This document shows, one piece after another, positions 1 to 44,041 of a stretch of DNA of 44,041 nucleotides. Position 1 is the first letter of the stretch, and each line of letters starts with the position of its first letter. Made by a program: the position numbers and the translations under genes. The DNA comes from Betaproteobacteria bacterium (GTDB lineage: Bacteria > Pseudomonadota > Gammaproteobacteria > Burkholderiales > SG8-41). The DNA lies in assembly GCA_021730905.1 (NCBI GenBank), contig JAKFYK010000076.1:1-44041 (forward strand), read 5' to 3'. The notes below the pieces were generated by a model that worked only from the letters and a program-made list of their open reading frames with translations, searched no databases and was not told where the DNA came from.

Positions 1-14
1 GAGGAGAAATCGAA

Positions 15-974
15 GTGATCAAGGTTGAAAACCTGTGCAAGAACTTCGGCGCCAAGATCGCGGTTAACGACGTGTCGTTCAGCGTCGAACGCGGCGAGGT
101 GCTCGGATTTCTCGGGCCTAACGGCGCGGGCAAATCCACCACCATGCGCATGATTACCGGCTACTACCCGCCGACATCCGGCAAGGTCACGGTCGGTGGT
201 TTCGACATCATGGAAAAGCCGCTTGAGGCCAAACGACTGATCGGTTATTTGCCGGAGAACGCACCGGGCTATGCCGATATGACCGTGCGCGGCTTTTTGA
301 GCTTTGCGGCGGAACTGCGCGGGTTGCATGGCGATGCGCGCAAGAAGGCCGTGAATCACGCGGTGGAAATGTGTTCCCTCGAGAACGTACTTCATCAGAC
401 TATCGATACGCTGTCCAAAGGATACAAACACCGCACGTGTCTTGCGCAATCGCTGGTGCACGACCCGGAAGTGCTGATCATGGACGAGCCCACCGACGGT
501 CTCGATCCGAATCAAAAGCACGAAGTACGCGGCCTCATCCGCCGCATGGCTTCCACCAAGGCGATTATTTTTTCGACGCATATACTTGAAGAGGTGGAGG
601 AGACTTGCTCGCGCGCCATCATCATCGACCGCGGCACCATCGTGGCGAACGGCACGCCCGCCGAACTCAAGGCGCGTTCCGATATGGCGGGTGCGGTGCA
701 CGTGCAGACAACCGGCGTGGCCAGCGCGGCGCTGCTGGAGCAGATGAATCGTGTGACGGGCGTCGTGCGCACCGAAGTGATTTCCGATGGCAACGGTCGT
801 GTCGAGGCGCGTGCCTATCCCGACAAGAGCAATCGCAATCTCAATCTGACGCGATCCATCGCGGAACTGGCGGCGCAGCAGCACTGGCAGCTAGACGAAA
901 TCCACACCGAAACCGGGCGCCTCGACGAAGTGTTCCGCGCGATTACGCTCCCCGATACCGTGAAGGCGCACTGA
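15..974 (+). CDS. ABC transporter ATP-binding protein, GldA-like
   Basis: ATPase subunit of an ABC-2 type exporter that hydrolyses ATP on the cytoplasmic face. A Walker A motif GPNGAGKST lies at about residues 34-42 and a Walker B VLIMDEPTDGLDP near residue 155. The signature loop reads LSKGYKHR instead of the usual LSGGQ, a variant seen in Gld-type and ABC-2 drug/polysaccharide ATPases. The C-terminal ~100 residues form the accessory domain typical of this subgroup. The start is a GTG at 15, with GAGGAG 8 nt upstream. The permease gene follows 2 nt after the stop, and GldG-like and DUF4340 genes complete the unit. The substrate cannot be read from the sequence. The upstream end of the operon may lie outside the window. 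Confidence 0.93.
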   Translation: MIKVENLCKNFGAKIAVNDVSFSVERGEVLGFLGPNGAGKSTTMRMITGYYPPTSGKVTVGGFDIMEKPLEAKRLIGYLPENAPGYADMTVRGFLSFAAELRGLHGDARKKAVNHAVEMCSLENVLHQTIDTLSKGYKHRTCLAQSLVHDPEVLIMDEPTDGLDPNQKHEVRGLIRRMASTKAIIFSTHILEEVEETCSRAIIIDRGTIVANGTPAELKARSDMAGAVHVQTTGVASAALLEQMNRVTGVVRTEVISDGNGRVEARAYPDKSNRNLNLTRSIAELAAQQHWQLDEIHTETGRLDEVFRAITLPDTVKAH

Positions 975-976
975 TC

Positions 977-1720
977 ATGAATGCCTGGAATAACATTAAA
1001 ACGATCATGAAGCGCGAACTCGGCGGCTATTTCACGTCGCCGATTGCCTACGTGTTTCTCATCATCTTCCTGCTGCTGACCGGATTTTTCACCTTCACCA
1101 TCGGCAATTTCTTCGAACGCGGCGAAGCCTCGCTGGTGTCATTCTTCACCTGGCATCCGTGGCTGTATCTGTTCCTGGTGCCGGCCGTCGGCATGCGCCT
1201 GTGGTCGGAGGAGCGCCGTCTGGGAACGATGGAGCTGCTGCTCACCATGCCGCTGACCACGTGGCAGGCCATCGTCGGGAAATTCTTGGCGTCGTGGGCG
1301 TTTTTAGCACTCGCGCTGGCGCTGACATTTCCGGTATGGATTACCGTCAACTGGCTCGGTTCACCCGACAACGGCATCATCGCGGCGGGTTACGCGGGCA
1401 GTCTGTTTCTCGCCGGATCGTATCTGGCGATCAGTTGCATGACGTCCGCGCTCACGCGCAATCAGGTGATCAGCTTTATTCTGTCGGTAATGATCTGCCT
1501 GTTCCTGATCCTCGCGGGATACACGCCGGTGACGGATTTGCTGACGCGCTTCGCCAGCCCGGTGGTGGTGGATGTTATCGCCGCGTTTTCGGTGATGACG
1601 CACTTTGAAGGATTCCAGCGCGGTGTGATCGATCTGCGCGATTTCCTGTTTTTTGCCTCGGTAATCGGCTTCGCGCTATTTACCACCGGCGTGATTATTC
1701 GCAGCCAGCGGGCAGGGTAG
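977..1720 (+). CDS. ABC-2 type permease, GldF-like
   Basis: Membrane subunit partnering the ATPase encoded immediately upstream. The 247-residue protein starts at ATG 977, 2 nt after the ATPase stop. It has about six hydrophobic segments, beginning with one at residues ~20-45 (SPIAYVFLIIFLLLTGFF), and the conserved ABC-2 sequence RLWSEERRLGTMELLLTMPL in the first cytoplasmic loop. That arrangement matches GldF-type permeases, which are associated with a GldG auxiliary protein, here the next gene (1724). The presence of GldF/GldG homologues does not by itself imply gliding; similar trios occur in many non-gliding proteobacteria. Confidence 0.92.
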   Translation: MNAWNNIKTIMKRELGGYFTSPIAYVFLIIFLLLTGFFTFTIGNFFERGEASLVSFFTWHPWLYLFLVPAVGMRLWSEERRLGTMELLLTMPLTTWQAIVGKFLASWAFLALALALTFPVWITVNWLGSPDNGIIAAGYAGSLFLAGSYLAISCMTSALTRNQVISFILSVMICLFLILAGYTPVTDLLTRFASPVVVDVIAAFSVMTHFEGFQRGVIDLRDFLFFASVIGFALFTTGVIIRSQRAG

Positions 1721-1723
1721 GCC

Positions 1724-3634
1724 ATGAAAAAAAGCAATCTCGATTCCTTGTTTTATTCCGCCGGCGGCCTGGTGCTGCTGGCGATCATTCTGATCGCGGC
1801 AAACTTTTTGTTCAGTGCGTTCAAGGCGCGCGTCGACCTGACCCAGGGCAGTGTTTACACGCTGTCGCCGGGCACGCGCGCGATCCTGAGCAAGCTCGAA
1901 GCGCCGGTAAAAATCCGCTATTACTACACGCAGGGCGGCAACACCGTGCCGGTAGGCCTGAAAACCTTTGCCAAGCGCGTCGAAGACCTGCTCGCCGAAT
2001 ACAAAGCGGCGTCGGGCGGCAAAGTGATCATCGAAAAATTCAATCCGGAGCCCGATTCCGACGCCGAGGAATCGGCCGCGCTTGATAACGTCGAAGGCCA
2101 GCAGACCAACACCGGCGAAAAGTTTTACCTCGGCCTCGCGGTATCCTTCCTCGACAAGAAAGAGGCGATACCGGTGCTGTCGGCGGACCGCGAACGGTTG
2201 CTGGAATATGATTTGACGAGCAAGATTTCGCAAGTCACGCAGGCAAAAAAACCGGTGATTGGATTGATGGCGGGGCTGCCGGTGCTGGGACGCTCGCTGA
2301 ACCCGATGACCAAGCAGCAGCCGACCGAGCCGTGGGTGCTGGGTTCGGAACTGAAGCGCACCTTTGAAGTGAAAAAGATCGAACTCGATGCAAAAAAAAT
2401 CGACGACGACATCAAGGTGCTGCTGGTGATCCATCCGAAGAACATTACCGAGGATGCCGAGTACGCGATCGATCAGTTCGTGCTGCGCGGCGGCAAGCTG
2501 GTCGCGTTTGTCGATCCGTATGCGTATTTCGATCAGCAGCCCGACATGCAGAATCCGTTCGGCGGCAATCAGGCCGGGCAATCGATGCTCTACAACCTGT
2601 TCAAGGCGTGGGGCGTCGAAGTGGACGGCGGCAAAGTGATTGCCGATATGACCTTCCCCAGCGGCTCGGGACCGCGTTTGCTGCCGACACTGCTGTCGCT
2701 CACCAACGACGCGTTCAACATGGACGATATCGTGATGAGTCAGGTGGGCACCATGCTGGTGCCGTTCGGTGGCTCGTTCAAGGGTAAGCTGGCGGAAGGC
2801 TTGAAGCAGTCCGTGCTGATTCATTCATCCAAGAATGCGATGCCGGTGGATTTGATCATTGCCACATTGTCGGGCGAACCTTCGACGCGCGGTTTCCAGC
2901 CCACGGGCAAGGAAGAACCGATTGCTATCCGTCTCAGTGGCAAGTTCAAGTCGGCATTCCCCAACGGTGAGCCGGTGCCGCCGCAGCCGCCGGCGAAGAA
3001 AGGCGAAGCACTGGTGCCACCGCCCCCGCCGTCGGGCAAGCATATGCGCGAGGCTGCAGCGGAGAATTCCGTGGTGTTAATCGCGGACGTAGACATGCTG
3101 ACCGATGGCGCCGCTGTAGAGGTGCAGGATGTATTCGGCCAAAAAGTGGTGGTGCCGCGCAACGGCAACCTTGCTTTCGCGCAGAGCCTCGTTGAGCAAC
3201 TCGCAGGCGACCAGAACCTGATGAACCTGCGCAGCCGCGCTGCTTTTAGCAAGCCGCTGACCGTGCTGCGGCAGATGGAAGCGCAGGCGCAGCAGGCGTA
3301 TCTGGGCAAGATCAAGGGTTTGGAAGACGGATTGAATCAAACCACCGAAAAACTCCAGGCACTGCAAAAAGGCCGCACTGGAACCGGCACTGCTACAACC
3401 GCTACCGTACTGACGCCGGAGCAGCAACTGGAGATCGAGAACTTCCGCAAGAAAGCCAACGAGACGCGCAAGGAACTCAAGGAATTGCGCAAGAACCTGC
3501 GTGTGGATACCGACCAGCTTGAGCTGTGGACCAAGGTCGTCAATATCGGCGCGGTGCCGTTGCTGGTGGCGATACTCGGCCTGGTGCTGGCGCTCTCCAA
3601 GCGCCGCAAACTGAGAATGGCGGTGGCGCGATGA
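1724..3634 (+). CDS. GldG-like ABC transporter auxiliary protein
   Basis: A 636-residue protein with one N-terminal membrane segment (residues ~12-32), a large extracytoplasmic region and a second membrane segment near the C-terminus (~608-628), just before a basic tail (SKRRKLRMAVAR). This is the plan of GldG / ABC_transp_aux proteins, which work with ABC-2 permeases. The start of the ectodomain (RVDLTQGSVYTLSPGTRAIL) is a well-conserved family hallmark. A proline-rich stretch near residues 420-440 and a predicted coiled coil at ~520-600 (repeated LQ, KE and EL patterns) separate the ectodomain from the last helix. It starts 3 nt after the permease and overlaps the next gene by 4 nt (ATGA), so translation is probably coupled. 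Confidence 0.9.
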   Translation: MKKSNLDSLFYSAGGLVLLAIILIAANFLFSAFKARVDLTQGSVYTLSPGTRAILSKLEAPVKIRYYYTQGGNTVPVGLKTFAKRVEDLLAEYKAASGGKVIIEKFNPEPDSDAEESAALDNVEGQQTNTGEKFYLGLAVSFLDKKEAIPVLSADRERLLEYDLTSKISQVTQAKKPVIGLMAGLPVLGRSLNPMTKQQPTEPWVLGSELKRTFEVKKIELDAKKIDDDIKVLLVIHPKNITEDAEYAIDQFVLRGGKLVAFVDPYAYFDQQPDMQNPFGGNQAGQSMLYNLFKAWGVEVDGGKVIADMTFPSGSGPRLLPTLLSLTNDAFNMDDIVMSQVGTMLVPFGGSFKGKLAEGLKQSVLIHSSKNAMPVDLIIATLSGEPSTRGFQPTGKEEPIAIRLSGKFKSAFPNGEPVPPQPPAKKGEALVPPPPPSGKHMREAAAENSVVLIADVDMLTDGAAVEVQDVFGQKVVVPRNGNLAFAQSLVEQLAGDQNLMNLRSRAAFSKPLTVLRQMEAQAQQAYLGKIKGLEDGLNQTTEKLQALQKGRTGTGTATTATVLTPEQQLEIENFRKKANETRKELKELRKNLRVDTDQLELWTKVVNIGAVPLLVAILGLVLALSKRRKLRMAVAR

Positions 3635-4818
3635 ACCGCAAACAATTTCTGGTCATGCTGGCGCTGGTCGCCGTGCTCGGCGGCGCGGGGCTGGCGATGT
3701 TCTGGCAGGAACTTTCCGGTTACAAGGAAAGCGGCGCGAAGATCGGCGCGAAAGTGCTGCCGGACCTCAAGGCTGCGGATGCAACCGAGATCCGCCTGAA
3801 AGACGCCAAGCGCGAAGTCACGCTCACCAGCAAGAACGGCTCGTGGAGCGTGAAGGAGCGCGGCGGCTACCCCGCGGAAGTCGGCGAAATCAGCGAGCTT
3901 CTTGCCAAGCTGGTGGAAGCGAAAATCGTGCAATCAGAGGCGGTGGGTGCCTCGCTCTATCCGCGTCTGGAATTGGTCGAACCGGGCAAAGGCGAGGCAA
4001 AAGGGGAAGGAACAGGCACGCTGCTCGAACTGAAGGACAAAAGCGGCAAGCTCATTGCCCATCTTATTTTCGGCAAAGTGTCGCTGAAGAAAGACCCCGG
4101 CAATCCGCTGCCTAACGCAGTGGACGGCGTGCCGGCGGGCCGCTACATGCTGGTGCCGGGCGGCAAGACGCAAAACGTGGTGGTGGTATCCGATCCGTTC
4201 GCGAACGTTGAAGCGAGGGCGGGCCGCTGGCTGGCGAAAAATTTCTTCAAGGCTGACCGCATCAGGACGCTGACCGTGGGCGAAGGCGCGGCGCAATGGA
4301 AGATCACGCGCGAACTCGAATACAGCCAGTGGAAATTTGCAGCAGGGGCGGGGCAGCTTGATCCGAGCGCCGCAGTGGGCGCAGTGAACGCGCTGGGCCA
4401 GCTTGCGTTCAGCGATGTTTCAACGGATGCGAAAGTGGAAGGCGAAAAAATCACCACCATCGTCGCCGAAACCTTCGACAACCTCACCTACACGATCAAG
4501 GTCGCCAAGCAGAAGACGGGTGACGATTACCTGTTCAACTTCGTGCTGACCGGCGAACCGCCGAAAACGCGCGCGCCGGAAAAAGACGAAAAACCCGATG
4601 AGATCGAGCGCCGCGCCAAGGAGTACGTCGATACCTTGAAGCGTCTCGAAGCGCGCGCGCAGTTCGAAAAAATTCTCGGGCAATGGGTGTATGTGATGCC
4701 CGGCAAATCACTGGAGCCGCTGCTCAAGGATCGCGCGCAGATGGTGGTGCAGCCAAGAAAACCCGGTGATGACAAAGGCGGACCGCCGCCCGGCATGATG
4801 CCGCAGTTTCCGCGCTGA
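3631..4818 (+). CDS. DUF4340 domain-containing protein
   Basis: A 395-residue protein whose ATG overlaps the stop codon of the GldG-like gene (ATGA at 3631-3634). It has one N-terminal membrane segment (residues ~6-24) followed by a long soluble domain. The start of that domain (residues ~35-70, including the sequence SKNGSWSVKERGGYPA) matches the DUF4340 pattern. DUF4340 proteins commonly follow GldA/F/G-type genes, and their role is not established. The C-terminus is rich in Pro and Gly (GGPPPGMMPQFPR). It is the last gene of the operon and is followed within 4 nt by a strong hairpin. Confidence 0.86.
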   Translation: MNRKQFLVMLALVAVLGGAGLAMFWQELSGYKESGAKIGAKVLPDLKAADATEIRLKDAKREVTLTSKNGSWSVKERGGYPAEVGEISELLAKLVEAKIVQSEAVGASLYPRLELVEPGKGEAKGEGTGTLLELKDKSGKLIAHLIFGKVSLKKDPGNPLPNAVDGVPAGRYMLVPGGKTQNVVVVSDPFANVEARAGRWLAKNFFKADRIRTLTVGEGAAQWKITRELEYSQWKFAAGAGQLDPSAAVGAVNALGQLAFSDVSTDAKVEGEKITTIVAETFDNLTYTIKVAKQKTGDDYLFNFVLTGEPPKTRAPEKDEKPDEIERRAKEYVDTLKRLEARAQFEKILGQWVYVMPGKSLEPLLKDRAQMVVQPRKPGDDKGGPPPGMMPQFPR

Positions 4819-4821
4819 GAA

Positions 4822-4848
4822 CGTGCGCTAACGTAACGTTAGTGCACG
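4822..4848. terminator. 12-bp hairpin between convergent genes
   Basis: An inverted repeat with arms at 4822-4833 and 4837-4848 and a TAA loop. It makes 12 pairs, one of them G-T. It lies between the convergent ends of the DUF4340 gene (4818) and the beta-lactamase-like gene (4857). There is no T-run on either side, so a bidirectional terminator or a 3'-end stabiliser is inferred from position and stem strength only. Confidence 0.6.
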
Positions 4849-4856
4849 GCTTCCCA

Positions 4857-6101
4857 TCAGCGCAAGGTCTGCGCTACCAGACTCTTGACCAGCCGCCGGT
4901 AGTAAATGCGCGCGTCGCCTGCCCGTTGCGACATGAAAATCGCGATCAGCTTTTCTTTCGGGTCGATCCAGAACCAGGTGCCTTGCGCGCCGCCCCACAG
5001 GTATTCGCCCACGGTGCCGGGCATATCGTTCATGCCGGTGTGCGTGCGTACCGCGAAACCCAGTCCGAAACCGAAACCGGGATAAAACGACCCGGGCAAT
5101 GCGCCGAGGTGATCGGAAGTCATGTGCTCGATGGTCTTCGGCGCGAGCAGGCGCACGCCGTCGAGGTCGCCGCCGTTGAGCAGCATGGTGGTGAAGCGCA
5201 GATAATCCGGCGCGGTGGAGAACAGCCCGCCGCCGCCCGATTCAAATCGCTGTGGCCGGCGCGGATCGGTGACGTTGGGCCGCTTGCCGGTGGCGGGTTC
5301 GATCATCGGGTTGGCTACCCGCGCGACTTTGTCCGCAGGCACGCTGAAGAAAGAGTCCACCATGCCCAGCGGTTTGAAAATGCGCGTTTCGAAAAATTCA
5401 CCGAGCGACATGCCGGACACGACTTCGACAATGCGTCCCAGCACGTCGGTGGAACGGCCGTATTCGAAACGCGTGCCGGGCTGAAACGCGAGCACGGTTT
5501 TCGACAATTTGGTGATGAGTTCCGCGTTGGTGTGCTCGCGCGATTGCTCACCGGCATCGACATAGGTTTTTTTAACCAGCGCTGAAGACGCGCCGCGATG
5601 GCCGTAGGTCAGGCCCGAGGTATGGCGCATCAAATCCTGCACCGTGAGCTCGCGTCGCGCCGGCACGCGTGTGAGCACGGTGTTGCCGGCAGCGTCCTTG
5701 GATTCAACGCCGACCTGCAGGCCTTTCAGTTCGGGCAGGTACTTCGATGCCGGATCGCCGATGTTTATCCTGCCTTCTTCCACCAGCATCATGATCGCCA
5801 CCGAGGTAATCGGCTTGGTCATCGATGCCATGCGAAAAATAGAATCGCGCGTCATCGGTACGCCAGCTTCCTTGTCGCGCATGCCGTTGGCTTCGAAGTG
5901 CACCACCTTGCCGTGGCGTGCCACCAGCATCACCGTGCCGGGCAAGCCGCCGGCGTCGATTTCCGCCTTGAGCACGTTATCCAGCCGCGTGAGCGCCTGC
6001 GAAGAAATGCCAGCAGATTCGGGCGTGGCTGTTTGCGTGCTGGCGCAGGCGCCGAGCAGCATCGCGGTTGACAGCAGGCACAGGGCAGACAATCGTTTCA
6101 T
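4857..6101 (-). CDS. Class C beta-lactamase-fold serine hydrolase, lipoprotein
   Basis: A 414-residue member of the beta-lactamase/transpeptidase-like family (EstB or PBP4* type). The nucleophile motif SxxK is S93-M-T-K96 in RMASMTKPIT, and the tyrosine motif is Y214 in FEYGRSTDVLG. The third motif lies in WGGAQGTWFWIDP, where HxG of true class C enzymes is replaced as in esterase-like relatives. Residues 1-19 form a lipoprotein signal with a lipobox ending LGAC, so the protein is probably anchored to a periplasmic membrane face. The sequence does not show whether it acts as an esterase, a peptidase or an amide hydrolase. A true AmpC beta-lactamase is unlikely, because the YxN and KTG motifs are not canonical. 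Confidence 0.9.
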   Translation of the reverse strand: MKRLSALCLLSTAMLLGACASTQTATPESAGISSQALTRLDNVLKAEIDAGGLPGTVMLVARHGKVVHFEANGMRDKEAGVPMTRDSIFRMASMTKPITSVAIMMLVEEGRINIGDPASKYLPELKGLQVGVESKDAAGNTVLTRVPARRELTVQDLMRHTSGLTYGHRGASSALVKKTYVDAGEQSREHTNAELITKLSKTVLAFQPGTRFEYGRSTDVLGRIVEVVSGMSLGEFFETRIFKPLGMVDSFFSVPADKVARVANPMIEPATGKRPNVTDPRRPQRFESGGGGLFSTAPDYLRFTTMLLNGGDLDGVRLLAPKTIEHMTSDHLGALPGSFYPGFGFGLGFAVRTHTGMNDMPGTVGEYLWGGAQGTWFWIDPKEKLIAIFMSQRAGDARIYYRRLVKSLVAQTLR

Positions 6102-6281
6102 GGGCGCGGTTCCGGTTGCGTGTCGGGTGACGGGGTTGCGATTATTTCACGTAATGCGCGCGATACCCGCGCGGCTTGCTAGAATGCACCGTGGGGCGGC
6201 GGCTTGGGATTGCTTTGTGAATTGCCGGCCGCGCGATGCTTTCGTGTACTGCACATCATCGGCTATAAGTGCTCTATAACA

Positions 6282-6311
6282 ATATAACTATTTGTTTTTA
6301 AACGAGATTTT
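6282..6311 (+). repeat. AT-rich dispersed repeat, copy 1
   Basis: The sequence ATAACTATTTGTTTTTAAAC starts at 6282 and continues into CGAGATTTT. It belongs to the family described in the findings (core ATAAGTATTTGTTTTTA). It sits in the 213-nt gap before the small gene at 6315 and ends 3 nt from its ATG, so it must form that gene's leader and ribosome-binding region. The surrounding DNA is GC-rich, which makes the block stand out. Confidence 0.8.
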
Positions 6312-6314
6312 AGA

Positions 6315-6506
6315 ATGGATTCCAGCAAGTTTTCCAAGTCGCCGGTGCTGCCAGCGGATCACAAATGGACGTTTGAGAAGCGCAAAGGTATTTACGAATC
6401 CGATGTCACGGCGCTGGTGCGGCGCATGCTCGAAGACGATGCGATACGTGAAGACCAACGCGAGGCATGGGAACGCTGGCGCAATGATCCGGCCAATCTC
6501 AAATAG
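6315..6506 (+). CDS. Small hypothetical protein (63 aa)
   Basis: A 63-residue, highly charged, cytoplasmic-looking protein with no membrane segment and no Cys. Its last 30 residues (MLEDDAIREDQREAWERWRNDPA) look like an amphipathic helix rich in Glu, Arg and Trp. The ORF is supported by codon use like its neighbours and by its position 9 nt upstream of a Bug receptor gene, suggesting co-transcription. I do not recognise the family. The region before its ATG is formed by AT-rich repeat copy 1, and no strong Shine-Dalgarno sequence is visible (GAG at 6304-6306 only). Confidence 0.6.
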   Translation: MDSSKFSKSPVLPADHKWTFEKRKGIYESDVTALVRRMLEDDAIREDQREAWERWRNDPANLK

Positions 6507-6515
6507 GGTTTATCG

Positions 6516-7490
6516 ATGATGAATCTGCGCACGGTTGGGGCGGCACTGATGATGGCGATCGGGGCCGCGCCTGCGTTGGCGCAAACGACGGCTTATCCCA
6601 CCCGCCCGATACGCTTTGTGGTGCCGTTCGCGCCTGGCGGCAATGCCGACACGATATCGCGTACGTCCGGCGTGAAAGTCGGCGAATCCATCGGCCAGCA
6701 AATTGTCATCGACAATCGCTCCGGCGCCAACGGCAATATCGGCATGGAAATCGTCGCGCGCGCCGCGCCCGACGGCTACACCATCGTGCTGGGCTACATC
6801 GCCAACGTGGCCATTGCGCCGAGCCTGGTGGCCAAGCTGCCCTACGATCCGGTGAAGGATTACGCGCCGATTACCCTGCTGGCGACCTCGCCGAACATCA
6901 TCGTGGTTCATCCGTCGGTGTCCGCGCGCACGCTGAAGGAACTGATCGCGCTGTCGAAAGCAAAACCGAAATCGGTCAATTTTTCGTCGGCGGGCGTGGC
7001 GAGCGTCGGGCATTTGACCGGCGAACTCTTCAACACGGCGCTCGGCGCGGATTTGCAGCACATACCGTACAAAGGCAGCGCGCAGGGTGTGATTGATCTG
7101 CTGGCCGGACAGATACAGATGATGATCGGCGGCATGTCGTCGGTGATGCCGCACATCAAGGCCGGCCGCCTGCGTTCTATCGCCATGACCGGCGCGCAGC
7201 GCTCGCCGGCCGCGCCCGATGTGCCGACGGTGGCCGAATCGACGATGCCCGGCTTCGAGGCCACGGCGTGGTACGGCGCGATGGCGCCGGCCGGCACGCC
7301 GCGTACCATCGTCGCGCGCCTGCACAGCGAGTTCGCAAAAGCGCTGGCGGTGCCGGATGCGAAACAGCGTCTGGAGAATTTGGGTTACCAGATCGTTGCC
7401 AGCACGCCGGATGAATTTGCCGCGTATATCAAGACCGAAATCGTCAAATGGGCGAAAGTGGTCAAGGCCTCGGGCGCGAAAGCGGAATGA
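6516..7490 (+). CDS. Bug family (TctC) periplasmic solute receptor
   Basis: A 324-residue extracytoplasmic solute-binding protein of the Bug/TctC family, the receptor component of tripartite tricarboxylate-type uptake. The signal peptide ends after A22 (APALA|QTT). Family marks are PIRFVVPFAPGG near the mature N-terminus, the DGYT turn, LPYDPVKDYAPITLL, VVHPSV and IPYKGSAQGVIDLLAGQ. The fold binds carboxylates of small organic acids, and the ligand cannot be assigned. ATG codons at 6516 and 6519 are both possible starts. No TctA or TctB membrane genes lie nearby, as for most orphan Bug genes. Confidence 0.94.
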   Translation: MMNLRTVGAALMMAIGAAPALAQTTAYPTRPIRFVVPFAPGGNADTISRTSGVKVGESIGQQIVIDNRSGANGNIGMEIVARAAPDGYTIVLGYIANVAIAPSLVAKLPYDPVKDYAPITLLATSPNIIVVHPSVSARTLKELIALSKAKPKSVNFSSAGVASVGHLTGELFNTALGADLQHIPYKGSAQGVIDLLAGQIQMMIGGMSSVMPHIKAGRLRSIAMTGAQRSPAAPDVPTVAESTMPGFEATAWYGAMAPAGTPRTIVARLHSEFAKALAVPDAKQRLENLGYQIVASTPDEFAAYIKTEIVKWAKVVKASGAKAE

Positions 7491-7530
7491 CGCCGTGTCC
7501 AGCACAAATGTACGGCAACTGTGGTTCGAT

Positions 7531-7600
7531 GCTTCGACAAGCTCAGCATCACCACGAACGGCTCTCAAAGCGACCGTTCGCCCTGAGCCTGTCGAAGGGC
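7531..7600. repeat. Interspersed palindromic (REP-like) element
   Basis: A nested inverted repeat. Outer arms are CTTCGACAAGCTCAG (from 7532) and CTGAGCCTGTCGAAG (7583-7597), with one mismatch. Inner arms are CGAACGG (7555-7561) and CCGTTCG (7574-7580). It lies in the 153-nt gap between a Bug gene and the SPFH-like gene. This TTCGACAAGCTCAG/CTGAGCCTGTCGAA sequence is a familiar interspersed repeat of Burkholderiales genomes. A half copy sits inside a coding region at 33008-33031. Confidence 0.85.
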
Positions 7601-7643
7601 GGGCGGTCATTCAATTGGACGTGCTTGGCAAGCGGAGATCGTC

Positions 7644-7922
7644 ATGGAAGCATCAGTGAACTGGTGGATCTTGCTGATCCCACTGGTGATCGCGGCGGTC
7701 ATCGCGTTGACGGCGATCAAACACGTGGATGAAGGCAACCGGCTCATCGTCGAACGCTTTGGTCGCTACCTGCGTATTTGCGGCCCCGGCAAGCACTTTT
7801 TATTGCCGTATATTGATCGCGGCATCCGCGTTGATCTCAATGAAGCACTGCCGGGCTGGCAGGGCATGACCGAGCAGGAAATCGAAACGAAGATTGCGCG
7901 GCAGCGTTATGGAGCGGCGTGA
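7644..7922 (+). CDS. Short SPFH/band-7 N-terminal-like membrane protein
   Basis: A 92-residue protein with an N-terminal membrane helix (residues ~7-26, WWILLIPLVIAAVIALTAI). A stretch like the start of an SPFH/stomatin domain follows (EGNRLIVERFGRYLRICGPGKHFLLPYIDRGIRVDLNE). It then ends with a charged helix (PGWQGMTEQEIETKIARQ) instead of continuing into the ~150-residue SPFH core. The start at ATG 7644 is supported by GGAG at 7634. It may be a genuine short protein or the remnant of a longer slipin; no continuation of the domain is visible in any frame downstream, so a recent frameshift is not supported. Confidence 0.7.
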   Translation: MEASVNWWILLIPLVIAAVIALTAIKHVDEGNRLIVERFGRYLRICGPGKHFLLPYIDRGIRVDLNEALPGWQGMTEQEIETKIARQRYGAA

Positions 7923-7973
7923 CGGCGGTAATGGACTGGCTTCACGGTTGACTCTGACGTATGCAGCGACTTC

Positions 7974-8318
7974 TTAGTCCTTCTCATCCCAATGGAAGTG
8001 GTGCATCAGCCGATGGAAAATCGGCGTGAACACCAGTGCGGCGGTGACGATGAAGACCAAACCCGCATACAGCGCATAACACCCCGCGAACAGTTTACCC
8101 GCCGTAGTTTGCGGCGGATTGACCGGCCCCATCCCGCCCAACAGCATGGATGCATTGAGGAACGCGTCGATCCACGACAGTTTCTCAAACACGACATAGC
8201 CTGTCATTCCGGCTGCCAAAGAAACCGCGAGTAACGCAAAGGCTGCCACCAGGTGGCCGATCAGGCGCTGTGCAAAGCCTACGCTTGGAAGTGGTGGCTG
8301 GTGCTTTGATTCGTACAC
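7974..8318 (-). CDS. Small membrane protein, 2-TM potassium-channel-like
   Basis: A 114-residue protein with a membrane helix at residues ~17-48, a short re-entrant-like stretch (AFLNASMLLGGMGPVNPPQT) and a second helix at ~78-100, followed by a His-rich tail (HRLMHHFHWDEKD). The helix-pore-helix plan resembles the Ion_trans_2 unit of two-helix potassium channels. The selectivity filter TVGYGD is replaced by LLGGMGP, so potassium conduction is not supported. It ends 9 nt before the start of the neighbouring TonB-like gene's 3' end and shares its direction. The function is unassigned. Confidence 0.65.
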   Translation of the reverse strand: MYESKHQPPLPSVGFAQRLIGHLVAAFALLAVSLAAGMTGYVVFEKLSWIDAFLNASMLLGGMGPVNPPQTTAGKLFAGCYALYAGLVFIVTAALVFTPIFHRLMHHFHWDEKD

Positions 8319-8327
8319 AAAGGATGC

Positions 8328-8948
8328 CTATGGCGTCTTTACAGGGTCGTTTCCGTCACTCTTAAAGACCATGGTTCTTGCCAATCGGATTACATCAGTA
8401 TTCTGACGCAGATCACTCGGGAACGGCTCAAAAGGGAAGGTGTTTCTAATAATGGTGAGAGCTGCATTGTCGAGTTCGGAAATTCCAGAAGAACGCATAA
8501 TATTCAGACTTTCCAATGTTCCATCGGACCTGATGGTTGCCATGAAAAGCAGTGTTCCATGGATATTCTTAGCGCGCAGGTGCGTCGGATAGTTCTCGTT
8601 TCCATTTTTTTCGACCTTCTGTACCCATCGTTTTACATACGCTCCGGTTGTTCCCGTCGTTTCTTCGCCACCTACAAACGCTACCCGCAACGCAGTCTGG
8701 GGTTTCGGTTGTGCCGAGGGGCGTGAATAAATCTTTTCAATTTCGATTATGAGAAAATATCCTATCGCAGCAAAAAACAATATTGCGGTTGCAGCTAATA
8801 AAACAATGATTGCTTTACGCTCGAGACGTGCGTCTTCTTCCGCCTCTTCTACAAATTTCCGCATTTTCCGGAACACTGATAGCGGAACGGTGATCTGTAC
8901 GTTTGTGTCCAAGCCGCCTCGATCTAGATTTTTCTGACTATTGGGCAT
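8328..8948 (-). CDS. TonB C-terminal-domain protein
   Basis: A 206-residue inner-membrane protein with a cytoplasmic N-terminus of ~45 residues, one membrane helix (~46-69) and a periplasmic C-terminal domain. The domain fits the TonB C-terminal fold: YVKRWVQKVEKNGNENYP, then GTLLFMATIRSDGTLESLNIMRSSG and LDNAALTIIRNTFPFEPFP. The Pro-rich spacer of classical TonB is almost absent and the N-terminal cytoplasmic extension is unusual, so it may not be the main energy transducer. No ExbB/ExbD genes are adjacent. Base composition is clearly more AT-rich than its neighbours, suggesting a different origin. Confidence 0.75.
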   Translation of the reverse strand: MPNSQKNLDRGGLDTNVQITVPLSVFRKMRKFVEEAEEDARLERKAIIVLLAATAILFFAAIGYFLIIEIEKIYSRPSAQPKPQTALRVAFVGGEETTGTTGAYVKRWVQKVEKNGNENYPTHLRAKNIHGTLLFMATIRSDGTLESLNIMRSSGISELDNAALTIIRNTFPFEPFPSDLRQNTDVIRLARTMVFKSDGNDPVKTP

Positions 8949-8974
8949 CCAGCTTCACCTCGGCTATCATGATT

Positions 8975-9394
8975 TCAGGCAAACATTTTTACGCCCGCTT
9001 TTTTTGCAGCCTTCTGCAAATCTTCATCAAGCGTGGCGAGGGACAGTCCCGATCTTAAGGCTAACTCAAGGTAAGAAGCATCGTACGCAGATAGCTTGTA
9101 TCGGCGCGCCAGTTGCAGCGTGTCCGACAGCGCGCGTGTGAAGGTGGCCGCGTCTACTTCAATATCCACGCCTTCCAGCATCTCAAGAAATGCGCCGCTA
9201 CGCGCTTCCGTCACCAGGCCTTTTGCTTCCGCTCTGGCAATGACGTTGGCCACCTCAAGCCCCCACGTCGCAGGAACAAGGGCATTGTCTTGTATCATTG
9301 CATCAAGCACCTTGCCGGCATACACGAGTTCTTGCGGTTTGCCATCGCCAAAAAACCAGCGCATGGTGACGGAGTTATCAAGTACGAAGCTCAC
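8975..9394 (-). CDS. PIN-domain toxin, VapC-like
   Basis: A 139-residue PIN-domain ribonuclease, the probable toxin of a type II toxin-antitoxin pair. The acidic metal-binding residues are in place: D6 (FVLDNS), E47 (GLEVAN), D105 (SAYDASYLELA) and D123 (LATLDEDL). The start is a GTG at 9394 that overlaps the antitoxin stop codon (GTGA, 9391-9394), so translation is coupled to the antitoxin. PIN toxins cleave tRNA or rRNA; this one's target is unknown. Confidence 0.9.
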   Translation of the reverse strand: MSFVLDNSVTMRWFFGDGKPQELVYAGKVLDAMIQDNALVPATWGLEVANVIARAEAKGLVTEARSGAFLEMLEGVDIEVDAATFTRALSDTLQLARRYKLSAYDASYLELALRSGLSLATLDEDLQKAAKKAGVKMFA

Positions 9395-9648
9395 GCGCGG
9401 CCTTCTTCGATGAGTGCTTTGATATCGACGCCACGCACCGGATCGGCCCGCATGAATGCCTTGAGTTTTTCTGCCGCCGCTGCTTTGTCTTTTGTTTTCG
9501 CGCTGGTGCTGGGCACGAGATCGGCGATGGCTTTCCCGTGATTGGTGATGGTAAAGCTTTTGCCGGTTTTAACTTGCCGCAGTAGCTCGGGCAGCTTGGT
9601 TTTTGCTTCGTATGAGCCAATTTCTATTTTCATGAATTTGCCTGCCAT
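9391..9648 (-). CDS. Phd/YefM-type antitoxin
   Basis: An antitoxin of up to 85 residues for the PIN toxin encoded directly downstream. The N-terminal half (MKIEIGSYEAKTKLPELLRQVKTGKSFTITNHGKAIADLVP) is the Phd/YefM DNA-binding fold. The C-terminal half is Ala/Lys-rich and ends in the toxin-neutralising tail (ADPVRGVDIKALIEEGRA). ATG 9648 and ATG 9633 are both possible starts. The second gives the usual family N-terminus (MKIEIGSYEAK) and is my preference for the mature start. Autoregulation through the repeats just upstream is likely. Confidence 0.88.
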   Translation of the reverse strand: MAGKFMKIEIGSYEAKTKLPELLRQVKTGKSFTITNHGKAIADLVPSTSAKTKDKAAAAEKLKAFMRADPVRGVDIKALIEEGRA

Positions 9649-9660
9649 GCCAGTATAATT

Positions 9661-9682
9661 AGACCAGTATATAGACTAGTCT
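9661..9682. promoter_or_regulatory. Candidate operator of the toxin-antitoxin operon
   Basis: Directly upstream of the antitoxin lie a direct repeat AGACCAGT (9661-9668) and AGACTAGT (9673-9680), spaced 12 nt start to start. The second copy is part of a perfect palindrome AGACTAGTCT (9673-9682). Phd/YefM antitoxins bind short palindromes near their promoters, so this is the likely autoregulatory site. This is inferred from position and symmetry. Confidence 0.5.
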
Positions 9683-9697
9683 TAATTGTCGCAACAA

Positions 9698-9735
9698 TTA
9701 TATAAGTATATGTTTTATATATTATTTTATATTTA
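9698..9735 (+). repeat. AT-rich dispersed repeat, copy 2
   Basis: The sequence ATAAGTATATGTTTTATAT starts at 9702, with AT-rich flanks to 9735. It is the most diverged full copy of the family. It lies between the divergent toxin-antitoxin promoter region and the 3' end of the MFS gene, and it supplies that gene's last sense codon and its TAA stop (9722-9724 on the complementary strand). Confidence 0.6.
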
Positions 9736-10972
9736 GCCTTGTATAGGATACTCGCAGTTCTTCCCGTATCCGCTTATGCCGCGACGCCAGCATCAGAGCA
9801 CCCAACGCGCAGCACGATCCAGCGATCGTCAGCGTAGTAGCCACACCAATCACATCGGCCAGTGCGCCCGCCAACAGCGCGCCAAACGGCGCGACGCCCA
9901 TGAAGCTCACGGTGTACAGCGCCATCACGCGGCCGCGCTTGTCGTCATCGACAATGGTCTGCACGATCATGTTGACCGACACCGAGGTGGCGAGGATACC
10001 GAAGCCGGTGATGGCGAGCAGCGGAATGGTGAGCCAAACCAACTTTACGTGTGATACCAGCGCGAGTGAAATGCCTGCCGCGAAGGCCGCGCCGGTGAGC
10101 AATCGCACCAGCCCGCGCACGCTGGGGCGCGTGGCGAGGTAGAGCGTGCCGCTCACCGCGCCCAATCCCGCCGCGCCGATCATGAAGCCCATTTCGCTCG
10201 CGCCGACGGCGAACACTTCGCGCGTCAGCACCGGCATCAGGTTGATGTACGGCGTGCCGAGGAATCCCACCGCAGTCAGCAACAACAACAGCGAACGTAT
10301 CGGCAGCGATTGCCATGCGTACTGAAAGCCCTCGCGCATGCCCTGCAGCATCGGTATGGTATTCGGCTCGCGCACGGTGGGCGTGACCTTGATCGTCAGG
10401 AACGAAATCATCACGGCGGTGTAGGTGCAGGCGTTGATCACGAAGCACGCCGGCTCGCCCAGCGAAGCTATCACCAAACCCGCGAGCGCAGGGCCGACCA
10501 GCCGCCCGCAGTTGGCCATCAGCGAGGTGACGGCGATGGCGTTGGGCAAATCCTCTTTGTTGCCGACGAGTTCTAGCAGGTAGGCGTGGCGCACCGGTAG
10601 TTCAATCGCGACCAGCACGCCGAGCAGCATGGACAGCGTGATGATGTGCCACGGCGCGAGGATACCGGCGACAGCGAGCGCGGCAACGGTGATCGCTTGC
10701 AGCATTTCCAGAATTTGCGTGGCGAACATCACGCGATGTAGGTTGCAGCGGTCCGACCACATGCCCGCGAATGGCGACAACAGCAAAATAGGCAGGCTGC
10801 TGGCGAAACCGAGAATGCCGAGCAGTGTTGCCGAGTCGGTCATCTTGTACAGCAGCCAGCCCTGCGCGATACTTTGCATCCAGTAGCCGATCAGCGCGCA
10901 CACTTGTCCCGACAGGAATAACCGGAAGTTGCGATGATGCAATGCTCGCAATGTGGGCAGAGGATTTTTCAT
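9722..10972 (-). CDS. MFS transporter, MFS_3 (EntS-like) group
   Basis: A 416-residue, 12-helix major facilitator. The chosen start gives MKNPLPTLRALHHRNFRLFLSGQ, and the sequence LRALxHRNFRLFxxGQ is the usual N-terminus of the MFS_3/DUF894 group. An ATG at 11032 would add 20 residues of unusual composition. The loop 2-3 signature appears as SPFAGMWSDRCNLHRVM. Members of this group export siderophores or other small molecules by proton antiport, but the substrate here is unknown. The gene ends inside AT-rich repeat copy 2. Confidence 0.88.
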   Translation of the reverse strand: MKNPLPTLRALHHRNFRLFLSGQVCALIGYWMQSIAQGWLLYKMTDSATLLGILGFASSLPILLLSPFAGMWSDRCNLHRVMFATQILEMLQAITVAALAVAGILAPWHIITLSMLLGVLVAIELPVRHAYLLELVGNKEDLPNAIAVTSLMANCGRLVGPALAGLVIASLGEPACFVINACTYTAVMISFLTIKVTPTVREPNTIPMLQGMREGFQYAWQSLPIRSLLLLLTAVGFLGTPYINLMPVLTREVFAVGASEMGFMIGAAGLGAVSGTLYLATRPSVRGLVRLLTGAAFAAGISLALVSHVKLVWLTIPLLAITGFGILATSVSVNMIVQTIVDDDKRGRVMALYTVSFMGVAPFGALLAGALADVIGVATTLTIAGSCCALGALMLASRHKRIREELRVSYTRLNIK

Positions 10973-11205
10973 GCGGTGTAGTGTCGTGGATGCGACGGCA
11001 AGAGGCGTGCCATTCTTGTCATTGCGTCTCATTGTACGCTGCCTGGTGCGGTAAAATCGGGCTGTCCCATGGCCCTCGATTCCGATAATTCCATATCGCG
11101 CAAACCAGCGCAGATCGTGAAGCAATCGCTCACCGGTTCGCCCGGCACCTGTGCGAGCTGTGCGCAGCCGGCACCATCGGTTCAAGCCAGGACGGAGCGC
11201 GCCTG

Positions 11206-12357
11206 ATGTCCATCTGGATTGTCATGCTGATGGTGGTGTGCAATATGCTGGCCTACAAAGGCAGCAAGATTATTGTCACGCTGTTTTCCATTGAACTGGG
11301 CGTCTCGCAAGCTTTGATCGGCGTACTGGTGGCGCTGTATTCGCTGTTTCCGATGATCCTCGCCATCTACGCCGGCAAGCTTATCGACCGCCTTGGCGTG
11401 CGCTGGCCGATGGTCATAGGCTCCTGCGGCATTGCGCTGGGGCTGACGCTGCCTTATTGGTTTCCATCGGCTATCACCCTTTATTTGCAGGCAGCGCTGG
11501 TGGGCGCGGCGCATGTGTTTTACAACGTCTCGGTGCAAAACCTCATCGGCAGCATAGGCACCGCGGACGACCGCACCAAGAATTTCAGCAACTTTGGACT
11601 GGCCATGTCGACGGGCAGTTTTGTGGGGCCGCTGATTTGCGGTTTCGGCATCGACCACTTTGGGCACGCGCGCACCTATCTGATGATTGCCGCATTTCCG
11701 CTGATCACCGCTGCCATCATGGCATCGGCGAAGCACATGAAGAGCGGGCGCGTTTCCCGGACATCAGACGCACCGAAATCGAAAAGTGATGGCGCAGCAT
11801 CACCGCCGTTTGAATTGATGGTTGCCAATCGTCCGCTGCGCCGCGCCTTGATTACCGGTGCCGTGATTCTGACCGGCATCGATCTGTTTCACTTTTACAT
11901 GCCGATTTACGGGCATCACATCGGCCTCTCCGCATCGCAAATCGGCATCGTGCTGGCCGTGTTCTCGGTAGCGGCGTTTGTGGTGCGCGTCGGGATGCCG
12001 GCCATCGTCAAATGGCTGGGCGCGGAAAAGGTGTTGATCCTGTCCATGTTCGTCGCGGCGGTCACCTATCTTGCGGTGCCGTATATCACGCACATGGCGG
12101 TGCTGTGCGTGGTTTGCTTTATATTGGGATTGGGTACCGGCTGCGGCCAGCCCCTGTCGTTAAGCATGATTTACGAGCGCGCGCCGGGTGGCCGTTCCGG
12201 CGAGGCATTGGGGTTGCGCGCAACGCTGAATAACTTTACACACATGGTCACGCCGCTGTTGTTCGGCGCCATAGGCACGGCATTTGGCATCGCACCGGTG
12301 TTTTGGTGCAACTCGCTGATGCTTGCCGGCGGCGGCCTGATCATGAGGCGTAAATAA
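11206..12357 (+). CDS. MFS transporter
   Basis: A 383-residue major facilitator with about 11-12 hydrophobic segments and a central hydrophilic loop at residues ~180-205 (SGRVSRTSDAPKSKSDGAASPP). The loop 2-3 motif is present as YAGKLIDRLGVRWPMV. It is encoded divergently from the MFS gene at 9722-10972. ATG 11206 is the first start in frame; upstream spacing offers only a weak AGGACGGAG-like site (11191-11199). It is followed after 36 nt, across AT-rich repeat copy 3, by a D-2-hydroxyacid dehydrogenase gene, which suggests a metabolite uptake role. Confidence 0.88.
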   Translation: MSIWIVMLMVVCNMLAYKGSKIIVTLFSIELGVSQALIGVLVALYSLFPMILAIYAGKLIDRLGVRWPMVIGSCGIALGLTLPYWFPSAITLYLQAALVGAAHVFYNVSVQNLIGSIGTADDRTKNFSNFGLAMSTGSFVGPLICGFGIDHFGHARTYLMIAAFPLITAAIMASAKHMKSGRVSRTSDAPKSKSDGAASPPFELMVANRPLRRALITGAVILTGIDLFHFYMPIYGHHIGLSASQIGIVLAVFSVAAFVVRVGMPAIVKWLGAEKVLILSMFVAAVTYLAVPYITHMAVLCVVCFILGLGTGCGQPLSLSMIYERAPGGRSGEALGLRATLNNFTHMVTPLLFGAIGTAFGIAPVFWCNSLMLAGGGLIMRRK

Positions 12358-12359
12358 TC

Positions 12360-12384
12360 ATTTTTATTGATATTTCATTTTACG
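12360..12384 (+). repeat. AT-rich dispersed repeat, copy 3 (3' half)
   Basis: The sequence TTTTTATTGATATTTCATTT from 12361, followed by TACG, matches the right half of copy 9 (40771-40794) with two differences. The left half (ATAAGTATTTG) is missing. It begins 2-3 nt after the MFS stop codon and ends exactly at the Shine-Dalgarno sequence GAGGAG of the following gene. Confidence 0.7.
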
Positions 12385-12393
12385 AGGAGTGCC

Positions 12394-13371
12394 ATGAAAA
12401 TTGCTGTCATCGATGACTATCAGGATGCCTTTCGCCAGGTAAAAGCGTTCGCCAAACTCCAGGGACACCAGGTAATCACCTACACCGATTCCGAAAAAGA
12501 CCCGGCCAAACTCGCCAGGCGTGTCGAAGGCTGTGAAGCGGTGGTGCTGACGCAGCAACGCTCATTCATGCCACGCGCCGTCATTGAAAAGCTCCCCGCG
12601 TCGGTGAAACTGCTGGCGCAGACCGGCCGCAATGTGCCTCACATCGATGCGGCGGCCTGCACCGAGCGTGGCATCGTCATTTCCGCCAGCGGCGGCGGCA
12701 ACTCCAGCCCGACCGTTGAATTGACGTGGGCGCTGATCCTCGCGTCGGTGCGCAATCTGCCGACGGAAGTGAACAATATGCAGCAGGGCCGCTGGCAATC
12801 CACTGCCGGCATCGGCCTGCAAGGCAAGACGCTCGGCGTCTATGCGTATGGCAAGATCGGCAGCGGTGTGGCCAAAGTCGGCAAGGCGTTCGGCATGAAA
12901 GTGGTGTGTTGGGGGCGTGATGCATCGACCGCCAAGGCGCGTGCAGACGGGTTTGAAGTGGCTGCAAGCCGCGAGGCGTTTTTTGCCGAAGCCGATATCG
13001 TCACCATTCATCTGCCGCTGAACAAGGAAACGCGCGGCCTGGTCACCGGCGCCGATCTTGCCTTGATGAAACCCACTGCGCGCATCGTAAATTCGAGTCG
13101 CGCGCCGATCATCGCCGAAGGCGCGCTGGTGGAGGCGCTGAAAAAAGGCCGTCCGGGATTTGCCGCCATCGATGTTTACGAAAGCGAACCGGTGATGAAT
13201 CGCGAGCATCCGCTGGTAAGCATGCCCAATGTGATTTGCACGCCACATCTAGGGTATGTGACGTGGGAAACCTACGAGCTTTATTACGAAGCGGTGGTAG
13301 GCAACATTCTGGCGTATGCGGCAGGCGCGCCGACGAATGTGGCGAATCCCGAAGTGTTGCAGAAGAAATAG
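12394..13371 (+). CDS. D-2-hydroxyacid dehydrogenase family protein
   Basis: A 325-residue NAD(P)-dependent oxidoreductase that interconverts 2-hydroxy and 2-keto acids. The nucleotide-binding loop lies at ~145-160 (GKTLGVYAYGKIGSGVA). The catalytic trio fits R236 (NSSRAPII), E265 (DVYESEP) and H285 (TPHLGYVTWE). The start ATG 12394 has GAGGAG at 12384-12389. Only an inverted repeat separates it from the Bug receptor gene at 13505, so the two may form an uptake-plus-oxidation pair for a hydroxy acid. The exact substrate is not evident. Confidence 0.92.
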   Translation: MKIAVIDDYQDAFRQVKAFAKLQGHQVITYTDSEKDPAKLARRVEGCEAVVLTQQRSFMPRAVIEKLPASVKLLAQTGRNVPHIDAAACTERGIVISASGGGNSSPTVELTWALILASVRNLPTEVNNMQQGRWQSTAGIGLQGKTLGVYAYGKIGSGVAKVGKAFGMKVVCWGRDASTAKARADGFEVAASREAFFAEADIVTIHLPLNKETRGLVTGADLALMKPTARIVNSSRAPIIAEGALVEALKKGRPGFAAIDVYESEPVMNREHPLVSMPNVICTPHLGYVTWETYELYYEAVVGNILAYAAGAPTNVANPEVLQKK

Positions 13372-13409
13372 GGGTTATTCTGTCTTGATGAGCGCTCTTT
13401 ATTGGCCAT

Positions 13410-13490
13410 GTCATTCCCGTGCAGGCGGGAATCCATGCGGCGGTGCCAGTGGCATATGTGTTATGGGTTCCCGCCTGCGCGGGAACGACA
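13410..13490. repeat. Long inverted repeat, REP-like
   Basis: The left arm (13410-13438, GTCATTCCCGTGCAGGCGGG...) and right arm (13461-13490, ...CCCGCCTGCGCGGGAACGAC) are near-perfect inverted copies around a 22-nt spacer. It is the common GTCATTCCCGC...GCGGGAATGAC class of interspersed palindrome found in many proteobacteria. It occupies most of the gap between two + strand genes, and its right edge abuts the Shine-Dalgarno sequence (GGAG at 13494) of the next one. It may act as a partial terminator or mRNA stabiliser. Confidence 0.85.
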
Positions 13491-13504
13491 GAAGGAGAAG
13501 CGAA

Positions 13505-14470
13505 ATGTGGCGTCTGGTCATTTCAGTGTTGATTGGTTTGTTGGGTGCGTCTTCGGCATCGGCGCAGGAGAACTATCCAACGAAGCCGGTGCGCTTCATC
13601 GCGCCCTATCCGCCCGGCGGTTCCAGCGATGTGCTGGCGCGCGTGATTGCGCAGAAACTCACCGACGTGCTGGGACGCCAGGTGATCGTCGAGAATCGCC
13701 CCGGCGCCACCGGCAACATCGGCCACGAAGTGGCGGCGAAGTCGGCACCGGATGGTTACACCTTGCTGCTCACCACCAAGTCGCAGATGGTCAACAATCC
13801 CTATCTCTTCAAGCGGCTGCCCTTCGATCCGCTGAATGATTTTTCTCTGCTCACCATGATCGCCAACGCGGGCCATGTGCTGGTGGTGCATCCTGCGGTG
13901 CCGGCGCGCAGCGTGAAAGAACTGGTCGCACTGGCCAAGGCGCGGCCCGGCAAGTTGAGCTACGGCTCGGCTGGCGCGGGCAGCACGGTGGGCATCGTTG
14001 CCGAGGTGTTCAAGTCGATTGCCAAAGTCGATATTTTGCAGGTGCCGTACAAAGGCACGGTGCTGGCGGTATCGGATGTCGTCGGCGGACAAATCGAAAT
14101 GGTGTTTTCCGACATGGTGCCCGCGGTGCCGCAGATACGAGGCGGACGTCTGCGCGCGCTGGCGGTGACCACCGAGCAGCGTTCGCCGGCATTGGCTGAT
14201 GTGCCGACGATGATCGAGTCGGGCATCAAGGACCCGCTGCCGACTCAATGGTGGGGGATGTCCGGGCCTAAAGGCATGCCGCCTGCCATCGTGGCGCGTT
14301 TGAACAGCGAGATCGGGCGCATCCTTGCGCTGCCCGATGTGAAGCAGCGCTACAACGACCTGGGCATCATGCCCATGCACACGAGCCCGGAGCGCATGCT
14401 GGAGGTGATACGCACCGAGATTCCGCAAATGGCGAAGATACTCGCGGCGATCGGGCTCAAGCCGGAGTAG
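13505..14470 (+). CDS. Bug family (TctC) periplasmic solute receptor
   Basis: A 321-residue protein with a signal peptide ending after A20 (SASA|QENYP). ATG 13505 is chosen because GGAG lies 8 nt upstream and gives a short classical signal peptide; an upstream in-frame start would read through the inverted repeat. The receptor has PVRFIAPYPPGGSSDVLARV, DGYTLLLTT, LPFDPLNDFSLLTM, VVHPAV and VPYKGTVLAVSDVVGGQ. The Trp-rich segment PTQWWGMSGPKGMPP replaces the usual WYG(L)VAPAGTP region and may alter ligand selection. Confidence 0.94.
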   Translation: MWRLVISVLIGLLGASSASAQENYPTKPVRFIAPYPPGGSSDVLARVIAQKLTDVLGRQVIVENRPGATGNIGHEVAAKSAPDGYTLLLTTKSQMVNNPYLFKRLPFDPLNDFSLLTMIANAGHVLVVHPAVPARSVKELVALAKARPGKLSYGSAGAGSTVGIVAEVFKSIAKVDILQVPYKGTVLAVSDVVGGQIEMVFSDMVPAVPQIRGGRLRALAVTTEQRSPALADVPTMIESGIKDPLPTQWWGMSGPKGMPPAIVARLNSEIGRILALPDVKQRYNDLGIMPMHTSPERMLEVIRTEIPQMAKILAAIGLKPE

Positions 14471-14500
14471 CACAGCGGTCCGCGCTGTGTGTTATGCGTT

Positions 14501-14536
14501 GTAAATAAATAGCGTTTAAAAACAAATATTTACATA
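14501..14536 (-). repeat. AT-rich dispersed repeat, copy 4
   Basis: On the minus strand it reads GTAAATATTTGTTTTTAAAC, followed by GCTATTTATTTAC. It is most like copy 1 (TATTTGTTTTTAAACG shared exactly). It lies in the 161-nt gap between the Bug gene ending at 14470 and the rhodanese gene starting at 14632. Confidence 0.78.
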
Positions 14537-14631
14537 TTCCTGGGCGCATGAACTCCTGCGCCGGCGGGCTGTCCACGAAAGAGGCCGCTGAACGTTTACT
14601 GTTTATCGCCGTTAACCGAAAGGATGCCGCC

Positions 14632-15174
14632 ATGCGCATGCGTTTCTCTGCACGTATTCCCGTCATTATCCTTGCCACCCTGTTGTGCGCGCCGCTGGTG
14701 GGCGCGAATCCGCGTGCACCGATAGCAAACCCCGCGATCGATATGGAAGGCTACCTGCGCGTCTCGCGCGAGGCGGCGCAGCACCGCGCCGCGCGCCGTG
14801 TCAGCGAAGAAGAGTTCATGCGCATGAGCCGCGAACCGAACACCATCATACTCGACGCGCGTAGCCGCCAGAAATACGACGAGTTGCATGTGGCAGGCGC
14901 GATCAGCCTGAGCTTTCCGGATATCGCGGTGGAAAGCCTCGCGCGTACGATTCCCGACAAGAACACGCGCATCCTGATTTACTGCAACAACAATTTCGCC
15001 AATGCCGAGCGGCCTTTTCCCAGCAAGATGCCAAGCGCGTCGCTGAATATTTCGACCTATATCGCGCTCTATAACTACGGCTATCGCAATGTGTTTGAGC
15101 TGGGGCCGCTGATCGAGCTGTCTAAATCGAAGCTGCCGTTTAAGGCGACAGCCGGGAAGAACGCCGGCGCGTAA
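14632..15174 (+). CDS. Rhodanese-like domain protein, exported
   Basis: A 180-residue protein with an N-terminal signal or anchor (MRMRFSARIPVIILATLLCAPLVGA) and a rhodanese fold: EEFMRMSREPNTIILDARSRQKYDELHVAGAISLSFPD, then the active-site strand ILIYCNNNFANAE. The cysteine is present, but the normally five-residue phosphate-like loop is replaced by a long Asn-rich and Pro-rich segment (NNNFANAERPFPSKMPSASLN). Sulfurtransferase activity is therefore uncertain. ATG 14632 is preferred because AAAGGA ends 7 nt upstream; ATG 14638 is also possible. Confidence 0.83.
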   Translation: MRMRFSARIPVIILATLLCAPLVGANPRAPIANPAIDMEGYLRVSREAAQHRAARRVSEEEFMRMSREPNTIILDARSRQKYDELHVAGAISLSFPDIAVESLARTIPDKNTRILIYCNNNFANAERPFPSKMPSASLNISTYIALYNYGYRNVFELGPLIELSKSKLPFKATAGKNAGA

Positions 15175-15198
15175 AACGAACGCGGTGCGTAGCCGCGA

Positions 15199-15753
15199 TC
15201 AGTGCAGGTGCTTGTTACGCGGATGCAGCGGTATCACCGTCGATGAGCCGCTTTGCTCCGACGCGGGCTGTTTGGGCGGCTGCGTTTTTCCGAACATCTC
15301 GCTGATCAGCGTGGCGACCTGATCGACTTCGGGTTTGCCGAGGTGGCGTGACAGCAGGTTGGTGGCATCTTCCACCACGCACTGGCGGCGGAATTCGTGT
15401 ATCGACTCCGGTGTGGGCCCAACAAACACCTGAAAGAACTCGTCGTCGCCGTGATCCGGGTAGTACGTCACTTCAATTTCCGACGCATACTCGGTGAGCG
15501 GGCCGACGTTCTGGAACGCGGTGCCCAGCTTGTCCTGAAAATTGCGCCCGACTTCTCCGGTCCAGCAGATATTCAGCGTGCGCTCGCGCGGATCGAACGC
15601 GATGCCGGGCTCTTCGTGTTCCAGGCTGCGTGCATCGGCCAGCGTTTCGACATCGAGATATTCCAGCCACGGCCGCAATGCCTGCTCGACCTGCTTAAGG
15701 CGAACGCCTTTGCATAAAAAAATCGAGCCGTGCACGTGTACTTCCGTTCGCAT
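15199..15753 (-). CDS. Conserved hypothetical protein
   Basis: A ~184-residue soluble protein with no signal peptide or membrane segment. The N-terminus (MRTEVHVHGSIFLCKGVRLKQVEQALRPWLEYLDVE) suggests an alternating beta-alpha fold. The C-terminus is low in complexity and ends with His residues (IPLHPRNKHLH). I do not recognise a functional family with confidence. ATG 15753 is preferred over ATG 15759 because GGGA lies about 8 nt upstream of it. Its promoter side faces AT-rich repeat copy 5. Confidence 0.65.
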   Translation of the reverse strand: MRTEVHVHGSIFLCKGVRLKQVEQALRPWLEYLDVETLADARSLEHEEPGIAFDPRERTLNICWTGEVGRNFQDKLGTAFQNVGPLTEYASEIEVTYYPDHGDDEFFQVFVGPTPESIHEFRRQCVVEDATNLLSRHLGKPEVDQVATLISEMFGKTQPPKQPASEQSGSSTVIPLHPRNKHLH

Positions 15754-15808
15754 GAGCATCCCAATGTAACCGGCCCGCGTAAAAAATTGGACCGCGAAAA
15801 CATTATAA

Positions 15809-15844
15809 CGTACTCAAAATAAATACAATAAAAACAAATACTTA
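15809..15844 (-). repeat. AT-rich dispersed repeat, copy 5
   Basis: On the minus strand it reads GTAAGTATTTGTTTTTATTG, followed by TATTTATTTTGAGTACG, close to copy 9. Its TAA at 15842-15844 is the stop codon of the Bug-like gene, so the repeat begins exactly at the end of that reading frame. Confidence 0.8.
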
Positions 15845-16762
15845 CCGGTTCACGAAACCGAGTTCTGCGAGCACGCTCCCCATTTCGTTTTGTTCGCGCA
15901 CAAGATGCTCGTGCAGCGCAGTGCTCGTGATCAGCATCGGTGTCCAGTAGTGCCGCGCGAGTTCCTGTGCCCACGATGCCGCCTGTGTTGCATGGGCGAG
16001 CGCGGATTCCCAATAAGCGATTTGCCCGGCATTAAGCCCGCGCGCGCCATGCACGCCGCGCCACGCGCCGAGCGTGCAAGGTACACCGAGTTCCAGCCAC
16101 GTCGGTGTTTGCGCATACCCGCCGGCAAGCCGTGCGGGCGACGACACGGCGAGCGCACGCAGCGTACCCGCTTCGAGTTCTTTCACGGCGCTGGCGGCGG
16201 TGACGGCGGCAACATCGGCGTTGCCTGCAACCACATCAGCCACCGCGTCGAGCGCGGAATCGAATACGCGTATCACCGGCGCGCGCACGTTGCCGCCGGC
16301 GTGACGCGTCACCTGCGCCAGCGCGATGTGATTCGGATTGCCGGCAGCGGTGGACAGCGCGACGGTTACTTTACCCGTGGTGTCACGCAGCCGTTTCAGC
16401 AGATCACCCGCGTTTCGGTACGACGAATCGCTGCGCGCGACAAACGCGATGTATTCGTTGTAGAGGATGGCGAGCGGCGTGTAGCTGTCGTGATTGAACG
16501 CAGCCACGCCCGTCAGGTAATCGGTGGTCAGGTTCGGCGAACTGATGCACAGTACATGCGCGTCACCCGTACGTGCATCGACGCTGGCCCATACCTTGCG
16601 CGCCCCATCACCGGGGATGTTGATGACTTTGGCGGGGGTTTGCAGCAAATGTTGCGATTCCAGCGCTGCAAGCAGCGTGCGCGCCGTGCGATCAAGGCCG
16701 CCGCCGGGCGGCGTGCCGGCGAGAATTTCAATCTCGCGTTGAGGTTGCCAACCGCCGGACAT
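15842..16762 (-). CDS. Bug/TctC-like protein without a signal peptide
   Basis: A 306-residue homologue of the Bug receptors that starts directly with the mature domain: MSGGWQPQREIEILAGTPPGGGLDRTARTLL. It has the PGGG(L)D loop, a weakened form of the remaining family motifs (DYLTGVAAFNHDSYTPLAILY) and the C-terminal lobe. The start ATG at 16762 overlaps the stop of the upstream enzyme gene (TGATG), which fixes the start and excludes a signal peptide unless the ribosome uses a different frame. A cytoplasmic binding or enzymatic role with the coupled racemase-type enzyme is inferred; no such role is established. Confidence 0.82.
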   Translation of the reverse strand: MSGGWQPQREIEILAGTPPGGGLDRTARTLLAALESQHLLQTPAKVINIPGDGARKVWASVDARTGDAHVLCISSPNLTTDYLTGVAAFNHDSYTPLAILYNEYIAFVARSDSSYRNAGDLLKRLRDTTGKVTVALSTAAGNPNHIALAQVTRHAGGNVRAPVIRVFDSALDAVADVVAGNADVAAVTAASAVKELEAGTLRALAVSSPARLAGGYAQTPTWLELGVPCTLGAWRGVHGARGLNAGQIAYWESALAHATQAASWAQELARHYWTPMLITSTALHEHLVREQNEMGSVLAELGFVNR

Positions 16763-17463
16763 CAAATTTTGAACAGGCGTCCCGCGCCGGGCACCTCGCG
16801 CGGATCGTTCATCAGCCGCAGCATTTGCCACATCATCGAGGCATTGCTGGTGACCACCGGCTTGCCGTACTTCTGTTCGATGCCGTCGATAATTTCCAGC
16901 GTGCGGAAATTCGAGCAACTGATGAAAATGGCTTCGGTGTCCGGGCGCATTACCTCGTCCACCAGCGCGAGGATGCGCTCACGCGTGATGGTCGAATGCG
17001 CCTCCGTGCTCAAGCCCTGCATCGCCAGCACCTCGAATCCATCGGCGGTGAGGTATTGCTTCAAACGTTCATTCAGCCACGGCGCGTACGGCGAGGCAAG
17101 GCTCAACCGTTTCGCACCCAGCGCGCGCAGGCCATCGACAATGGCGCGCGACGAGGTGGCGCAGGGAATGCCGGTTTCGTTTTTGATGCGTTCAGCCAGC
17201 GCCTTGTCCTCGGCGGGCGTATGCAAAAAACCGCTGGCGGTGCAGCCGTAGCCGATGACATTGACCTTGGCGTGCGCCAGCAATTTTGCCGCTTCGGGCG
17301 CCTGGACCGACAGTCCCATCAGCTTTTCTTCGGTGTCCGCGGTGTGTGGTATGCGCATCGAATGCACGGATGCGCCCATGCCCGCGAGGCGCTGCGTTTC
17401 GTACTCCATCACCGTGTTCCACGAGGGCACGATGATGCCGATTTTTTGTTGCCAGGTATCCAT
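16762..17463 (-). CDS. Asp/Glu racemase-superfamily enzyme (maleate isomerase / arylmalonate decarboxylase-like)
   Basis: A 233-residue cytoplasmic enzyme. It begins MDTWQQKIGIIVPSWNTVMEYE, typical of maleate cis-trans isomerases and arylmalonate decarboxylases, which share the Asp/Glu racemase fold. Two conserved cysteine regions are visible, GYGCTASGFLH and ISCSNFRTLEII, consistent with two-cysteine isomerase chemistry. The pair of motifs does not settle isomerase versus decarboxylase. The gene is translationally coupled (TGATG) to a Bug homologue without a signal peptide and is encoded divergently from a normal Bug receptor gene at 17541. Confidence 0.87.
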   Translation of the reverse strand: MDTWQQKIGIIVPSWNTVMEYETQRLAGMGASVHSMRIPHTADTEEKLMGLSVQAPEAAKLLAHAKVNVIGYGCTASGFLHTPAEDKALAERIKNETGIPCATSSRAIVDGLRALGAKRLSLASPYAPWLNERLKQYLTADGFEVLAMQGLSTEAHSTITRERILALVDEVMRPDTEAIFISCSNFRTLEIIDGIEQKYGKPVVTSNASMMWQMLRLMNDPREVPGAGRLFKI

Positions 17464-17540
17464 TACAGGCGTTCTCCTTTTGCCTGCGCGAAGGATAGCA
17501 GATACTCTACGCTTCACGCAGTTGATCACCGGGAGAAGTC

Positions 17541-18503
17541 ATGAGGTATTTACAGGGTATTGCAATTCTGTTCATCGTGGCGGCAGGTGCGCCGGTGTTT
17601 GCCCAAAATTACCCGGCAAAACCGCTGCGCATCGTCGTGCCGTTTCCCGCCGGCGGCACCAGTGACATTCTCGCGCGCGCTGTCGGACAAAAGCTCACCG
17701 AGGAATGGAAGCAGCAAGTCGTCATCGACAACCGCCCCGGCGCGGGCGCCAATATCGGCGCGGAAATCTCGGCCAAATCTCCGGCCGACGGCTACAACCT
17801 GTTTCTCATATCGACCATTCATTGCATCAACCCAAGCCTTTACAGCAAGCTCGCGTACGATCCCATCCGCGATTTTGCGCCGGTGACGCTGGTGGCGGAG
17901 ACCTCGCAGGTGCTGGCGGTACACCCGTCGCTGCCGGTGAAGACGGTGAAGGAGTTCATCGCCTATGCCAAAGCACGGCCCGGCCAGTTGAATTACAGTT
18001 CCGCCGGCAACGGCAGCCAGCCGCATCTGACGGCTGAAATGTTCAAAACGCAGACGGGCATCAGTTACATGCACGTGCCGTACAAGGGCGCACCGCCGGC
18101 GATGGTGGATTTGCTCGCGGGGCAAGTCGCGCTTACCTTCGCCACCGCGCCGTCGGCAGTGCCGCACGTGAAGTCGGGCAAGATCCGCGCGCTCGGCGTA
18201 AGCACCGCCAAACGCATTACGGCATTGCCCGATGTGCCGACCATTGCCGAAGCGGGCGTTTCTGGATTTGAAGCGAGCGGATCAAACGGATTGGTCGTTC
18301 CCGCCGGCGTGCCTGCCGCTATTGTCGAACGGCTCAACGCCACTATCGTGAAAATCGTCAACGAACCGGCGATGCGCAAGTACCTGAGCGAGCAGGGCGC
18401 CGATCCGCGCACCATGACTACCGCCGAGTACGGCGACTATCTCAAATCCGAAGTGGCGAAGTGGGCTAAGGTCGTGAAAGCGTCGGGCGCAAAAATCGAT
18501 TAA
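17541..18503 (+). CDS. Bug family (TctC) periplasmic solute receptor
   Basis: A 320-residue receptor with a signal peptide cleaved after A21 (APVFA|QNYP). Motifs include PLRIVVPFPAGGTSDILARAVGQKL, DGYNLFLIS (Asn in place of the usual Thr), LAYDPIRDFAPVTLV and VPYKGAPPAMVDLLAGQ. GGGAGAAG lies 6-13 nt before ATG 17541. Its gene is 77 nt from, and divergent to, the isomerase-like gene, so the two promoters share one small region. Uptake of the isomerase substrate, possibly a dicarboxylate, is a reasonable inference. Confidence 0.94.
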   Translation: MRYLQGIAILFIVAAGAPVFAQNYPAKPLRIVVPFPAGGTSDILARAVGQKLTEEWKQQVVIDNRPGAGANIGAEISAKSPADGYNLFLISTIHCINPSLYSKLAYDPIRDFAPVTLVAETSQVLAVHPSLPVKTVKEFIAYAKARPGQLNYSSAGNGSQPHLTAEMFKTQTGISYMHVPYKGAPPAMVDLLAGQVALTFATAPSAVPHVKSGKIRALGVSTAKRITALPDVPTIAEAGVSGFEASGSNGLVVPAGVPAAIVERLNATIVKIVNEPAMRKYLSEQGADPRTMTTAEYGDYLKSEVAKWAKVVKASGAKID

Positions 18504-18565
18504 CCCGCCTTGATGATGCTGGCCCGGCGCGAGGCGTATCTTGCGTGATGCGGGGCACCGCGCGG

Positions 18566-19405
18566 TCAGTGGGCTGCGGCAGGTTCCTTGATTGATACGC
18601 GCCAGTGGATGCGGTCTTCCTCGGGCGGGTAGTCGCCTGCCGCTTTGTGATAGGAGCAGCGGTTGTCCCAGATCACGATGTCGCCTTTCTGCCACTGGTG
18701 ATGGTACTCGGCACCGGGCTGAATCATGTAGCCGGTCAGCTCGCCGATCAGCGCATCGCTCTCGTCGGGTTCCAAATCCTCGACGCGCAGAATTTTGCCG
18801 GGATCGAAGTAGAGTGCCTTGCGTCCGGTTTCGGCATGCGTGCGCACCAACGGATGCAGTGCAGGCTTCTTGTCTCGATCTTCCGGATTGAGCAAGGCCG
18901 TGCTCTTGCGACGACCGCCGTAGATGTAAGCGCCTTGCAGTCCGTCGATGCGCTGCTTGAGATTTTCTGGCAGCGCATCGTATGCGGCATACATGCTGGC
19001 AAACAGCGTGTTGCCGCCGCGGCTGGGAATCGCCAGTCCGTAAAGCTGTGTTGCCTTGAACGGCACCGCATCGTACGCGCCATCGGTGTGCCAGCCGGAT
19101 GCGCCACGCTTGTAAATCGCCATGTCGAGTTTGCCGTCGGCGCCGAACTTGTTCACGCCCAGCAGCGTGATTTCCGGGCAATCCGGATGGCGCGTGCTTT
19201 TAGATGGATGCGCCTCGATCAATCCGAAGCGGCGGCTGTACGCGAGAAACTCGCCGAGTTCAAGTTGCTGCCCGCGCACCACCAGCACATTGCACTCCAG
19301 CCACGTGCGGTAGAGCGTGGCAAACGTTGCGTCATCCATCGTGCGGACATCGATCCCTTCGGCTATCGCGCCGACTTGCGGCGTCATGCGACGAATTTCA
19401 AGCAT
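18566..19405 (-). CDS. TauD/TfdA family Fe(II)/2-oxoglutarate dioxygenase
   Basis: A 279-residue dioxygenase that couples 2-oxoglutarate decarboxylation to substrate hydroxylation. The facial triad is H106 and D108 (GWHTDGAY) and H253 (DNRCSYHKAAGDYP), with R269 (IHWRVS) as the likely 2-oxoglutarate anchor. TauD itself acts on taurine and TfdA on 2,4-D; the family is broad and the substrate here is not evident. It is a single gene between two Bug receptors on either side, and its promoter region faces the following Bug gene's 3' end. Confidence 0.9.
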   Translation of the reverse strand: MLEIRRMTPQVGAIAEGIDVRTMDDATFATLYRTWLECNVLVVRGQQLELGEFLAYSRRFGLIEAHPSKSTRHPDCPEITLLGVNKFGADGKLDMAIYKRGASGWHTDGAYDAVPFKATQLYGLAIPSRGGNTLFASMYAAYDALPENLKQRIDGLQGAYIYGGRRKSTALLNPEDRDKKPALHPLVRTHAETGRKALYFDPGKILRVEDLEPDESDALIGELTGYMIQPGAEYHHQWQKGDIVIWDNRCSYHKAAGDYPPEEDRIHWRVSIKEPAAAH

Positions 19406-19487
19406 GGTTGCGGCCCTCCTCGCGGATAGTGCAGCATCCTATCACCCGCGGCAAACGATTGCAGCGCGCGGGCTGTGACAGCGCCGG

Positions 19488-20477
19488 CTATTCCGGCCGG
19501 ATGCCGGCGCTGCTGACCACGCGCGCCCATTTTGAAATCTCCGCTTTCCAGAAGGCGTCGAACGCCTGTGGCGTGCTGCCGACAGGATCTATGCCTTGCG
19601 CCGACAGTTTTTCCTGTATTGCCGGGAGCTTGACGGCGCGCGCGATTTCACCGTGCAGCTGCGCAATCACGTTGCGCGGCGTGCCTGCCGGCACCACCAG
19701 CCCGTACCAGTTATCCACTTCAAAGCCCGGCAGCGTTTCATTTGCAGCGGGCACGTCGGGCAGCAGCGCGATGCGTTTTTTGGTGGTGGTGGCAATGGCT
19801 TTCAGGCGCCCCGCTTTCACATGCTGCAATCCGCTCACCACTGCGCTCACGGCAAACTGCACTTCACCGCCGAGCAAGGCACTGAACGCCGGCGCCGTGC
19901 CCTTGTACGGCACATGCACGGTTTTGATTTTGGCGGCCACGTTCAGAAGCTCTCCCGCCAGGTGTGGAATTCCGCCCGCGCCGCTCGATGAAAAGTGCAT
20001 CTTGCCGGGATGGGCGCTCGCGTGAGCGATGAATTCAGCCAGCGTTTTGACCGGCACGGAAGGATGCGCGTAGATGAGCGAGGATGTCGATGCCACATGA
20101 CTCACCGATGCAAAATCGCGCAGCAGGTCGAACGGCAGCTTCGCATAGAGCGAGGGATTGACCGCCAGATTGCCGGTGGTGCCGAAAAAAATCGTGCGGC
20201 CGTCGGGCGCGGCCTTGGCCACAATGTCGGTTGCGATGATGCCGTTCGCGCCCGCGCGGTTGTCGACGATCACCTGCTGCCCGAGCCCTTCGGTGAGATG
20301 CGGCACGAGCACGCGCGCAACGGTATCAATGGGGCCGCCCGCCGGAAAGCCAATCACCAGCCGAACCGGCTTGCCCGCCGATGATTGCGCGAATGCTGCG
20401 CCGTGCGACACCGCAAGCGATAGTGCACAGGCTGCAAGATACGCGGTGATGGTAACGGTTTGAGAGGGATTCGTCAT
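19488..20477 (-). CDS. Bug family (TctC) periplasmic solute receptor
   Basis: A 329-residue receptor with a 30-residue signal peptide (SHGAAFA|QSS). The usual segments are present: GKPVRLVIGFPAGGPIDTVARVL, DGRTIFFGTTGN (Arg in place of Tyr in the DGYT turn), LPFDLLRDFASVSHV and VPYKGTAPAFSALLGGE. ATG 20477 gives this start, but no convincing Shine-Dalgarno sequence precedes it. It is encoded divergently from the HbpS/GlcG-like gene at 20639, so the two may be regulated together. Confidence 0.92.
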   Translation of the reverse strand: MTNPSQTVTITAYLAACALSLAVSHGAAFAQSSAGKPVRLVIGFPAGGPIDTVARVLVPHLTEGLGQQVIVDNRAGANGIIATDIVAKAAPDGRTIFFGTTGNLAVNPSLYAKLPFDLLRDFASVSHVASTSSLIYAHPSVPVKTLAEFIAHASAHPGKMHFSSSGAGGIPHLAGELLNVAAKIKTVHVPYKGTAPAFSALLGGEVQFAVSAVVSGLQHVKAGRLKAIATTTKKRIALLPDVPAANETLPGFEVDNWYGLVVPAGTPRNVIAQLHGEIARAVKLPAIQEKLSAQGIDPVGSTPQAFDAFWKAEISKWARVVSSAGIRPE

Positions 20478-20638
20478 GGTCGGACAGCGCGATAAAGCAA
20501 CGTCACCGATTTTACCGTTCAGCGCAGTTCGAAGGGCAAGTTGCCGGAAATGCGGTAACCTGCACGGCCAGGCCTCGGGAAAGTTCAGCCGGTAGCGGGC
20601 CGGTGTTATTCGCGTGTTAAACCCCAAAGGAGAGCATC

Positions 20639-21133
20639 ATGAAAAGCATAAAGTGGTTGGTTTTGGCGGCTACCCTTGCGATCGTGCCGTCGATGGCAAA
20701 CGCGCAGGCGGTGGTTACCGAGCGCACCCTGTCGCAAAATGCTGCGCTGGAAATGGCGTCCACGGCACTCGCGGCCTGCCGCAAGGAAGGCTACAAGGTG
20801 ACGATCACCGTGTTGAACCGCGCGGCGCGCACGCTGGTCGTGCTGCACGACGACGGCGCAAATCCACACACGCTTGAAAACAGTCTGCGCAAGGCGTACA
20901 CCTCGCTTACGTACCGCGTGCCGTCGGGAGAATTCGGCAAGCGCATGGCCGCGACGCCGCCACCGCACGGCGCGATGGTGCTCGACAAGATCACCTCGGC
21001 CGAAGGCGCGTTGCCGGTGATGTCGAACAAGGAAGTGATCGGCTCCATCGGTATCTCGGGCGCGCCCGGCGGCCATCGCGACGCGGCGTGCGCGCAGGTC
21101 GGCATCGACAAGATTGCGCCGGGACTGAACTGA
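20639..21133 (+). CDS. Exported GlcG/HbpS-type heme-binding family protein
   Basis: A 164-residue protein with a signal peptide ending at A22 (SMANA|QAVV) followed by a GlcG/HbpS domain: LSQNAALEMASTALAACRKEGYKVTITVLNRAARTLVVLHDDGA, then the C-terminal GSIGISGAPGGHRDAACAQVGIDKI. Family members bind heme or corrin-like ligands or accompany glycolate metabolism; the function here is not settled. The start ATG 20639 has AAAGGAGAG at 20626-20634. Confidence 0.88.
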   Translation: MKSIKWLVLAATLAIVPSMANAQAVVTERTLSQNAALEMASTALAACRKEGYKVTITVLNRAARTLVVLHDDGANPHTLENSLRKAYTSLTYRVPSGEFGKRMAATPPPHGAMVLDKITSAEGALPVMSNKEVIGSIGISGAPGGHRDAACAQVGIDKIAPGLN

Positions 21134-21184
21134 CGCGGTGAGCGATACGAGAGTGCGGCGCGCGGGTTGGAACGTCCGAGAGTC

Positions 21185-21658
21185 TCAGCCTTTTTCCATC
21201 GCCTTGATGTCCGCGCCGGCCGACCACACACGGTAGCGTACTTCGACACCCGCGGGCACGTACACCACCAGCGGCAGGCGGCTGTTGTAGCGGATCAGAT
21301 AGGGCTCGCCAGCGAGCGTGATGAAGCGCATCACCTTCGGCGCATTGGGATCGACCGCCATGCGCGTGCCCGCCATCGGCCCCAGCGCGCGGACCCGGTA
21401 GAGCGTGTAGCCCCAGCCCTGGATGGTTTCGGCCTCGATTTTGCCGCCGAAGAAATAGCGGTTGCGCTCGTCGAGCTCGACCGTCCTGCCGATCAGCAAC
21501 TCCACTTTCAGCGCGGACTCATCGGCCTGCTTGGGCAGTTGCAGCACGTAACGCAGCATGCCGTCGTCGGCGGGTGGAAACGCTTTCAGGTTGTCGGCGG
21601 CGTGGCTGGTGGCGATGGAAAGCAGAAGCAGGAGGACGGAGGGCCAGATTCTGGTCAT
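21185..21658 (-). CDS. eco: Ecotin-like periplasmic serine protease inhibitor
   Basis: A 157-residue secreted protein (signal peptide ~1-20, SHA) that aligns along its whole length with E. coli ecotin: ALKVELLIGRTVELDERNRYFFGGKIEAETIQGWGY, the reactive loop, then YLIRYNSRLPLVVYVPAGVEVRYRVW. Ecotin dimers inhibit trypsin-fold proteases. In the reactive loop (GPMAGTRMAVDP) the P1 position, Met84 in E. coli ecotin, is Arg99 here. The two cysteines of the E. coli disulfide (VDCN and MMACP) are both replaced (LDER and RMAVD), and the whole protein has no Cys. Confidence 0.88.
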   Translation of the reverse strand: MTRIWPSVLLLLLSIATSHAADNLKAFPPADDGMLRYVLQLPKQADESALKVELLIGRTVELDERNRYFFGGKIEAETIQGWGYTLYRVRALGPMAGTRMAVDPNAPKVMRFITLAGEPYLIRYNSRLPLVVYVPAGVEVRYRVWSAGADIKAMEKG

Positions 21659-21694
21659 GTTTTTCCCTATGCGGCGGTGCCGTTGGGGACAGAA

Positions 21695-22021
21695 TCAGCG
21701 CGTATGGGCGATCCGGATCAGGGTTCGCGGCTGGTGCGAGGGCAATTGCCGCAGCAATTCCGGAATCAGCGGTGCCAAATCGGCGAACGTGGTACTGCGC
21801 GCCGCGAGCACGAATACCGCCAGCGGTAAGGCCGCGAGGTTCTGCTGATACTGGATATTTTGGTCGGCGGTGATGAAGGCGTCGTAACCGGCTGCGGCGA
21901 GTTCCAGCAGTGCGCCGTTCTTGACGCCGGCCCAGCCCGCGCGCTGCACTGATTCAACCTGATGACCTTCAAGCAGCCGGGCCAGACGCCACGGCAGCGA
22001 TTCGTCAAGCAGCAGGCGCAT
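21695..22021 (-). CDS. DUF5615 PIN-like toxin
   Basis: A 108-residue protein of the DUF5615 PIN-like group, usually paired with a DUF433 antitoxin, as here. It begins MRLLLDESLPWRLARLLEGHQVESV, with acidic residues D6 and E7, followed by GYDAFITADQN with D47 and D53. The gene overlaps the 3' end of the antitoxin gene by 17 nt. The target is unknown. Confidence 0.85.
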   Translation of the reverse strand: MRLLLDESLPWRLARLLEGHQVESVQRAGWAGVKNGALLELAAAGYDAFITADQNIQYQQNLAALPLAVFVLAARSTTFADLAPLIPELLRQLPSHQPRTLIRIAHTR

Positions 22022-22223
22022 GCTCGGACGCGGCCTCGCGGGCGAGTTCCAGAGCGGTTACCGCCTGTTCACGCGAAACGGAAGGGTAATCGGCGAGAAA
22101 CTGGTCGAGACTCTCTCCGGCTTCGAGGCAGTCGAAAAGATTTTTCAGCGGTACGCGCGTGCCGACAAATACCGGCACGCCGCCCTGTATGTCGGGATCG
22201 CGGTGAATCACGGCAGTCTTCAT
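22005..22223 (-). CDS. DUF433 family antitoxin
   Basis: A 72-residue protein beginning MKTAVIHRDPDIQGGVPVFVGTRVPLKNLFDCLEAGESLDQFLADYPSVS, the standard DUF433 sequence with its winged-helix-like DNA-binding fold. The start is ATG 22223, with GGAGG about 8 nt upstream; a longer reading frame to 22298 lacks such a site. It precedes the DUF5615 gene and overlaps it, which is the usual order for this toxin-antitoxin type. Confidence 0.88.
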   Translation of the reverse strand: MKTAVIHRDPDIQGGVPVFVGTRVPLKNLFDCLEAGESLDQFLADYPSVSREQAVTALELAREAASEHAPAA

Positions 22224-22376
22224 GGACGCACCTCCTGTACGGAGCATCTTAGCGCGAACCACTCGCGGCGAAAAGGTTGGATTTAGAAAAGTGCCCAAAT
22301 CGATTTTTTTCGCTAAACGCCATCGCCACCTGAACTGAAGAACAAATCGACTCCGGTACTCTTCGCAGATTAAAGA

Positions 22377-23399
22377 TCAAATCTTGCCTTGGACCGCATC
22401 GTAAGACTGGCGAAGCAATTGGGTAACCGCGTCGAGATCGCTGTCGCGATTTACTTTAAACCAATGGCTGAGTGTCCATCCATGACTATCTGGAACTCGC
22501 GTGACAGTCACACCATGGATCTGTGCGCTGCGATTTTCTGGGATTTGAAAACCTTCGGGTCTAACGTTGAATCGTAGACACATTTCCCGACTTTGCGCGT
22601 AGATCTCTGCAAAATTTTTATTTGCTCTGAAAATTAAACTACCACTCTTGGTAATGATAGTTTGAACATCTGGCCCGAAGCGACTTGCTCGTTGTTTCAG
22701 CTCCAAGTAGATTTCTCGGAGGCCGTCAGGTAAATCTTCGATCGTCTCTTCCTCGTTGGCCAGTACCCGCGGTAGCCGTTCAGTCATCGGACGTACTACT
22801 TCGTTCAATTCCAAAAATATTTGCTTTTCCTGCTCATCAGACTGGTAGCAGGTATAGCTAAGGCAACTAATCGAGACACCGTGATTCAGAAGCCAACCAG
22901 CCGTGCGCTCGATTTTCTCGTCAATCTTTTCGGCAACAATGAAAATACGCTGCTGCTGATTGAACTGGGATTCCGAGACGGGGCGTGGAGGTATACCAAA
23001 TGTGTTGCTAAAAGCATCAAGAAGTGACGTGTAAGGCAAGTTGTGACGAGCAAAATACTGAATTGCCTTCTTGTTTAGCATCTCATAATCCCAATTTGCA
23101 ACATCAGATGCATATTCCAGAGCTTGAGCAATCACATCGCGTGGTGCCTGACCCCTCTTGACTTCGATGATAACCAAATTGGCCGCTTGATCGACGGCGA
23201 TAACATCCGTCATGTTCGTAAAAGGCGTTTCTTGCGAAATGACCAGGACTTGTTTCTCATCTTCAGGTAGGACCGCAGTTGGGTTAGCTGCGAGCCATTG
23301 TTCCATTTTCTTTTCTAAGAATCCTAGCTCGTTCATGCTGCTACGTCTCACGGCGACAAATGTAGTTTTGTCAGTAGTGTCGTTGAGTTTGTATAGCAC
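22377..23399 (-). CDS. PD-(D/E)xK nuclease-like protein with DUF5655-like C-terminus
   Basis: A 340-residue soluble protein. The N-terminal part contains a nuclease-type core, NMTDVIAVDQAANLVIIEVKRGQAPRDVIAQALEYASDVANW, where D (DVIAVD), E and K (IIEVKRG) fit a PD-(D/E)xK site like that of NucS-type endonucleases. The C-terminal third (LELKQRASRFGPDVQTIITKSGSLIFRANKNFAEIY) resembles DUF5655. The start is a GTG at 23399 with AAAGGAGG 8 nt upstream. Base composition is distinctly more AT-rich than its neighbours. It has no obvious partner gene, so an anti-phage or repair role is only a possibility. Confidence 0.72.
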   Translation of the reverse strand: MLYKLNDTTDKTTFVAVRRSSMNELGFLEKKMEQWLAANPTAVLPEDEKQVLVISQETPFTNMTDVIAVDQAANLVIIEVKRGQAPRDVIAQALEYASDVANWDYEMLNKKAIQYFARHNLPYTSLLDAFSNTFGIPPRPVSESQFNQQQRIFIVAEKIDEKIERTAGWLLNHGVSISCLSYTCYQSDEQEKQIFLELNEVVRPMTERLPRVLANEEETIEDLPDGLREIYLELKQRASRFGPDVQTIITKSGSLIFRANKNFAEIYAQSREMCLRFNVRPEGFQIPENRSAQIHGVTVTRVPDSHGWTLSHWFKVNRDSDLDAVTQLLRQSYDAVQGKI

Positions 23400-23626
23400 C
23401 GGCGAATCCTCCTTTGAATGAAGCTCGAGCGTACCCGGTAGTTGCTTTCAACTGAAGAATGGGTAAGAAGGTCAGTTTGTGACTTTGCCCTTATCAGGCC
23501 GTTCCTGCAACACTGCGAAAACCTCGTCCATTTCCATCGCACACTTTATCTTTGATATTTGCGATAGCGATACTTTGTACGCAAAAACAGGTGTTTCTTC
23601 ACGGCGCGGACACAAAAGGCATTAGT

Positions 23627-24097
23627 TCAATTGATCTTGATGTCTATCGTCTTGATCAACTTCTCCAGCGCCGCGTACTCGTTATCAAACTTCGCCTTGA
23701 ATTCCTCCGGTGTGGCGGGCGCGACGACTTCGCTGCCGTCGGCGGCGAGCGCTTTCACTGTGTCGGGTGTGTTCATGCTCCGACTGATGACCGTAGCGAG
23801 TGCGCGCACGATTTGCATCGGCACGCCGGCGGACGCGACGTAGCCACAAGTGCTGTGCAACTGGAATCCCGGCACGCCGGCTTCGGCCACGGTCGGCAGG
23901 TCGGGCAGCAGCGGCGAACGCTGGGTGCCGGAGAATCCGAGTCCGCGCAGATTGCCGGAGCGGATGTGCGGGTCGGTGGCGGCGGCGATGGAAAACGTCA
24001 TCTGGATTTACCCGCCGATCACGTCCACCAGCGCGTGTGCGGCCGCGATCAGCCCTGCCAGTATCGCAATGCCTGCTGTGCGCAGTCCATTACGCAT
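23627..24097 (-). pseudogene. Decayed Bug receptor gene (internal deletion plus nonsense codon)
   Basis: The frame starts at ATG 24097 with an intact signal peptide (MRNGLRTAGIAILAGLIAAAHA) and jumps directly to LVDVIGG, a sequence that normally lies ~170 residues into a Bug receptor. The next codon is TAA (24010-24008), where the family has Gln (GGQIQM), and the same frame then continues through IQMTFSIAAATDPHIRSG to a normal C-terminus ending at 23627. So most of the N-terminal lobe is deleted in frame and a CAA-to-TAA change followed or preceded it. It follows the MFS gene by 8 nt in the same operon. Confidence 0.9.
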
Positions 24098-24105
24098 GGC
24101 GTTTA

Positions 24106-25341
24106 CTATTTTTTGTCGCCGCCCGGTACGAATATCACCAGCAGGTTGCCGAGCACGATGGTGACAGCCAGTCCGTAGAACGCGACCTGTAGTCCGCGCG
24201 CGTCAGCGATTATGCCGAACAGGCTGGGCGCGATACCGCCGCCGATGGCGGTGATGCCGAACTGCAAACCCACGCCGGTGCCGGCCAGATGCCTGGGCGT
24301 GTTTTCCACCGCCCACGCCTGCAGTACCGCGCGCATGGCGTAGAGGAACGATCCTACCAGCGCCACGAACACCACGAACCACACGCTGTTGCCGGCGACC
24401 ACCATGCCGAGGATGGTGACGCCGGTGAGCAGCATGCTCGACATCACCACGCGGCGGCGGCCCCACTTGTCCGACAGGTGCCCGGCGACCGGGCTCGCGG
24501 CGAAGCCCGCGATTTGCAGCACAGCCATGCATACGCCGACGAGGAACAGGTTGTAGCCGAGTTCGTAGGCGAGGTACAGTGGCAGGAAGGTGAGCAGCCC
24601 GGTTTGCGTCAGGGTGCGAAACATGGCGCTGATGGACACCAGCATTAGGCCCTTGTTGTGCAGCAACGACACTAGGTCGGCGAAATACTTGCGCGCAGAC
24701 CACGGCTCGGCCGCCTTGGCGTTGATATTGTTGGGATCGCCGGCTTTGGTTACGCTGAACGCGCCGAGCAGCAGCAGAATCAGCCCCGCCATCACCAGGC
24801 CCGGCACCACGTTGATCACCACCACCGTGCGCCAGCTGAACCAGGTGAGCAGTGCGCCGATTACCAGCGGCGCCAGCGCCTCGCCGAGATTGCCGCCCAT
24901 GCCGTGCAGCGACAGCACGAAACCCTTGCGCGCTGGATAGCGGTAGGCGAGCGTGGGGATGGCCGCCGGATGCCAGATGTTGTTGCCGATGCCCACCAGA
25001 GCAATGCACACCAGCAGCATCCAGTAACTGCCGGTGACGCTCATCACGGCGTACGGCACGCCCACCCACAGCAGCGACAGCACCATCAGATAGCCTTTTT
25101 TGCCGCAGGCATCGACCACCATACCGCCTGGCAGGTTGGCGATGGCGCCGACCACATGCTGCACGGTGAGGATGAAACCGATTTCGGTATAGCTGAGGCC
25201 GAGTTCTTTTCCGATCAGCGGCAGCAGCAGGTAAAACGTGGCGGGATACCAATGGGTGAGCGCGTGTCCGGCGGAAATCAGGCCGACCTCTTTGACGTAC
25301 TGGGCGCGGGGTATGGCGGCGTCGGCGGTAGTGGTGTTCAT
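24106..25341 (-). CDS. MFS transporter
   Basis: A 411-residue, 12-helix major facilitator. The start gives MNTTTADAAIPRAQYVKEVGLISAGHALTHWYPATFYLLLPLIGKELGLSYTEIGF, reminiscent of the fosmidomycin-resistance-like group of the MFS. The loop 2-3 motif is GGMVVDACGKKGYLM and its repeat is GHLSDKWGRRRVVM. The other half of its operon is the dead Bug gene just downstream, so the transporter may have lost a functional neighbour. The substrate is unknown. Confidence 0.87.
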   Translation of the reverse strand: MNTTTADAAIPRAQYVKEVGLISAGHALTHWYPATFYLLLPLIGKELGLSYTEIGFILTVQHVVGAIANLPGGMVVDACGKKGYLMVLSLLWVGVPYAVMSVTGSYWMLLVCIALVGIGNNIWHPAAIPTLAYRYPARKGFVLSLHGMGGNLGEALAPLVIGALLTWFSWRTVVVINVVPGLVMAGLILLLLGAFSVTKAGDPNNINAKAAEPWSARKYFADLVSLLHNKGLMLVSISAMFRTLTQTGLLTFLPLYLAYELGYNLFLVGVCMAVLQIAGFAASPVAGHLSDKWGRRRVVMSSMLLTGVTILGMVVAGNSVWFVVFVALVGSFLYAMRAVLQAWAVENTPRHLAGTGVGLQFGITAIGGGIAPSLFGIIADARGLQVAFYGLAVTIVLGNLLVIFVPGGDKK

Positions 25342-25484
25342 AATACGGGCAGGTTTCGCAGGAGGGCAATCATAACACTGCAGGTTCCGTTTCCGAGGAA
25401 TGGATCGCGCGTCGCGACGCATGGAGCGCCGCCCTGCCATCGTATAATCGCGCCCTTCGCATCCAATCACAATGATTGCGCGCT

Positions 25485-27620
25485 ATGCGCTCCGACCTCG
25501 AACGTTTTTTCAACCCGAAATCCATCGCCATCATCGGCGCTTCAAAGGATCTCGTCACCATCAGCGGCCAGCCGCTGAGTCATCTGGTCAATCACGGCTA
25601 TAGCGGAAAACTCTATCCGGTGAATCCGCGTTATCCGGATATTCTCGGCCATAAATGTTATGCATCGCTGGCCGACGTACCGGAGACACCTGAGCTGGCG
25701 CTGATCCTGATTAACGCGTCACGGGTGGCGGACATGCTGGAGCAATGCGGCAAAAAAGGCGTGCCCTATGTGATTATTTTCAGTTCGGGCTTCTCGGAAA
25801 TGGGCGGCGAGGGCGTGGCGCTGCAACAGCGCCTTGGTGCCATCGCGGAGAAATATAATATCGGTGTCATTGGCCCCAACTGCCAGGGCCTGATGAACGT
25901 GGCGGGCAAATGCTACGCGGGCTTTGGCTCGGTGTTTTTCTCCGACTACCCGGCGGGCCGCGTGAGCATGGTGTCGCAGTCGGGTGGTTTCGGTTTTTCG
26001 GTGCTGAGCCTGGCGTCACTCGACGGCGGGCTCGCGTTCCGCCAGATGGTGACTACCGGCAACGAGATCGGCGTTTCGACGCTGGATTTCATCGACTATT
26101 TCATCCGCGATCCGCACACCGACATCATTGCCGGCTATCTTGAAGGCGCGAAGGATGCGCGGCGCATCACGGAAATCGGCCTGAAGGCGATGGCCGCCGG
26201 GAAGCCGATTTTGATGTGGAAAGTCGGCAACACTGATGAAGGCCAGAAAGCCGCCGCCTCGCACACCGCGAATCTCGGCGGTGCGATGGCGCTTTATCAG
26301 GCGGCGTTCAAGCAGACAGGCATTATTCAGGTCGAGGACATCCAGGACGTGGTCGATTATGGCCGCATGTTCCGCTGTGGAAAATTGCCCAAAGGCAATC
26401 GCATTGCGATGATCACGGTGTCGGGCGGCGCCGGTATTCTGATGACCGACGAATGCGTGTCGCGCGGCATGCAGTTGGCGAAACTCGCGCCGGAAACCGT
26501 GGCAAAGCTGAAAGAATTTGTGCCGTCATTCGGCTCCCTTGGCAACCCGGTGGATGTGACGGCGGCGATCTTCAACGACCTCGCGCTGATCAACCGCACG
26601 CTGCAGGCGATCGTCGATGATCCGGGCGTCGATTGCATCGCGCTGATCAACGCATCGCTGCAGGGCGAGATCGCAACCAAGATCGCACACGAGATCGTTG
26701 CGATTGCGAAAACCACCGACAAGCCGATTGCCGCGGCGTGGAGCGCGCGCGACGTGATGGCGAAAGAAGCTTACGCGATGCTCGATGCCGAGCGCATCCC
26801 GCATTACAAATCACCGGTGCGCTGCGGGCGCGCGTTCGCGGCATTGAGTGGGTACGCCGAAGCCAAGCGCCGCATCGAAGCGCAGCGCAACGAAAGGCCG
26901 TTGGTATTACAAAAAACACAATCAAAAGAAATACTTAATAATAGAGTCGCAGATGTTGCCGAATACGAGGCGAAAAAGGCGCTTGCCGAATACGGCATTG
27001 CAGTGACGCAGGAAGAACTCGCCGCCACACGCGAGCACGCGCTGGCGATCGCAAAACGCATCGGCTATCCGGTGGCGATCAAAGTGCAGTCACCGGATAT
27101 TTCGCACAAGACCGAAGCCAAAGCGGTGAAGCTGGGCTTGTCATCCGACGCCGAACTCGCAGCTGCGTACGATGAAGTGCTGGCCAATGCGAAGGCCTAC
27201 AATGCCAAAGCGCACATCGATGGCGTGCTGGTGCAGGAAATGTTGCGCGGTGGCACCGAAGCGATACTCGGCATCGCCAACGATCCGCTGTTCGGGCCGG
27301 CGGTAATGTTCGGGCTGGGCGGTATTTTTGCGGAGATCATGAAGGATGTATCGTTTCGTCTCGCGCCGGTGACGCTGTCGATGGCGCGCGAGATGATAGC
27401 GGAAATCAAGGGCTATCCGCTGCTCACCGGCGCGCGCGGACGTGCCCACGCTGACATCGATGCGCTGGCTGACGCCATCGTGAAATTGTCCGCGCTGGCG
27501 ATAGATTTAAAAGATCATGTGGCTGAACTCGACATCAATCCGCTGTTCGTGATGGAGCGCGGCAAGGGTGTGAAAGCGGCTGATGCGCTGATACGGCCGA
27601 AGGTCAAAGCTGGAAATTGA
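25485..27620 (+). CDS. Acetate--CoA ligase (ADP-forming) family protein
   Basis: A 711-residue NDP-forming acyl-CoA synthetase. Domains in order are a CoA-binding Rossmann domain (LERFFNPKSIAIIGASKD), a succinyl-CoA-ligase-like domain with the phosphohistidine H260 (AASHTANLGG), a linker and a C-terminal ATP-grasp domain (EYEAKKALAEYGI, then VLVQEMLRGGTEAILGIANDPLFGPAVMFGLGG). It would make an acyl-CoA or run in reverse to yield ATP, feeding the acyl-CoA dehydrogenase encoded next. ATG 25485 is preferred over TTG 25476. Linker residues ~475-488 are encoded by AT-rich repeat copy 6. It is the first of eleven collinear genes. Confidence 0.92.
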   Translation: MRSDLERFFNPKSIAIIGASKDLVTISGQPLSHLVNHGYSGKLYPVNPRYPDILGHKCYASLADVPETPELALILINASRVADMLEQCGKKGVPYVIIFSSGFSEMGGEGVALQQRLGAIAEKYNIGVIGPNCQGLMNVAGKCYAGFGSVFFSDYPAGRVSMVSQSGGFGFSVLSLASLDGGLAFRQMVTTGNEIGVSTLDFIDYFIRDPHTDIIAGYLEGAKDARRITEIGLKAMAAGKPILMWKVGNTDEGQKAAASHTANLGGAMALYQAAFKQTGIIQVEDIQDVVDYGRMFRCGKLPKGNRIAMITVSGGAGILMTDECVSRGMQLAKLAPETVAKLKEFVPSFGSLGNPVDVTAAIFNDLALINRTLQAIVDDPGVDCIALINASLQGEIATKIAHEIVAIAKTTDKPIAAAWSARDVMAKEAYAMLDAERIPHYKSPVRCGRAFAALSGYAEAKRRIEAQRNERPLVLQKTQSKEILNNRVADVAEYEAKKALAEYGIAVTQEELAATREHALAIAKRIGYPVAIKVQSPDISHKTEAKAVKLGLSSDAELAAAYDEVLANAKAYNAKAHIDGVLVQEMLRGGTEAILGIANDPLFGPAVMFGLGGIFAEIMKDVSFRLAPVTLSMAREMIAEIKGYPLLTGARGRAHADIDALADAIVKLSALAIDLKDHVAELDINPLFVMERGKGVKAADALIRPKVKAGN
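26906..26942 (-). repeat. AT-rich dispersed repeat, copy 6 (inside a coding region)
   Basis: On the minus strand it reads TTAAGTATTTCTTTTGATTG, followed by TGTTTTTTGTAATAC, matching copy 9 at about 28 of 35 positions. It lies in frame in the CoA ligase gene, where it encodes LQKTQSKEILNN (residues 475-486) between the ligase and ATP-grasp domains. The neighbouring codons are typically GC-rich and this block is not. Confidence 0.75.
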
Positions 27621-27633
27621 CGAGGTATTTCCC

Positions 27634-28776
27634 ATGAACAATCACGTAACCCCTGAAGTGCGCGCACTGTGCGATGAAGTGGCCCGCTTTATCCGCAAGG
27701 AAGTCGATCCGCGCTCGCGCGAGATTGAAGAATCAGACGCGATTCCCGATGACCTGATGAAACTTGCGCGCGAGATGGGCTTGTTCGGACTGACGATACC
27801 CGAAGAATACGGCGGCAGTGGCTTGACGCTGGCCGGCAAGTGCGCCATCGAAGAGGAAATGGGCAAGACCAATTACGGCTTTGCCACGGTGATCGCCAAT
27901 CACACCGGAATCAGCACTGCCGGTATCGTCGCGCTGGGTAACGAAGCGCAAAAGAAAAAATATCTGCCGCGCATGGCGAGCGGCGAATGGGTCGGCACGT
28001 TTGCGCTGACCGAGCCGCAGGCGGGCTCGTCGCCGGCGGACATGCGCACCACGGCGGTGAAGAAGGGTGACCGTTACATCCTCAACGGCGAAAAAATCTA
28101 CATCACCAATGCCGGCATCGCCAACGTGTTCACGGTGATGGCGATTACCGACAAGTCCAAAGGCATCAAGGGAATTTCAGCGTTTGTGGTTGAGCGCAAC
28201 TTCAAAGGCTTCAGCGTCGGCAAGAACGAACTGAAGATGGGCATGCACGGTTGCACCACCGCGCCGCTGGCGTTCAACGACTGCGAAGTGCCGGCGGAGA
28301 ATCTACTCGGTGCCGAAGGCCTGGGCTATATACAGGCGATGAAAACGCTGACTAATGGGCGCGTGACGGTGTCAGCGCGCTGCTGCGGCATGATGGATAA
28401 CCTGATTGCCCGCTGCGTCGATTACATGAAAGTGCGCGTGCAGGGCGGCAAGAAGCTCGCCGAGCATCAGGGCCTGCAATGGATGCTTGCCGACATGTCG
28501 GTGCAGCGCGATGCGGCGCGCGGGCTGACCTATCGCGCCATCGATACGCTGATGCGCGGCGAGCGCGGGACCATGGAAGCGTCGGCTGCCAAACTGTTTG
28601 CAACCGAGGCATTGGGCCGAGTTGCCGATTGCGCCGTGCAGATCCACGGTGGCATGGGCTACATGCGCGAAGCCGGCATCGAAACGGTGTATCGTGATGC
28701 GCGCATCGTGCGCATCTACGAAGGCTCGTCGGAAATTCAGCGCAATATCATCGGCGGATTGCTTTTGAAAGATTGA
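27634..28776 (+). CDS. Acyl-CoA dehydrogenase
   Basis: A 380-residue flavoprotein that oxidises acyl-CoA to enoyl-CoA. Hallmarks are FALTEPQAGSSPADMRTTA (FAD and substrate binding), YITNAG, VQIHGGMGYMRE and the C-terminal RIYEGSSEIQRNII, whose E363 corresponds to the catalytic base of medium-chain-type enzymes. It follows the CoA ligase after 13 nt and precedes an SDR gene after a short gap filled by AT-rich repeat copy 7. The chain length or branch preference cannot be read from the sequence. Confidence 0.95.
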   Translation: MNNHVTPEVRALCDEVARFIRKEVDPRSREIEESDAIPDDLMKLAREMGLFGLTIPEEYGGSGLTLAGKCAIEEEMGKTNYGFATVIANHTGISTAGIVALGNEAQKKKYLPRMASGEWVGTFALTEPQAGSSPADMRTTAVKKGDRYILNGEKIYITNAGIANVFTVMAITDKSKGIKGISAFVVERNFKGFSVGKNELKMGMHGCTTAPLAFNDCEVPAENLLGAEGLGYIQAMKTLTNGRVTVSARCCGMMDNLIARCVDYMKVRVQGGKKLAEHQGLQWMLADMSVQRDAARGLTYRAIDTLMRGERGTMEASAAKLFATEALGRVADCAVQIHGGMGYMREAGIETVYRDARIVRIYEGSSEIQRNIIGGLLLKD

Positions 28777-28810
28777 TATATATAAGTATTTGTTTTTAAA
28801 GGGATATTTT
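28776..28810 (+). repeat. AT-rich dispersed repeat, copy 7
   Basis: The sequence ATAAGTATTTGTTTTTAAAG starts at 28782 and runs on into GGATATTTTTTG. It fills the whole gap between the acyl-CoA dehydrogenase stop (28774-28776) and the likely TTG start of the SDR gene (28811). Within this copy the sequence AAAGGGA (28798-28804) is correctly spaced to serve as the Shine-Dalgarno sequence of the SDR gene. Confidence 0.82.
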
Positions 28811-29587
28811 TTGTCGAGCGTCAGAGAGCTGTTAAACCTCGAAGGCCATGTCAGTGTGATCACCGGTGGCGCAACCGGCATTGGTTTTCAAATGGCGACG
28901 GGCCTTGCGGAAGCCGGATCGAACATCGTACTTTGCTCGCGCAAGGTCGAGGTGTGCGAAGCCTCCTGCGCACAGCTTGAAAAGCTTGGTGTAAAAACGC
29001 TCGCGGTCTCGTGTGACGTGACCAAGCCTGATCAGGTGGAAGCAATGAAGGACGCGACGCTGAAAAAATTCGGCCGTGTCGATGTGCTGATGAACAACGC
29101 AGGGCGGGCCTGGGTCGCGCCACCCGAAGACACGCCATTGGATCGCTGGCAGCAAGTGCTGGATCTCAACGTCACGGCGGCGCTTATCTGCGCGCAGGCC
29201 ATCGGCCGCGAATTCATCAGACAAAAGCGCGGCAAGATTATCAATATTGCTTCCATTGCGGGAATCGTGGGCCGCAATCCCAAGGCGTATAGTTCCATCG
29301 CTTACAGCACGAGCAAAGGCGCGCTGGTTCACTTCACGCGTGACCTCGCGGTAAAATGGGCGCAGCACAATATTCAGGTGAATTGCATCTGCCCGGGATT
29401 TTTTGTGACGCCGCTCAACCAGAAACTGTTCGAGCGCAATCGTGAAAACCTGGAAGCCGAGGTGCCGTTGCACCGCACCGGAGGACCGGACGATCTGAAG
29501 GGTGCTGCGGTGCTGTTGGCGTCGCGTGCGTCGGATTTCATTACCGGCGTGATTCTGCCGGTGGATGGCGGCACGGTAGCCTGGTAA
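28811..29587 (+). CDS. Short-chain dehydrogenase/reductase (SDR)
   Basis: A 258-residue classical SDR. The nucleotide-binding motif is TGGATGIG, followed by NNAG and the catalytic S...YSTSK (NIASIAGIVGRNPKAYSSIAYSTSKGAL). The C-terminus VILPVDGGTVAW is typical of 3-oxoacyl reductase-type SDRs, and a hydroxyacyl-CoA oxidation or reduction step fits the operon. The start is not certain: TTG 28811 (MSSVRELLNLEGH) has AAAGGGA at -13 to -7. An upstream TTG at 28790 would add seven residues encoded by the repeat (MFLKGYF). Confidence 0.92.
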   Translation: MSSVRELLNLEGHVSVITGGATGIGFQMATGLAEAGSNIVLCSRKVEVCEASCAQLEKLGVKTLAVSCDVTKPDQVEAMKDATLKKFGRVDVLMNNAGRAWVAPPEDTPLDRWQQVLDLNVTAALICAQAIGREFIRQKRGKIINIASIAGIVGRNPKAYSSIAYSTSKGALVHFTRDLAVKWAQHNIQVNCICPGFFVTPLNQKLFERNRENLEAEVPLHRTGGPDDLKGAAVLLASRASDFITGVILPVDGGTVAW

Positions 29588-29594
29588 GACCATC

Positions 29595-31241
29595 ATGAGC
29601 AACGAGCGCGACTATCCCGATCTGCACGAGCATCTTGAGGCCCTGAAAAGGGCTGGCCTGCTGCTGACAATAGATCGTGCCATCGACAAGGATGCCGAGA
29701 TGCATCCGCTGGTGCGCTGGCAATACGTGGGCGGCATCGAACACGAGGAACGCAAGGCGTTTCTGTTTACCAACGTGGTTGATGGCCGCGGCCGCAAGTA
29801 CAAGTTTCCGGTGGTGGTGGGCGCGCTGGCGGCGAATCCGGCCGTATATCTGCAGGGGATGCAGTGCGCTGCCGAAGACGTGGAGAAACGTTGGGGCGAG
29901 GCCACTACGCATCCGATTGCGCCGCGCATCGTCGAGAATGCTGCGTGCCAGGAAGTGGTTATCGAGGGCGATGCGTTGAAGGGTGACGGCAACGGGCTCG
30001 ACAGCCTGCCGATACCGATTTCCACGCCCGGTTTTGACAGCGCGCCGACACTGACTGCAACCAACGTCATTACCAAGGATCCGGAAAGTGGCATCCAGAA
30101 TCACGGCACCTATCGCGCGGCGCTGAAGGCGAGCGACCGGTTGGTGGTGCGCATGGCCACGCGCGCGGGCGGCGCGGGCGGCTACCGTCATTACCAGAAG
30201 CATCAGGCGCGCGGCGACAAGGAAATGCCGATCGCCATCGTGCTTGGCGCGCCACCCTGTGTGGCGTACGTGGCGCCGATGAAACTGCCGATCGACATGG
30301 ATGAGATTGGTGTCGCCGGTGGTCTCGCGGGCGCACCGATCAACGTGGTCAGGGCACGCACCGTGGATTTGCTGGTGCCGGCGGAAGCGGAAATCGTCAT
30401 CGAAGGTTTCATCGACACCGAGACTCTGGAACCGGAGGGTCCGTTCGGCGAATCGCACGGCCATATCGCGCTCGAAGAATTCAACATGCCGATGCGCGTG
30501 ACCGCGATCACCCATCGCAAGGATGCGATAGTCGCTTCGTATATCTCGCAGGTGACGCCCAGTGAATCGAGCGCGATCAAACTGGTTTCGTACGAGCCGA
30601 TGTTTCTCAATCATTTGCGCAAGACGCTGGGCATACGCGGTGTCAAGCGCGTCAAACTGCATGAACGTTTAACAGCGTTGCGGCGCATCATCATTCTGGT
30701 GATGGAGAAGAACACGCCGAAGACGGAAATCTGGCGCGCACTGCAAGGCGCGAGCGCATTCCGGGCTGATTGCGGAAAAATCTGCATCGCGGTCGATGAA
30801 GATATCGATCCGGAAAATTCCGATGCGATTTTCTGGGCGCTGGCGTTCCGCATGAATCCATCGTCCGACTTGCAGGTGATCAACTACCGCAGCCCCGGCC
30901 ACGGCCCGGAGCGCGAGCATGAGGCCGAGCGTGAGGATGCCACGCTGCTGATGGACGCGACGCGCAAGGAAGAACTGCCGCCGTTAGCGTTGCCGCGTCG
31001 CGAGTACATGGAACGTGCGGGCAAGATATGGGATGAACTGGGTCTGCCGAAGCGCCGTCCGCAGTCGCCATGGTTCAGCCCCGGTGACGGTGACTGGCTG
31101 CCGCAGTGGGACGAGGCCGCCAGGCGCGCGGTGGAAGGCCGTTATCTCGACAACGGCAGGATCAGCGAAAAGCTGAAACGCAAAGGATTAAAACCGGAGA
31201 CAGGATTCCGGCCGGATGAATCGGAGAGCAAACCGAAGTAG
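29595..31241 (+). CDS. UbiD family decarboxylase
   Basis: A 548-residue member of the UbiD family, which (de)carboxylates unsaturated or aromatic acids using prenylated FMN made by a UbiX flavin prenyltransferase. The catalytic-site region is visible at about residues 280-292 (LEPEGPFGESHGH), which contains the two conserved Glu residues. The N-terminal MSNERDYPDLHEHLEALKRAGLL and the middle PIAIVLGAPPCVAYVAPMKLPIDMDE also fit. No ubiX-like gene lies in the window. It starts 7 nt after the SDR stop. The substrate is unknown, but the operon suggests an unsaturated or aromatic acid. Confidence 0.92.
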   Translation: MSNERDYPDLHEHLEALKRAGLLLTIDRAIDKDAEMHPLVRWQYVGGIEHEERKAFLFTNVVDGRGRKYKFPVVVGALAANPAVYLQGMQCAAEDVEKRWGEATTHPIAPRIVENAACQEVVIEGDALKGDGNGLDSLPIPISTPGFDSAPTLTATNVITKDPESGIQNHGTYRAALKASDRLVVRMATRAGGAGGYRHYQKHQARGDKEMPIAIVLGAPPCVAYVAPMKLPIDMDEIGVAGGLAGAPINVVRARTVDLLVPAEAEIVIEGFIDTETLEPEGPFGESHGHIALEEFNMPMRVTAITHRKDAIVASYISQVTPSESSAIKLVSYEPMFLNHLRKTLGIRGVKRVKLHERLTALRRIIILVMEKNTPKTEIWRALQGASAFRADCGKICIAVDEDIDPENSDAIFWALAFRMNPSSDLQVINYRSPGHGPEREHEAEREDATLLMDATRKEELPPLALPRREYMERAGKIWDELGLPKRRPQSPWFSPGDGDWLPQWDEAARRAVEGRYLDNGRISEKLKRKGLKPETGFRPDESESKPK

Positions 31242-31256
31242 AAGGGAGGTGGTGCT

Positions 31257-32372
31257 GTGAACAGTCCTGCTGAACCCCGCTTATCGGAACCGCCCGCAGT
31301 GGACGCGGACGACCTCATCGAGTGGTATTACCAGCAAGGCTATTCCGACGGCCTGCCGCTGGTGCCGCCGACGCCGGCGAAAATCGACGCGATGGTGAAA
31401 GCGCTGGGCGGCGATGCTTTGTTTCGCGAATGCCGCGTGCCGCCGCGCTGGGGCAGCCTCACGCGCGAGGTGTTGGCGATCAACATGGTGATGGCGGGTT
31501 GTCTGCCCGAATATGCATTGATCGTGCGTGCGGCGATGCACGCATTGTGCGATCCGGCGTTCAATCTCAATGGCGTGCAGGCCACCACGCACATGGCGAG
31601 CCCGCTGCTGATCGTCAACGGTCCCGCGCGCAAGGCCGCAGGCATGAATGCGGGTTGCAATGTGTTCGGTTCAGGCAATCGCGCGAACGCGACCATCGGC
31701 CGCGCGATACGCTTGATACTGCTCAACGTCGGTGGGGGCTGGCCCGGTGAATTGGATAAGAGCACGCTGGGCCATCCCGGCAAATACACCTATTGCATCG
31801 CCGAGAACGAAGAGACCAGTCCGTTGGTGCCCTATCACGTCGAGCACGGCTACAAGGCCGAAGATTCCACAGTGTTCGTGCTCGCCGCCGAGCCGCCGCA
31901 CAGCGTAACCAATCACGTTGCCAACGATCCGCAGGGCATATTGGACAGCATCTGTTCGGCGATGAGCACGATCTGCTCGAACAACGCGGTGATGGGCGGG
32001 CACTGTGCGGTGGTGATCGGCCCGGAACACGCGCGCACCATCGCCAAGCACGGCTGGAAGCGTCACGATATCCGTCATTACCTGTGGATAAACTCCGGCA
32101 ACCTGTGGAAAGACCTGTACTTCAACGACCGCTACGGCAAGGTTTACAACCGCAGTTTCCCCGCGTGGTACAAGCGCGAGCTGGATGCGATGACCCCCAT
32201 CGTGCCGACGCCAGACAACATCCACGTATTCGTTGCGGGCGGTGAAGCGGGACGATTCTCGGCGTTGATCCCCGGCTGGGGGCGCGTGTCGTCGCCGGTG
32301 CTGCGGGCGATTGATCCGGGGGCGGAACCTGCTGGCGGGCCGGTGTGTCTGGATGGAACCTGCACTCTCTGA
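31257..32372 (+). CDS. Conserved hypothetical protein, UGSC-gene neighbour
   Basis: A 371-residue cytoplasmic protein with a GTG start preceded by GGGAGG (31244-31249). I do not assign a function. It opens with DLIEWYYQQGYSDGLPLVPPTPAKIDAMV, continues with RVPPRWGSLTREVLAINMVMAGCLPEYA and a Gly/Asn-rich centre (GMNAGCNVFGSGNRANATIGRAI), and ends PGAEPAGGPVCLDGTCTL, a CxxxxC pair two residues from the C-terminus. Such a mobile C-terminal thiol pair often carries redox equivalents. The gene sits 21 nt upstream of the UGSC selenoprotein gene, and I recall proteins of this type next to UGSC genes in other genomes. Confidence 0.85.
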   Translation: MNSPAEPRLSEPPAVDADDLIEWYYQQGYSDGLPLVPPTPAKIDAMVKALGGDALFRECRVPPRWGSLTREVLAINMVMAGCLPEYALIVRAAMHALCDPAFNLNGVQATTHMASPLLIVNGPARKAAGMNAGCNVFGSGNRANATIGRAIRLILLNVGGGWPGELDKSTLGHPGKYTYCIAENEETSPLVPYHVEHGYKAEDSTVFVLAAEPPHSVTNHVANDPQGILDSICSAMSTICSNNAVMGGHCAVVIGPEHARTIAKHGWKRHDIRHYLWINSGNLWKDLYFNDRYGKVYNRSFPAWYKRELDAMTPIVPTPDNIHVFVAGGEAGRFSALIPGWGRVSSPVLRAIDPGAEPAGGPVCLDGTCTL

Positions 32373-32393
32373 TTTGAACTGCGGAGGATATTG

Positions 32394-32942
32394 ATGATCC
32401 CGACTCAACATTTCTATGACCCGCGCGGCGTGGTCGAAGCCGATGCGCTTGCGGCGGCGGTGCGTGTCCGCTCGCTCGAAGGCATGCGTCTCGCGATACT
32501 CGACAATACGAAATGGAATGCAGGTAAGCTCCTGCGCAATATCCAGGAAGGTTTATCGTCCGACACAGGACTTTCGGCGATAAACTATTACCGCAAGCAC
32601 AGCTTCTCCATGAATGCCGCGCCGGAATTGCTGGATGAGATCGCCGCCAATAACGATCTCGTGGTCACCGCCATAGGCGACTGAGGCTCCTGCACGTCGT
32701 GCTGTATGCACGACACGGTGGAACTGGAAGCGCGGGGCTTGCCCACGGCGCTGATTATTACGACAGAGTTTCAGCTGGAAGCGCAGGTGCAGCGCGACGC
32801 GCTGGGCATGATCGCGCTGGATCCGGTGGTAATCGAGCATCCCTTGAGTTCGCTGACCGAAGACGAAATCACGCAACGCGCCGCGCAGGCGTTGCCGCAG
32901 ATCAAGTCGGTGTGGCTTACCGGGCAGGCGAAGGGCGCTTAG
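32394..32942 (+). CDS. UGSC family selenoprotein (in-frame TGA = Sec97)
   Basis: The frame runs from ATG 32394 (GGAGG 7-11 nt upstream) through an in-frame TGA at 32682-32684 to a TAG at 32940-32942, 182 residues in all. Around the TGA it reads VVTAIGD-U-GSCTSCCMHDTVELEARGLP, exactly the U/C-GSC motif of the UGSC (seleno)protein family. The downstream half continues with the family's usual sequence (PTALIITTEFQLEAQ, then EHPLSSLTEDEI). A 7-bp hairpin begins 11 nt after the TGA. The enzyme activity of the family is not established. Annotating the TGA as a stop would wrongly give a 96-residue fragment. Confidence 0.95.
32696..32714 (+). promoter_or_regulatory. Candidate bacterial SECIS hairpin of the UGSC gene
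   Basis: A perfect 7-bp stem GTCGTGC (32696-32702) / GCACGAC (32708-32714) closes a five-base loop UGUAU. The loop starts 18 nt after the TGA codon and has G as its second base. The published bacterial SECIS model, as I recall it, asks for the loop 16-37 nt after the UGA and a G in the first two loop positions, and both conditions are met. Confidence 0.85.
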
Positions 32943-32943
32943 C

Positions 32944-33933
32944 TTGAGGCACCATGCTTTGGTGCTGCTGCTGTTGCTTGGGGCGCTCGCTCCCGCTGCC
33001 GCGCAGACCCTTTCGACAAGCTCAGGACAGGCATTTCCGATAAAACCCATCCGCATCATTGTTCCGTTTGCCCCGGGTGGCGCCAACGATCTGGTGACGC
33101 GGCTGGTGGCGCAAAAGCTTGCGGCAGGCATCGGCCAGTCGGTGGTAGTCGAAAATCGCGGCGGTGCAGGCGGCACCATCGGCCTCGACGTGTGCGCCAA
33201 AGCGCCGCCGGATGGCTACACACTGGTGATGGCGCCGACCAGCGCAGTGGCGTTTGCTCCCAGCCTCAACGCGAAACTGCCGTACGATCCCGTCAGGGAT
33301 TTCGCGCCGATCACCAACGTATCGAGCGGACCGAACGTGCTGGTGGTGCATCCGTCGGTGCCCGCGGTGACCCTAAAGGAATTCATCGCGCTCGCGCGTT
33401 CGAAAACCGGCAAGCTGAGTTACGCCTCATCGGGCGCTACCAGCATGTCGGGCATGGCGGCGGAGATGTTCAAAAGCATGGCGAGCATCGACATGGTGGG
33501 CGTGCCGTACAAGGGCACCGGACCGGCGATGACAGAACTGATCGGCGGGCAGGTCGATGTAATGATTGCCGATCTGGCGATTTCGTTGCCGCACGTGAAC
33601 AGCAAACGGCTGCGCGCGATCGCGGTGACCGGGCCCAGGCGTTCGGCACATGCGCCGCAAGTGCCGACGGTCGCGGAGTCGGGCGTACCGGGCTACACGC
33701 TGGTCAACTGGCGCGGCATCCTTGCGCCGGCAGCGACGCCGCGCGACGTCGTGCTTAAGCTGAACGCCGAGATCATCAGGACCTTGCGTGCACCGGATAT
33801 CCGCGAATCGCTGGCGCGCGAAGGTTACGAACCGATAGGCGACACGCCCGAGCAGTTCGCGGCGCTGATTAAATCGGAAGTCGCGCGCTACGGTAAATTG
33901 ATCAAAGCCGCGGGAATTTCCGGGCAGCCGTAA
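32944..33933 (+). CDS. Bug family (TctC) solute receptor with repeat inserted at signal peptide junction
   Basis: A 329-residue receptor. The start is a TTG at 32944, 1 nt after the UGSC stop, with AAGGG at 32931-32935. The signal peptide ends at about A20 (LAPAAA|Q). It is followed by TLSTSSGQAFPIKPIRIIVPFAPGG, where nine residues (TLSTSSGQA) are encoded by a TTCGACAAGCTCAG repeat half instead of the usual one or two. The rest is a standard receptor (DGYTLVMAPTS, LPYDPVRDFAPITNV, VPYKGTGPAMTELIGGQ). Its place in the operon suggests it captures the substrate of the catabolic genes. Confidence 0.93.
   Translation: MRHHALVLLLLLGALAPAAAQTLSTSSGQAFPIKPIRIIVPFAPGGANDLVTRLVAQKLAAGIGQSVVVENRGGAGGTIGLDVCAKAPPDGYTLVMAPTSAVAFAPSLNAKLPYDPVRDFAPITNVSSGPNVLVVHPSVPAVTLKEFIALARSKTGKLSYASSGATSMSGMAAEMFKSMASIDMVGVPYKGTGPAMTELIGGQVDVMIADLAISLPHVNSKRLRAIAVTGPRRSAHAPQVPTVAESGVPGYTLVNWRGILAPAATPRDVVLKLNAEIIRTLRAPDIRESLAREGYEPIGDTPEQFAALIKSEVARYGKLIKAAGISGQP
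33008..33031 (+). repeat. REP-like repeat half inside a coding region
   Basis: The sequence CCCTTTCGACAAGCTCAGG (33008-33026), followed by ACAGG, is the same repeat arm as at 7531-7600 (TTCGACAAGCTCAG). It lies in frame at the signal peptide cleavage region of the Bug gene and encodes LSTSSGQ. The inverted partner arm is absent, so this is a solo half. Confidence 0.82.
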
Positions 33934-33952
33934 GTGTTCACTGGGAATACCT

Positions 33953-35023
33953 ATGCAAGTCGAAAAGCATCGTGAAATTATCGCGCCCTTTGCGTGGAAG
34001 GGCGCCGACCTTGAAAAATCCACCGGCTGGATACGCCGTTTCAGCGTTGATGAACTTGCCGAAATCGACCGTGCCCTGCGCAGCGTGCAGCGCAGGGGAC
34101 TGGAATGGCTCGACGTGACCCGAGAGGATTTTCCCTTGCCGGCGTTTGCGGGGGATCTCGCCGGGATCGCGCAGGAACTTGAAGCCGGACGCGGTATCGT
34201 GTTGCTGCGCGGCTTGCCGACTTCCTATTCGCCAGACGAGTTGCGGCTGGTGTACTGGGGCATCGGCGCGCACCTGGGCACTGCGGTGTCGCAGGGCGGA
34301 CGCGGCGAGCTGCTGGGCGTCGTCGAGGACGAAGGCAAGGCCGTGGAGAAGACGAAAATACGCGGCTCGAAGACGTCGCGTGAACTGCCCTTTCACGGTG
34401 ACCGCTGCGACGTCGTGGGGCTGCTGTGCGTGCGCAAGGCCAAATCCGGCGGCATCAGCCGCGTCGTCAGTGCGGCGCAGATTCACAATGAAATTCTGCG
34501 CCGGCGTCCTGATCTGATCGATGTGTTTTACGCCGATTGGTACAACAGCCGGCAGGGTGATGAGCAACCGGGCGAGGCGCGCGCGTATCCGAAGCCGATA
34601 TTCGGTTTTCGTGATGGCCATTTCACCGGCATGTTCTCGCCCGCGTATATCCGGTTCGCGCAGGATTTCCCCGAGGTGCCAAGGCTTACGGCGGCGCAAC
34701 AGGAGGCGCTTGACTTGTATGGCGACCTGTCCGAAGAACTTGCGCTCAATATGGAGTTCGAGCCGGGCGACATCCAGTTGCTGAATAACCACCTCACCTA
34801 CCACGCGCGCACGCGCTACGACGATTACGAGGAGAAGGAAAAGAAACGCCTGCTGCTGCGCTTGTGGCTTGCGGTGCCGGGCAGCCGCCCGCTGCCGCCG
34901 GGGTACGAACTATTGTTCGGCAGCATCGACGCGGGTGCTACGCGCGGTGGCGTGGCCAGCAAGGAAGGCTGGCGCGATGTGAATCAGTTACGTGCGCGGC
35001 GGCGTGCAGCAACATTGAAATGA
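33953..35023 (+). CDS. TauD/TfdA family Fe(II)/2-oxoglutarate dioxygenase
   Basis: A 356-residue dioxygenase. The triad fits H148 and D150 (LPFHGDRCD) and H284 (NNHLTYHARTRYDD), with a C-terminal RLWLAV as a likely anchor region. It is ~80 residues longer than the TauD-type protein encoded at 18566-19405 and belongs to a different subgroup: the N-terminal EIIAPFAWKGADLEKSTGWIRRFSVDELAEID is typical of the family branch with an added N-terminal domain. It starts 19 nt after the Bug gene and ends 8 nt before the TlpA-like selenoprotein gene. The substrate is unknown. Confidence 0.92.
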   Translation: MQVEKHREIIAPFAWKGADLEKSTGWIRRFSVDELAEIDRALRSVQRRGLEWLDVTREDFPLPAFAGDLAGIAQELEAGRGIVLLRGLPTSYSPDELRLVYWGIGAHLGTAVSQGGRGELLGVVEDEGKAVEKTKIRGSKTSRELPFHGDRCDVVGLLCVRKAKSGGISRVVSAAQIHNEILRRRPDLIDVFYADWYNSRQGDEQPGEARAYPKPIFGFRDGHFTGMFSPAYIRFAQDFPEVPRLTAAQQEALDLYGDLSEELALNMEFEPGDIQLLNNHLTYHARTRYDDYEEKEKKRLLLRLWLAVPGSRPLPPGYELLFGSIDAGATRGGVASKEGWRDVNQLRARRRAATLK

Positions 35024-35031
35024 GGTGTAGT

Positions 35032-35628
35032 ATGGAGCGGTTTCATTCTTGGGGTAAATGTATGTATTTGTTTTTAAAAGAAAAAATAGGAACGCTTGGT
35101 TTGATTGCACTGGCCCTGTGCGCGACGACGTGGACGACAGCCGTCCCCGCTGCAGAAGGCCTCTTTCCCGCGGCCACGGTAATGGCGCCGCCGGCGCAGC
35201 CGACGAAAATGCCGGAGTTCGAGTTCGTCAATCTTCAAGGCGGCACGCTGAAATCGTCGGAGTTGAAAGGCAAGGTGATCGTCATTCGCTTCTGGGCAAC
35301 CTGGTGAGACATCTGCCGCGGCGAGATGCCTTCCGTGCAGAAGGCACACAAAGAATACCCGGCGAAAGACGTGGTGGTGATGACGATTTCGCTGGATGGT
35401 GGTGACGGTACGGCAGTGAAGAAATATCTGGACGAGTTCAAATTCACCATGCCGACTGCGCACGATAAAGGCATGGCCTATGGCCGGCAGATCAATGCGC
35501 GCGGTGTGCCGATGACGTTCATCATTGACCGCAATCAAAACGTTGTCGCGCGCGGCATGGGACCGCTTGATCTTGACCGGCCCGACGTCAAAAAAATGAT
35601 TCAAAACCTTGTAGCAAAGCGAGGGTGA
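35032..35628 (+). CDS. TlpA/thioredoxin-like selenoprotein with UxxC active site (Sec92)
   Basis: The frame starts at ATG 35032 (GAGG 6-9 nt upstream) or ATG 35062, and reads through a TGA at 35305-35307 to a TGA stop at 35626-35628. The active site is FWATW-U-DIC-RGEMPSVQKAH, the TlpA/thioredoxin signature WCxxC with U92 as the first redox residue and C95 as the second. The cis-Pro loop is GVPMTFIIDRNQN. The N-terminus has a hydrophobic export segment (GTLGLIALALCATTWTTAVPA), so the domain is periplasmic. A 7-bp hairpin follows the TGA. Reading the TGA as a stop would leave a 91-residue stub and an orphan thioredoxin tail. Confidence 0.95.
35058..35088 (+). repeat. AT-rich dispersed repeat, copy 8 (inside a coding region)
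   Basis: The sequence GTATGTATTTGTTTTTAAAA starts at 35060 and continues GAAAAAATAGG. It is in frame with the selenium-containing TlpA-like gene and encodes CMYLFLKEKIG, the N-terminal basic part of its export signal. It contains the alternative start ATG 35062, so the repeat may itself supply the translation start. Confidence 0.78.
35327..35346 (+). promoter_or_regulatory. Candidate bacterial SECIS hairpin of the TlpA-like gene
   Basis: A perfect 7-bp stem TGCCTTC (35327-35333) / GAAGGCA (35340-35346) closes the six-base loop CGUGCA. The loop begins 26 nt after the TGA codon and has G at its second position, meeting the two main criteria of the bacterial SECIS model as I recall it. Confidence 0.83.
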
Positions 35629-35669
35629 GTCGCAAAACCGAACCACGTTTCACATCAAAGGAGATCGAT

Positions 35670-36221
35670 ATGTTCTTGCGAATGTTGAAGTCCCTGCTGG
35701 CCGGCGCGCTGTTTGCGCTTGTCATGCAGCCGGCGCACGCACTGCAGGTGGGCGACAAGGCGCCTGATTTTTCACTGCCATCGACGTCCGGAACCAACGT
35801 CCGTCTCGCCGATTTCATCGGTAAAAAATCGGTGGTGGTGTTTTTCTACATCGGCGCGTTTACCAAGACCTGAACACAGGAAGCCCTGGCTTTCCAACTT
35901 GATCTTCCCAAGTTCGAAGCCTTAAACGCCCAGGTCCTGGGCGTCAGTGTGGACTTCAATGGTGCGAATCAGGTATGGGCCGAGAAACTTGGCCTGACGT
36001 ATCCGTTGTTGAGTGATACCCAGCGTGCGATGTCGCGTGCCTATGAGTCCCTCAACGACGATGCGGAAATGGCCAAAGGCCCGCGTATCGGCGCCTACCT
36101 GCGCTCCAAGCGATCGTGGTTCGTGATCGACAAGCAGGGCATCATTCGCTATATGAAGATCGAATCCCCTACCTTGATACCCAGCGACGAACTGCTTGAG
36201 ATCGTCAAGAAGCATCAATAG
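35670..36221 (+). CDS. Periplasmic peroxiredoxin selenoprotein (Sec68)
   Basis: ATG 35670 is preceded by AAAGGAG (35657-35663). The frame passes a TGA at 35871-35873 to the stop at 36219-36221, 183 residues in all. The signal peptide ends near A24 (MQPAHA|LQVGDKAPDFSLP). The peroxidatic segment reads FFYIGAFTKT-U-TQEALAF, the AhpC/TSA motif with Sec68 in place of the attacking Cys. The first Pro of the usual PxxxTxxC is Ile, but Thr65 is kept. The conserved Arg lies in SKRSWFVIDKQG. The mature protein has no Cys, so there is no resolving thiol: a one-Sec enzyme needing an external reductant, plausibly the UxxC protein encoded upstream. Confidence 0.95.
35888..35921 (+). promoter_or_regulatory. 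Candidate bacterial SECIS hairpin of the peroxiredoxin gene
   Basis: A two-tier hairpin. The lower stem is GGCTT (35888-35892) / AAGCC (35917-35921), there is a small internal loop, and the upper stem is AACTTG (35896-35901) / CAAGTT (35909-35914) with a 7-base loop. The apical loop begins 28 nt after the TGA. Its first two bases are A and U; a G comes first only if the last G-C pair opens. The fit to the SECIS model is therefore good in place and shape and weaker in loop sequence. Confidence 0.7.
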
Positions 36222-36246
36222 TTGCGGGAATGAAAGGAGATGCATC

Positions 36247-36867
36247 ATGAAGACAGCGTTGTCCTGGATTGCGGCGATGCTGCTCCTTTGCATGGCAGGG
36301 TCGGTGGCCGGCATTGCGTCGGCTGCCGACGATCCGCGTGCCGAAGATCGCAAACAGTTGCTGAAAATCTTTGCCGAGATCGAAGGCGGTATCAACGATC
36401 AGAACATCGATCGCATGGTGGCGCAGATGGACGAAAACGCGACGGTGGTCTGGCTCAATGCCGAAGCCTCGCGCGGCCACAAGGAGATCAGGGCCTACTA
36501 TAACCGCATGGTAGGCAAGGGCGGCGACGTCATCCTCAGCAAATACCTGACTAAGGCCAAGGTTGCAGCGCCCGCGCGTTTTTTCGGCGACATCGCGGTG
36601 GCTGATGGCGCCATGGCCGATGAGTTCTTTCCGATCAAGCGCGATAAATTCACGCTCGATTCCAACTGGTCGGTTACCTGCGCGAAAATCAATGGTCAAT
36701 GGAAGGTAGTACATCTGCACCTGTCGGCCAATGTGTTCAACAACAACCTGCTCGACGAAGTGAAGCAGATGGTGTGGTACGCGGCAGGCGGTGGTTTGCT
36801 CGCGGGGCTGGTGCTGATGTTTGCAGTAATGCGACTGACGGGACGCTCAAGCCGTGCGGCGGGGTGA
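36247..36867 (+). CDS. SnoaL/NTF2-like exported, C-terminally anchored protein
   Basis: A 206-residue protein with a signal peptide (MKTALSWIAAMLLLCMAGSVAGIASA) and a SnoaL/NTF2-like domain: LLKIFAEIEGGINDQNIDRMVAQMDENATVVWLNAEASRGHKEIRAYYNRMVG, then NSNWSVTCAKINGQWKVVHLHLSANVF-type strands. A C-terminal membrane helix lies at ~177-199 (VWYAAGGGLLAGLVLMFAVM). It follows the selenium peroxiredoxin by 25 nt with AAGGAGA (36234-36240) before ATG 36247, and is the last gene of the run. A ligand-binding or scaffolding role at the membrane is inferred. Confidence 0.85.
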   Translation: MKTALSWIAAMLLLCMAGSVAGIASAADDPRAEDRKQLLKIFAEIEGGINDQNIDRMVAQMDENATVVWLNAEASRGHKEIRAYYNRMVGKGGDVILSKYLTKAKVAAPARFFGDIAVADGAMADEFFPIKRDKFTLDSNWSVTCAKINGQWKVVHLHLSANVFNNNLLDEVKQMVWYAAGGGLLAGLVLMFAVMRLTGRSSRAAG

Positions 36868-36898
36868 TCCGTGCCGCGCTGTGGTAATGGGCGTCTTG

Positions 36899-37897
36899 TT
36901 ACTGACTTTTGATGCCGGCGGCTTTGGTCAGTTTTAGCCAGCGCGCGACTTCTGTTTTGATGATGGCCTCGAATTCCTTGCTCGGATTGCCGTGCGACTC
37001 CAGGCCTTCGCGCAGCAACAGCGTTTTCACGTCCTGTAATTGCACAATTCTTGCGATTTCGGCGTTGAGCCTGTCGACTACGGTTGGCGGCGTTTTCGCC
37101 GGCGCGAGGATACCTACCCATGAATTGTGCTCGTAGTCCGGCACGCCCGATTCGGCGATGGTGGGAAACTCCGGCGCGGCAATCGAGCGCTTGATGCTGG
37201 TCACCGCGATGCCGCGCAGTTTGCCGGCGCGTGCGTGCGGCAACGCCGTGGAAATAGTGGCGAAGTTAACCTGGCATTCGCCCGACAGCATTGCCACCAT
37301 GGCCGGTGCACCGCCTTTGTACGGCACGTTCAACATGCGCGTTCCGGTCATGTACATAAAAAGCTCTGCTGCCAGATGGGTGCTGGTGGCCACGCCGCTG
37401 GATGCATAATTGATTTCGCCGGGCTTGGATTTTGCCACTGCGACCAGTTCTTTCAACGATTTCACCGGCATCGACGGATGTACCACCAGCAGATGCGGCA
37501 GGCCGGCGATCTGCGTCACGGGCGCGAAATCGCGCACCGGGTCGAACGGCAATTGCTTGTGCAGGCTGGGATTGATGGTGAATGAGGCGGCGACGGCGAG
37601 CAACGTGTAGCCGTCGGGTGGAGCCTTGGCCACGGCATCGGTACCGTTGATGCTGCCGGCGCCCGGCCGGTTATCCACCAGAAAATTTTCCTTCAGCGTT
37701 TCACCGAGTTTTTGCGCTACCACACGCGCGGCGAAATCGGTCGAGCCGCCGGCGCTTTGCGGCACGATGATGCGCACCGATTTAACGGGATAGTTCTGCG
37801 CTTGTACATGCTGCATCGGAGCGGTTATGCAAAGTGTAGCCGCTGATGCGCAGGCAGCGGCGCGCGTGGTTGCGCGGAAGTTCATCATCAATCGCAT
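36899..37897 (-). CDS. Bug family (TctC) periplasmic solute receptor
   Basis: A 332-residue receptor. The start ATG 37897 has GGGAGA upstream, and the signal peptide is long (~33 residues, ending VQA|QNYP). Motifs are SVRIIVPQSAGGSTDFAARVVAQKL (PQSAGG in place of PFxxGG), DGYTLLAVAASF, LPFDPVRDFAPVTQI and VPYKGGAPAMVAMLSGE. It is the last gene of the minus-strand operon 44000-36899 and lies 20 nt after the TPP-enzyme gene. Its 3' end converges with the SnoaL-like gene across 31 nt, with no clear terminator. Confidence 0.93.
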   Translation of the reverse strand: MRLMMNFRATTRAAACASAATLCITAPMQHVQAQNYPVKSVRIIVPQSAGGSTDFAARVVAQKLGETLKENFLVDNRPGAGSINGTDAVAKAPPDGYTLLAVAASFTINPSLHKQLPFDPVRDFAPVTQIAGLPHLLVVHPSMPVKSLKELVAVAKSKPGEINYASSGVATSTHLAAELFMYMTGTRMLNVPYKGGAPAMVAMLSGECQVNFATISTALPHARAGKLRGIAVTSIKRSIAAPEFPTIAESGVPDYEHNSWVGILAPAKTPPTVVDRLNAEIARIVQLQDVKTLLLREGLESHGNPSKEFEAIIKTEVARWLKLTKAAGIKSQ

Positions 37898-37917
37898 GGT
37901 TTCTCCCCGATGGTTTT

Positions 37918-39672
37918 TTATTCCGCGTCGTAACCCGGTTCCACGCGCATGTCGATCACGCAGACCTTGCCTTCGCGCACCGCAACGATGGCCTGTGCGA
38001 CGGTTGATTGAACCTGCGCAGGATCGGTGACGGGGCCGATGGCGACCGCACCTTGCGCGCGTGCCATGGCAGCGAGATCGATGTCCGGATCGCCGATATG
38101 CTGACCGATCCAGCGGTTTTCTGCCGGGCGGCCGCGCGCAACGGCCACCTGCTCTTGATGCCGTTCGTCGTTGAAGTAAGAACGGTTGTTGCAGATGATT
38201 ATCAGACACGGAATTCCGTAGTGCACGGCGGTCCACACCGCGGTGTTGCCCATGATGAAATCGCCGTCGCCGCACAGGCCGATCGGTATGCGGCCGCTGC
38301 CCTTTAATGCGAGCGCTGCGCCCACCGTGATGCCGGGGCCCGCGCCAACACCGCCGCCGCCATCAAAGCCGACGTAATCGAGCGGATGGCGGAACGGCAG
38401 ATAAGCGCCGTTCCAGCCCAGCGGCAGCCGCGTGACGCAGAAATCCACTTCCTTGAGTGCCGCGCGCAATGCGGCGCCGACGCCACGCAGTGTCACGGCG
38501 TTTTCCGGTGCGGCTGGCGCAGCACCGTTGGCCGGCATCGGCTTCGCCGTGCGCGGCGCTACGGCCTGCAGCAGTTGCGGCACTACCGCATCGGGTTCGC
38601 ACATCATGTACACGTCCACCGGCGGCAGCGCCTGATAGTCCATGCTCCAGCCGCGATGGACATGCGCATCACACGACACGTGAATGATTTTTGCGGTGAC
38701 CAGCTTTGCACCCAGCGCCTGCTTGAGCGAGCCGGCGAGATCGAGCCAGTCCAGCGACAGGATCACATCCGCGTCGGCCAGCAGCTTTTTCGCCTGTGGT
38801 GTGAGCCGATTGCCAGGCGGCGCGGCGTGCAGCCTATGATCGGTGGGGAATGCTGCCGCCAGTTTGATGTGGGTGAGCACCGGAATGTTGAGTTTTTCTG
38901 CCAGCGCGACACGAGCTTCCCATGCAGCCATGTTGCGCGAGCAGCGGCCTGCCAGCATCACCGGATTTTTTGCTTCGGCCAGCAGTTTTGCCGCGGCTGC
39001 GATCAAATCTGCCGGCGCTTGCGCGGGTGCCGGCGGCGCATAGCGCGAGACATCAGGCATCGCGGGTAGCGCACCGATTTTTTCTTCCTGAATCGTGACA
39101 TCGAGATTGACGTACACCGGGCCGCGCGGCGCAGTCTGCGCGATTTGCGCCGCACGCAGCAACGCTTCCATTGCTGCGGCGACCGAGCCGGGCTGATTAT
39201 CCCACTTGGTGAAGTTGCGTACCAGCGCGCCTTGGTCGGCGCAGGTGTGTATCCATTCGATCCACGGCCGGCGTTTTGCCGCATCCCACGCACCGGTCGC
39301 GCCCAGCACCAGTACCGCGGAACGGTCACACCAACTGTTGAAGATCGGCATCGACGCATGCATCAGGCCGACGTTGGAATGCAGCGCCGCCGCCATCATG
39401 CGATCCGACGCCTTGAAATAGCCCTGTGCGATGTGCACCGCAGTTTCGTCGTGCAGACACAGCAGCATTTGCGGCGCTCGGTTACCAAGATAATTGACCA
39501 GGCTGTCGTGCAGGCCGCGGTAACTCGCGCCGGGGTTGAGCGCGATATAGGGGATATCGAGTTCGCGCAGCATTGCAGCGATGGCGTCGCTGCCCCAGTG
39601 ATTCTCGGATTCATGCGCGGGCACCGGGTAGTCGTGGTGGATGCCGGCGGCCGGGTTTATTTTGTCGTTCAT
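37918..39672 (-). CDS. Thiamine pyrophosphate-dependent enzyme (acetolactate synthase/benzoylformate decarboxylase-like)
   Basis: A 584-residue TPP enzyme with the standard three domains: N-terminal pyrimidine-binding (IPYIALNPGASYRGLHDSLV, LCLHDETAVHIAQGYFKASD), a central domain, and a C-terminal diphosphate-binding domain with the TPP motif GDGDFIMGNTAVWTAVHYGIPCLIIICNN. The conserved Glu that activates TPP lies in the HDET region; one alignment register would place Asp at the key site, so this deserves inspection. Family members decarboxylate or ligate 2-oxo acids. It lies between two Bug receptor genes downstream of the fused hydroxylase. The substrate is unknown. Confidence 0.9.
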   Translation of the reverse strand: MNDKINPAAGIHHDYPVPAHESENHWGSDAIAAMLRELDIPYIALNPGASYRGLHDSLVNYLGNRAPQMLLCLHDETAVHIAQGYFKASDRMMAAALHSNVGLMHASMPIFNSWCDRSAVLVLGATGAWDAAKRRPWIEWIHTCADQGALVRNFTKWDNQPGSVAAAMEALLRAAQIAQTAPRGPVYVNLDVTIQEEKIGALPAMPDVSRYAPPAPAQAPADLIAAAAKLLAEAKNPVMLAGRCSRNMAAWEARVALAEKLNIPVLTHIKLAAAFPTDHRLHAAPPGNRLTPQAKKLLADADVILSLDWLDLAGSLKQALGAKLVTAKIIHVSCDAHVHRGWSMDYQALPPVDVYMMCEPDAVVPQLLQAVAPRTAKPMPANGAAPAAPENAVTLRGVGAALRAALKEVDFCVTRLPLGWNGAYLPFRHPLDYVGFDGGGGVGAGPGITVGAALALKGSGRIPIGLCGDGDFIMGNTAVWTAVHYGIPCLIIICNNRSYFNDERHQEQVAVARGRPAENRWIGQHIGDPDIDLAAMARAQGAVAIGPVTDPAQVQSTVAQAIVAVREGKVCVIDMRVEPGYDAE

Positions 39673-39710
39673 TCTTGTTTCTCCTCGCTGCTGCGTGTGT
39701 GTGACCGCGT

Positions 39711-40676
39711 TCAATCCACGCGCGCACCGGATTGTTTGATCACGTTCGCCCATTTGGCGATTTCGGATTTGATGTGCGCGGCGAATTGTTCGCGCGTGCT
39801 GCCGACCGCGATCACGCCTTCGTCATTGAGGCGCTGTTTGACGTCAGCGCTTTGCATGATTTTTGCTACTTGTGCATTCAGCAGATTCGCGATGTCGCCC
39901 GGCGTGCCCGCAGGCGCCCATAGCCCGTACCACTGGCTGGATTCATAACCTTTCAATCCGGCTTCGGCGACGGTGGGCAGATTCGGCATGGCCGCGAGCC
40001 GCTCGCGGCTGGTGACGGCGAGGGCTCGCAACCGTCCGGTTTTCACATGCGGGCCGGCATTGATCGCCGGCAAAAACATGGTCATCGCCTCGCCGCCGAG
40101 CAAGCCGATCATCGCCGGGCCGGAACCGCGGTAGGGGATGTGCACCATCTTCACGCCTGCCAGCGTGTTGAAGAGTTCGCCCGCAAGATGCGGCGTGCTG
40201 CCGCTACCGGAGCCGGCAAAGCCGATTTCGCCAGGTTTGGATTTGGCGAGCGCGATCAGTTCCGTGACCGACTTCACCGGTAGCGAAGGATGCACCACCA
40301 GCACATTGGGACCGAGCGCGATCAGGCTGATTGGCTCGAATTCGCGAATCGGATCGTAGAGCGATTTTTTGTAAAGGCTGGGCGAGGTGACGAAGTTCGC
40401 GCCGTTGACCATCAGCGTGTAGCCATCCTTCGGCGATTTGGCGACGACTTCGCTGCCGATCATGCCGTTGGCGCCGCCGCGGTTTTCGATGACAAACGAC
40501 TTACCGAGATTCTCCGAAAGTTTTTGCGCTACCAGCCGGCCTGCGTTATCGACACCGCCGCCGGCAGGAAACGGCACGATGATGCGCACTGGCCCCGACG
40601 GATAGCTTTGCGCGTTTGTGTCCAGCGCGCCCAGCGTGCCGAGCATTCCAAACGCAGCGACCGCGACCTTCCGCAT
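39711..40676 (-). CDS. Bug family (TctC) periplasmic solute receptor
   Basis: A 321-residue receptor. The start ATG 40676 has GAGGAG upstream, and the signal peptide ends after A22 (LDTNA|QSYP). Motifs are GPVRIIVPFPAGGGVDNAGRLVAQKL, DGYTLMVNGANF, SLYDPIREFEPISLI and IPYRGSGPAMIGLLGGE (Arg replaces Lys in the VPYKG turn). It sits between the hydroxylase and TPP-enzyme genes, 38 nt before the latter. Confidence 0.94.
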   Translation of the reverse strand: MRKVAVAAFGMLGTLGALDTNAQSYPSGPVRIIVPFPAGGGVDNAGRLVAQKLSENLGKSFVIENRGGANGMIGSEVVAKSPKDGYTLMVNGANFVTSPSLYKKSLYDPIREFEPISLIALGPNVLVVHPSLPVKSVTELIALAKSKPGEIGFAGSGSGSTPHLAGELFNTLAGVKMVHIPYRGSGPAMIGLLGGEAMTMFLPAINAGPHVKTGRLRALAVTSRERLAAMPNLPTVAEAGLKGYESSQWYGLWAPAGTPGDIANLLNAQVAKIMQSADVKQRLNDEGVIAVGSTREQFAAHIKSEIAKWANVIKQSGARVD

Positions 40677-40752
40677 ACTTTTCTCCTCGTTGTTGCGTTT
40701 TGCCAGAGCGAACAACGTCGCGTTCTTCTCCTGGCATGCCATTCACGGATGA

Positions 40753-40794
40753 TATTATATAAGTATTTGTTTTTATTGATATTTTTATTTTACG
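40753..40794 (+). repeat. AT-rich dispersed repeat, copy 9 (longest)
   Basis: The most complete copy: TATTATATAAGTATTTGTTT, then TTATTGATATTTTTATTTTA and CGCG (40753-40794). It lies between the hydroxylase and Bug genes of the minus-strand operon. Its right end supplies the last two codons and the TAA stop (40785-40787 on the complementary strand) of the hydroxylase gene. Confidence 0.85.
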
Positions 40795-43700
40795 CGTTGC
40801 CATGCTTTGATCAACATACGTGCCGCCCATTCGACTGCCATTTCACGCTTGTAAGCAGCGGAGCCGCGCACATCGGACATCGGCTGCGCGAGCGTGCGCA
40901 CCGTTTGCGCCGCATCGCGTATCACCTGCTCCGACAGCGGTTTGCCGGTGAGTTGCGCGAGGTCGAGCACGATCGGTTTCCAACTTACGCAGCCGACGAC
41001 CACGCTCGTGCTGACACAGTTGCTCGCATCATCCAGCGTTACTTTTGCCGCGACATTCACCGTCGGGATTTCCAGTTGTCCGCGCAGCATGTATTTGTGA
41101 AAAGCCGAACCGGTGTGCGCGGGCAGTGCATCGGCTTCGACACTGACCACGATTTCATCTTTCGCAAAGCGTTTCTCAAAGGCCACCGTCAGCGGCAATG
41201 TGCGTCGTCCGCCGGTGCCGGCAACCGTAACGCGTGCATTCAACGCGAGTAAAGCAATCGGCAAATCGAAACCGCCGATCAGCGGCCCGATGCTGCCGCC
41301 GACGGTAATCATGCGCCGCAGGCGCGTGTGGCCCACGGCTTCGAGTGCGTCGTGGATCGCGTGCCAGCCTTGTTTTACTTTTGCGTTATCGTAAATACGC
41401 TGCTGGTTGACTGCCGAGCCGATTTTCAACACACCGTTCGCAGCGACGTCCATTTCCAGCAGTTCCGGTACGCGCGCCAGCGACACCAGCCGCTTTGCCT
41501 GCGGATACCCGGTACGTTCGCGGCGCAGCGCATGCGACATGCCGCCCGACACCAGTGCGGTGTCGCCTTCGGCGAACATCCGTACTGCATCTTCCACGGA
41601 TGTGGCGATGATGAACTCCGGGTTGAGCGGGCGCGGCCCCGACGGTTTGCCTGCCGACATCCGCGACCACATGCCGCCTTTCGGTTCAGCAGCAGGGGTA
41701 ATCTTTTCATCAGCGTAAAGTTCGGGATGCAGCGCGCGATGAATTTTTTCCGAGGTGATGGGCAGATTATGTATGCGCACACCGACGGCGTCGGAGATCG
41801 CATTGGCGATGGCAGCAGGAATCGCATCAAGGCCGATTTCGCCCAGTCCCTTTGCACCGAACGGCCCGGAAGGCTCATACGAATCGGCAAACGCGACATG
41901 CATTTTTGGCAGATTCGCCGCACCGGGAATCGGATAATCCTTGAGTTGCGGATCGGTGGGTTGGCCGTTCCACAGGTCAAAATATTCGGTCATTGCCAGG
42001 CCGATGCCCTGCACCATGCCGCCATGCACCTGGCCTTGCGCAGCGGCGGGATGGATCACCGTGCCGCAATCGACCACAGCGGAGATTTCCTTCAGTTCCA
42101 CCATGCCGGTGCCGCGATCGACCTCGACTTCCACGCACTGCGCGGCGAAGTTATACGAGCCGGATTCGTTGCCAAAGCGGCTGTGATCCGGGAAATCCGA
42201 TGGGTTGTCAAAATTGCCTACGCCGATGATCGGCTGCCCGCCGCGCTTGTAGATGTTGGCGCGCACGATCACCGACACCGGCTTGTAGGCGGATTCGGGA
42301 CCCGCTTTAGGGCCAATCTGGCCGTTGATGATGGTGATATCTTCCACCGGCAGCTTGAATTGCTCGGCGGCAGCTGCCATCAACTGCTTGGAGGCTTCAC
42401 CGGCAGCGCGTTTTACTGCGTTGCCTGCGACATAGGTGACGCGGCTCGCCAGCGCACCCAGCGCATACGGATGCACGTCGGTGTCGGGGCGAGTGATGTC
42501 CACGTCCTCGTACGGTAGTCCCAGTTCCTCGGCGGCGATCTGGCGTAGCACAGTGAACGTGCCCTGGCCGATTTCACCTTCACCGCTGAGGATGGTGGCG
42601 CGGCCATCGTCGTTGATGCGCACGATGGCGGAACTCCCATCCCAATCGCCGAAGCTGCGCCGGCCGTTGACGTGCAGGCTGCATCCCATGCCCAGGCCAC
42701 GATCTGGTTTCTTGTTTTTGTGCTTGGCTTTCCATCTGATCAGTTCAGTTGCCTTGTCGATGCACTGCTTCAACTCGCAACTGGTGATTTTGTGATTGTG
42801 CGGCGACACGTCGCCCGGCTCCACGGCATTCATACGCAGCAAATCGGCGATGTCGATGCCGAGTTTTTCAGCGGCAAGGTCCCACGCCTGTTCCACGGCC
42901 CAATCGGCGGAAGGGTTGCCGAAACCGCGAAACGCACCGGTCGGCACCAGGTTGGTATATACCAGCCGTGAATGCGCGCGCGCGTTCGGATATTTGTAAA
43001 GCGCATCATGGCGCACGGTGGCGGCACCGAGGATTGCCTGCGACTTGCCGGTGTAGGCGCCGTTGTCAGCCCACATTTTTATTTCTTTCGCCAGCACTTT
43101 GCCGGCTTTGCTAAAGCCCAGCCGCACCCAGTAGCGCATGGGCATGCGCGGATGGCTGGCAAGAAACTCTTCCTCACGCGTGTGGATCAGCTTCACCGGT
43201 TTGCCGGTTTTACGCGCGAGCAGGGCGCAGATCACCGAGCAATTGTCGTCGCCCGATTTGCCGCCGAAACCGCCGCCGACTTCGGTCTGGATCACGCGCA
43301 TCTGCGATTCCGGTATGCCCAGCGCGACGCAGTAGCGGCCGCGTGCGAGGTACGGTGTTTGCGTGTTGCACCACAACGTGTAACGTCCATCGGAAAATTG
43401 CGCGACGCAGCCGATGGTTTCCAGCGAGGTGTGCCACTGGCGCTGCGATTCCCAGGTGCCTTCGACGATGCAGTCGCTGGCCTTGAACCCGGCATCGACC
43501 TCGCCGCGCTCGAAATTGAATTCATGCGCGATATTGCCTGCGCAGTCGTCGTGCACCAACGGTGCGTTGGGCGCCATCGCCTGATCCATTGACAGCACGG
43601 CAGGCAACACCTCGTATTGCACGACGATTTTGTCCACGGCCGCGCGCGCGATTTCCGATGTGATTGCGGCTACGGCTGCGACTTCATCGCCGACATAACG

Positions 43701-44000
43701 CACGCGCCCGATGGCCAGCGGATACAGATCGGGACGAAACGCCCCCCATTTTTTATGCGCGGTGTCTTCGCCGGTAATCACGGCTTTCACACCGGGCAGG
43801 GCAAGTGCAGCGCTGAGATCGATGAACACAATACGCGCGTTCGGGTGCGGGCTGCGCAGCATCGCACCTTGCAGCATGCCGGGCATCCGGATGTCGGCAA
43901 CGTATTGTGCTGCGCCGGTGACTTTGGGAATCGCATCGGTGCGCTGAACGTCCTTGCCGACGACGAGTAGGCCGGCAGTGCGGGGGTCTGGTGAGTTCAT
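40785..44000 (-). CDS. Fused molybdopterin and FAD subunits of a xanthine dehydrogenase-family hydroxylase
   Basis: A 1071-residue single chain in which a molybdenum-binding large subunit (residues 1 to ~770) is fused to an FAD-binding medium subunit (~785-1071), normally separate proteins. The large part has DAIPKVTGAAQYVADIRMPGMLQGAMLRSPHPNARI, QTEVGGGFGGKSGDD, GAFRGFG and the catalytic Glu E721 in GAKGLGEIGL. The medium part has EFIIATSVEDAVRMFAEGDTALVSGG and RMITVGGSIG for FAD. It resembles the 4-hydroxybenzoyl-CoA reductase/aldehyde oxidoreductase branch. The iron-sulfur small subunit is not in the window and may lie upstream (beyond 44041). Confidence 0.9.
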   Translation of the reverse strand: MNSPDPRTAGLLVVGKDVQRTDAIPKVTGAAQYVADIRMPGMLQGAMLRSPHPNARIVFIDLSAALALPGVKAVITGEDTAHKKWGAFRPDLYPLAIGRVRYVGDEVAAVAAITSEIARAAVDKIVVQYEVLPAVLSMDQAMAPNAPLVHDDCAGNIAHEFNFERGEVDAGFKASDCIVEGTWESQRQWHTSLETIGCVAQFSDGRYTLWCNTQTPYLARGRYCVALGIPESQMRVIQTEVGGGFGGKSGDDNCSVICALLARKTGKPVKLIHTREEEFLASHPRMPMRYWVRLGFSKAGKVLAKEIKMWADNGAYTGKSQAILGAATVRHDALYKYPNARAHSRLVYTNLVPTGAFRGFGNPSADWAVEQAWDLAAEKLGIDIADLLRMNAVEPGDVSPHNHKITSCELKQCIDKATELIRWKAKHKNKKPDRGLGMGCSLHVNGRRSFGDWDGSSAIVRINDDGRATILSGEGEIGQGTFTVLRQIAAEELGLPYEDVDITRPDTDVHPYALGALASRVTYVAGNAVKRAAGEASKQLMAAAAEQFKLPVEDITIINGQIGPKAGPESAYKPVSVIVRANIYKRGGQPIIGVGNFDNPSDFPDHSRFGNESGSYNFAAQCVEVEVDRGTGMVELKEISAVVDCGTVIHPAAAQGQVHGGMVQGIGLAMTEYFDLWNGQPTDPQLKDYPIPGAANLPKMHVAFADSYEPSGPFGAKGLGEIGLDAIPAAIANAISDAVGVRIHNLPITSEKIHRALHPELYADEKITPAAEPKGGMWSRMSAGKPSGPRPLNPEFIIATSVEDAVRMFAEGDTALVSGGMSHALRRERTGYPQAKRLVSLARVPELLEMDVAANGVLKIGSAVNQQRIYDNAKVKQGWHAIHDALEAVGHTRLRRMITVGGSIGPLIGGFDLPIALLALNARVTVAGTGGRRTLPLTVAFEKRFAKDEIVVSVEADALPAHTGSAFHKYMLRGQLEIPTVNVAAKVTLDDASNCVSTSVVVGCVSWKPIVLDLAQLTGKPLSEQVIRDAAQTVRTLAQPMSDVRGSAAYKREMAVEWAARMLIKAWQRVK

Positions 44001-44018
44001 GTGCTTTTCAAATTGACT

Positions 44019-44039
44019 CCTTCCCCTTCAGGGGGAAGG
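44019..44039. repeat. Palindromic repeat at window edge
   Basis: CCTTCCCC (44019-44026) and GGGGAAGG (44032-44039) form an 8-bp stem with a 5-nt loop, 18 nt upstream of the hydroxylase start. The CCTTCCCC...GGGGAAGG palindrome is a frequent intergenic repeat in betaproteobacteria. The element may continue past the end of the window. Confidence 0.6.
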
Positions 44040-44041
44040 TT

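Follow-up and report, generated by a model that had tools for sequence, protein, structure and literature searches.

Why do three genes with an in-frame TGA at the active site lie in one operon with genes for CoA-linked catabolism, and do they serve a single pathway? We considered this question for a window of 44,041 nucleotides (contig JAKFYK010000076.1 of assembly GCA_021730905.1, from a betaproteobacterium). Our main reading has two parts, which have to hold together: the three TGAs very likely encode selenocysteine (Sec), and UGSC and the protein encoded just before it would form a thioredoxin-fed reductase, similar to GrdB/PrdB, that acts on substrates of CoA-linked catabolism. We give this reading a probability of roughly 60%.

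The reading frames and the DNA show a run of 11 collinear genes on the forward strand, at positions 25485 to 36867 of the window. The gaps between them are, in order, 13, 13, 7, 15, 21, 1, 19, 8, 41, and 25 nt, which matches the spacing of 1 to 41 nt given in a preliminary description of this DNA. The product names given there also agree with the Pfam families of the 11 proteins (10 of which were scanned against NCBIfam as well). The first four genes encode an NDP-forming acyl-CoA synthetase, or CoA ligase (25485 to 27620; ATP-grasp_5, Succ_CoA_lig, and CoA_binding_2, under the NCBIfam cutoffs shown); an acyl-CoA dehydrogenase (27634 to 28776; Acyl-CoA_dh_1/N/M); a short-chain dehydrogenase, or SDR (28790 to 29587; adh_short_C2); and a UbiD-type decarboxylase (29595 to 31241; UbiD, 178 bits). 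The fifth gene (31257 to 32372) encodes a 371-amino-acid protein that does not match any Pfam or NCBIfam family; it is the usual partner of UGSC, a point that the preliminary description does not mention. UGSC itself (32394 to 32942) is above both of the curated cutoffs (194.2 bits versus 25 for PF24696 and 156.7 bits versus 125 for NF041046). Next are a Bug or TctC solute receptor (32944 to 33933; PF03401, 250.8 bits), a TauD-type dioxygenase (33953 to 35023; PF02668, 99.1 bits), a TlpA-like UxxC selenoprotein (35032 to 35628; PF00578 and PF08534), and a peroxiredoxin (Prx) selenoprotein with a TxxU motif (35670 to 36221; PF00578, 119.2 bits). The last gene (36247 to 36867) encodes a SnoaL-like protein (PF13474, 28.5 bits versus a cutoff of 22) that has, by eye, a leader and a C-terminal hydrophobic segment. 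Bug genes are very common in this genome.

Each of the three selenoprotein genes contains a single in-frame TGA, which falls on the active-site position: at 32682 to 32684 in UGSC (GDUGSCTSCC), at 35305 to 35307 in the TlpA-like gene (FWATWUDICR), and at 35871 to 35873 in Prx (GAFTKTUTQEA). As previously described, all three frames read on to a normal end. Because TGA is also the normal stop of six operon genes (the ligase, the acyl-CoA dehydrogenase, the partner, TauD, TlpA, and the last gene), the genetic code is not reassigned, in agreement with the preliminary description. The genome encodes tRNA-Sec (74.5 bits), selB (449.5 bits), selA (578.8 bits), and selD (419 bits, with one in-frame TGA of its own). 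The preliminary description had proposed a search for these four genes and had held that the absence of selB and tRNA-Sec would speak against selenocysteine; both are present, so that reading stands.

The TGAs are also conserved. TGA was kept in TlpA in all 18 relatives found and in the Prx gene at the same 18 loci; in this genome, each of the 17 UGSC matches has it. Among the matches listed, every UGSC row from relatives had one TGA (for G013, G014, and G018, the scoring covered 48 candidates). At the same position, 65 of the 79 aligned UGSC rows have Sec and the other 14 have cysteine (TGC). TlpA CxxC and Prx TxxC forms exist as well; the relatives aligned here are all Sec forms. If the TGAs were instead real stops or assembly errors, these genes would be broken. 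This view draws on the fact that the support for selenocysteine is all from sequence data, but it does not fit well with a single TGA recurring across the UGSC matches, with cysteine replacing it in other sequences, or with a hairpin after the TGA in a genome that encodes the Sec machinery. We consider it highly improbable.

Hairpin-forming sequence begins 11 nt (UGSC), 20 nt (TlpA), and 15 nt (Prx) past the TGA. This agrees with the stem-loop reported 10 to 20 nt after each TGA, except that the TlpA stem is not the minimum-energy fold of the window sequence. For UGSC, folding and pair-change analysis indicate a SECIS-like hairpin with 7 bp and a 5-nt loop (32696 to 32714). Across 68 distinct Sec sequences (setting aside identical rows and the genome's own UGSS copy), all seven pairs are present in 49 and at least six in 63; among the 14 Cys sequences, none has seven pairs and 2 have six. 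Similarly, the fold z score is -2.21 for the Sec sequences versus +0.34 for the Cys sequences, and two-sided pair changes were found in 18 cells, compared to 3.7 in shuffles. The Prx hairpin (35889 to 35920, from folding) is modest, with a mean z of -1.85. The candidate TlpA stem, GCCTTC/GAAGGC (35328 to 35345), is weak (mean z of -0.98); by inspection, its two sides can pair in all 18 sequences, some of which have paired substitutions, and in 7 of these 18 it is also the hairpin of minimum energy.

We also searched for tRNA-Sec, with a threshold of 70 bits, in 20 genomes: 12 Cys-form genomes (of 14 Cys loci) and 8 Sec-form genomes. By this threshold, tRNA-Sec is absent from 6 of the 12 Cys-form genomes. 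Three of these six have a match of 50.8 to 51.3 bits, which is above the Rfam cutoff of 47 bits; we read these matches as another tRNA because Sec-form genomes also give second matches of 47 to 50 bits.

What might UGSC do? Since 2008 it has counted as one of the most abundant selenoprotein families in aquatic settings, and in that year it was called likely to have a thioredoxin fold (Zhang and Gladyshev, PMC2398784). A 2016 survey tallied 33 UGSC genes in 26 organisms (Table 3 of PMC5029168), and, as far as the available text of a 2026 review goes, the family still has no assigned function (PMC13188914). Our results differ from this literature in copy number, in the modeled fold, and in a link to thioredoxin. 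This genome has 17 UGSC matches, every one with a TGA, and one relative has 58, of which 54 have a TGA. The AlphaFold2 model of UGSC (pLDDT of 86.7) alternates alpha and beta elements and, by inspection, appears to be Rossmann-like, not thioredoxin-like.

The partner protein provides the link to thioredoxin. It has at least 7984 relatives, counted among 7999 scored candidates. It adjoins or is fused to 15 of the 17 UGSC copies of this genome, and all 13 plasmid records with UGSC also contain the partner. Of 201 partner loci, the best 80 were viewed, and UGSC is in view at 76 of these. A UGSC/Unknown_1 fusion was reported in 2008 (Zhang and Gladyshev, PMC2398784); going by the available part of that paper, its second conserved domain is most likely this partner. 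The partner is also found fused to thioredoxin; of the 120 relatives listed for this fusion, 73 are full-length, and all 73 have cysteine at the TGA position. Across the 80 loci, trxB lies no more than about 4.5 kb from the partner in 7 and farther away in none; the corresponding counts, near versus beyond, are 20 versus 7 for CaiB, 20 versus 4 for LysR, and 18 versus 10 for TctC. On plasmids, the gene orders partner-UGSC-trxB and trxB-trxA-partner-UGSC were seen, and 4 of the 7 annotated stretches have a CoA transferase close to the partner-UGSC pair. Cys-form pairs from other organisms, including named bacteria and haloarchaea, are often beside trxB and a CoA transferase, and sometimes trxA; Caballeronia udeis LMG 27134 and Roseovarius sp. 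THAF8 are examples of strains with partner-UGSC, trxB, and a CoA transferase. These neighbors (CoA transferases, carboxylate receptors, and thioredoxin reductase) support a catabolic role for UGSC and its partner, and from the gene arrangements we predict that the thioredoxin system is their electron donor.

GrdB/PrdB and UGSC are alike in having U-x-x-C between a hydrophobic strand and a helix, and thioredoxin takes part in glycine reductase (PMC13188914). The similarity at the sequence level is slight: PF07355 (GrdB/PrdB) does not match the window's UGSC at an E value of 0.001. In a profile comparison (hhalign), UGSC aligned weakly to a PrdB-like profile, with Sec/Cys in register (score of 29.0, P of 0.0015); the best of 60 column shuffles gave 22.4, and one unrelated control gave 26.5. 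The PrdB-like profile was built from 18 of 30 PF07355 loci, those that fit the search pattern. Separately from UGSC, this genome encodes a PrdB-like protein whose gene likewise contains a TGA.

We therefore predict that UGSC is the catalytic arm of a thioredoxin-driven reductase that breaks down CoA-linked carboxylic acids. The partner would bind and activate the substrate; the selenolate of UGSC, with Sec where the helix that follows the third core strand of the Rossmann-like domain begins, would attack it; and thioredoxin would then reduce the U-G-S-C selenenylsulfide. In the present operon, a Bug receptor would take part in uptake of the substrate, which would enter as a CoA ester. This explanation draws on the Sec machinery, the kept active-site TGA, the exchange of Sec and Cys in UGSC, the complete hairpin found only with Sec, the pairing and fusion of UGSC with its partner, the thioredoxin-partner fusion, and the trxB, trxA, and CoA transferase neighbors.

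Does the operon then encode a single pathway with three selenoproteins, as the preliminary description suggested? The ten first genes have the same order in three further genomes, and together with the single strand and the short gaps, this makes it probable that the operon genes are co-transcribed. However, the eleventh gene had no match in the operons of relatives, and although TlpA(U) and Prx(U) are in tandem at all 18 loci (which were picked for TlpA), and in this genus sit behind a cassette of CoA ligase, acyl-CoA dehydrogenase, and SDR, the partner-UGSC module is present in just 5 of these 18. At loci L202 and L204, UbiD is directly followed by Bug and TauD. Thus, the single pathway is only partly supported: all three may be adjacent by chance, with a mobile UGSC-partner insert beside a TlpA-Prx pair in a selenoprotein-rich genome. 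The abundance of Bug genes fits this view and the probable co-transcription does not; we rate it as an even bet, and it is compatible with the mechanism that we propose for UGSC. TlpA and Prx have, by eye, N-terminal hydrophobic leaders, which makes it probable that they work outside the cytoplasm and away from the CoA enzymes. We predict that they are a separate extracytoplasmic pair in which TlpA reduces Prx in peroxide removal.

Alternatively, the operon could be a general selenium antioxidant cluster that happens to lie beside catabolic genes, with UGSC as a thioredoxin-like protein of the thiol:disulfide or peroxide-repair type. The neighboring TlpA and Prx are members of the AhpC-TSA/Redoxin families, which have the thioredoxin fold, and a likely thioredoxin fold was the 2008 view of UGSC itself (PMC2398784). 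However, the model of UGSC is Rossmann-like, and the genome's remaining 16 UGSC matches have no PF00578 gene close by on their contigs (the shortest distance, on contig C32, is about 19 kb). Also, the Cys forms often sit with a CoA transferase, receptor, and thioredoxin reductase, and 17 to 58 copies would be easier to explain for an enzyme diversified by substrate than for a repair protein. We think that the antioxidant cluster is unlikely.

More speculatively, UGSC and its partner may represent a new class of thioredoxin-driven selenium reductases, with the partner as the substrate-binding core and two interchangeable selenol arms (Rossmann-like UGSC, or thioredoxin with a PG(U/C)GS tail). 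Within one bacterial family, the class would have radiated into substrate-specific paralogs (17 in this genome, more than 50 in a relative); this enzyme family alone would then approach the largest whole bacterial selenoproteome in print. We put this at slightly worse than even odds. If one genome truly decodes more than 50 UGA codons for one enzyme family, then such bacteria use more selenium than has been assumed, and their predicted proteins are probably truncated at TGA in many cases. The function of UGSC becomes testable because it has a usual partner and a link to thioredoxin, and because Cys-form operons occur in named bacteria as well as haloarchaea.

The SAO and Tso operons (Haft and colleagues, as cited in PMC13188914) likewise have several selenoprotein genes each, but, as far as they are described there, of different families. 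The NCBIfam models named in that review (SaoB/C/L/P/T/X and TsoA/B/C) had no match in 10 of the 11 operon proteins (all but the Bug receptor; for the SDR, among the best 25 of 231 rows). The operon's Prx matches the Prx-SUH model (NF045827) weakly, at 24.3 bits versus a cutoff of 298. The motifs FWATWUDIC and GAFTKTUT and the families PF00578 and PF08534 are the same as in Sec peroxiredoxins (TxxU) and Prx-like or TlpA UxxC selenoproteins. The adjacent double-Sec TlpA-Prx pair, at 18 of 18 loci, differs from the Prx-containing pairs named in the available text of the review, which are Prx with a SELENOW-like protein and Prx-like with an AhpD-like protein (PMC13188914).

The operon in the window comprises eleven + strand genes (25485-36867) separated by 1 to 41 nt. 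In order, they encode a CoA ligase, an acyl-CoA dehydrogenase, an SDR, a UbiD-type decarboxylase, a 371-amino-acid protein without a family (the "partner," 31257-32372), UGSC, a Bug/TctC receptor, a TauD-type dioxygenase, a TlpA-like UxxC protein (TlpA, 35032-35628), a peroxiredoxin (Prx, 35670-36221), and a SnoaL-like protein. As the preliminary description stated, UGSC, TlpA, and Prx each have one in-frame TGA (32682-32684, 35305-35307, and 35871-35873, respectively), and TGA is an ordinary stop codon in neighboring genes of the operon. It also proposed searching the genome (5.1 Mb, 91.7% complete, with the window as contig C34) for the selenocysteine machinery, and all four components were found: selA (578.8 bits), selB (449.5 bits), and tRNA-Sec (74.5 bits, with which ARAGORN agrees) form one cluster on contig C16, and selD (419 bits), which itself has an in-frame TGA, is on C143. 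A thioredoxin-reductase-like gene lies between tRNA-Sec and selB (L009:6766-7683, - strand); it scored 216.8 bits against TIGR01292, below the cut-off of 343.45, and the identity of its product to the TrxB proteins encoded beside UGSC is low (about 28-34%).

The TGA codons, which very likely encode selenocysteine, are conserved. Of 41 genomes, 18 yielded a TlpA relative, each with TGA (the one from genome G002 also has a TAA within the matched span), and in all 18 loci (the window and 17 that were fetched), Prx follows directly and has TGA. Among 79 UGSC rows, taken from the window and from 76 of the 80 named loci (these being the top 80 of 201), 65 have TGA (Sec form) and 14 have a cysteine codon (Cys form). 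We searched 20 genomes for tRNA-Sec: all 8 with Sec-form UGSC had a match above 70 bits, as did 6 of the 12 with Cys-form UGSC. In the remaining six, the best scores were 45.1-51.3 bits; three of these exceed the Rfam cut-off of 47, but we read them as other tRNAs. The six Cys-form genomes with strong matches (72.4-74 bits; loci L113, L123, L125, L133, L140, and L142) imply that the choice between Sec and Cys in UGSC is not set only by the presence of the Sec machinery.

A stem-loop had been described after each TGA, which holds for UGSC and Prx but only in part for TlpA. In UGSC, a stem of 7 bp with a 5-nt loop starts 11 nt 3' of the TGA. All seven pairs are present in 49 of 68 distinct Sec-form sequences, and at least six in 63; among 14 Cys-form sequences, none has seven pairs and two have six. 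Folding z scores averaged -2.21 in Sec-form rows and +0.34 in Cys-form rows (p = 3.8e-8 by a Mann-Whitney test, indicative only because the rows share ancestry and differ in the residues they encode). In pair counting, 93.1% of cells were paired, versus at most 51.3% for slid versions of the hairpin, and 18 cells had two-sided changes, versus 3.7 in shuffles (0 of 500 shuffles reached 18). By two other measures, the hairpin did not surpass some slid versions: 4 of its pairs have a two-sided change (versus 5), and it shows 11 further pair types (versus 11). The Prx hairpin starts 15 nt past the TGA (mean z, -1.85). The TlpA stem, of the GCCTTC/GAAGGC type, starts 20 nt past the TGA and is complementary in all 18 sequences, as read by eye (mean z, -0.98), but only 7 of them, the window not included, have it as their minimum-energy hairpin.

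Across relatives, the operon is modular. Gene order supports the TlpA(U)-Prx(U) pair, which is constant in 18 of 18 loci (chosen for TlpA), but not a fixed trio of selenoproteins, as partner-UGSC accompanies the pair in only 5 (the window, L205, L206, L207, and L212). The first ten genes are in the same order in L205, L206, and L207, in which the eleventh has no match; judged by their lengths, these contigs are identical to L064, L066, and L065, and each was counted once. L204 and L202 run straight from UbiD to Bug and TauD and lack an intervening UGSC. Receptors of the Bug/TctC type are numerous in the window's genome, with at least 150 matches from 150 scored of 537 candidates. The genus is represented by 14 loci, 10 of which show the CoA ligase; of the other four, L202 and L210 open partway through the cassette (their contigs begin with UbiD and SDR), L211 offers 1.4 kb upstream without any cassette gene, and L212 breaks off in the partner. 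In the stretches of the four loci outside the genus, neither the ligase nor the acyl-CoA dehydrogenase was found. The family genomes compared are largely fragmented assemblies. Operon orthologues or the UGSC pair also occur on contigs whose titles name Bordetella parapertussis or Klebsiella pneumoniae (L065, L066, L067, and L078); these MAG titles look wrong, since L065 and L066 have the same lengths as contigs from the window's own genus.

The larger phenomenon is the amplification of UGSC. The window's genome has 17 matches to PF24696, each with one in-frame TGA; the motif is U-G-[S/A/T]-C in 16 and U-G-S-S in one. UGSC was found in 39 of 60 genomes; all 36 members of the family are among them, with at least two matches each, and each UGSC row among the matches listed has one TGA. 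A dedicated search of genome G014 (98% complete, 2% contamination) found 58 matches, of which 54 have TGA, 51 of those with no other stop; TGA is also present in 36 of 36 matches in G011 and in 30 of 35 in G013. (These three genomes' counts are of TGA within the match, not position by position, and some matches are gene pieces.) A 2016 survey by Peng et al. gives 33 UGSC genes in 26 organisms (PMC5029168), and a 2026 review puts the largest bacterial selenoproteomes at 57, then 63 genes (PMC13188914). Neither such an expansion nor this operon appeared in the titles and abstracts of the open-licence literature searched.

The partner matched no Pfam or NCBIfam family, and it has at least 7,984 relatives among 7,999 scored candidates. 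In the window's genome, it is fused to 7 of the 17 UGSC copies (frames of 558-591 amino acids) and neighbors 8 others; copy L035 has no partner in view, and for copy L037, on a 7.4-kb contig, a partner lies at a distance of about 5 kb. The partner is present in every one of the 13 plasmid records that contain UGSC. A 2008 paper reports a UGSC/Unknown_1 fusion (PMC2398784).

The fold of UGSC was assumed by Zhang and Gladyshev to be that of thioredoxin (PMC2398784). An AlphaFold2 model (pLDDT 86.7) shows strands alternating with helices and places Sec where the helix following the third core strand begins; its structural matches were one designed protein and alpha/beta domains of a generic kind, which we would read as Rossmann-like. 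Small PrdB-like genes (PF07355) in these genomes have TGA after a similar strand (DAVLLSPV-U-PNC) in 18 of 30 loci, those fitting this search pattern; one of the 18 is in the window's own genome (L044, C45:16810-17169). When profiles of UGSC (66 rows) and PrdB-like proteins (18 rows) were compared, the Sec positions were in register, with a score of 29.0 (P = 0.0015). The highest of 60 column shuffles scored 22.4, reversed profiles gave 11.6 and 9.3, and seven unrelated families versus PrdB gave at most 18.8, but the CoA ligase profile versus UGSC reached 26.5 over 20 columns. We therefore suggest only that UGSC may work like GrdB/PrdB of glycine and D-proline reductase, and do not claim membership.

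A possible electron source is indicated by a gene of the window's genome (L037:5678-7126, - strand, on contig C125), in which a PG(U)GS linker joins the partner to a thioredoxin-like domain bearing CPTC; the sole Pfam find is Thioredoxin, whose 19.9 bits fall short of the 23.5-bit cut-off. Among 120 listed relatives, all 73 full-length ones have Cys at the U position. The other 47 have 351-372 amino acids, and the 12 printed start just past this position, as expected if TGA lies there (as read from the proteins). This fusion is probably a selenoprotein. Of the 80 named loci, 7 have a thioredoxin reductase gene no more than about 4.5 kb from the partner, and none has one farther out; all seven are Cys forms, from Bordetella, Achromobacter, Caballeronia, and Cupriavidus, in which a CoA transferase, and usually a TctC receptor too, separates the two. 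In the stretches near the partner (463 kb plus the center) versus those far from it (454 kb), a CoA transferase occurred in 20 versus 7 loci, LysR in 20 versus 4, and TctC in 18 versus 10. Eight of the 13 plasmid records were fetched, seven of them annotated. In Roseovarius sp. THAF8, partner-UGSC-trxB lies close to a CoA transferase and a TRAP transporter; Arthrobacter sp. ERGS1:01 has trxB-trxA-partner-UGSC; three haloarchaeal plasmids have a CoA transferase near partner-UGSC; and Acidovorax and Variovorax plasmids have a TTT receptor near, with both trxB and CoA transferase absent from the annotation of these stretches.

We infer that electrons would pass from NADPH via thioredoxin reductase and thioredoxin to the UGSC selenol (or thiol). 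The partner would bind a substrate supplied by Bug/TRAP uptake and CoA activation, and the selenolate would cleave a bond reductively, leaving a selenenylsulfide inside U-G-S-C; different paralogues would act on different substrates. The single selenium-dependent redox branch that had been proposed is only partly upheld: the UGSC pair does lie inside the CoA cassette, but the leaders of TlpA and Prx (seen by eye) suggest that these two are an extracytoplasmic peroxide-reducing pair, so a reaction common to all three selenoproteins is not required. In relatives, the cassette with TlpA(U)-Prx(U) also occurs without UGSC-partner. A second peroxiredoxin-family gene in the window's genome (C32:40553-40930) also has one in-frame TGA.
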